Positions 1 to 38,771 of a stretch of DNA of 38,771 nucleotides are shown here, piece after piece. The notes below the pieces were generated by a model. It was not told the origin of the DNA, did no database searches, and was given only the letters and a program-made list of their open reading frames with translations. Position 1 is the first letter of the stretch, and each line of letters begins with the position of its first letter. A program made the position numbers and the translations under genes. The stretch is from an uncultured Bacilli bacterium (lineage in GTDB: Bacteria; Bacillota_I; Bacilli_A; RF39; UBA660), in the NCBI GenBank assembly GCA_947632205.1, contig CANROK010000007.1, positions 1-38,771 of the forward strand, written 5' to 3'.

Positions 1-132
<132 letters not shown>

Positions 133-151
133 TTTTATTCCTTTCTTTTTT

Positions 152-1117
152 TTATTTCTTTACGATACTTCCATTTGAATATTTGTATTTTGTATCATCA
201 TAAAATATAATTGTTCCATCAGATGTTTTCCAAAGCCCAGTTCCATCATTATAGATACCATTATCTACTTTTTTCTTATCGGCACTAGACATTAAACCAT
301 TTGATGATTGAGTAGCTGTTGATGTTGTAGTTGCGTTTGTTCCTGGATCCCCTTTGTCGCCTTTATCACCTTTTGTACCAAACACTGTATGTCCACTATC
401 CGTATAGCAATTTGAAGAATTTCCATTGTAATAATATAATTTTCCCGTATCTTGCCTAATTATTATTTGAGCAATTCTTCTACTATAATATGAACTTCCA
501 GCACCATAGTAAGGTGTATAAAAAGTATTACCATTAGAATCAGAAAAACTAGAAGTCCTACTTAATGAAGTAGGTGTAACACTACTTGTTACCCAACATA
601 TTCCCCAGCCTGGATAACCATTTGATCCATTGGAACCAGAATCACCTTTTGGTCCAGTTGGTCCGGTTGAACCTGCTGGTCCTTGAGGTCCTGTATCTCC
701 AGTAGTTCCTTTAGAACCAGTTGCACCTCTTAAAGATGTAATATATGTCACAGTTGCTGTTGTACTACTTACACTAGTTACTCGATATAAATAACTATAG
801 GTTGAATTAGCTATTATAAAATCTCCTTCTTGAATATTTCTATCACTTGGAATTGTTATAGTAGATATAGAAATTGATGTAGTAGATGTTGATGTTGAAG
901 CCGAACTTCTATATATTCCTAATCCATCTAATCCATCTTTTCCAGATGGACCTGTAGGACCAATTGAACCATTTGAACCAGGTTGTCCTTTAAGTTCCCC
1001 TTTATCATATTTTTCTTGGAAAGTTTCACCATCAGAAAATTTTATATTAGATGCAGTTAATTTATTTTTTATATTTTTCCATATTTGAACTATATATTCT
1101 TTTTTAAAATTAATCAT
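152..1117 (-). CDS. Collagen-like (Gly-X-Y) tail fibre protein
   Basis: Three G-X-Y blocks (GQPGSNGSIGPTGPSGKDGLDG; GATGSKGTTGDTGPQGPAGSTGPTGPKGDSG; GTKGDKGDKGDPG); sits in tail module. Confidence 0.8.
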   Translation of the reverse strand: MINFKKEYIVQIWKNIKNKLTASNIKFSDGETFQEKYDKGELKGQPGSNGSIGPTGPSGKDGLDGLGIYRSSASTSTSTTSISISTITIPSDRNIQEGDFIIANSTYSYLYRVTSVSSTTATVTYITSLRGATGSKGTTGDTGPQGPAGSTGPTGPKGDSGSNGSNGYPGWGICWVTSSVTPTSLSRTSSFSDSNGNTFYTPYYGAGSSYYSRRIAQIIIRQDTGKLYYYNGNSSNCYTDSGHTVFGTKGDKGDKGDPGTNATTTSTATQSSNGLMSSADKKKVDNGIYNDGTGLWKTSDGTIIFYDDTKYKYSNGSIVKK

Positions 1118-1137
1118 TTCTTAACCTCCTCAGAGAA

Positions 1138-1812
1138 TTAAGAATTAAATATTGCATCTATTTCATCATTAGTTAACTCTGATAAATCTTCTTCTTTAAT
1201 AAATCCTGATAAATCAATAATTCCACTTAAAATATCCCATTGTTGTTTATCTTTATTCCATACAGCATTATCTCCAGCTTTGTTATGTTCACTAGCATTA
1301 ACAATATTATAAAAATCTCCATGTTCTGCAGTATCTTGTAAAGCTTCTAAATCGCTATAGTTATCTACATCACCTTTATATTTAATAACTGAAGATACTT
1401 GCTTTTTAATTAAAGTTTCGACTTGATCTTGAGTTTGATATTTTTTGCTTGATAATGTCGTTTCAACATCACTAGCAGTTTGATATCCTTTTTCTTCCAA
1501 TGTACTATTTGATACATAATCGGTTGGAATATCTGTACTTTTAGCAAGTCCTAACTCTTCTGATGTTAATGTTCCTTTAAGTTCTTGACCATCTAATGTT
1601 GGAATACCTTTTAAACTATCAAACTCACCATCAAATTGGTTTGTTCCAGCATCATTTATTTTTTTTACTAACTCATCAGTTAAGTTATTATCACTTAATA
1701 CTTTATATTCACTTTCACTACCTGTTTTATGTTCTCTTTTTTGAAATAAATTTCCTAATAATAGTTTTAAATGTGATAAACCATTATTATCTAAAAATTT
1801 TTTTGCTCCCAT
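1138..1812 (-). CDS. Phage tail fibre / receptor-binding-like protein
   Basis: N-term KKFLDNNGLSHLKLLLGNLF and C-term LTNDEIDAIFNS resemble Firmicute phage tail fibre ends. Confidence 0.6.
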   Translation of the reverse strand: MGAKKFLDNNGLSHLKLLLGNLFQKREHKTGSESEYKVLSDNNLTDELVKKINDAGTNQFDGEFDSLKGIPTLDGQELKGTLTSEELGLAKSTDIPTDYVSNSTLEEKGYQTASDVETTLSSKKYQTQDQVETLIKKQVSSVIKYKGDVDNYSDLEALQDTAEHGDFYNIVNASEHNKAGDNAVWNKDKQQWDILSGIIDLSGFIKEEDLSELTNDEIDAIFNS

Positions 1813-1825
1813 ATATTATTCCTCC

Positions 1826-2074
1826 TTAATATTTAAAAATTTCTTCTAATTCTAAATTAGATATTGCGAACATTTCATCTTGTAAATGTAATTCCTTTGA
1901 GGATTTATCATCTATTAATTCTTCACCATTAATTTTAGGTTTATTAATGTCGTTTCTATAATTATTTTTGCCAATATAACCTAAATCGTCTAATACAATT
2001 GCTTCTTCATTATCCTCCTCAAGAACTATAGCTTCTTCGATATCATCATCTAATATAATTAATTGTTCTTCCAT
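1826..2074 (-). CDS. Small tail-fibre-associated protein
   Basis: INKPKINGEELIDDKSSKELHLQ resembles the KPxINGxxLxxxKSxxDLGL motif of phage tail proteins; module position. Confidence 0.5.
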   Translation of the reverse strand: MEEQLIILDDDIEEAIVLEEDNEEAIVLDDLGYIGKNNYRNDINKPKINGEELIDDKSSKELHLQDEMFAISNLELEEIFKY

Positions 2075-2077
2075 GAA

Positions 2078-2434
2078 TTACACCTCATTACATTTATGTG
2101 TTACTTCTTTTCCTATTTTAAATACACCCATTAATGGAGTATCTACTTTGCCATTACGAATAATTTCAATGTCGTAGTCATAATCTCCGAAACATAATTC
2201 ATTCGTATCATTTGGTAAAAGTTCAATCGTATAAACGCCAGTTTCTTCATTAAATATAATTCCATTATCTAATGTTTTTTGAAATACTACTTCATCATCT
2301 TTATAATTACATTTAACTGAAAAATAAACCTTGTCAGCTTTTTCTTTCACAGCTTCATTATTTTTTTTAAACACGATTGGTATATTTTTATTATTTCCTC
2401 GAGTAATATAAAAATCTATTATTTTAGGTTTCAT
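2078..2434 (-). CDS. BppU-like baseplate/tail accessory protein (N-terminal domain type)
   Basis: Pattern ITRGNNKNIPIVF...DKVYFSVK...FQKT...ETGVYTIELLPNDTNEL..GDYDYDIEIIRNGKV. Confidence 0.5.
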   Translation of the reverse strand: MKPKIIDFYITRGNNKNIPIVFKKNNEAVKEKADKVYFSVKCNYKDDEVVFQKTLDNGIIFNEETGVYTIELLPNDTNELCFGDYDYDIEIIRNGKVDTPLMGVFKIGKEVTHKCNEV

Positions 2435-2444
2435 AACTAATCAC

Positions 2445-2735
2445 CTACTTTTTATTAATTTTTCCGTCATTAAGGAAATCTGCTACTACATCGAACATTT
2501 TTTGAAGAATATATCTAAATGCTTTTTGACTAATGAAAATTTTTACAATTTTTGGTAAGTATGGATATATATTATTTATTACATAATCCATCTTTTCTCC
2601 ACTTTTTACTTCTTTTTCAGCTTTTAAGAATAACTTGTATACTTTTTTTCTAAAGTTGCCACATAATTTTAGAACTAAATATACTATAAGTAATATTAAA
2701 ATCACTCCTATTGCTATAATTATCGCTTCATTCAT
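2445..2735 (-). CDS. Putative holin (LLH-like); likely start at internal Met (MNEAIIIAIGV)
   Basis: N-terminal hydrophobic helix, then AEKEVKSGEKMDYVINNIYPYLPK, typical of LLH-type holins; ORF track start at 2795 overlaps the upstream gene. Confidence 0.55.
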   Translation of the reverse strand: MNEAIIIAIGVILILLIVYLVLKLCGNFRKKVYKLFLKAEKEVKSGEKMDYVINNIYPYLPKIVKIFISQKAFRYILQKMFDVVADFLNDGKINKK

Positions 2736-3078
2736 TTTTTTCACTCCTTTCCAAATTAAAAGCAATACCATTGGCATTGCTAACAATTTTTTCACATCTC
2801 TTTTTTGTTAATGAATTATAACCAGCTCCTAAATATATATCACATGCAGAAGTTATATCGGTAATCGGTATTCCCTCGTTCCATATAACCGATTTTAAAG
2901 CCATTTGCTGAGTTGTTTTTAATGTCGCTAGTATTTCATCATTTTTATCTTGAAAGTCTCTATAGAAGCCAAATGCGAACCAAATACCACCAACTAAGGC
3001 GGTTATTATGGATGTAATTGCTACTATAGATTTCCAATAATCATTTATTTTATCAAAAATTTTTTTAATCTTTTCCAT
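2728..3078 (-). CDS. Phage membrane protein of lysis/tail region
   Basis: One TM segment (SIVAITSIITALVGGIWFAFGF); adjacent to putative holin. Confidence 0.45.
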   Translation of the reverse strand: MEKIKKIFDKINDYWKSIVAITSIITALVGGIWFAFGFYRDFQDKNDEILATLKTTQQMALKSVIWNEGIPITDITSACDIYLGAGYNSLTKKRCEKIVSNANGIAFNLERSEKNE

Positions 3079-3090
3079 AAACTCTCCTTT

Positions 3091-4461
3091 TTATTTTTTA
3101 CTAAATGTTCCGTCTTCATTTCTAACAAAGAAATCATCATCATAAAATAAAACTGTACCATTCATTAAAATAGCATGTTCAAATATTGCTAAATTGGCTA
3201 ACCCTTTGCTTAATTTTAATAAAAGTTGAGTTGTACTAATCAATTTATCTGAATAGCTTACTCTAAATTCAAATTCATCTTGATAAGGAAAACTAGTGCC
3301 ACAATTAACACTTGCTTTATATGTATTTCCTGTAATTGTTGGAGTTATTGTCTTAGCAGTATTCCATGATGAAGCACCTTTTTTTCTATATTCCCATTTC
3401 AAAGTTAAAGCATTAGAAGTACTGCCAAATGAACCATTAAAATAATTTCCTGATATATCTAGCATAGCTGTACTTTCAGTTTGAACTGGTCTATAAACTT
3501 TTGCACTGCAAGTTAAAGGAACATAATCAACCATTGTAGCAGTTGAAACAATATTTGTTTGAAATCCTCTCGAATCAATCGCAGTTATTGAGAAAGTGTT
3601 TTTACCAACCTTTGATATATCCAAATATGAAGATACCACTTGACCTTCTACTATCTTTGACGAAATAGTCGCACCATTTTTAGCCGTAGCTGTTGGAGTT
3701 ATTCTAGCAGTTGAATATCCCTTTACTAATTTTGAACTAGATCCAGTTAAATTTTTTGTTGCAGTATTTGTATCTATTATTGTTGCTGATAACGTTGGTT
3801 TACACTTTTCTTCGTTACATGATACATTAATAGTAATACTAGTTGAACCGATTGTATTTCCGTCTGATATCGTTGTACATGTAATAGTACAAGAACCACT
3901 TTTAGCATTTGGTATCTTAGCATAAAAACTAGTAGGAATTATCCACTCTTGATATTCAGCCACTCCTGTTGCTATAGTTCCTGTTAATCCAGCGAAGCTA
4001 TATGTTAAATTATGAGTAAATGTTGTTGATGCTCTATTTATTCTAATTATGCAAGTTCCCTCTATTTGAGTATCAGAAGCACTAAATGAACTTGTTCTTG
4101 GAATCGTCATCAATGTAAAAGTTTCTTGAGCTGAAATGGTTCCAGAAGAAGTACCTGTTGCTATTGATGCTGAACATGTTATTGTCTTCTTACCATCATT
4201 ATTATGTTTAACAGTTGCTGTTACTGAAGTTGAACCGGTCTTTTGATTTTTCTTTAAAGCTAAAGAAAATCCAATGCTTTGACCATCTATATAAGCAGTA
4301 CCGCTATGAGGATCATCCCAATATGTTGTACCACTAGTTCTTGTTGCTGTTATTGTTAAAGTAACTTGAGATGTATTTTCAGCTATGTTTGGCTCACTTT
4401 CAGTTATACTTAGTGATAATGATGCTGCAAATCTTTGAATATTTAATTTTACATATAACAT
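3091..4461 (-). CDS. DUF859-type phage tail/receptor-binding structural protein
   Basis: Ser/Thr-rich beta repeats, IPRTSSFSAS, IDSRGFQT; N-term LNIQRFA. Confidence 0.65.
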   Translation of the reverse strand: MLYVKLNIQRFAASLSLSITESEPNIAENTSQVTLTITATRTSGTTYWDDPHSGTAYIDGQSIGFSLALKKNQKTGSTSVTATVKHNNDGKKTITCSASIATGTSSGTISAQETFTLMTIPRTSSFSASDTQIEGTCIIRINRASTTFTHNLTYSFAGLTGTIATGVAEYQEWIIPTSFYAKIPNAKSGSCTITCTTISDGNTIGSTSITINVSCNEEKCKPTLSATIIDTNTATKNLTGSSSKLVKGYSTARITPTATAKNGATISSKIVEGQVVSSYLDISKVGKNTFSITAIDSRGFQTNIVSTATMVDYVPLTCSAKVYRPVQTESTAMLDISGNYFNGSFGSTSNALTLKWEYRKKGASSWNTAKTITPTITGNTYKASVNCGTSFPYQDEFEFRVSYSDKLISTTQLLLKLSKGLANLAIFEHAILMNGTVLFYDDDFFVRNEDGTFSKK

Positions 4462-4463
4462 AA

Positions 4464-6680
4464 TTAATCTCCTGTCTTGAAAAATCCGATTCCGTTTCCA
4501 AAAATCGAATCATCTACTTCTTCTAATCGCCAATTTTTAAAAGACAACCATTGTTCAATTAAACTATTTCTTGCATAATTTACTGTAGTACCTAAAAACT
4601 TCTTTAAAAGTTCTGATTTTTTAGCCATTTCATCATTAACGAATCCGTTATATGATAAAGTTTCTTCTGTTGAACCAGTTTTATCTTTAACTTCAAATCC
4701 AGCTTCATTTAATTTTGAACCGGTATTAGCACCGGTTTTATCCAAATTTAAACCATCTTTATTAAAAGTAAAGTTAGTCTCAGTTTTAACTTGACTTACA
4801 CCATTTTGAAGAATTTCTTCAACTATTGTTGTTGTTCTAGAATTTGATGTTATAACATCATTAACACTTTCTCGCAATTCTGTTATAGCTGATGAATCTG
4901 CTTTATCTTCTAATTTTTTATTTAAATCTTGTATATTATTATTTGCTTTAGTTGCATTATCATTAATTTGTTTTTGTAAATCTAATAAAGTTCCATCTAT
5001 ATCTCCACTGAACTTATACCATGTATAATCATTAAATCTTGTACTATCAGTTGCGATAGAATCAACATACATACCGATATATGCACTTGGTCTTTCTCCT
5101 AATTCATACTCATCATCTGCTGGAGTAAATGTTTCACCATCTTCAGAATATTTAATATGCGTATATGACGATACACCATTTGTTCCGTTAGTACCATTGG
5201 TTCCGTTAATTCCTGGTATTCCTTGTTCACCTTTCGGAGCTAATATCACCATTAATTTTTTGGTTATACTATATGGTGTTTCTCCATCTTTATAAATAAA
5301 AATCAATTCCAATTCATTTGTAAGATTTTCTATAGCATTTGCACTACTTACTGAAATTCTTATAGTTTCATCTGTTAACCCAACTGTAATACCACTAATT
5401 TCTTTTACAAGAGTTGGTTTTACTTTAATTTGAGCTCCTTTGAAATTTTCATTATGATTAATTATATAATCAGTAGTTTCTATAGGTTTATTCTTCTCAT
5501 CAACTGGTATTAAAAGATTATTTATATCTAATTCAACATTAAAGTCTTTTATTAAATCCGATAATTCATTTACTGTTTTTTCGGTTTTAGTGACAGAAGC
5601 TTCTATTTCATTTAATTTTTTGTTTACAATCAAGTATGCTTGCTTTAACCCTTTGTCAGTATTATTTGAAACTTTATAATCTGTTATAGAACCAACAGGC
5701 ATTTCAGTATAAATTGTTTCCTTGTAACCGGTTGTAAACTCTATTTCATTATTAAATGCAAAGGAATTATATATATTATTACCTGTTGTAAATTCTATTT
5801 TTTGAAGCGGATTAAAGCCACCATAACCTGTTAATTCGGTATCGTAAATATCGTATTCTATTCCACTCAATTTATCATATAATTCATCTAAATAATCAGA
5901 TCTATTATTATCATTCATCAATTGATTATCTTGAATCTTAAATTCATTCCAATGATCCAAAGATTCATCTCTTTTATAAATAAAATCACTATCAGCACTT
6001 CTTGAAAGTACAATTGAATTAATTGGACCGAAATGATTTCCAAATGATATATTTTGATTTCTTAAAATATCATCATTAATTTTAGCTATGTCATTTGAAT
6101 TAAATTCGCATTTTTTTACGACATTGCCCTCTATCATAAATAAGGTTCCTGTTGCTTGGCCAATATCATCAAAGACATCTCTATTAGTAAACCCTATACC
6201 ATCGAAAATATCGCTATTAATAATTCGCTTCCCATTAGGAAGTTCTTCGATATCAGTTGTCAAATTATTTTCAATACATAGTTGTTTAAAAAAATCCAAC
6301 ACATTAGTTGGATATTCTATAGTAATAGGTTTATAATCTGTCATTGTATGGACAAATTTATCATAACAAATATGAGTATATGTTTTACTATCTGCATTGT
6401 AAACCGGTTCTTCCTTTAAATAATAAGGTCCATAAATTCTAGTATCAGTATTTTCACTATCTAAAAATGCAGTTATCTCTAAATATATTTCACCTTTAAC
6501 TGGTGTTTTTGTTTCTAATTCTAGAGATTTCATAACTGTGCCTACTATTGAAGCATTAAATTTTAATTTTGCCCTAACAAAGTCATCAATATCTAAAATA
6601 GTTTCAATTTCATCAACAATGTATTTAATTTTCTTTTTAAATCTTCTACCCTCAGTTTGTATAATATCACAATACTTCAT
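4464..6680 (-). CDS. Tail-associated (Tal/prophage tail endopeptidase-like) minor structural protein
   Basis: 738 aa downstream of the short tail protein; short collagen-like GIPGINGTNGTNGTNG; SSYTHIKYSEDGETFTP motif of phage minor structural proteins. Confidence 0.7.
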   Translation of the reverse strand: MKYCDIIQTEGRRFKKKIKYIVDEIETILDIDDFVRAKLKFNASIVGTVMKSLELETKTPVKGEIYLEITAFLDSENTDTRIYGPYYLKEEPVYNADSKTYTHICYDKFVHTMTDYKPITIEYPTNVLDFFKQLCIENNLTTDIEELPNGKRIINSDIFDGIGFTNRDVFDDIGQATGTLFMIEGNVVKKCEFNSNDIAKINDDILRNQNISFGNHFGPINSIVLSRSADSDFIYKRDESLDHWNEFKIQDNQLMNDNNRSDYLDELYDKLSGIEYDIYDTELTGYGGFNPLQKIEFTTGNNIYNSFAFNNEIEFTTGYKETIYTEMPVGSITDYKVSNNTDKGLKQAYLIVNKKLNEIEASVTKTEKTVNELSDLIKDFNVELDINNLLIPVDEKNKPIETTDYIINHNENFKGAQIKVKPTLVKEISGITVGLTDETIRISVSSANAIENLTNELELIFIYKDGETPYSITKKLMVILAPKGEQGIPGINGTNGTNGTNGVSSYTHIKYSEDGETFTPADDEYELGERPSAYIGMYVDSIATDSTRFNDYTWYKFSGDIDGTLLDLQKQINDNATKANNNIQDLNKKLEDKADSSAITELRESVNDVITSNSRTTTIVEEILQNGVSQVKTETNFTFNKDGLNLDKTGANTGSKLNEAGFEVKDKTGSTEETLSYNGFVNDEMAKKSELLKKFLGTTVNYARNSLIEQWLSFKNWRLEEVDDSIFGNGIGFFKTGD

Positions 6681-7038
6681 CTCTTGGCTCCACTCCTGTC
6701 AATGTTACGCTAAATGATTTATATTTGCCTTTCCAATAATCTTTTTTTGCTGGTATTGGTGTACCATAGAATTTTTCTGTAACCCATAAACCTTTATCGC
6801 TATTTAGATATCGTATTTGAAAAATTGGCTTTTGGATATATTTTTTTAAAGTTGTCATTTGTTCTTGAGTAGTTTCACCTACTTCAATTACAAGTTGAGT
6901 TGTATAACATATAAATGTGCCAGAAAACTTTGCACTATTACTATTTCTACCGGTATCACTGGCCCAATTGTCTTGTGGGGTATCAGTATGTGCTGTGATA
7001 GGTATCGTCTTACTTAGTTCTTCTAAATCACATATCAT
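6667..7038 (-). CDS. Small tail protein (distal tail-like)
   Basis: Position between tape measure and Tal; no strong motif. Confidence 0.4.
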   Translation of the reverse strand: MICDLEELSKTIPITAHTDTPQDNWASDTGRNSNSAKFSGTFICYTTQLVIEVGETTQEQMTTLKKYIQKPIFQIRYLNSDKGLWVTEKFYGTPIPAKKDYWKGKYKSFSVTLTGVEPRDEVL

Positions 7039-7040
7039 AA

Positions 7041-9350
7041 TTACACTCCATTTCTTGCAAAAGCATTTTCTGCATTTATTTGCTCCATAATACGCGCCAA
7101 TAATCTACTATCAAGATAATTATTTAATGAAAGATTAACTGTAACCCATCTTCCAATTTGTTTTCCTAATTCTGCCATTGCTTGCTCATCGGTAAGTGGT
7201 AAGATACCTTCTGCTCCTGCTTCTCCACCAATAGCTCTTGTAATTGGGACACCATGTCCAGGGTTATTAATAATAGATCCAGAAGCTAATTTAATAACTT
7301 TACCTTGATTAACTACACCACCTGATTTAAATCCTGTTACTTCACCATCTACAACAATTCCCCCAGAAGAAAATCCAAACCAAGATTTTACTTTATCAAA
7401 AGCACTTTTAGCGCCTTTTTTTACACCTTCCCAAACTTCACTTATTTTATTTTTGAATTTATTAAATGCACTTTCATATCTATTTGGATCTAATCCTTCT
7501 TTAATGTTATCGGGTAAATCTTTTGTAAAAGTATCTTTAAAAGATTTACTGGTTCCGGTCATTGCTCTTTCGATATAATCTCTAGCTTCATCGGCACTTA
7601 ATTCTCCCTTTTCCATTGCTTCTACAACAGACTTTTTTAATTCATCATAATTTTCAGTTTCTTTGGCAATTGCAAGTTGGTTCTCCCACGAAGCTTTTTT
7701 CTCTTCCTCTTTAGCTTTAGCTAATTCTTCAGAAGATTCTTTTAATTTTTCTTGAGCAGCTTGATTATTTAAATATGCTTTATAAACTTCTCTTTGAGCT
7801 TCATTCATATTTTTATAATCTAATGTTCCGTTTTGAACTTGTTTAAATAATTCTTCACCACTTAAGCCGGTTTTTCTTTCTGCTTCGGCTAATCTTTTCT
7901 CAGCTTCTTCAGCATTATCTACGGCATCAATATAACTATCAGTAGCTTTTTTAGAATTATTAATAGCTTCAGTTAATTGATCTTGCGCTTCTTTAGTGTC
8001 CAAAATTTGAGCTTTATCTTCAAATAATTTAGGAATTAAACTTCCTAGAACTGCAATAAGTGCTATAACAGCATCTACAGCTAAAATTATCCATCCAACT
8101 GGATTAGTTGCATTAAATGCAATCATTGCTAATGCTGCACCGGCTAATGTAACTGTTATTCCTATTAAAATATTGTTAAAATTTTCCCAAGTAGGATCTT
8201 TAATAAATGTGATAATTGAACTTATTGTTTGTATTAAACCAGTAATAGCCAATGCAATTCCACCTATAATTCCAACTATTTGTAATCCACTAAAACCTTT
8301 AAATATTGTTAATAAACCACTAAATTTAGAAACTAATTCCGCTATTTTAATAATCCCTATAATTGTAGCTAATTCAATAAAAAATCCCAAAACTATATCT
8401 TTATTATCGGCAATCCATTTTATCCAATTAGGAACTTCCAATTCTGATAATGGCTTCATAGCATCAATGCCACCAGTTGAACCAGCAGATGAATTAGAAT
8501 TATTATCTTGTAATACATTTGCAGTATCATAACCTTGTAATGATTTTTTCATATCTTTTGCTGATTTAGCAGCTTTTGCTGTTGATTTTGCAGTTGCATT
8601 AGCAAATAAACTAACTCCAAACCATTTTTCAGATATATAATTAGCATATTGTACTAATTTATATACCCAATTTACTAATCTAGTAACGATAGGTTCAAGT
8701 GACATAGCAAGTGTATATTTAATACTTTCAATTTTATTAGCTAAATTATCATTATATTGTGTAATTGTATTAGTAGCTCTCGTAATAAGAGATAAAGCAG
8801 TTCTAATTCCAAATATAGCTATAACCCATTTTCCAACCTTTTTAATATTTTCAACAAGATCTTTACCGATGTCTTTTAAATTTAATTCAAATCCATTTAA
8901 ATCAAGCTTATGTGATTTATCAATTAACTCTTGAATTTTATTTTTTATATTTTCAACTTTATCAACTGATTTTTGATATTTTATGTTTTGACCATCTATT
9001 TTAGCATTTAATCCATCATATTGAAAAGATAATGTTTCATTTTTCGAAATTAATTTGTTATATTGATTAGTAAGATTGTTTAAATTTTGTTGCTCCTTAG
9101 ATGATAATATACCATCTTTTTCTTTAATAGCATTCATTTGTTGAATTTTAGAAGTTGTTTCTTCTATTTTATCAGATAATTCCTTTTGCTTTTGAACATT
9201 CAAATCTAATTGCTCTTTGTACTTATCAGTTTGATTGTTAATTTTTTCTTGCTCTTCTTCAGCATAGCTTAATTCTTTTACTAATTTTTGGTATTTTTTA
9301 TCAAATTCACTATTATTTAGTGTTGTTTTTATTACTAAATTTTTTGCCAT
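7041..9350 (-). CDS. Tape measure protein
   Basis: 769 aa, long N-terminal coiled coil, hydrophobic central segments, C-term EAGAEGILPLTDEQAMAELG typical of TMPs. Confidence 0.9.
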   Translation of the reverse strand: MAKNLVIKTTLNNSEFDKKYQKLVKELSYAEEEQEKINNQTDKYKEQLDLNVQKQKELSDKIEETTSKIQQMNAIKEKDGILSSKEQQNLNNLTNQYNKLISKNETLSFQYDGLNAKIDGQNIKYQKSVDKVENIKNKIQELIDKSHKLDLNGFELNLKDIGKDLVENIKKVGKWVIAIFGIRTALSLITRATNTITQYNDNLANKIESIKYTLAMSLEPIVTRLVNWVYKLVQYANYISEKWFGVSLFANATAKSTAKAAKSAKDMKKSLQGYDTANVLQDNNSNSSAGSTGGIDAMKPLSELEVPNWIKWIADNKDIVLGFFIELATIIGIIKIAELVSKFSGLLTIFKGFSGLQIVGIIGGIALAITGLIQTISSIITFIKDPTWENFNNILIGITVTLAGAALAMIAFNATNPVGWIILAVDAVIALIAVLGSLIPKLFEDKAQILDTKEAQDQLTEAINNSKKATDSYIDAVDNAEEAEKRLAEAERKTGLSGEELFKQVQNGTLDYKNMNEAQREVYKAYLNNQAAQEKLKESSEELAKAKEEEKKASWENQLAIAKETENYDELKKSVVEAMEKGELSADEARDYIERAMTGTSKSFKDTFTKDLPDNIKEGLDPNRYESAFNKFKNKISEVWEGVKKGAKSAFDKVKSWFGFSSGGIVVDGEVTGFKSGGVVNQGKVIKLASGSIINNPGHGVPITRAIGGEAGAEGILPLTDEQAMAELGKQIGRWVTVNLSLNNYLDSRLLARIMEQINAENAFARNGV

Positions 9351-9357
9351 ACCAAAA

Positions 9358-9933
9358 TCACTCCTTTTCAGTTATTCCCATTAACTCATAGAATTTATCG
9401 TGGGCTTCTTTTTGATTTGCTGTTAAAGGAATTTCTTTTTCTTTTAATGAAAATTGTTTTTGAAGTTTTTTAATTCTATTCCTTTCTTTAGAATCTTTAA
9501 TTGTGTTCAAGTCACATGTTCTAATATCTCTTACTCTATTCAATACACATTTATCGGTAAGTCCATTTAAGCATGTATAAAAATCCCACCAATGCATATT
9601 TTCTTTAGTCAAATTTATTCCATAATCAGACCTAAAACTTGCTTCTATTAAACGATAATCTTGTATTAAATCCATATCTGGCTTTTCGTTTAATTTTTCA
9701 ACTTCATCATCACCACATTTTAAATATTTCACAGCTAAATTAAGAAGTTCTTGTCGATTTTCTTTATCATCATAACCGGCATCACCATATAGTAAGTAAA
9801 TAATTGCCAATCCTCTTTCTGTATCAGAGATTGTAGTATCTTGAGCTATTTCATTACATTTTAACGCAATTCTAAAATCAGTATTGATTTTATATTTTTT
9901 ATCTTTAATTCTCACATATTCAGGATTTTGCAT
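9358..9933 (-). CDS. Gp15-family tail assembly protein
   Basis: INTDFRIALKC...YRLIEASFRSDYGINLTKENMHWWDFYTCLNGL matches Gp15 pattern; overlaps upstream stop (TAATG). Confidence 0.75.
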   Translation of the reverse strand: MQNPEYVRIKDKKYKINTDFRIALKCNEIAQDTTISDTERGLAIIYLLYGDAGYDDKENRQELLNLAVKYLKCGDDEVEKLNEKPDMDLIQDYRLIEASFRSDYGINLTKENMHWWDFYTCLNGLTDKCVLNRVRDIRTCDLNTIKDSKERNRIKKLQKQFSLKEKEIPLTANQKEAHDKFYELMGITEKE

Positions 9934-10421
9934 TATTCTAAAATATTTTCTTCCTTAGAAATTTCAGCTTTATATTTTGTTTTTATTTTGTCATCAATAC
10001 TTTTCAAATTGTTTTCAAGTTCAGGTAATATAGGTTCTAGCATTTTATATATATCTTCAAACATTGTAAAATATGGTTTTCTTCCATTTAATATTTTTTT
10101 TGTACCATTTTCTCCTAAAAAGCTGTCTAATAGTTCAGTTTCTTTTTTATAAAAGTCTCTAACAATATTGTACTTTTCCTTTTCGTTTCTACTCATGATT
10201 TCATTTTTATCTTTTACATCTTGCTTTTTATTAATTACCGCAAATTGATTTCTTACATAATTGACATATTCACGATGTTTATCATTTATTTCTTGATATC
10301 TTAAAAGCAAATCTATATCTTCTAAATCAAATGCTAATTGTTCACCTGTTGGATTATCATTTTCATCAACTATTGGTACTATTAAAATATTGCTTTTTTG
10401 AATCTTAATAACTTTTTCCAT
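9933..10421 (-). CDS. Tail assembly chaperone-like protein
   Basis: Position between major tail protein and Gp15; helical charged protein. Confidence 0.55.
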   Translation of the reverse strand: MEKVIKIQKSNILIVPIVDENDNPTGEQLAFDLEDIDLLLRYQEINDKHREYVNYVRNQFAVINKKQDVKDKNEIMSRNEKEKYNIVRDFYKKETELLDSFLGENGTKKILNGRKPYFTMFEDIYKMLEPILPELENNLKSIDDKIKTKYKAEISKEENILE

Positions 10422-10466
10422 TAAAAATTCCTTTCATTTTAAAAAAGGGCTAGATTTATCTAACCC

Positions 10467-10964
10467 TTACTCTCCTACTTCAGCAACAAATGTTGGTTTA
10501 CCATCGGCAATGGTTACTGTTCCTTGTTCAGGATCACCATTATAATAAATTGAATATTCTATAGCAGGGTTTTCACCTTTAGCATAAGATGTAACAGCTA
10601 CCATACAATTACTAAGTGTTGCTTTATATTGACTTAATTCTTTAGCATCGTATGTGTCAACATCTAATATTTGAGTTTCAACTTTATCTCCTACTGCTAA
10701 AGTTCTTCTTATATTATTAACAAAATCATATACTGGATCACCAAAATAACATGTTTGTGAAACATCACCTTGGACTTGATAACTTTCTAAGGTATTAGTT
10801 GCATTTTTATGAATTATCCACTTTTCAGTATTTACTTGAGGGTTTAGGTCTTGGCCATAATCTGTTACACCAACACCAATTATTGCCCAATCTTGTGCTT
10901 CAGTACCTGGTTTAACATTTAAAAATGACATTATTTGGTCTCTTGTGACTTTTTTATATTTCAT
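10467..10964 (-). CDS. Major tail protein
   Basis: 165 aa; AIIGVGVTDYGQDLNPQVNTEKWIIHKNATNTLESYQVQGDVSQTCYFGDPVYDFV. Confidence 0.7.
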   Translation of the reverse strand: MKYKKVTRDQIMSFLNVKPGTEAQDWAIIGVGVTDYGQDLNPQVNTEKWIIHKNATNTLESYQVQGDVSQTCYFGDPVYDFVNNIRRTLAVGDKVETQILDVDTYDAKELSQYKATLSNCMVAVTSYAKGENPAIEYSIYYNGDPEQGTVTIADGKPTFVAEVGE

Positions 10965-10966
10965 AT

Positions 10967-11170
10967 TTATTTTTCCTCCTTTTTCACATTAAAAAATGAA
11001 CCATCAGCTATTGCTTTTAGTTCATTTAGACTTAGTGGTTCAATGAAACCTTTTTCATTTAATTTTATTATTGAATTTATATCATTTTTAGTAAAATCTT
11101 TTAATTCGCTTCCAACGATATATTTCTTGCCCTTGTATAGGCATTCTTTTTTAAATTTTATACTTTTCAT
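10967..11170 (-). CDS. Small head-tail region protein
   Basis: ORF in head-tail cluster, ATG overlap context with upstream gene. Confidence 0.4.
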   Translation of the reverse strand: MKSIKFKKECLYKGKKYIVGSELKDFTKNDINSIIKLNEKGFIEPLSLNELKAIADGSFFNVKKEEK

Positions 11171-11598
11171 ATTGCCTCCTTAAAATATAAAATTCTCATT
11201 TGAATTGAATATTGTGCAGTATTAGTGGTAGTATTCAAAATAGCTCCATTGTCTAAACATTCTATTTTGTCTATTCCATCAATATCAGGCAAAATTCTCT
11301 TCTTATTATTAAGTTCAATTAATTCACATAATTTTTCATAAAAAGCACTATTTGAGATATTTTGCATTACATCAGCGCTATAAAAATTACGGCTTATTAA
11401 TTGAAAAACAAATTGTCTATAACTTTGTCCTGTTATATATTTTTTTACAATAGGATTAACCGGGATAGGCATTATTGCAAATTCAGTTGGTTCTTCACCC
11501 AAAAAATCCACATTAATGCAAGAATCTTCATCAATTATTTTATTTTTTATAAAATATTCTCTTATCTTGTTTATTTTTGTTTCTGTTTTTGTATCCAT
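11167..11598 (-). CDS. Minor capsid / tail completion protein
   Basis: Position and size; ISNSAFYEKLCELIELNNKKRILPDIDGI pattern. Confidence 0.5.
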   Translation of the reverse strand: MDTKTETKINKIREYFIKNKIIDEDSCINVDFLGEEPTEFAIMPIPVNPIVKKYITGQSYRQFVFQLISRNFYSADVMQNISNSAFYEKLCELIELNNKKRILPDIDGIDKIECLDNGAILNTTTNTAQYSIQMRILYFKEAI

Positions 11599-11599
11599 T

Positions 11600-12022
11600 T
11601 TAATTGCTCCTATCTATATAATCCTGAACTTCTTTAATAACTGAATCACCTTTAGCATTCCACATTCTTTCATCCCAAAATGCACCTGTATTAGGTGTAT
11701 GATATTTAAGAATTTTTCCACTTGAAATTTTCGCTATTCCAGGCCGTGACCAAAAGCCAAAATTTTCATTAAAAAAAGCTCCTTTTCCATATTTAGGATC
11801 AACATACAAAATCCCATTATACAAATAATGTGCATCAGGACTATAATAATCAATTTCATCAGTTTTTAGCATTACATTATAGTTTAAATGACTAGTTTTA
11901 CCACCTGGAGTAAAAGGCATCATATATTTGAAACAAGTCTCGGTAAAAAATGCATGGACAGGGCCACCATCTTTGATTCCTAAATCTGCTTTTATTGTGT
12001 TTACTGGTGGAAATATAATCAT
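11600..12022 (-). CDS. Minor capsid protein (Minor_capsid_2-like)
   Basis: GGPVHAFFTETCFKYMMPFTPG...FWDERMW. Confidence 0.6.
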   Translation of the reverse strand: MIIFPPVNTIKADLGIKDGGPVHAFFTETCFKYMMPFTPGGKTSHLNYNVMLKTDEIDYYSPDAHYLYNGILYVDPKYGKGAFFNENFGFWSRPGIAKISSGKILKYHTPNTGAFWDERMWNAKGDSVIKEVQDYIDRSN

Positions 12023-12369
12023 TATTTTGCTCCTATAAATATATGTTGCATATTATAACTTCCATAGTTATTTTTAATTAATGTGGTTATGTTATAATTA
12101 GCCATTTTCAAGTCGCTTTGCATTTCAATGCTTTGATTAACTATTCCTTCAACTATAATATCACCTTTTTTTATAGGGATATCATCTAAGTTTGGGTTTT
12201 TATCATAAGGTATAAAAAGAGTTATATCATTAGCTTTTTCATAACCTTTATTAATACTTGCCCCTTCTCCACCTTGCCACATGACATGGTTTATATAATA
12301 ACTTTCCCATTTTATTGTTCCTTTATTTGGTGTTTTATGAAATAATGTAATACTTTTATTAGTTATCAT
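12022..12369 (-). CDS. Minor capsid / head closure protein
   Basis: Position; ITLFHKTPN...VMWQGGEGASINKGYEKANDITLFIPYD. Confidence 0.55.
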   Translation of the reverse strand: MITNKSITLFHKTPNKGTIKWESYYINHVMWQGGEGASINKGYEKANDITLFIPYDKNPNLDDIPIKKGDIIVEGIVNQSIEMQSDLKMANYNITTLIKNNYGSYNMQHIFIGAK

Positions 12370-12736
12370 TAATATCTGCTCCTCTATAAAGCACTGGAAT
12401 ATTATTTACTTTTGTATTTTGAAGATAATTGGCAATTAAACTAACGCTTTCTTTGTTTAATTCCTCTTTATTTTTTCTTGTAATACTATAATTTCCAATA
12501 GTTTCACTAATAACACTACTATCGCCTGAATAAATATTATTAATATGTGTAATTAAATCGAAAATACACATTTTCAATTCAATAGGATATTCTTTAATCT
12601 TTCTAAATCTATTAAATGTTTGTCTATCCACTTCTTTTTCAGCGCGATATTCCAATAATTGGAATGTTTGCCTATCAATAATTCCACCTAATTTTTGATA
12701 TTCTTCATAGATTAGATATTGATTATTCAATTTCAT
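12359..12736 (-). CDS. Head-tail connector-like protein
   Basis: Position immediately downstream of MCP; LIYEEYQKLGGI..FQLLEYRAEKEVDRQTFNRF. Confidence 0.55.
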   Translation of the reverse strand: MKLNNQYLIYEEYQKLGGIIDRQTFQLLEYRAEKEVDRQTFNRFRKIKEYPIELKMCIFDLITHINNIYSGDSSVISETIGNYSITRKNKEELNKESVSLIANYLQNTKVNNIPVLYRGADINDN

Positions 12737-12751
12737 AAATAAATTCCTTTA

Positions 12752-13444
12752 TTAATTCTTTTTTAATTCTAATTGACTTAAATTAAGTGTTATAGTTTCT
12801 TTTCCTTCACTGGTAATTTTAATAGTGTTATCATTATCATGAATTTGTATTACTATTAATCCATCTTTTTCATCAACTGCAACAGGTTTCTTTAATTTAG
12901 CGCCGGTACCTTTAAGTTCACACTTAATTGTTCCTTTTGCTTGTCCCTTTGCTTCTTCAAAATATAAAGGAATAAAGTTTCCAGTATTATCAGTTTTAGA
13001 AAATTCGGTCCAATTTTCAACATATTTTAAAGCACCAGTAGGAGTATCATTATCAAGAACTAAATTTTCAACTAAATCTTGAACTGTCTTTTCACCAAGA
13101 TTTAAAGAAGTTTCTCCACTAGGAATACTTACTTTTATTTTATCTTGCTCTACTGTAAGATTAAATTCTGATGATTCTTTTTCTTTACTATTTTTATCAG
13201 TAACCTTTACTTTTGCTGTATAAGTTTTTGCTTCGGTAAGATTTTCCTTAATCTTTATTTTTGTTTCTTCTATTTTAAACTTATCAGCATCTGTTCCAGT
13301 TAATTCATAAGAATAAGGTTCTGTTCCACCATCTATTGAAACAGAACCTATTTCTTTATCGGCTATAGCTTCGGATACTTTTAATGTATCAGAAGTTAAA
13401 TTAACTGTTACAGAGTTAATTTCGCCCTCTTCGGGCTCATTAGG
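12752..13444 (-). CDS. Ig/cadherin-like domain, probably expressed as +1 frameshift C-terminal extension of the MCP (fusion ~515 aa)
   Basis: ORF is +1 relative to MCP; no SD or ATG in frame; CCC-T-AA overlap at MCP end; beta-rich repeats. Confidence 0.65.
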   Translation of the reverse strand, partial: PNEPEEGEINSVTVNLTSDTLKVSEAIADKEIGSVSIDGGTEPYSYELTGTDADKFKIEETKIKIKENLTEAKTYTAKVKVTDKNSKEKESSEFNLTVEQDKIKVSIPSGETSLNLGEKTVQDLVENLVLDNDTPTGALKYVENWTEFSKTDNTGNFIPLYFEEAKGQAKGTIKCELKGTGAKLKKPVAVDEKDGLIVIQIHDNDNTIKITSEGKETITLNLSQLELKKN

Positions 13445-14300
13445 GTGTAGCAGTTTCTGCAAATTCAGCAATTACAACTTTACTTTCATCAGTTAAAGCT
13501 GCAATATAGTTTTCATCTGCAGAAATATCTGTTGTTCTTGAAAGAGTATGTCTTTCAGTTTCAACATTAATATCGCGTTTTAGATAAACAGTTACTGCTG
13601 GTGTATCATCATCTGTCATTGGTTCAGGATTTAGTTGAACAATTGGGCATTTAAATTTGCTTTCGCTAGCAGTAATTTTTCTACTAGGTACAATTCTTGC
13701 ATTTGCAATTTTTCCGATTTCACCTGTCATTACTACTTTATTATCATATTTATCAGCACTAATAAAATCAGGATCAAGTCTTAATTGAGTTACTTGAGCA
13801 GGTGATACATACATTATTTTATCTGTATTTACTTCTTCATTAAATTTATCAATTGCATTAACAATTCCAGCATATCCAATAACACCTTTTTCACTATGAG
13901 TTAGTGAAGCTGTTAATAATGCATCAATAATATCTGTATTAACTTTAGATTTGATAGCAAGTGCTAATTGATTATTTGTTTCTCCTACTGGATTACCATA
14001 ACCACTTAATACTGCTTCATCAGTTAAAGTAACTGCTTTCATTACTTTTTTAATTTTGTATTCTTCACTAGTTGTTTCTAATTTAACAGTACCAGCTTCA
14101 ATGCCTTCAGCAACATCTTCAGCATCACCAATATATTTATATTTTGGTACTGTTATTGTACTACCTGGTTGTCCTTGTAAAGTAGTATCTACTTTTACAA
14201 ATGGAGTTTCCACAATAGCTTTTTCAAGTTTGGCACTAATCATTGGGGCCATAACTTCTGGATCAATCATATTTTCTAATTTTGTTACATCTTTTGCCAT
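13440..14300 (-). CDS. Major capsid protein
   Basis: Scaffold upstream; 286 aa; ETPFVKVDTTLQGQPGSTITVPKYKYIGDAEDVAEG; NPEPMTDDDTPAVTVYLKRDINVETERH. Confidence 0.85.
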   Translation of the reverse strand: MAKDVTKLENMIDPEVMAPMISAKLEKAIVETPFVKVDTTLQGQPGSTITVPKYKYIGDAEDVAEGIEAGTVKLETTSEEYKIKKVMKAVTLTDEAVLSGYGNPVGETNNQLALAIKSKVNTDIIDALLTASLTHSEKGVIGYAGIVNAIDKFNEEVNTDKIMYVSPAQVTQLRLDPDFISADKYDNKVVMTGEIGKIANARIVPSRKITASESKFKCPIVQLNPEPMTDDDTPAVTVYLKRDINVETERHTLSRTTDISADENYIAALTDESKVVIAEFAETATP

Positions 14301-14320
14301 TTTTTATCACTCTCTCTTTC

Positions 14321-14935
14321 TTACTTATTTAATTCGGCAAATTGTTCAGGATTTTCTTGCTTTAATTTAAGTCTTTCTCTATATCCCATTTTTTCAAAAG
14401 CTTCTTTTGTAACTTCGGTTGTTACATTTCCCATTCCAGGCATATTTGCTGGTTTATTTGGATTTTCAAAAATACCGCTTTTGTCTTTTGTTAGATAATC
14501 AACTATTTCGTTTATGCCTTTTCCTTTGTTTTCGGATTTACCTAATTCAGATTTAATATCAGCAATCAATCCATTTTTCGCATAATCACTTGCAAACTTT
14601 TTGTCTTTAAGTGAATTTAAGATGTTAGTAGTTAATACTTCATCTTCTTGTTTCGCCTTTTCATTGGCTATTCTTTGGTTTTCCTTATCTTGAAATTCCT
14701 TAATTTGTTTTTTTAGGTCTTCTAGTACATTAGAATCAGGAACATTTTTTAATTTTTCATTTAAATCATCAATGGTTTTTTTATAATCATTTATTTGATT
14801 ATTTAGCTTGTCTTCAGCTTTTTTTACTTCTACATTAACTATTTTTCCATTTTCTGTAAGAATACTTTTAATTTCTTCTTTTGAAAGTTTTGCTTTTCCC
14901 TCTCCAATTTCTAAATTTTCTAAAAAATCATTCAT
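14321..14935 (-). CDS. Capsid scaffolding protein (GP20-type)
   Basis: Coiled-coil, position directly upstream of MCP, C-term YRERLKLKQENPEQFAEL. Confidence 0.75.
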   Translation of the reverse strand: MNDFLENLEIGEGKAKLSKEEIKSILTENGKIVNVEVKKAEDKLNNQINDYKKTIDDLNEKLKNVPDSNVLEDLKKQIKEFQDKENQRIANEKAKQEDEVLTTNILNSLKDKKFASDYAKNGLIADIKSELGKSENKGKGINEIVDYLTKDKSGIFENPNKPANMPGMGNVTTEVTKEAFEKMGYRERLKLKQENPEQFAELNK

Positions 14936-15024
14936 ATATCTTTACTCTCCTTCCACTTTTTACAGAGGTTGTGTCCTCCTAGATTTTTAGATATTTGCTA
15001 GTCCTACCATTGCTATGCCACACG

Positions 15025-15050
15025 AAAAAACCCGATATTTCTATCGAGTT
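15025..15050 (-). terminator. Intrinsic terminator of element 1
   Basis: Minus strand AACTCGATA-GAAA-TATCGGGTT followed by T-run. Confidence 0.8.
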
Positions 15051-15223
15051 ATACAGAAATTGTTAATAATCTTATCATTAACAAAATCAGATGCTCCTTC
15101 TACATTAAGTAGATGAGTTACATAGTGCTATTTTATAAGCACTGTACTGATAATATATTGAGACCACTTGTTCTCATTAAGTGTTACCAATCGACTAATT
15201 GATATCTATATTATCAGTACACT
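15025..15223 (-). ncRNA. Putative structured leader RNA, element 1
   Basis: Long stem (AGUGUACUGAUAAUAUA / UAUAUUAUCAGUACAG), second hairpin AGUGCU-8nt-AGCACU, terminal GAAA-loop intrinsic terminator; similar architecture at 20779-20985. Confidence 0.6.
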
Positions 15224-15255
15224 AATAATAAAATACACAAAATATAGTATGAAAT

Positions 15256-15282
15256 TTGACAAAATTCATATAATATGATAAT
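15256..15282 (+). promoter_or_regulatory. Putative plus-strand promoter TTGACA-15-GATAAT
   Basis: TTGACA 15256-15261, GATAAT 15277-15282; 14-bp palindrome ATGTAAATTTACAT at 15289-15302 overlapping expected TSS. Confidence 0.4.
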
Positions 15283-15305
15283 ATGTAAATGTAAATTTAC
15301 ATGAG

Positions 15306-15347
15306 GAGTTCCTCGCTGGGCATTTGCCCGACGAGGGCTCTTTTTTT
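15306..15347 (+). terminator. Plus-strand intrinsic terminator, GC-rich
   Basis: CCTCGCTGGGC-ATTT-GCCCGACGAGG then TTTTTTT. Confidence 0.8.
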
Positions 15348-17079
15348 ATTTTGCTTTAGAAAATATTTTTATTAATTCATCGCCTTTTACTAAAATCAAA
15401 TCTTCTATCCATCCTCTATAAGGATTATTTAAGGTTTTCATTGCCAATTCAATAATTTCATCATTTGATTTTTCTTTAAAATGTCTAAAATCAATAATAA
15501 ATTTTTCTGCTTGTTTTTTAGTTTTCGATTGTTTCATGAATCTTTCAATGGCAGTTTCAAATTTACCATTTAAAGTGGGAGTCTTTAAATCCCATTTTTT
15601 ATTATTCCATCTATAATCTGGTGTTGGAACTTTTAAACCACTATTGCTAATATCTGTTATTCTTGGAACTATATGTATATCTCCGCCAAATGTTTCTTTC
15701 AACCATAATGCCATATTATATTCATCTCCACTTTTAGGTATTGGATGAACAGTTTCTTTTCCTTCAATCGGATGTTTTATACTATTATCATCTATAAAAT
15801 AATCATCATATTTTATTTCATGACTATTTGGTGTAGCTTTTTCCAAATAATCTTTTGTTGCATCTATATAATTATTACTAATATTATTTGCATTCTTTAT
15901 GCTAACTTTTTTATATCCCTCAACTCTCAATCTTTCGATTCTAGTAGGCAACCCACTTACATTATGCAATTCTTGATATTTTTGCCTTAATTGATTGATT
16001 TTTTCTTGACAATGATATATTTCATCAGTATCATTTATAGCTTTGGCTCCTATTTGCCTATCTTCATATTGCCTTATTTTAGTTTCTATATGTCTTTGAA
16101 GTTGTGTTCCTTCATACATAGTGTAATGTTCACTATCAAATTCAAAACCTTTTAAATTAGCTTTTTTATCAGCTTCTAATTGCTCATCGGTATATAAAGG
16201 TTTATTAATGCCTAATACTATTGGTACTTTTAAATGCTTACAATTTAAATCACTTACTTGTCTATTAAGATTATTGTTAATTTTATCAAATTCTTCTATG
16301 CTAAATTGTTTCCCGTCTATATCAAACCAACCAGGTTTTTCGCTGCTCGAATGATCAGGAGCTGGATATATATGATGTACAACTTCTACTCCATCTGCAC
16401 CAAATTCTTTACCAAATTTTTCTTGTAATTCATTTGATAAATTTTTTATCCCATCATTTAAATTCATTCTAATAGAACTATCTAATCTTCTATGGTATCC
16501 AGTAGCATAATTAACTTCTTGAATGCCTTTTGAAGTTAATTCTTTCATAACTTTTCTCATAGTTTGTTCAAAACTATCTCTTCCCATAGAAATATTTAAA
16601 ATTGCTTCATCAGTAATTTTTTGATACACTTCACTCAATTTAGTATATTCTAAAATTCCATTGCCATTTAATATTGCATACGAAGAAGTTTCTGCAATAT
16701 TGGTAAATTTATCTGCTGTTATTTTTGCTAAAGCATTAACCATTTCTTTTAACTCTATATTATTGTCATAAGGTATAAAGTTTATTTTCTTATATTCGTA
16801 AAATTGCTTTGCAAATGTTTGATTTTTCTTTGCTACTTCTTCAAAAATATCATATATATCTTTAATACTTTTATTAGTTATTTCAGCAATTTTACTAATT
16901 ATTTCATTCATGTCATTACCATATTTAATTGATTGCATTACTTCTCTTAGTTGTGTTGGAGTTAATGTCCCTATTTTATTTATTTGCTTTCCCAGTTTAT
17001 TAATCATAAATAGATTTAATTCTTCTATTCTATCAACTAATCGTTCTGATAAGCGTTCTAATGCTTCTTCGCTTAGCAT
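15346..17079 (-). CDS. Phage minor capsid protein (Phage_min_cap2-like) with C-terminal CdiA-CT/BECR-like nuclease toxin domain
   Basis: HHIYPAPDHSSSEKPGWFDIDGKQFSIEEF...NCKHLKVPIVLGINKPLYT (min_cap2); C-term ALWLKETFGGDIHIVPRITD...TPDYRWNNKKWDLKTP...KQAEKFIIDF..WIEDLILVKGDELIKIF. Confidence 0.75.
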   Translation of the reverse strand: MLSEEALERLSERLVDRIEELNLFMINKLGKQINKIGTLTPTQLREVMQSIKYGNDMNEIISKIAEITNKSIKDIYDIFEEVAKKNQTFAKQFYEYKKINFIPYDNNIELKEMVNALAKITADKFTNIAETSSYAILNGNGILEYTKLSEVYQKITDEAILNISMGRDSFEQTMRKVMKELTSKGIQEVNYATGYHRRLDSSIRMNLNDGIKNLSNELQEKFGKEFGADGVEVVHHIYPAPDHSSSEKPGWFDIDGKQFSIEEFDKINNNLNRQVSDLNCKHLKVPIVLGINKPLYTDEQLEADKKANLKGFEFDSEHYTMYEGTQLQRHIETKIRQYEDRQIGAKAINDTDEIYHCQEKINQLRQKYQELHNVSGLPTRIERLRVEGYKKVSIKNANNISNNYIDATKDYLEKATPNSHEIKYDDYFIDDNSIKHPIEGKETVHPIPKSGDEYNMALWLKETFGGDIHIVPRITDISNSGLKVPTPDYRWNNKKWDLKTPTLNGKFETAIERFMKQSKTKKQAEKFIIDFRHFKEKSNDEIIELAMKTLNNPYRGWIEDLILVKGDELIKIFSKAK

Positions 17080-18377
17080 TATTCACCTAATAAATCTTTT
17101 GTTGTAGGGGTTTCTTTTTTTATTTCTTCTATTGCTTCTCGTGCTTCTTCTAAAGTTTCTTCAGGTTTAATAAATTGTCTAACTTCTTCTTTTTTTATAA
17201 CTCCTCTCGATTCACCTTGAAGTAATTGATTAAAATTACTTGAGCTATCTTCTATAAATGTATAATCCCAATCAATTTTTAATTCATAATCTCCCATTGG
17301 AGTTAAGTTATAATAATTTGCTAACACATTGCAAGCATATATAAAATCTTCTAAACCTTCAGCTATGCTATCCCTTACATCATCAACAATGCTAAACGTA
17401 TCATATAATGCTCTTCTTGTTTCATCAGTGTTTTGATAAGTTGACAATGGATCAGTTATAATTCCTCTACTAGTTCCAATTTGTTTTTCTAGCAAAGCAC
17501 ATTGTTGCATTAATTTATTATAATATGAAGTATCTCTAATAGCGGGATCAAATACTTCCCAAAAGTCATCTTCACCTGCATTAATTTTTTTATATAGACC
17601 ATTAGATGGTAATGCATCATCACCTTTAAACATAGTTATATCTGCTCCAACAAATGCTTCTTTTAAGTTATATTCTCTTAATATTTGATTTAATGTTTCT
17701 TTAATATCCCTAATTTGTTTTTCACAGCCATAAGTAATAGGTACTCCATAATCATCACTTTCATGTCTATTATCAATCGGAGATTTAATATACATAAATG
17801 GCATTTTTTCAACATTAGAAATTGCTATATCTTCTATGTCTTTCCATTCACCAATTGCTGACATTGGTATTTGGTCTCCATCTAAAGTAGCTCTGTATCT
17901 AATATATAAAATGTTATTATTCAATGTATAATCCGTCCAACGATAATAATTATTTTTGTTCTTAACTATATGTTCCGACATTATAGTACAATCAACTATC
18001 TCATCTCCTATTTTTTTGTTAATACACAATCTATTTTGAGATACAATATCATAATATATCTTATTGTTTGAAACATAAGGTACAACTAATATTCCACCTG
18101 TTCCTAAGTCTCTCGCTACAATTTTTTTTAATTTCTTCCTTAACTTTTTTAATACTTTCTTTATTAATTCAGTTCTATTATCGTCGCCTAATAAATCAAT
18201 GTTAGAATCATTAACAACATAATTGGCAATTTTGTTAGCAAATATTGCCGTAAAGTTTATATCTCTCGTATTTTCATAATCGATAGTAAATTTATCATTC
18301 GTTTCCATTTGATTGTCATCATTATTTTGCTTTTTACCAAATAAAGCAAGTATTTTACTCCACCATAGTTTAAACAT
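17079..18377 (-). CDS. Portal protein (SPP1 gp6-like); likely start at MFKLWW, 18377
   Basis: Position after TerL; GTGGILVVPYV, QIGTSRGIITDP; SD GGAGAATAATAATG. Confidence 0.8.
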   Translation of the reverse strand: MFKLWWSKILALFGKKQNNDDNQMETNDKFTIDYENTRDINFTAIFANKIANYVVNDSNIDLLGDDNRTELIKKVLKKLRKKLKKIVARDLGTGGILVVPYVSNNKIYYDIVSQNRLCINKKIGDEIVDCTIMSEHIVKNKNNYYRWTDYTLNNNILYIRYRATLDGDQIPMSAIGEWKDIEDIAISNVEKMPFMYIKSPIDNRHESDDYGVPITYGCEKQIRDIKETLNQILREYNLKEAFVGADITMFKGDDALPSNGLYKKINAGEDDFWEVFDPAIRDTSYYNKLMQQCALLEKQIGTSRGIITDPLSTYQNTDETRRALYDTFSIVDDVRDSIAEGLEDFIYACNVLANYYNLTPMGDYELKIDWDYTFIEDSSSNFNQLLQGESRGVIKKEEVRQFIKPEETLEEAREAIEEIKKETPTTKDLLGE

Positions 18378-18379
18378 TA

Positions 18380-20020
18380 TTATTCTCCTTTTCTTCTCCA
18401 AATTGGATTAAGCCCATATCGCACAGCATCTATATTATGGTTATTCTTATCTACATAACCACTAATATAATTTCCGTCTTTATCTTGGTCATATTCGTAA
18501 GTAGTAAATTCTTGAGCAGTTTTTGGGCACCTTTTAGGGTCTATTACAATCTTTACTAAACTGCTTAACCATTTCATTGAATATTCCACACTATCAGGTC
18601 CTTTCTTCGCTCCTCGCATTAATGATCCATAACTTTGAAAATCTCCTATAGATTTTGGCTCTGCACTATCTGCTGTTATTAAATCATCATTTTTTACATT
18701 TTTTTCTTTTTGCAAATCTTCCCAAACTTTGGCATTACTCGTTTTATTAACTACATATTCATCAAATATATACAAAGTAAGTTTGCTAGGTTGATAACAC
18801 ATTTTATTCCATGCTAATGGATCTGGATACCAACCAAAGTCTATGCCTTGATACAAATAATCAAAATTACTTATTTCTTCATCTGTAATTTCTCTTAATT
18901 CAACATTTTCAAAAACATTTCCACCATCACCAGTGGCTTTCCCTAAATACTCATTTTCATATATATTTGGAGCCGTTTCTTTCACAAAATTTGCTTCATC
19001 AATAAAAGGTTGCCCTAACCATTCTACTGGTGCATCCAAGTATGTACTATTATGTACCAATCTATTTGATTTAGGTAATATTTTTTCCTTATTTACAAAA
19101 TGATTATTTGATTTTGGAGTGTTGTATATTCTAAACACTATAAAATCATTTCCACCACGGATTACAGATTGGTCTATCTTTCTAACCTCATTCATACCAT
19201 TCATTTGGTCAAATTCTTCATATATAACTAACCCAATGTATTTACCCTTTGGAGGTTTTATTGACTTTATTTTACCTGGATCATCGGCTCCTCTAAAATA
19301 AATAATTTGTCCTGTATCAGTATTTCTTATTTCTAAAGGGCTTTTTGTTTCTTTCCAATGCTCTTTAACTTTTGGATAGCTTTCTGATAATTTATCAATT
19401 CCCCATAGCATTTGACTATAAATACTATCTTTTAATGTATTTCCTACTTTCCTAATACATATAGCACACATATTAGGATTATTTTCTAATATTTCAATAG
19501 CTTTCTCACTGACATAAGAAGATTTAATTGAAGCTCTTCCACCTTCAAGCCAATATTCTAAATATCTTCTATCATCTATATATCTATTTACATCTACAAA
19601 TGCTTTTCCAATATCTTTTGCTGGCATAAAAATAAGAGGTTTTTCTTCCTCTTGGTTTGTATTTCTCATTTCAGCAAATTTTAATTCTTTATCTATTAAA
19701 ATTCCATAAGCACTTGCTAAGTCTTTAACATTTGTAAAAGCATCTATTTTGTTTACTTTATTATCAATTGCATCAACTATTTTAGAAATCGTTCTTAATC
19801 TTTTTGTGTTAGTTTTATCAATCATTTCTAACATAGTTTTAGTATTTTCTTCTTTTTTTTCTTCAACTTTTTTCAAACATTCAGGATTTTGTTTAATTAT
19901 TTTTCTAACAGTAGTGTCAGTGGTTTTATTTAACCTTGCTGTTTCAGAATAATTTTGAGTACTAACATAATCTGCTATAATTTTTTTCTTCTTTTCATCA
20001 GTTAATTTTACTCTAGGCAT
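18380..20020 (-). CDS. Terminase: fused small (HTH) and large (PBSX-like) subunits
   Basis: N-term HTH (LTDEKKKKIIADYVSTQNYSETARLNKTTDTTVRKIIKQ) plus TerL motifs: GGRASIKSS (Walker A), LVIYEEFD (Walker B), QGIDFGW, ITADSAEPKSI, NIDAVRYGL. Confidence 0.8.
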   Translation of the reverse strand: MPRVKLTDEKKKKIIADYVSTQNYSETARLNKTTDTTVRKIIKQNPECLKKVEEKKEENTKTMLEMIDKTNTKRLRTISKIVDAIDNKVNKIDAFTNVKDLASAYGILIDKELKFAEMRNTNQEEEKPLIFMPAKDIGKAFVDVNRYIDDRRYLEYWLEGGRASIKSSYVSEKAIEILENNPNMCAICIRKVGNTLKDSIYSQMLWGIDKLSESYPKVKEHWKETKSPLEIRNTDTGQIIYFRGADDPGKIKSIKPPKGKYIGLVIYEEFDQMNGMNEVRKIDQSVIRGGNDFIVFRIYNTPKSNNHFVNKEKILPKSNRLVHNSTYLDAPVEWLGQPFIDEANFVKETAPNIYENEYLGKATGDGGNVFENVELREITDEEISNFDYLYQGIDFGWYPDPLAWNKMCYQPSKLTLYIFDEYVVNKTSNAKVWEDLQKEKNVKNDDLITADSAEPKSIGDFQSYGSLMRGAKKGPDSVEYSMKWLSSLVKIVIDPKRCPKTAQEFTTYEYDQDKDGNYISGYVDKNNHNIDAVRYGLNPIWRRKGE

Positions 20021-20229
20021 ATTAACCAGCTCGCTAAATCTCTTTTGTTATAAAAAGTCTTTTTTATATTTTTTCCGTTTTTTCTAATAGATTTGTAATT
20101 AAATAAATATGCTTTATTTAATTTATTGGCTTTTACTGTCGTTAATTCAACAAGTGATATATTATATTTTTTTGATAATTGAAACATTTTTATTTTTATT
20201 ACATTATTTATATTCATAATTAGTATCAC
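20008..20229 (-). CDS. Hypothetical small protein
   Basis: ORF; KTFYNKRDLASWL. Confidence 0.35.
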   Translation of the reverse strand: MILIMNINNVIKIKMFQLSKKYNISLVELTTVKANKLNKAYLFNYKSIRKNGKNIKKTFYNKRDLASWLICLE

Positions 20230-20245
20230 CTTCTATGAAAAAAAT

Positions 20246-20572
20246 TTATCTATTAAAATAGCTTTCTACTATTTCATGAATAATATCATGTGAGCAAGCA
20301 CTAATATCGCATAAATTTTCTTCAGTTAAGTTATTCATATCAAATAAATAGCTAACTAAATAACAATGCATTAATTCATGAAGTAAGGTTTGGCGTTTTT
20401 GTTGTATATGTAAATTTTTATCAATATATATAACTTGATATTTTGGATGTGTTGTGCCAAAATATTGTCCTGTTTCTTCTATTGTACCATCATAATTCTT
20501 TATTTTTTGCCTTATTTCTTCCTGAGATAACTCTATTATTTTCCATTCACGGTTATTTATTTTAAACTTCAT
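20246..20572 (-). CDS. Putative Zn metallopeptidase-like protein (HExxH)
   Basis: QTLLHELMHCYLVSYLF; position directly upstream of terminase. Confidence 0.55.
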   Translation of the reverse strand: MKFKINNREWKIIELSQEEIRQKIKNYDGTIEETGQYFGTTHPKYQVIYIDKNLHIQQKRQTLLHELMHCYLVSYLFDMNNLTEENLCDISACSHDIIHEIVESYFNR

Positions 20573-20581
20573 ATCATTTCC

Positions 20582-20767
20582 TTAGTCTTTAATAAATATA
20601 GTGGCAAGTAATAAAATAATTAATCCAATTAGCCATAATGCTATTTTAACTCCTAAAACAATAAGTATAGGACTTATTATTCCATACCAAGGCCAATCAA
20701 TAGCTCCATTAATTTGTAACATTAAAAATACTATTGTTAATAATACAGATAAAAATTTCATTTTCAA
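20582..20767 (-). CDS. Small membrane protein
   Basis: Hydrophobic 61-aa ORF with two putative TM helices. Confidence 0.45.
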   Translation of the reverse strand: MKMKFLSVLLTIVFLMLQINGAIDWPWYGIISPILIVLGVKIALWLIGLIILLLATIFIKD

Positions 20768-20778
20768 TTCCTTTCAAT

Positions 20779-20985
20779 AAAAAAGAACATATTTCTATGC
20801 TCTTTATCCCCATTGGTAGTACCTTTTAATTGATACTATACCGATAATATATATGTACATATTAGGTTTCGTTAGCCTCCCACTATTAAGTCTTTACTAA
20901 AACACGATATTGCAAATCTCGGGATCTTTCAAATGCTTCATAGCCATACATATAGGTTGATTTCCTATATTATCAGTACACTATC
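20779..20985 (-). ncRNA. Putative structured leader RNA, element 2 (paralogue of element 1)
   Basis: ~20-bp stem GATAGTGTACTGATAATATA/TATATTATCGGTATAGTATC, hairpin AGTATC-8nt-GGTACT, GAAA-loop intrinsic terminator; 18 nt identical to element 1 (AGTGTACTGATAATATAG). Confidence 0.6.
20782..20805 (-). terminator. Intrinsic terminator of element 2
   Basis: Minus strand AAAGAGCATA-GAAA-TATGTTCTTTTTT. Confidence 0.75.
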
Positions 20986-21032
20986 AATTAAGATAGTGTT
21001 AGTAGCTTATAAGTTACTAAGTATCAGGGGTT

Positions 21033-21060
21033 TTGACATATAAGATAATTTATTTATAAT
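21033..21060 (+). promoter_or_regulatory. Consensus plus-strand sigma-70 promoter TTGACA-16-TATAAT overlapping a 23-bp palindrome (21043-21065)
   Basis: TTGACA 21033-21038; TATAAT 21055-21060; AGATAATT-TATTTAT-AATTATCT. Confidence 0.55.
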
Positions 21061-21090
21061 TATCTCATAATATCATATTACCCCAAAAAA

Positions 21091-21120
21091 ATAGGAAATA
21101 GTAGGAAATAATAGGAAATT
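21091..21120. repeat. Three 10-bp phased direct repeats (RTAGGAAATW), candidate late-activator binding sites
   Basis: ataggaaata gtaggaaata ataggaaatt, exact 10-bp register. Confidence 0.8.
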
Positions 21121-21122
21121 TT

Positions 21123-21530
21123 TTATTTTTTTTCTGATTTATATAAATTTCTACAATGTCTTGGAGTATAATTAAACATTCTTGCTATTTCATCCCATTT
21201 CCAATGAAGATTATCTCTAAAATATACAATACATTCCCCTTTTGTTTTTGTTTCTAACATTTCTCCTATCTTGTTTATCGCTACTTCTCTATATGCATTA
21301 TACGATTCTCTAACTGCTTCAAATTCTTCTCTAGTACCATCGGCTTTGATCATTCTATTTAACATTAAATCTCCTCTATAATTCGTGCTTGAGATTATTT
21401 CTTTATATGTTATAGCTCTTATTTCAAAAAAGCCAATTTTTAATTTATCAGCCAATTCTAAAGCACGATATTTTAATTTAGTCATTTCCCTTAATACTTC
21501 ATCTAAAGCTAATTCTTTTCCTGATATCAT
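21123..21530 (-). CDS. ArpU/DUF1492-like phage late transcriptional regulator
   Basis: C-term HTH-like HWKWDEIARMFNYTPRHCRNLYK; sits at the early/late junction. Confidence 0.65.
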   Translation of the reverse strand: MISGKELALDEVLREMTKLKYRALELADKLKIGFFEIRAITYKEIISSTNYRGDLMLNRMIKADGTREEFEAVRESYNAYREVAINKIGEMLETKTKGECIVYFRDNLHWKWDEIARMFNYTPRHCRNLYKSEKK

Positions 21531-21548
21531 GCTAGTCCTCCATTATTT

Positions 21549-22178
21549 TTAATCACCTCTATCAAAATGTTCTTGTAATTTACCGTTTTTCATTCTTACA
21601 TATTTTTGAATAAAATTTCTATAATTAATAACAAATCCTTCAACATTTCTCTTAACTTTTTCACAATATTTTTTATATATACTATCCAAATGTTCTTTAG
21701 TTGGTAAAATATTTAATTCAGCTACTTCTGGTACTATTCCAATAAAGTTAGGAATTTCTTGACTATCAAATACATATTTAAATAAGTTATGGTCATACAT
21801 TAAATTATATAAATTAAATTCTTCATCTATATTTGCTTTAGCAAACATATAAAGCTTTTTATCAAATTCATCAATAGTATATTTTAGACAACCCATTCCA
21901 AGCCATTCACCACAAATAACACTGCCTTCGTGAATATCGTTTAATATATCTTTGTTTGCTTTAATCCATTCATAAAGTCCTTTATAAAGAATATCTTTTA
22001 CATCTTCTAATTCATCGATGGAAAATATATTTTTCCTCTGTGCTATATAAATAACATTTTCTTTTTTGAAAATGCACATATTACTTCCATCTAATTTTTC
22101 AGTAATGTATACTTTATCTCCACTACAACTTAATCTTTTCGTTTTTGGATATATTTCTTTTTTTATCATATTTTTCAC
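21549..22178 (-). CDS. RNA ligase (Rnl2-like nucleotidyltransferase)
   Basis: Motif I TEKLDGSN, motif IV EGFVI, motif V KYVRMK. Confidence 0.75.
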   Translation of the reverse strand: MKNMIKKEIYPKTKRLSCSGDKVYITEKLDGSNMCIFKKENVIYIAQRKNIFSIDELEDVKDILYKGLYEWIKANKDILNDIHEGSVICGEWLGMGCLKYTIDEFDKKLYMFAKANIDEEFNLYNLMYDHNLFKYVFDSQEIPNFIGIVPEVAELNILPTKEHLDSIYKKYCEKVKRNVEGFVINYRNFIQKYVRMKNGKLQEHFDRGD

Positions 22179-22558
22179 CCTTCCATTATTTCTTTTAATT
22201 CTTCTTCCGTGTATATTCTATTTTTGTAAGGCATATTTAAGCTTTTAACCCTTTTGCCTAAACTTGATAACAATAATTGTCTGTTTTCAATTCCACTTGT
22301 TAATTTTAATTTTAATTGCTTATATTCGTTCATTATCTCAACATTATTTTTAAATTCTCGACGCTCTTTTAATACTTTTTTAAATTCTCGACATATTCTG
22401 TAACATTTTTTATTATCCATATTGTTATTTTCTATATAATGATATAAGTCCGATAATTTATAATTGTATTCTAGCATTTTATCAGATATGTTATTATCAA
22501 ACTTATCTATTTCATCTAATATTTTAGACACTTCTATTATTTTTTCTAATATATTCAT
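22175..22558 (-). CDS. Hypothetical coiled-coil protein
   Basis: ORF coupled to RNA ligase gene (overlapping stop/start). Confidence 0.4.
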   Translation of the reverse strand: MNILEKIIEVSKILDEIDKFDNNISDKMLEYNYKLSDLYHYIENNNMDNKKCYRICREFKKVLKERREFKNNVEIMNEYKQLKLKLTSGIENRQLLLSSLGKRVKSLNMPYKNRIYTEEELKEIMEG

Positions 22559-22561
22559 TGT

Positions 22562-22813
22562 TTATTTTTTATATTTGTTCCTCCTTTTCCACTCTTTTTC
22601 ATAACAATCACTACATACTGCGTATCCAAAACCACAAAATGGAACATGAAATTCTAATGAAATATAGCAATTACCGAATTCTAGTTCTTTGCCACAGTGT
22701 GGGCAATTAACTATTTCCTTCATATCATCACTATATGTTTTACAATTCCAGTTATCTGGCACTTCATAATGATCATATTTATGTTTTTTATAATTCCATT
22801 TGCGTAATATCAT
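22562..22813 (-). CDS. Hypothetical zinc-ribbon protein
   Basis: CPHC...CSDC. Confidence 0.5.
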   Translation of the reverse strand: MILRKWNYKKHKYDHYEVPDNWNCKTYSDDMKEIVNCPHCGKELEFGNCYISLEFHVPFCGFGYAVCSDCYEKEWKRRNKYKK

Positions 22814-22823
22814 TTAATCATCC

Positions 22824-22973
22824 CTATCTTATAAATTGATTTATTAAATTTAAAACATTTATTATTAAACATAAAATTATTGCTTTTCTCGGTTCATTAT
22901 GAAAAAGGCAAACTATTTGAATAATTAATAATATGAGCATTATAATTGTAATTGCTAATTTTATATATACCAT
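22824..22973 (-). CDS. Small membrane protein MVYIKLAITIIMLILLIIQIVCLFHNEPRKAIILCLIINVLNLINQFIR (49 aa), not in ORF track
   Basis: SD TTAGGAGATTAGT before ATG; two hydrophobic stretches. Confidence 0.5.
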   Translation of the reverse strand: MVYIKLAITIIMLILLIIQIVCLFHNEPRKAIILCLIINVLNLINQFIR

Positions 22974-22986
22974 ACTAATCTCCTAA

Positions 22987-23184
22987 TTATTTTCTCTTAT
23001 TTAATATTTTTAATTCTCTATCAATGTCTCTGATAATATCATTTAATTTATCGATTATAACATATGTTTTAGCCACAGCTAATATAGTTTCTTTTAATTC
23101 TTCATTCGTTTTTCTTAAATTAGTATTTTCTATGGATAATCTTAAATATTCTTTTTCATAATCAATTCCAATAGTTTCTTTCAT
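22987..23184 (-). CDS. Hypothetical coiled-coil protein
   Basis: ORF in early operon. Confidence 0.4.
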   Translation of the reverse strand: MKETIGIDYEKEYLRLSIENTNLRKTNEELKETILAVAKTYVIIDKLNDIIRDIDRELKILNKRK

Positions 23185-23585
23185 AATTCCAAGTCCTTCA
23201 AGCTATATTCTTTATTTAATTTCATATTTTTGTACATTGTGCCTTTTTTAAAATTTTTAAATGACATAGAATCGTCATCTTTAAACATTATATTAATAAA
23301 TTCTTTTTCATCATCATAACATTCTTTAATAATATTTTTTATTTCATTCCTAAAAGGTCTAATAACACCACTTAAGTATTTTCTTTCTTCTTCATCAAGT
23401 ATTGGTTCTTCTACTTCTAAAGTTAGTTTTATTTTACCTTTATTTTGGGTAATAGTAGTTATTTTTTCCATATCCTTTTGATCTAATAAATGTTTAAAAC
23501 TCAATTCTAAATTAACTCCATGTTTGTTTTGCATACTAGTCCAACGATGTAATCTATCTATTTTAATTTCTTTTTCAAATTTCAT
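23181..23585 (-). CDS. Hypothetical protein
   Basis: ORF, coupled to neighbours by overlap. Confidence 0.4.
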   Translation of the reverse strand: MKFEKEIKIDRLHRWTSMQNKHGVNLELSFKHLLDQKDMEKITTITQNKGKIKLTLEVEEPILDEEERKYLSGVIRPFRNEIKNIIKECYDDEKEFINIMFKDDDSMSFKNFKKGTMYKNMKLNKEYSLKDLEL

Positions 23586-23785
23586 TTTATTCTCACTATT
23601 CCTAATCCTTCTTTATATTCCCAGACAGCACCAAAATCATTTTTGTTTAAGTAATTTAAGTTATTTTCTAATGCCATTTTCTTTTGCTCTTCAAACATAT
23701 TCATAGTGAAGCCATTTGTACAAAATACTGCTGGTTGTATTACCGTTCCTACTGGGAAAATATTATTATATTCTTGTTCATTCAT
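23582..23785 (-). CDS. Hypothetical protein
   Basis: ORF, ATGA-type overlaps both sides. Confidence 0.4.
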   Translation of the reverse strand: MNEQEYNNIFPVGTVIQPAVFCTNGFTMNMFEEQKKMALENNLNYLNKNDFGAVWEYKEGLGIVRIK

Positions 23786-23931
23786 TTGATTTCACTTCTT
23801 TCAATCTCACAACAATTAATTGGTTTATCCTCTAAATATGTCATTTTATGTAATATTAATTTATGTAATTCTATCATTGTATTAAAATTTAATTCTTTGC
23901 ATAAAATATTATATATTTCAGCTGCATTCAT
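23782..23931 (-). CDS. Small ORF MNAAEIYNILCKELNFNTMIELHKLILHKMTYLEDKPINCCEIERSEIK (49 aa), not in ORF track
   Basis: Stop TGA overlaps ATG of the next gene (ATGA coupling). Confidence 0.4.
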   Translation of the reverse strand: MNAAEIYNILCKELNFNTMIELHKLILHKMTYLEDKPINCCEIERSEIK

Positions 23932-23984
23932 TTCACCAATCGCATAAAATGTAGGTTTTTTCTTTTTTATTTTTCATTTTTGCC

Positions 23985-24872
23985 TCATAAAATTTCTATA
24001 CTTTCATAAACAATATATGAGATGTCTTTTCCTCTATATTGTTCTAGTATTGGGAATTTTTGCAAATCTTTTTTTGGTATATCATTGTCAAAGGTTCTTA
24101 TTTCTCTTGCAAAAGAAATATCATTTGCTTTTACAAGTTCTATTTTTAATTTTTTTTCAATATAATCATTTATTTTATCATCTATACTTTTATATTCGTA
24201 TGAATAATTATAGTCAATCAAATTTCTTGCCTTTTCAATTATTAAATCACTATCTTCTTCTATTATGCTTAAAGGAATATTATTTTTATTTCTTTTATAA
24301 TTCATCAATTCTTGTTTTCTAATATCCCCATTATCATAAGTTAAATAACTTTTTTCTTGACCATATAGCAAATTATAATTTAACAAGTCATATAATCTTA
24401 GAATATGATGATGTTGTTTAGGATCATATCCCCATTTTTCAAATTCTTTGCACTTGCTTGGATATTCGTGTGTCAATGCTTTTCTTTTTTCATACATTGC
24501 TCCTAATATGCTTTTTTTATTAGGTCTAAATGGTTTAAACAATTCTTTTATATATTTATCTCCTATATAGTATTCAGTATCTATACTTTCTATATAACTA
24601 AAATTTCCTTTTTTAATAACATCGTAAAAAGTTATTAAATCTTTTAAATCAATATTTCCTTGTTCACATTCTATTGTTGTACTTATTACTTTTCTAAATA
24701 TTATATCATGTAAATTTGGAAGTATAATTGCTTTTACATCTATATCGCTTTCTTCATCATCTAAATTGTAATTTTGACTTCCATATAGTCCAATATAAAT
24801 AACATTATATCCTTTATCTTGAAGTATTTTTTTGTAATTAGATAATGTTTTAAAAATCATTTGTTTTTCCAT
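23985..24872 (-). CDS. RlaP-like DNA polymerase beta superfamily nucleotidyltransferase
   Basis: GLYGSQNYNLDDEESDIDVKAI (GSxxY...DxD), LTHEYPSKCKEFEKWGYDPKQHHHILRLYDLL. Confidence 0.7.
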   Translation of the reverse strand: MEKQMIFKTLSNYKKILQDKGYNVIYIGLYGSQNYNLDDEESDIDVKAIILPNLHDIIFRKVISTTIECEQGNIDLKDLITFYDVIKKGNFSYIESIDTEYYIGDKYIKELFKPFRPNKKSILGAMYEKRKALTHEYPSKCKEFEKWGYDPKQHHHILRLYDLLNYNLLYGQEKSYLTYDNGDIRKQELMNYKRNKNNIPLSIIEEDSDLIIEKARNLIDYNYSYEYKSIDDKINDYIEKKLKIELVKANDISFAREIRTFDNDIPKKDLQKFPILEQYRGKDISYIVYESIEIL

Positions 24873-25158
24873 TTTTGCTCCTTTCTATTATGTTAAGTAT
24901 TGGTTGATAATATTTTGGGTTAATATATAATTTTCTGTCAAAACTTTTAATATACATTTTTCTTGTTTTAATCAATTCTTCTATGTCTTTTAATGCATTT
25001 TCTTTCTTTTTTAATTGGCGTTTTAATTTTTTTATGTATGATTCTAATTCCTTAGTATCTTGTTTTTTTAAAATTAACCTATCGGCTTTAATGTTATCTA
25101 CAATTATTCCTTTGTTAAATTGTTCTAATACATTCAAAATTTCTTGATCTTTATTCAT
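24850..25158 (-). CDS. Hypothetical coiled-coil protein
   Basis: ORF. Confidence 0.4.
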   Translation of the reverse strand: MNKDQEILNVLEQFNKGIIVDNIKADRLILKKQDTKELESYIKKLKRQLKKKENALKDIEELIKTRKMYIKSFDRKLYINPKYYQPILNIIERSKNGKTNDF

Positions 25159-25402
25159 CTAACCACCCTAATTCTTTGCATTTGTTATATATTGCTTGTA
25201 ATTCTTCAACAGTTATTTCACAAACGGTATTATCATCACCATAAGTTTTACAAATTGTCTTATTTTCAAAATTAAATTCTAAATGTATCTCATCATTTTC
25301 ATATTCTACATTTTCCTTTAAAGGTTTTATATAAAACATATAAGTTTTATGTTTGATTAATTCATTATATCCTAAATCTTCCAATGTAATATCTTTATTC
25401 AT
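25151..25402 (-). CDS. Hypothetical protein
   Basis: ORF in overlapping early cluster. Confidence 0.4.
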   Translation of the reverse strand: MNKDITLEDLGYNELIKHKTYMFYIKPLKENVEYENDEIHLEFNFENKTICKTYGDDNTVCEITVEELQAIYNKCKELGWLDE

Positions 25403-25701
25403 TATTTCTTACCTTCTTTCAATTCTTGTAATTTATCATAGACTTCTTTATTTAGCCTATAACTATAACCTTGATTATTAATTTTATAAAGATTAATTCT
25501 TTCTTCAAGCCATTTTTCAAATTCAGTTAAAATATATTTGTAATGTTCATTTTCTTGTTGTAATTGTTCGATAAATTTTAATAATACTTTTATTGCTTCT
25601 ATATTTTGTTTATCTAATTCACCAATGTAAACATCATTGTTAACATTATTAACTTTATATTGTAATATTTTTACTGCTTCTTCTTCACTCATCTTTACCA
25701 C
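25402..25701 (-). CDS. Hypothetical protein
   Basis: ORF in overlapping early cluster. Confidence 0.4.
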   Translation of the reverse strand: MVKMSEEEAVKILQYKVNNVNNDVYIGELDKQNIEAIKVLLKFIEQLQQENEHYKYILTEFEKWLEERINLYKINNQGYSYRLNKEVYDKLQELKEGKK

Positions 25702-25903
25702 CTTTTAAATACCTTTTCATCATTTCTATGTGCTCTTTGGTTGGAACACAATAAGGTTCAACATCGCGTTCTTTTCCTACATTATCAACATATTTTTGCA
25801 TATTATATTCCATTTCAGCATCACTTATGTCCATTTTTGGTAATTTACCTTTTAATATTTTTTTATCTATAAAATTAATTATTATATTTAATAAGTGTTT
25901 CAT
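25685..25903 (-). CDS. Hypothetical protein
   Basis: ORF in overlapping early cluster. Confidence 0.4.
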   Translation of the reverse strand: MKHLLNIIINFIDKKILKGKLPKMDISDAEMEYNMQKYVDNVGKERDVEPYCVPTKEHIEMMKRYLKGGKDE

Positions 25904-26211
25904 TCTTTACCACCTTTTTCTACAAAATCTAGTACTTCTTCATAAGCTCCTAATATTCCTGAATAAAAAGTAAATAAGTGAGGATAATTATGTTTATCAT
26001 TTTCATATTTTTTTATCTTATTTTCGAGCCAAGTAATAAGTTGTGCTTTTTTATCTAAATATTGTTCTATCATTGCATTTTGAAGGTCAATAACTACTTT
26101 ATCTGATAATTTATCAAATATTTCAGGACTACCTTCACCTATGTCTTTTTCATCTAATGGTAATATTTTTTCTAAATCTTTAGCATATATTTTTCCACTC
26201 ATTTTTTCCAT
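25900..26211 (-). CDS. Hypothetical protein
   Basis: ORF in overlapping early cluster. Confidence 0.4.
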   Translation of the reverse strand: MEKMSGKIYAKDLEKILPLDEKDIGEGSPEIFDKLSDKVVIDLQNAMIEQYLDKKAQLITWLENKIKKYENDKHNYPHLFTFYSGILGAYEEVLDFVEKGGKE

Positions 26212-26212
26212 T

Positions 26213-26434
26213 TTATTTTTTCCTTTCTAATGCTTCTTCATAAGACATTGTATTTACAGTTGGTTTATCAGTTAGCAAAGTTTTTAATTCTTCTTTTTTA
26301 TCATCAATCAATTCATCAATAACACATTCTAATAACCCATCAAATGATAACCATTTATCATAAAGAAAATCATCAACAATAGTACTAAATATATTCCACT
26401 TATTTTCTTTATTCTTTACATAAAATCTTGGCAT
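26213..26434 (-). CDS. Hypothetical protein
   Basis: ORF in early cluster. Confidence 0.4.
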   Translation of the reverse strand: MPRFYVKNKENKWNIFSTIVDDFLYDKWLSFDGLLECVIDELIDDKKEELKTLLTDKPTVNTMSYEEALERKK

Positions 26435-26435
26435 T

Positions 26436-27164
26436 TTATTTTTCCTCCAACTTTTCTATTTCTTTATTTAAATAATCAGCAAGTTTTTGTGCTTCTTCTT
26501 TTTTTGAAAATGTATAACAAGAAAAGTAGAATCCTTTTTTTAATCTGTCTAAAATATCTTCTTCATTTTTACTTATCAAATCATCAAAATTATAAATAAG
26601 ATCTCCTTTATCAAAATGTATTGAACTAGCATAATAATCTTCTTTATTGCAACATTTTTCATATCTAAAATCTAGCCACATATGTAATTTATCATCTTTT
26701 TTACTTATTTCAGGAATATTACCAATATATTTTTCTTTTACAATAAATTTACTTTTATAAGTTCCATTGCAAATACAATCTACATAATGTTTTCTACCAT
26801 AACAATCAGTTAATTCTAATTGTCTTTTTTCATTACATTTATCACACTTCTCTTTTTCAAGATTTTCTTGGCAAACATAATAGTATTCTTCTTGTATTAT
26901 TTCCACTAATTCTTTAAGTGGTCTTTTATATAAAGTTCTTTCTTTTTCTTTGTATTCTAACTCTAGTTGTCTTATTTTTTCTTTATATTCATTTTCAAGT
27001 TTACTTTTATTCTTTTTGATGTCTTGAAGTTCAGCGTTTTCTTTTTTTAATTGTTCTAATTCATTTATGATTTCACTTTTAACTTCGTTTTTTAAGTGTT
27101 CTTTTAATTCTTGAATTGCCAAATCACTTTCACTTGGTTCACAATAAAAATCATCGTAATTCAT
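26436..27164 (-). CDS. Hypothetical coiled-coil plus Cys-rich (zinc-binding-like) protein
   Basis: CQENLEKEKCDKCNEKRQLELTDCYGRKHYVDCICNG. Confidence 0.45.
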   Translation of the reverse strand: MNYDDFYCEPSESDLAIQELKEHLKNEVKSEIINELEQLKKENAELQDIKKNKSKLENEYKEKIRQLELEYKEKERTLYKRPLKELVEIIQEEYYYVCQENLEKEKCDKCNEKRQLELTDCYGRKHYVDCICNGTYKSKFIVKEKYIGNIPEISKKDDKLHMWLDFRYEKCCNKEDYYASSIHFDKGDLIYNFDDLISKNEEDILDRLKKGFYFSCYTFSKKEEAQKLADYLNKEIEKLEEK

Positions 27165-27591
27165 CTTTACTCTCCAACTTTTCTCTTAAATATTTTTGAT
27201 TTTTAATAAGTTGTTCGATAAGTTCTTTATTATACATAATTGCTCTACTAAAATTTCTAAAAGAAATATCTAAATCTTTTTCAGAAAATATAAGGCTACA
27301 ATCTTCAAATTCTATATCTTCCCACTCATCATTTTCTTCTGATAGAATTTCAACTGTATCATTTAATTTATTTTCTTCAATATAATAATTAAAATTTAAA
27401 CTACAACTTTTCAAATAAGTTTTTTCATTGTCAATATATGATATTCCTTTATTGCTTTTATAAAGATACCAAATCTTATTATCTATTCTTATCTCTTTAG
27501 GTGCATTATTATCTTTAATAAGTCCTATTAACTCGTAAATCGTTATTTCTTTATTTTTCATATTATTCCTCCCTATATTAATAAATATCAA
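27151..27591 (-). CDS. Hypothetical protein (likely start at internal MKNKEI, ~27561)
   Basis: ORF in early cluster. Confidence 0.4.
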   Translation of the reverse strand: MIFINIGRNNMKNKEITIYELIGLIKDNNAPKEIRIDNKIWYLYKSNKGISYIDNEKTYLKSCSLNFNYYIEENKLNDTVEILSEENDEWEDIEFEDCSLIFSEKDLDISFRNFSRAIMYNKELIEQLIKNQKYLREKLESKDELR

Positions 27592-27946
27592 TTCTTTTTC
27601 CTAATGAAAATAATTCTAATAAATCATTGTATTTATTTTGTAAATTTTCATTTATAAATGTTGGCTTTAACTTAATAAGCTCTTTATAAATGCCTTTAAC
27701 ATCTCTAACTCCAAAATAGCCATCACAATCACTATGATATAAAAATTTATCTAAATATTTTGGTAAATTTTCATCAAGATATTTTTCTTCTTCACTAGTA
27801 TAATTTTTAAATAATGGATTATAAATCATTTCATATAAATTACCGATTTTTTTATTATAAGCATTGGCTATTGATTTTCTAATAATTCCAAAGCCAATAT
27901 AACCAATATTAATATCTTTTTCTTTATTTGTTAGCAATAATCCCAT
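27578..27946 (-). CDS. Hypothetical protein
   Basis: ORF in early cluster. Confidence 0.4.
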   Translation of the reverse strand: MGLLLTNKEKDINIGYIGFGIIRKSIANAYNKKIGNLYEMIYNPLFKNYTSEEEKYLDENLPKYLDKFLYHSDCDGYFGVRDVKGIYKELIKLKPTFINENLQNKYNDLLELFSLGKRIDIY

Positions 27947-27947
27947 C

Positions 27948-28190
27948 TTATTCTTCCTTTTTTAACCTTTCTATTTCTTCTTTTAAGATTTCACTTTGAT
28001 ATTCTATGAAATCTTCCAATGTTTGTTTGCTTACTTTTATTTCTCCTTTTCCAGTTACTATTCCACCAAAACAAAATGTTTCTTTTTTAAGAACAAATTT
28101 ATATTTATCACAATTGCCATTAATAAAATATGTTAATGCTTCCAAATTCTCAAGTTCATTTAATTTATCTCTTAATTCATCGTTATTCAC
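27948..28190 (-). CDS. Hypothetical protein (GTG start)
   Basis: ORF; GTGA overlap with upstream small ORF. Confidence 0.4.
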   Translation of the reverse strand: MNNDELRDKLNELENLEALTYFINGNCDKYKFVLKKETFCFGGIVTGKGEIKVSKQTLEDFIEYQSEILKEEIERLKKEE

Positions 28191-28339
28191 CTTTTTTCTC
28201 TCCTCCTACTTAATTCTTTCTCTTTATATAGATTTTCTAATTCATCTCTATATTGTTTTATCTCTTTTTTTGCTTCTTTTATCAACATACTTTTTATATA
28301 TATCAAATATTTGAGTTCTTTTTCTCTATCTTTTGGCAT
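28187..28339 (-). CDS. Small basic ORF MPKDREKELKYLIYIKSMLIKEAKKEIKQYRDELENLYKEKELSRRREKR (50 aa), not in ORF track
   Basis: ATG at 28339; stop TGA overlaps the GTG start of the next gene. Confidence 0.4.
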   Translation of the reverse strand: MPKDREKELKYLIYIKSMLIKEAKKEIKQYRDELENLYKEKELSRRREKR

Positions 28340-28344
28340 AATAA

Positions 28345-28761
28345 TTAATTACCGCTAGTTTCAGTTTTAATTTCTATTGGAATTATTGCTTCAGGTCTAA
28401 ATACAAATTCATAATCATATCTTGAAACATCACTATAATCTAATTGTTCAACTACATAAGTAGTTTCTTGTGCTAAAAATAAAAAATGCTTTTGATATTT
28501 ATCTTCACCTGTTTTACAAATTACTTCTAATTCATCATTTAAAGAACCATTTCCACCTTGTATACTACATAAACCTGTCATTGTGAATAAATAATCACCG
28601 GTTCTTAAATTTATAAAAGTAATTCTTCTTTTTACTTTAAATTCATCACTTTCTCTGCTAATGTTGTATCCTACTGTCTCAGCACTAGTACAACCTGTTA
28701 ATGTTAAAGTTACTATTAATGTCATTACAATCATAATTATTGATTTAAATTTTTTCTTCAT
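28345..28761 (-). CDS. Phage lipoprotein (beta-sandwich lipoprotein-like)
   Basis: Signal peptide with lipobox LTGC; VKRRITFIN...YQKHFLFLAQETTYVVEQLD...FRPEAIIPIEIKT. Confidence 0.6.
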   Translation of the reverse strand: MKKKFKSIIMIVMTLIVTLTLTGCTSAETVGYNISRESDEFKVKRRITFINLRTGDYLFTMTGLCSIQGGNGSLNDELEVICKTGEDKYQKHFLFLAQETTYVVEQLDYSDVSRYDYEFVFRPEAIIPIEIKTETSGN

Positions 28762-28946
28762 TTTTTTCTATTTCTCCTATCTATTACTAAAATGTCATTA
28801 TAATTAATTCTTGATCTTATTAAGTTTAATTTAAATTCTACAAATTTCTTTACTTCTATCGGTTGTTTTATTTCTATGATGTCGTCAAAATTATTAAATT
28901 GTACTTCATATTTTTTATATTTTTCTAATATTTTATTTCCCGTCAT
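28758..28946 (-). CDS. Hypothetical protein
   Basis: ORF coupled to lipoprotein. Confidence 0.35.
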   Translation of the reverse strand: MTGNKILEKYKKYEVQFNNFDDIIEIKQPIEVKKFVEFKLNLIRSRINYNDILVIDRRNRKK

Positions 28947-28954
28947 GAATTCTC

Positions 28955-29185
28955 CTAAATGTCACAATTATATTCCTCAACTTGAAATGTTTTACCATCT
29001 TTTTTACAATAATATTTATCATTTCGTTCATAACAGAATACATCTTTTATTATTTCTTCACCTTTGAAAGCAACACACTTTTTTTCAACATTTTTTACAT
29101 CAATAACAATGCATATCATGTTAATAAAAAATGCAATGGTTAAAATAATTAATAAATTTCTTCTGTCTCTTTTTACCTCATCCAT
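28955..29185 (-). CDS. Small membrane protein
   Basis: One TM segment then Cys-containing exoplasmic-like tail. Confidence 0.4.
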   Translation of the reverse strand: MDEVKRDRRNLLIILTIAFFINMICIVIDVKNVEKKCVAFKGEEIIKDVFCYERNDKYYCKKDGKTFQVEEYNCDI

Positions 29186-29633
29186 TATTAATGCCTTTCA
29201 TTATTTTCCCAGTTCTTACACCAGATTTTATTTTCATAATTTGCTTGTGATTTCGATTCTTTACTGGAATATCAACTTTTAAATATCTATTACTTTCAAG
29301 TTCTTTTATTCTTTTAGTTGCTAATTCTAAATCGTTAATTGCTTTATCTAATTGTGCTCTAAAATTTGAATTTTCTTTTTGTAATTTATTATTTTGTTTA
29401 ACATATCCACCAATTCTTCCATTTAGCTTTTTTATTTCTACATTTTTAGAACTCAATTCTTTATTTAACACAATATTCTTATCCTTTTCTTCTGATAAAT
29501 CTGCTAAGAAAACATATTCATTATTAGCAATTATCTTGTCACTTTTTTCTTTTTTCTCTTTTAAATCTTTTATTTCTTCCCTTAAGTCATCAACCAATTC
29601 CCTATCCTTTTTTGTATAGAAAATTTTTATCAT
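29178..29633 (-). CDS. Coiled-coil protein
   Basis: Long heptad-rich segment. Confidence 0.4.
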   Translation of the reverse strand: MIKIFYTKKDRELVDDLREEIKDLKEKKEKSDKIIANNEYVFLADLSEEKDKNIVLNKELSSKNVEIKKLNGRIGGYVKQNNKLQKENSNFRAQLDKAINDLELATKRIKELESNRYLKVDIPVKNRNHKQIMKIKSGVRTGKIMKGINNG

Positions 29634-29645
29634 TTTTACTCCCTC

Positions 29646-29837
29646 TTAAAACAATTTTTGTTGTACTTGTTCATTATTTTTTAATTGATTTATAATATTA
29701 TCTTTTTCTGTTGCTTCTTTCTTTAATTTAGTTATTTCTTTTCTTAAATGTTTTACATAACTACTAAGCAACATATATTCAGTTTTATAATAATTTATTT
29801 GTTCAATAGCTTGTTCTATTGTTATATTCCCGTTCAT
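29646..29837 (-). CDS. Hypothetical small coiled-coil protein
   Basis: ORF. Confidence 0.35.
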   Translation of the reverse strand: MNGNITIEQAIEQINYYKTEYMLLSSYVKHLRKEITKLKKEATEKDNIINQLKNNEQVQQKLF

Positions 29838-30312
29838 ATTCCTCCATCATTTTTTGAAATTCTAAATCATCTAATGTTTTAATGCCAACTTCTTTGCAAT
29901 TAACTTCTACTCCTCTAATTAATTGAGTAAATTCCTTTGTATTTAACTCACTAGTTCTTTTATAGTAAATGTAACAATCACAATTATCTTCTTCCTTGTA
30001 TTTTTTAACATATGGATAAAAGCCTTGTATATTTGTTCCTTTAGGAACTTTAGCACCTATAACTTTTCCATTATCATCAGTTGCTAAAGTTCCATAGGAC
30101 AAATTCATATCTATTTTCATTTCTTCATCTGATATCGCAAAACCAATTGAACGATTATATCTTGCTAATTCATTTATTAACTTATGAAAATAAGCATTGG
30201 CGGAAAGACTACGAATTTTTTTAACTTCCTTAATCTCATAAACTTTATCTTGTTGTAGTGAAAATAATATTGTTGCTAGTTCTTTTGGAGTACCAGATAT
30301 TGTTTTTTCCAT
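29803..30312 (-). CDS. NinB-like recombination protein
   Basis: IRSLSANAYFHKLINELAR motif typical of NinB/Orf-type proteins; in SSB/ERF cluster. Confidence 0.6.
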   Translation of the reverse strand: MEKTISGTPKELATILFSLQQDKVYEIKEVKKIRSLSANAYFHKLINELARYNRSIGFAISDEEMKIDMNLSYGTLATDDNGKVIGAKVPKGTNIQGFYPYVKKYKEEDNCDCYIYYKRTSELNTKEFTQLIRGVEVNCKEVGIKTLDDLEFQKMMEEYEREYNNRTSY

Positions 30313-30314
30313 AA

Positions 30315-30800
30315 TTAGAATGGCAAGTCATCAGGATTAAGCGTTACTTCATTTAATCCTGATAAATCAGCTTCTTTTGAAAATTCTTCAAACTTATCTG
30401 GTTCATTTTCTTTTGGCTCTTGTGATTTATATAGAGCATATTCAGGATCAGGCATTGATGGTGCGCTTTCGGATTTAGATGATAAGAATTGTACTCTTTC
30501 AACTACTACATAAGTTTCATATCTTTTAGTGCCATCTGGAGCATCATAACTGCGATTAGTTAGTCTACCCTCTGCTGATATTAAACTACCTTTATGACAG
30601 TATTTAGCTATATTACTAGCTTGTTTTTCCCATACTACACAATTAATAAAGTCAGTTCCTCTTTCACCATTGCGATTAGTAAAATTTTGACTAATAGCAA
30701 TAGTAAATCTAGCAACTGCTAAACCACTTTGTGTAGTTTTAAGTTCTGGGTCCTTTGTAAGTCTTCCTACTAATATTACTTTATTCATTTTTTTCTTCAC
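30315..30800 (-). CDS. ssb: Single-stranded DNA-binding protein with acidic tip
   Basis: MNKVILVGRLTKDPELK...C-term DDLPF. Confidence 0.9.
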   Translation of the reverse strand: MKKKMNKVILVGRLTKDPELKTTQSGLAVARFTIAISQNFTNRNGERGTDFINCVVWEKQASNIAKYCHKGSLISAEGRLTNRSYDAPDGTKRYETYVVVERVQFLSSKSESAPSMPDPEYALYKSQEPKENEPDKFEEFSKEADLSGLNEVTLNPDDLPF

Positions 30801-30996
30801 CTAATCCTAATTCAAAAGCAACTTTTAAATGCTTTTTAGGAATATCTTCATTTAATTTTTTTACTAAATTACCAAACATAAATAATATGTGCATTGGTTC
30901 TCCTACAATTGCTATTCCATTGTCAGTTACTATTAAAGTGTTTTTTGTATCTTTTAATAATATTTCAAATTTTTCTTTATTTAAACTATTTTTCAT
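30781..30996 (-). CDS. Hypothetical protein between two SSB genes
   Basis: ORF. Confidence 0.4.
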   Translation of the reverse strand: MKNSLNKEKFEILLKDTKNTLIVTDNGIAIVGEPMHILFMFGNLVKKLNEDIPKKHLKVAFELGLGEEKNE

Positions 30997-31303
30997 TATT
31001 TGTTTCCTTTCCTTTACTAGCTAAAAATGTTACTCTTTCAGCTACTACTATCATTTCTTCTTTGCCGATCTTTTGAAGTCTTCCTTTTACTCCTATTACA
31101 TCATCTTTGTGACAATAATTGGTGGTATTTAATGCTATTGCCCTCCATAATGTACATGGTATATTATCAACTACATATGTACCATCACTATTTTTGTAAT
31201 TTCTTTGAACTGCTAATGTAATCTCTGCGATTTTCATTTCGCCGTCAATTTCAATTACTTCAGGTTCATTAACTAATCTTCCTACTAATATAACTTGATT
31301 CAT
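30986..31303 (-). CDS. Second SSB-like OB-fold protein lacking acidic tip
   Basis: MNQVILVGRLVNEPEV...VGVKGRLQK..VVAERVTFL; ends ETNNEK. Confidence 0.8.
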   Translation of the reverse strand: MNQVILVGRLVNEPEVIEIDGEMKIAEITLAVQRNYKNSDGTYVVDNIPCTLWRAIALNTTNYCHKDDVIGVKGRLQKIGKEEMIVVAERVTFLASKGKETNNEK

Positions 31304-32145
31304 TATCTATCATCAACCTTTTCAAATTTCATTTCGTTAGTTTCTAAGAATTGTCTTAAAGCTTTCATTTGTGATGTTTTACCTGTTATTCTTAAAACAT
31401 AAGTTAGAATTCCATCTGTTACCTTTTCTTCAACTTTCGTAGTTGCCATTTTTTCCATATTTTCTGTTTTCTTCTCTTCAACTACTTTTACACTATCTTC
31501 TTGTTGAGTTTTTAACAATTCTTCTTTTTTCATCAATTCATTATTTTTGGTAATAACTTCGCTTAAATTAAACTTTAGTAAATAATCATTTTTTAATTCT
31601 ACTTCATATTTACTATTCAAATTTCCAATAGCTAATAAATCATTTCTAATTGTTGCTATTCTTTCTTCAATTTCTTTTTCAATAAGTTCAATTTTATATG
31701 TTTTATTTAACCATTTTTCATTAAATATTTTTTCCAAAGTCAATACTTTATCTAATTCTTCAACATGTTTTTGAAAAATATTTTCAATTTCTACTCTTTT
31801 TTTATCTTTTTCCTTTTTTTCTACACTTTTTACTATTTCATCTATTTGTAAGCTTGCCTCATTTATTAAATCTGTTGTTTCTTTTACAATTGACTTAAAG
31901 CTTTCAAAAGGTTGCATAAACTTTTTTTCTAATTCTATTCTTTGTTTATTTAATAATTTACTTGTATTATTTAATAAAGCTCTGTCTTTCACTGCTAGAT
32001 CAATTGTATTCGCTGTATAATTTTCAGCTTTATAATTTGGTAAAATTTCCTTTACCTTTTCAAGAATGGTTAAAGCATTAGTTTCTAATATCCCTAGCTC
32101 TTGCTTTGATACAATTAATTCTAAATCTTTTTCTTGTAATTCCAT
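31303..32145 (-). CDS. DUF1351-like protein
   Basis: Coiled coil; C-term LTYVLRITGKTSQMKALRQFLETNEMKFEKV; adjacent to ERF. Confidence 0.65.
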   Translation of the reverse strand: MELQEKDLELIVSKQELGILETNALTILEKVKEILPNYKAENYTANTIDLAVKDRALLNNTSKLLNKQRIELEKKFMQPFESFKSIVKETTDLINEASLQIDEIVKSVEKKEKDKKRVEIENIFQKHVEELDKVLTLEKIFNEKWLNKTYKIELIEKEIEERIATIRNDLLAIGNLNSKYEVELKNDYLLKFNLSEVITKNNELMKKEELLKTQQEDSVKVVEEKKTENMEKMATTKVEEKVTDGILTYVLRITGKTSQMKALRQFLETNEMKFEKVDDR

Positions 32146-32748
32146 CTAAAATACCTCTTCTTCCTTTTTGTTTTTTATTGGTTTCTTTTTTAATATTTCG
32201 ATTGCTAATTTTAATTGTGCATTAGTCATTTTTGTATTGTCTTTAACTTTGAAATGTTTATATACTTCTTCTCTATCAGTTTCCGTTGCAATAAGTAATT
32301 CTTCAAAATCTGCTAATAACTTTATAGATTCTTCATTAGCTTTAATTATGTTTTCTGCTGGTTCTTTGTTTTGAATATCGCTTTCAGCTATTTCTAAAGC
32401 ATTAATATACAAATATCTTCTTAAGTATGTTATTTGTCCACCTAATGCTTGAACTGGTGAACTTCCTTTTATACTTGCCTCAGCAACTGGTATTGAAAAT
32501 ACAATTTTATCTTCGATATTTTCTGTATTTATAATTTCTAATTTAGCAGTTTCATTATCCAAATTGAAAATACTTGTAATCTTGTTTTTTGCAAATAATT
32601 GATTAACTGTTGGTAAAAAATCTTTTAACTCAAAATATTCATATCCTGAATAAGTGTTTTTGCCACTTTTTTTAATTTTTTTATCGTTTAATTCTACTCT
32701 ACATATTTGTAATTTTTCGTATATATTTTTTTTATTTTCCTCTTTCAT
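32146..32748 (-). CDS. erf: ERF-family ssDNA annealing recombinase
   Basis: YEYFELKDFLPTVNQL...PVQALGGQITYLRRYLYINALEI. Confidence 0.8.
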   Translation of the reverse strand: MKEENKKNIYEKLQICRVELNDKKIKKSGKNTYSGYEYFELKDFLPTVNQLFAKNKITSIFNLDNETAKLEIINTENIEDKIVFSIPVAEASIKGSSPVQALGGQITYLRRYLYINALEIAESDIQNKEPAENIIKANEESIKLLADFEELLIATETDREEVYKHFKVKDNTKMTNAQLKLAIEILKKKPIKNKKEEEVF

Positions 32749-32763
32749 TTTTTCCTTTCTACT

Positions 32764-33309
32764 TTAATCACTTTCTAAAAACTTTTTTGCTTCTTCTAAT
32801 CCTGGTGGATTAAATATAAAATTTATTAATTTTTTTTCATATTCATTAGTTGTTAAACTTTCTATTTTTTTTAAAAAGCTATTATATTTTTCATCAAATT
32901 CTTCATCGGACATTTTATACATTTTTGCCTTAGTTGACTTATCAAAGTTCCAACCATATTCTTTGTACTTTGATTCAATGTAATTAATGGATCTACATCT
33001 ATCTTCGTGTTCATGTGCTTCTTCAATATCAATTAGTGGCTTTCTACAGAACTTACAATATGTCTTAACTTTTTTATAATCTATTTTTTCTCTTATTTTT
33101 GGTAAACCTTTTAAAATTACCTCTAGTTGTGGTGGACGATTATAATACTTTTCATCTTCCATCAAAAGTCTCAATTTTGCTTTTACATCTTCGCAACTAT
33201 ACTGAGTTAATTCTAATGACCAGTAATCATAAAAATCTTCCTTAAATTCGTGCTTTGGATAACTTGCTTCTAAGAATTTAAATAATAAGTCTATATCAGT
33301 TTTGTTCAT
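32764..33309 (-). CDS. G39P-like helicase loader with putative Zn-finger
   Basis: RPPQLEVILKGLPK; CKFC...HEHEDRC. Confidence 0.5.
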   Translation of the reverse strand: MNKTDIDLLFKFLEASYPKHEFKEDFYDYWSLELTQYSCEDVKAKLRLLMEDEKYYNRPPQLEVILKGLPKIREKIDYKKVKTYCKFCRKPLIDIEEAHEHEDRCRSINYIESKYKEYGWNFDKSTKAKMYKMSDEEFDEKYNSFLKKIESLTTNEYEKKLINFIFNPPGLEEAKKFLESD

Positions 33310-33943
33310 TCTTATTTCTCCATCGCTCTAAAGCTTCTTCACTTTTTTGAGAATTGGTTTTATAAGTATTACTAACATTCTTAGTCTTTGAAAATTCTTC
33401 GTCAAATTTTATTGCTTGACTAACAGTTGTTATGCCATTAGATTTAAAAGTGCTTAAAATTCTATCAACATATTTTGTACTAAAGACTTTGTTTAGTACT
33501 GTTTGCTTAATAGCATATCTTGTAAGTTCATTATCTTCCCAATTTTGTATTATTTCTAAATCAACAGGATAAAGTACAAATCCATTTTCTTCCATAAATT
33601 CAATTATATTATTATTTAAAATATTATAATTTAAATTATTATTAACATTATCATTTACATTAACATTAACATCTTGATGTGATTTTTGTTCGATTTCATT
33701 TTGATTTTGATTTGATTTTATTTTGATTTTATTTAGTTTATTTTTTGATTTTGTTTTGATTTTATCTAATGGTCTTTTTAAGTTGTTAAAAATAGCCAGT
33801 TGTTCATTGTCTAAATCTATTATTTTATCTTCAAACATATATTGCCAAATTGCATATACAATCTCAGCTTCTTTTTGTTCATTTTTTAATAACTTTATTA
33901 GATCATTAAATTCTTTATAAATTGTAAAACTTTTTACTGACAT
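33296..33943 (-). CDS. DnaD-like replication initiator with Lys/Asn/Gln-rich linker
   Basis: N-term YKEFNDLIKLLKNEQKEAEIVYAIWQYMFE; C-term WEDNELTRYAIKQTVLNKVFSTKYVDRILSTFKSNGI (DnaB_2/DnaD-like). Confidence 0.65.
   Translation of the reverse strand: MSVKSFTIYKEFNDLIKLLKNEQKEAEIVYAIWQYMFEDKIIDLDNEQLAIFNNLKRPLDKIKTKSKNKLNKIKIKSNQNQNEIEQKSHQDVNVNVNDNVNNNLNYNILNNNIIEFMEENGFVLYPVDLEIIQNWEDNELTRYAIKQTVLNKVFSTKYVDRILSTFKSNGITTVSQAIKFDEEFSKTKNVSNTYKTNSQKSEEALERWRNKNEQN
33698..33765. repeat. Cytosine-free (plus strand) TTGATTT-rich repeat tract, candidate replication origin
   Basis: About 6 copies of TTGATTT; no C for 68 nt; inside the replication initiator gene. Confidence 0.45.
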
Positions 33944-33979
33944 CTTATCTCCTGTATTCTAAACCATTACCCACCTGAT

Positions 33980-34008
33980 TTGATTTTTCTGCTATTTTTT
34001 GCTATAAT
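33980..34008 (+). promoter_or_regulatory. Putative plus-strand promoter TTGATT-17-TATAAT
   Basis: TTGATT 33980-33985, TATAAT 34003-34008. Confidence 0.55.
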
Positions 34009-34014
34009 TACCTT

Positions 34015-34086
34015 GTTAAATTTTTATTTAACGAGATAATTTAGCTGTACTGACTTGTTGGGAATTTATGGAGTCAGTACTTTTTT
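34015..34086 (+). ncRNA. Putative ~75-nt antisense small RNA (OOP-like arrangement)
   Basis: Promoter just upstream; 5' hairpin CTTGTTAAA-TTTTTA-TTTAACGAG; intrinsic terminator GTACTGAC..GTCAGTAC-TTTTTT at 34047-34086. Confidence 0.5.
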
Positions 34087-34186
34087 GTTGATTTAAATAT
34101 CTAAATCGTAAATTCAATGCTACTACTCCAAATATTAAGACGGTATAAAATAATATTAGCCCAAATAAATCTTTTATTTTTTTCAT
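34028..34186 (-). CDS. Small membrane protein MKKIKDLFGLILFYTVLIFGVVALNLRFRYLNQQKSTDSINSQQVSTAKLSR (52 aa), not in ORF track
   Basis: Strong SD GGAGGTGTAATA before ATG at 34186; one TM segment. Confidence 0.6.
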   Translation of the reverse strand: MKKIKDLFGLILFYTVLIFGVVALNLRFRYLNQQKSTDSINSQQVSTAKLSR

Positions 34187-34202
34187 TATTACACCTCCAT
34201 TT

Positions 34203-34403
34203 CTATATTAAATTCTTATCTTCTTTTAATATTTGTTTTAACTCTTCTTCTGTATAAAAACATTCTGAAATGTCTATGCCTGCTTCATATTGTCTTTTTG
34301 CTATTTCATTTAATACATCATACAAATGAGTTAAATTTTCTTTCTTCTCTTCTATTGAAAGATTATTTTCTTTTTCTATAATTTTTGTACTGCCATAATA
34401 CAT
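34203..34403 (-). CDS. Hypothetical early protein
   Basis: ORF with SD AAAGGGGAG. Confidence 0.45.
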   Translation of the reverse strand: MYYGSTKIIEKENNLSIEEKKENLTHLYDVLNEIAKRQYEAGIDISECFYTEEELKQILKEDKNLI

Positions 34404-34497
34404 ATTGAAAACTCCCCTTTCATTGTCGTATTTTGTCGAGCTATTAAATTTTATGACTTACAAATGGTTATGTTACCTGTTACAGCAGGTTTTATAT

Positions 34498-34603
34498 TCA
34501 GACACTTAGTTGAGAACTAGATCAAATATAGAGTTGTGGAAGATAAAAAATAAGAAAAAGTTTTAATAATTTTAATAATTCTAGTTCTCAGTTAAGTGCC
34601 TGA
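34498..34603. repeat. 23-bp imperfect inverted repeat with 60-nt spacer
   Basis: TCAGACACTTAGTTGAGAACTAG ... CTAGTTCTCAGTTAAGTGCCTGA. Confidence 0.8.
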
Positions 34604-34614
34604 AATTTAATTTA

Positions 34615-34686
34615 TTAATTTTCTTCTTCAGAAGTAGCTTCTTCAATCATTTCAATAATTTCTTCCGTTGTGCACTCTCTAAACAT
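34615..34686 (-). CDS. Micro-ORF MFRECTTEEIIEMIEEATSEEEN (23 aa)
   Basis: SD GAAAGGAAAGTG upstream of ATG; very acidic. Confidence 0.4.
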   Translation of the reverse strand: MFRECTTEEIIEMIEEATSEEEN

Positions 34687-34712
34687 GTTTATCACTTTCC
34701 TTTCTTTTTTAA

Positions 34713-34741
34713 TTGATTATTTCTTTTTACTCCTTTAAAAT
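34713..34741 (+). promoter_or_regulatory. Putative plus-strand promoter TTGATT-17-TAAAAT for the 96-aa gene
   Basis: TTGATT 34713-34718; TAAAAT 34736-34741. Confidence 0.5.
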
Positions 34742-34767
34742 ATTTAATTAGAAAGGAGTGAACTTTA

Positions 34768-35058
34768 ATGAACAATAATGATTACATTTACTCTGAATTA
34801 TGTAAAATTTATGATTTATGTAAGTCAAAACACAATATAAAAGTTGAATGCTTAGTAGAAACTTCAAACTTATTTTATAAAGGTACTCTAGTTTTTGATT
34901 CTCAATTAGTAATTCCAGAAAATAGTTTAATTTTAGAAAAAGTTTCAACTTTTAATGATTTTAATTCTCCAGTAAAGCAATATGAATTAAGTATCATTTC
35001 ATTTAATGATATATTGGCTTTTTCTTACAATGTCATAAATTCATCTAATACCAAATAA
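34768..35058 (+). CDS. Hypothetical 96-aa protein, probably expressed in lysogeny
   Basis: SD AGAAAGGAGTGAAC before ATG; own promoter; opposite to flanking early genes. Confidence 0.6.
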   Translation: MNNNDYIYSELCKIYDLCKSKHNIKVECLVETSNLFYKGTLVFDSQLVIPENSLILEKVSTFNDFNSPVKQYELSIISFNDILAFSYNVINSSNTK

Positions 35059-35166
35059 AAACTTTAATAAAGCTAAATCTGCTTCATAAATTGTTTCATC
35101 ACTTTTACATTTACGAATTAATGAGTTAATAAGTTCCACTTTTAACTCATTTATTTTTTCTTCCAT
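35041..35166 (-). CDS. Small ORF MEEKINELKVELINSLIRKCKSDETIYEADLALLKFLFGIR (41 aa), not in ORF track
   Basis: Strong SD TAGGAGG before ATG. Confidence 0.55.
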   Translation of the reverse strand: MEEKINELKVELINSLIRKCKSDETIYEADLALLKFLFGIR

Positions 35167-35177
35167 ATTTTTTCCTC

Positions 35178-35387
35178 CTAACTATTACTTGATATTGAAT
35201 CAATAAATATGTTCGGTTCTACTTTTAAAGCAATAATAATTTCTATAAATTCATCAGCTGTTAGCTTTCTTTGACCATTCAATATCATTGATAGAACATT
35301 TTCTTGAATACCTGTCTTTTCGGAAATATATTTTTGTTTAATTCCATGTTCTTCAATATATTTGGATATTTTTTGATATACTTTCAT
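35178..35387 (-). CDS. Cro-like HTH regulator (start at internal ATG, MKVYQK)
   Basis: HTH_XRE: KQKYISEKTGIQENVLSMILNGQRKL; SD GGGAG before ATG at 35387. Confidence 0.75.
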   Translation of the reverse strand: MKVYQKISKYIEEHGIKQKYISEKTGIQENVLSMILNGQRKLTADEFIEIIIALKVEPNIFIDSISSNS

Positions 35388-35402
35388 ATTTCTCCCTTCT
35401 AA

Positions 35403-35493
35403 TTTCAATATTCTTGAAATACAATTCTATTTTAATTCAATATTATTGAATATGTCAATAGTTTTTTTAACAAAAATTCAAAAATATTGAATT
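35403..35493. promoter_or_regulatory. Three repressor operators TTCAA-N5-TTGAA (35404-35418, 35436-35450, 35477-35491)
   Basis: Three perfect inverted half-sites between divergent cro-like and repressor genes; centres 32 and 41 bp apart. Confidence 0.8.
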
Positions 35494-35550
35494 TTTATGT
35501 TTACGAATATGAATTTTTATGTTATATTTCTTTATAAGAAAGGAGACAAA

Positions 35551-35925
35551 ATGGCTATAGGTGATAACATAAGAACAGCAAGAATTAACAAAGGGTTAAC
35601 TCAAACACAATTAGCTGAATTACTACAATATAGAAATTGTATTGTTGGAAACACTACTATAAGCAATTGGGAAAATGGAACTTCTAAACCTGACCCAGAT
35701 ACAATTGAAGAATTATGTAAAATTTTAGGTGTTGATGCTAATTATTTGTTAGATTTTAATAAAATAAAAAAAGAAAGTCAAAATGATGACATTTCCAAAC
35801 GAGAAGTATTATTTAATAAAACTAAAGAAATAATATCAAATGATGATTGGGAAACAATAGAATTTATAATGAATAAAACAATTAAAAATTATGAAGAAAG
35901 TAAAAAAAAAGGAAGTGATAACTAA
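35551..35925 (+). CDS. Phage repressor, ImmR-like HTH_XRE without S24 peptidase domain
   Basis: MAIGDNIRTARINKGLTQTQLAELL...ISNWENGTSKPDPDTIEELCKILGVDANYLL; SD AAAGGAG. Confidence 0.8.
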   Translation: MAIGDNIRTARINKGLTQTQLAELLQYRNCIVGNTTISNWENGTSKPDPDTIEELCKILGVDANYLLDFNKIKKESQNDDISKREVLFNKTKEIISNDDWETIEFIMNKTIKNYEESKKKGSDN

Positions 35926-36602
35926 TGAATATTACTGCACTAAAAGTAATTAGTAAAATCTTAAACATTTTCAAAATAATTATTATAACGATTGCAGTAA
36001 TAATCTTTTTTGTATTTTTAATTTCTGGAGATTTAAAAACCTTATTTGAAGATGGTATTTTATTTATGCTCATTTTTTGTATAATAATTTTATTTATTGC
36101 TTCTAACAAGATTAATAAAATAGTCAATTCAAAAACAAATGATGATATTTTAGAAAATAAATTAAAAGAAAAAAATTATATAAAAATGATAGATAACTTT
36201 TATGTAAATGAGGTAGATAATAAATTAAAAATAAATAATAATATATATGATTTTAAAGAGATTAAAAATGTTGAATTAATCGAAGATGGTAATATTTCAA
36301 CAATTACTACTGGTAAGAAAAAAGCTTCTTTAGGAAAATCATTAGTTGGTGGGGCTTTACTAGGCGGTGTTGGAGCTATTGCTGGTGCTGGATCCGGAAA
36401 AATAAATTCTAAATCAATAGAAACAAAATATTGCACAAATCTAACTATTAAAATAGATACATCAAAATTGACAATGCCTTGTGAATTTATAAAATTAATT
36501 ACTTATAAAACCGATAAAGAAAGTTTAAAATATAAAAATGCTTTTGAAGATGCTCAAAAGTGTATATCAACAATTAAGTTATTATTAGAAAAAAACAATT
36601 AA
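35925..36602 (+). CDS. Membrane protein with GRAM/PH-like domain and glycine-rich segment
   Basis: Two N-terminal TM helices; ASLGKSLVGGALLGGVGAIAGAGSGKI. Confidence 0.55.
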   Translation: MNITALKVISKILNIFKIIIITIAVIIFFVFLISGDLKTLFEDGILFMLIFCIIILFIASNKINKIVNSKTNDDILENKLKEKNYIKMIDNFYVNEVDNKLKINNNIYDFKEIKNVELIEDGNISTITTGKKKASLGKSLVGGALLGGVGAIAGAGSGKINSKSIETKYCTNLTIKIDTSKLTMPCEFIKLITYKTDKESLKYKNAFEDAQKCISTIKLLLEKNN

Positions 36603-36670
36603 TAAGTATGCTAGTATAGGTACTTAATATATATAATTTTAAAAAAGAATAAAAAGGAAGTGTATTAAGT

Positions 36671-36976
36671 ATGAACATTCAAAATTTATTATTAGGAGAA
36701 ATAGATCAATGGGATTTGTTAAATTATTATAATGTTACTCTACTCTATGAAGAATTGCCCAATTCAGTAAATGGTTTTGTATTTAATTATGATGGTATTA
36801 ATTTTATAGTAATTAATAAATTTCTTTCTTACTATAAAAGAAAGAAAACTCTGCTCCACGAACTTGCTCATATAGAATTAAATCAACTATGTCAAAAAGA
36901 TAAAGATTTATTTGCATTTCATATAAGCAAATATGAAGATGACGCAGATAATTATATTAAATTTTTATTAGAATAA
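36671..36976 (+). CDS. ImmA/IrrE-like Zn metallopeptidase
   Basis: KKTLLHELAHIEL (HExxH); downstream of repressor. Confidence 0.8.
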   Translation: MNIQNLLLGEIDQWDLLNYYNVTLLYEELPNSVNGFVFNYDGINFIVINKFLSYYKRKKTLLHELAHIELNQLCQKDKDLFAFHISKYEDDADNYIKFLLE

Positions 36977-36979
36977 AAA

Positions 36980-37010
36980 AATTCCCTACTTGCTGCAACA
37001 AGTAAGGGTA
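36980..37010 (-). terminator. Intrinsic terminator on minus strand
   Basis: Minus: CCCTTACTTG-TTGCAG-CAAGTAGGG-AATTTTTTT. Confidence 0.65.
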
Positions 37011-37109
37011 TAGAAAACCTAAGCTCGACAAAAACTTATAAGTTACAATATGTAACTGGCTTTCCAGTTATTATTGTAACATAGAATTAATTAGAAAGAA
37101 AGTGTTACA

Positions 37110-38747
37110 ATGGTAGAAAAAATTAAAAATTTATTTAATTTAAAAGATGTATTAAATCAAGAATTAGTAGAATATATTATTATTTATTTAAGAAAATCAA
37201 GAAAAGATGCCGAATATGGTAAAGAAGAATCGATTGAAAGAACTTTAGAAAGACATGAGAAAATACTACAAGATTGGTCTATAAATGTTTTTGGACGTAA
37301 AATACCCGAAAAAAACATATTTAGAGAAGTTGTTTCAGGAGATACTATTGCTGATAGACCTGAGATGCAAAAAGTCCTAGAACTTGTAGAAAAAGATGAA
37401 ATAAAAGGAGTTCTTTGCATTGAAATTGAAAGACTTGCTCGTGGTAATACCATAGACCAGGGAACAATAGTTCAAAAATTCCAAATAACCAATACTAAAA
37501 TTCTTACGCCTAGTAAAATATTTGATTTAGATGATGAGTATGATATGGGATACTTTGAAGATGGTTTACATCAAGCTAGAAAATATCTTCAATATGTAAA
37601 AAAAATTCTTTCTAGAGGAAGAGAACAATCAGTAAATGAAGGTAACTATGTAGCTTCCGCTCCCCTTTTTGGATATGATAAAATAAAATGTGAAAAAGAA
37701 AAAGGTTTTACTTTAGTTAAAAATGCTGATTCTGAGATTGTAAGAAAGATATTCGATTTGTATTTATATGATGATTTAGGAACACAAGAAATTGCAAAAA
37801 AATTAAATTCCTTAGGATTTAAAAGTCCATCAGGAAATATGTGGAGTGATTCAATGGTTAGAAATCGAATTGATCGTGCCGAAATATATGCCGGTTATGT
37901 TATTTGGAATAAAAGAAAAGAAACAAAAAAATATATAAATGGTGAAATAATTACTGCTAGACCAGTAAATCAAGAATATAAAAAATGTATAGGAAAGCAT
38001 AAAGAAAATAATTCAATTATATCTGATGAAGAATTAAAAAAAGTTGAATTAAAAAGGAAAAAATTATCAGTAAAAACTATACCTAACGAATACCAGTTAC
38101 AAAATCCATTAGCAGGTGTAGTGAAATGTGCTTTTTGTGGAAAAAATATGTCTAGAAGACCTTATAAAAAATCTTATGTAAAAAGTGGTATTATCCATAA
38201 AGACACATTACTATGTAGAACTTCTAATTGTAAAAACGTTTCTACTGATTTAGATATAGTTGAAAAAAGAATATTAGATTATCTAGAAAACAAATTAAAA
38301 GATTATAAATATAAGTTAAAAACATACGATACAACTAATAAAAAACAAAGCGTTAATTTTTTAGACGAAAAGAAACAAATAATTAAAAAAATTGAATCAA
38401 TAAAAATTCAAAAAAATAAATGTTGTGAATTTCTTGAAACAGGCACTTATGATGAAGAAACTTTTAAAATAAGAATTAAATCACTAAATGAAGAATTAAA
38501 ATCATCAGAAAATATATTATTAGAATTAGACAAAAAAATAAAAAATGAACAAAAAAATCAATATATTAAATCAATTCCTATTATTGAAAATTGTTTAAAG
38601 CTATATAAAAATGCAACTGTTGAAGAAAAAAATAAACTATTACTATCTATAATAGATTCAGCGTACTATAAAAAAACAAATAAAGGAGGGAGATGGAACA
38701 CCGAAGCAAGATATGATTTTGAACTAGAAATTAACTTAAAAATATAA
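37110..38747 (+). CDS. int: Large serine recombinase (phage integrase)
   Basis: Resolvase N-term YLRKSRKDAEYGKEESIERTLERHEKIL, VSGDTIADRPEMQKVL, IEIERLARGN; recombinase domain; zinc ribbon CAFCGKNMSRR..CRTSNC; C-term coiled coil. Confidence 0.95.
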   Translation: MVEKIKNLFNLKDVLNQELVEYIIIYLRKSRKDAEYGKEESIERTLERHEKILQDWSINVFGRKIPEKNIFREVVSGDTIADRPEMQKVLELVEKDEIKGVLCIEIERLARGNTIDQGTIVQKFQITNTKILTPSKIFDLDDEYDMGYFEDGLHQARKYLQYVKKILSRGREQSVNEGNYVASAPLFGYDKIKCEKEKGFTLVKNADSEIVRKIFDLYLYDDLGTQEIAKKLNSLGFKSPSGNMWSDSMVRNRIDRAEIYAGYVIWNKRKETKKYINGEIITARPVNQEYKKCIGKHKENNSIISDEELKKVELKRKKLSVKTIPNEYQLQNPLAGVVKCAFCGKNMSRRPYKKSYVKSGIIHKDTLLCRTSNCKNVSTDLDIVEKRILDYLENKLKDYKYKLKTYDTTNKKQSVNFLDEKKQIIKKIESIKIQKNKCCEFLETGTYDEETFKIRIKSLNEELKSSENILLELDKKIKNEQKNQYIKSIPIIENCLKLYKNATVEEKNKLLLSIIDSAYYKKTNKGGRWNTEARYDFELEINLKI

Positions 38748-38771
38748 GATATAACTTCTATGTCCTAATTC

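Follow-up and report, generated by a model that had tools for sequence, protein, structure and literature searches.

In phage lambda, the pR′ leader (6S RNA) with tR′ is a late leader of about 200 nt; a terminator closes it ahead of the late genes, and late control depends on the Q protein; to our knowledge, this leader holds no RNA frame comparable to the one described here, and the likeness is that of a leader and a terminator ahead of late genes. The put RNA of phage HK022 is about 70 nt long, consists of two adjoining stem-loops and occurs twice per phage (PMC9378689). ROOL RNA (RF03087) is a noncoding RNA of phages and prophages located near tRNA islands, and GOLLD is a phage RNA, also near tRNAs, whose linkers sometimes hold tRNAs and whose expression increases at lysis (PMC12286853).

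Two copies of a structured RNA were analysed in a 38,771-nt stretch of DNA from an uncultured Bacilli bacterium (the window), which spans an entire contig of a 1.4-Mb assembly. Each copy, or unit, has a constant frame of three helices (P1, P2 and P3) and a variable insert closed by P2. ROOL and GOLLD are the closest known RNAs by habitat, and put is the closest by layout. Like ROOL, the units are phage-encoded and close to tRNAs, and ROOL adjoins units in relatives; however, the ROOL model has 574 positions and begins beyond the unit, whereas the units combine a constant frame of ~100 nt with variable inserts and tandem repeats, and none of them matches the ROOL model. GOLLD RNAs differ in that they often exceed 800 nt, and the GOLLD model has no match in the window or in 51 relatives. 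The putL and putR elements resemble the units in that each phage has two of them, situated in a leader, with adjoining stem-loops and with terminators downstream, but these ~70-nt RNAs with two stem-loops belong to the early operons of a lambdoid phage and carry neither inserts nor arrays. Skipping-rope RNA (RF02924), a small RNA that shares the leader in one relative (L040), has a separate Rfam model that the units do not match.

A search of the window with Rfam 15 gave zero matches at the gathering score; the hits below threshold (E ~1-5) are unrelated, and none is credible at E<=5. A known Rfam family was therefore rejected, and together with the strong covariation described below, this bears out the suggestion of an earlier note, made from the letters of the window, that the elements could be an undescribed phage RNA family. 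The architecture of frame and insert was not found in the open-licence literature searched, and the unnamed candidates of human-microbiome RNA surveys (e.g. PMC8040213) lie outside this comparison. Phage noncoding RNA islands are known as a habitat, and what appears to be new is a family with a frame and cargo in which P1, P2 and P3 covary across phages. The units form a widespread and strongly supported RNA class of uncultured gut Bacilli phages that is missing from public RNA-family libraries, and a constant frame with a variable insert is unusual among natural noncoding RNAs.

Two elements in one phage contig

Both elements lie on the minus strand and share the same architecture, in which P1, P2 (closing the insert) and P3 adjoin one another and are followed by an intrinsic terminator. 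Their parts are as follows, all on the minus strand.

20779-20998: element 2, structured RNA including P1
20979-20998: P1 of element 2, hairpin CACTATC-TTAATT-GATAGTG (sequence, and helix covariation in relatives)
20966-20978: 5′ strand of P2 of element 2, TACTGATAATATA (sequence and covariation)
20852-20965: variable insert of element 2 in the P2 slot, 114 nt
20839-20851: 3′ strand of P2 of element 2, TATATTATCGGTA (sequence and covariation)
20818-20837: P3 of element 2, hairpin AGTATC-AATTAAAA-GGTACT, 6 bp with an 8-nt loop (sequence and covariation)
20779-20805: intrinsic terminator of element 2, AAAGAGCATA-GAAA-TATGTTCTTT and U-tract (sequence, and terminator enrichment in relatives)
15020-15250: element 1, with a frame common to element 2
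15220-15249: P1 of element 1, weaker and long-looped (covariance-model match)
15219-15207 with 15157-15145: P2 of element 1
15206-15158: insert of element 1, 49 nt
15143-15124: P3 of element 1, AGTGCT-TATAAAAT-AGCACT
15029-15050: intrinsic terminator of element 1, AACTCGATA-GAAA-TATCGGGTT

In element 2, the TG at 20980-20979, which is shared with P1, adds two pairs to P2 and gives a helix of 15 bp. The covariance model matches element 1 at 15121-15249(-) with 59.4 bits. The 18-mer AGTGTACTGATAATATAG is present in exact copies at 20965-20982(-) and 15206-15223(-), and at up to three mismatches it gives 3 matches against 0.07 expected from shuffles. Both elements fold more stably than shuffled sequences (z = -3.9 for element 2 and -5.4 for element 1). 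The arms, the loop lengths and the exact shared 18-mer had been described correctly in the earlier note. The interval that it gave for element 2, 20779-20985, does hold a real structured RNA, but P1 was overlooked and the end belongs at 20998; its insert lengths of 113 and 47 nt for elements 2 and 1 were close to the 114 and 49 nt found here. The similarity of the two elements is limited to P1, P2 and P3, and their inserts belong to no common sequence class.

The window encodes an integrase and a phage structural module, with a late operon (terminase, portal, minor capsid, scaffold and capsid) on the minus strand, so the phage is most likely temperate. The genes next to the elements, all on the minus strand, are listed below.

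21123-21530: small HTH/Myb-like protein, candidate late regulator at the early/late junction, upstream of element 2
18380-20020: terminase large subunit (Pfam Terminase_3, E 9e-25), downstream of element 2
15346-17079: minor capsid protein 2 with a C-terminal CdiA_C domain, upstream of element 1
14321-14935: head scaffolding protein (Pfam Phage_scaffold), downstream of element 1

A homologue of the HTH/Myb-like gene adjoins the element in L005, the nearest relative of element 2 (88% identity across the element), and in relatives its position is occupied by regulators of phrog_36/248.

Covariation, strand and form of the frame

Searched against 193 genomes of the host family, a first covariance model built from six sequences gave matches in 12. 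A second model was built from 16 sequences; with it and with scans of viral and genome contigs for DNA patterns, 123 sense-strand units were collected at 79 loci, representing 102 distinct cores. Most come from phages of the rumen and gut that share a single host family. In the order-level sample, 32 of 385 genomes carry units, every one of them from the host family of the window, and the class and phylum samples added one genome with a unit outside this family; the named matches are mainly uncultured Bacilli, Tenericutes and Clostridia MAGs. No credible homologue was found among the annotated phage isolates of INPHARED or the plasmids of PLSDB. The host range is narrow.

In the 16-sequence seed alignment, 98.1% of cells are paired by standard pairs, a percentage biased towards the structure by hand editing of the alignment before counting. 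Compensatory double changes occur in 17 of its 26 pairs, which none of 500 shuffles reaches, and pairing falls to 23-55% when the partner is slid by 1-3 columns. Among the 97 distinct complete cores of the wider set, which was fitted to the covariance model, P2 pairs 4 and 5 are G-U in 39% and 71%, respectively, with zero mismatches, and A-C mismatches are rare. The G-U pairs are confined to the late-gene strand. The frequent G-U at fixed P2 positions and the rarity of A-C fix the strand and exclude a DNA-only palindrome; the element is an RNA of the late-gene strand. The covariation-like changes that the earlier note had pointed out are thus borne out for P1, P2 and P3 across relatives, but the terminator stems are weak evidence of this kind, GAAA-looped terminators being common in these genomes. 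Nor is the similarity of the two elements that of one short DNA palindrome, as the helices show covariation among relatives.

These pairings also bear on how the frame may fold. P2 is 13-15 bp long, and the two pairs at its outer end are in competition with pairing at the base of P1. The columns of this P1/P2 extension change in threes in the 97 cores, from C-G-C to U-A-U and from A-U-A to G-C-G. Minimum-free-energy folds give a single long rod, in which the 3′ arm of P1 can pair with the 5′ arm of P3. However, a G-G mismatch breaks the rod in 91 of the 97 cores, and each G pairs instead with a C in P1 and P3. Because this near-invariant mismatch interrupts the rod, a predicted Y form of P1, P2 and P3 was taken as the main structure with the rod as an alternative, and the rod as sole structure was rejected. 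The frame is conserved in sequence as well as in pairing, and this conservation beyond pairing suggests that it may have a specific binding partner. A second P2 subtype, GAGTAGATATA...TATATCTATTC, coexists with the main subtype inside arrays.

Exchangeable inserts and the role of the units

A survey of 123 downstream and 61 upstream proteins placed the units at two sites. At site 1, a late or transcriptional regulator is followed by the unit and then by terminase or HNH; at site 2, a minor head or portal protein is followed by the unit and then by scaffold or major head. Both sites are occupied in the window and in its relative L051, and the layout noticed earlier, a pair of copies in one phage that each precede a late cassette, recurs across many phages. 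Tandem arrays of 2-4 units are frequent at site 1, which often also holds tRNA genes, ROOL (three loci) or skipping-rope RNA (one locus). The tRNA genes are near units in many relatives, with none in the window itself. ROOL begins 4-6 nt after P3 of the unit in L065 (8343-8929) and L095 (7168-7759) and lies upstream of the unit in L021 (1760-2350), and in L040 skipping-rope RNA is ~20 nt ahead of the unit. Situated where late operons begin, beside ROOL, tRNAs and terminators, the units provide a testable handle on late roles of structured phage RNAs and possibly on late-transcription control in these phages.

The inserts fall into many sequence classes, 59 of them singletons at a shuffle-calibrated threshold. 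In the classes with at least two members, the predicted folds contain in total 24 pairs with double changes and 3 that are broken, a count in which low-identity pairs may be misaligned; the insert of element 2 shows zero double changes in its predicted structure against L005, its only close relative. The terminase large subunit of L051 is 75% identical to that of the window, and its inserts at both sites are unrelated to those of the window, yet what follows the element-1 terminator is conserved. The site-2 insert of L051 (minor head/scaffold) recurs ahead of the terminase large subunit in L107, with 8 of 34 pairs compensatory and none broken, and one common class is present in L036 (before the terminase small subunit) and L087 (after portal). 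Inserts are thus swapped between phages and between sites. Since their classes cross sites and relatives differ at one site, insert identity does not track the downstream gene, and gene-specific regulation by the insert is unlikely; the coordinated control proposed in the earlier note is a conjecture, and the conserved frame could still act in cis. Units with almost no insert (3-20 nt, in L005, L025, L039 and L019) imply that the frame needs a role of its own.

Some inserts are derived from tRNA. One L001 unit holds a complete tRNA-Glu in its P2 slot (ARAGORN or RF00005 cloverleaf), and a T-arm is present in 3 of 108 inserts, against 0.02 in shuffles, and in 3 of the 22 slots of the second P2 subtype, the L001 tRNA-Glu being in both counts. 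Neither ARAGORN nor RF00005 calls a cloverleaf in element 1 or 2. The insert of L072 (~1163-1330, plus strand), which P2 closes, looks like the body of a tRNA-Leu whose parts are permuted: the T-arm comes first, then the 3′ strand of the acceptor, a linker, the 5′ strand of the acceptor, GGGTGAAG, and the D-arm. ARAGORN makes no tRNA call on it, and a circularly permuted tRNA-Leu is one possible reading. The idea that inserts in general are permuted tRNAs was rejected, as ARAGORN on tandem-duplicated units yields just the ordinary L001 tRNA-Glu. Altogether, the inserts supply dozens of new candidate RNA folds, some of them tRNA-derived.

How these features might work together is suggested by their combination. 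A constant, repeated frame, exchangeable and structured inserts that are partly tRNA-derived, noncoding RNA neighbours and a frequent terminator fit a late-expressed scaffold RNA carrying exchangeable cargo RNAs that act in trans, a reading to which we give about an even chance. The units would then be a modular noncoding RNA of the late leader in phages of one small-genome gut Bacilli family, in which a constant Y-shaped frame of P1, a 15-bp P2 and P3 would hold, in the slot closed by P2, an RNA that folds on its own and can be exchanged. They would be transcribed together with the late genes, and the intrinsic terminator would let the leader build up as a separate RNA; the frame would protect, process or recruit something common to every unit, and the inserts would act on the host or the infection, not on the neighbouring gene. 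We believe with similarly balanced confidence that this is a natural RNA display system, with a constant frame in tandem and unrelated folded RNAs plugged into one permissive slot and exchanged. Its cargo, perhaps equally probably, would comprise complete tRNAs, acceptor/T-arm mimics, possibly the permuted tRNA-Leu of L072, and dozens of unknown folds. The units with almost no insert and the conserved sequence of the frame count against trans-acting cargo, and so does the position upstream of late genes, always on the late strand, as it would be equally expected of a cis element.

Such a cis element is proposed by the main rival, put-like antitermination, in which the nascent frame would bind RNA polymerase and cause read-through of the terminator after the unit and of further ones in the late operon, with the inserts as tolerated passengers. 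Terminators are indeed enriched around the units: 40 of 85 clusters have one within 90 nt downstream, where shuffles give 3.8 and 4% of random windows have one, and in 18 of the 40 it lies within 8 nt of P3. Upstream, one is present in 17 of 83, against 1.8 in shuffles. The site-2 unit of L042 and that of L051 each have a terminator on either side, so the transcript must cross one. Promoter-like sites are also enriched upstream of site-1 arrays (15 of 56, against 4.0 in shuffles), and HK022 put has a similar layout with two copies per phage (PMC9378689). However, antitermination needs no tandems of up to four units, no structurally conserved inserts exchanged between sites and no tRNAs in the slot, and we regard this account as possible but rather improbable.

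It is more doubtful still that the frame is chiefly a processing stalk, like those of rRNA, at which an RNase III-type enzyme would cut P2 or the longer rod and free the insert. The long rod of the minimum-free-energy folds, the competing pairings supported by the three-way column changes at the P1/P2 extension and the tRNA in the slot of L001 are consistent with this, but the G-G mismatch breaks the rod and its Gs pair in P1 and P3, and RNase III does not require conserved sequence of the kind found in P2. A processing role may be combined with the scaffold and its cargo. A DNA element (pac/cos, a recombination site or a protein operator) that is an inverted repeat by chance would account for the palindromic sequence and for the terminase next to one site; the compensatory changes, the G-U pairs on one strand only, a site far from terminase, the tandem arrays and the structured inserts make it highly improbable, and the first two led us to reject a DNA palindrome or pac site.

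Further sequences near the elements

Directly upstream of the candidate late regulator lies an RNA ligase-like gene (21549-22178, minus strand; phrog_548, E 8e-12). It was not found in the other 78 loci, and a link between the element and RNA ligase was rejected. A consensus scan of the window found no minus-strand promoter that stands out upstream of element 2; a perfect TTGACA-16-TATAAT promoter at 21033-21060 on the plus strand is directed away from the element, antisense to the regulator gene. The C-terminal CdiA_C part fused to minor capsid protein 2 is toxin-like, and ADP-ribosyltransferase or PBECR2 domains are present among the proteins encoded upstream in relatives. An ORF at 152-1117 on the minus strand, where the tail-side gene cluster ends, has collagen-like G-x-y repeats, as read from its translation. 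Beside arrays, there are tRNA-like sequences with extra bases in L001 (2455-2570, minus strand) and L026 (1148-1267, minus strand), the latter matching RF00005 at 32.8 bits. Finally, the stretch CGTGTGGCATAGCAAYGG.AGGACTAGCAA after the element-1 terminator (14990-15033, minus strand) is conserved in L051 and more loosely in L029 and L042, and it is possibly another leader RNA.
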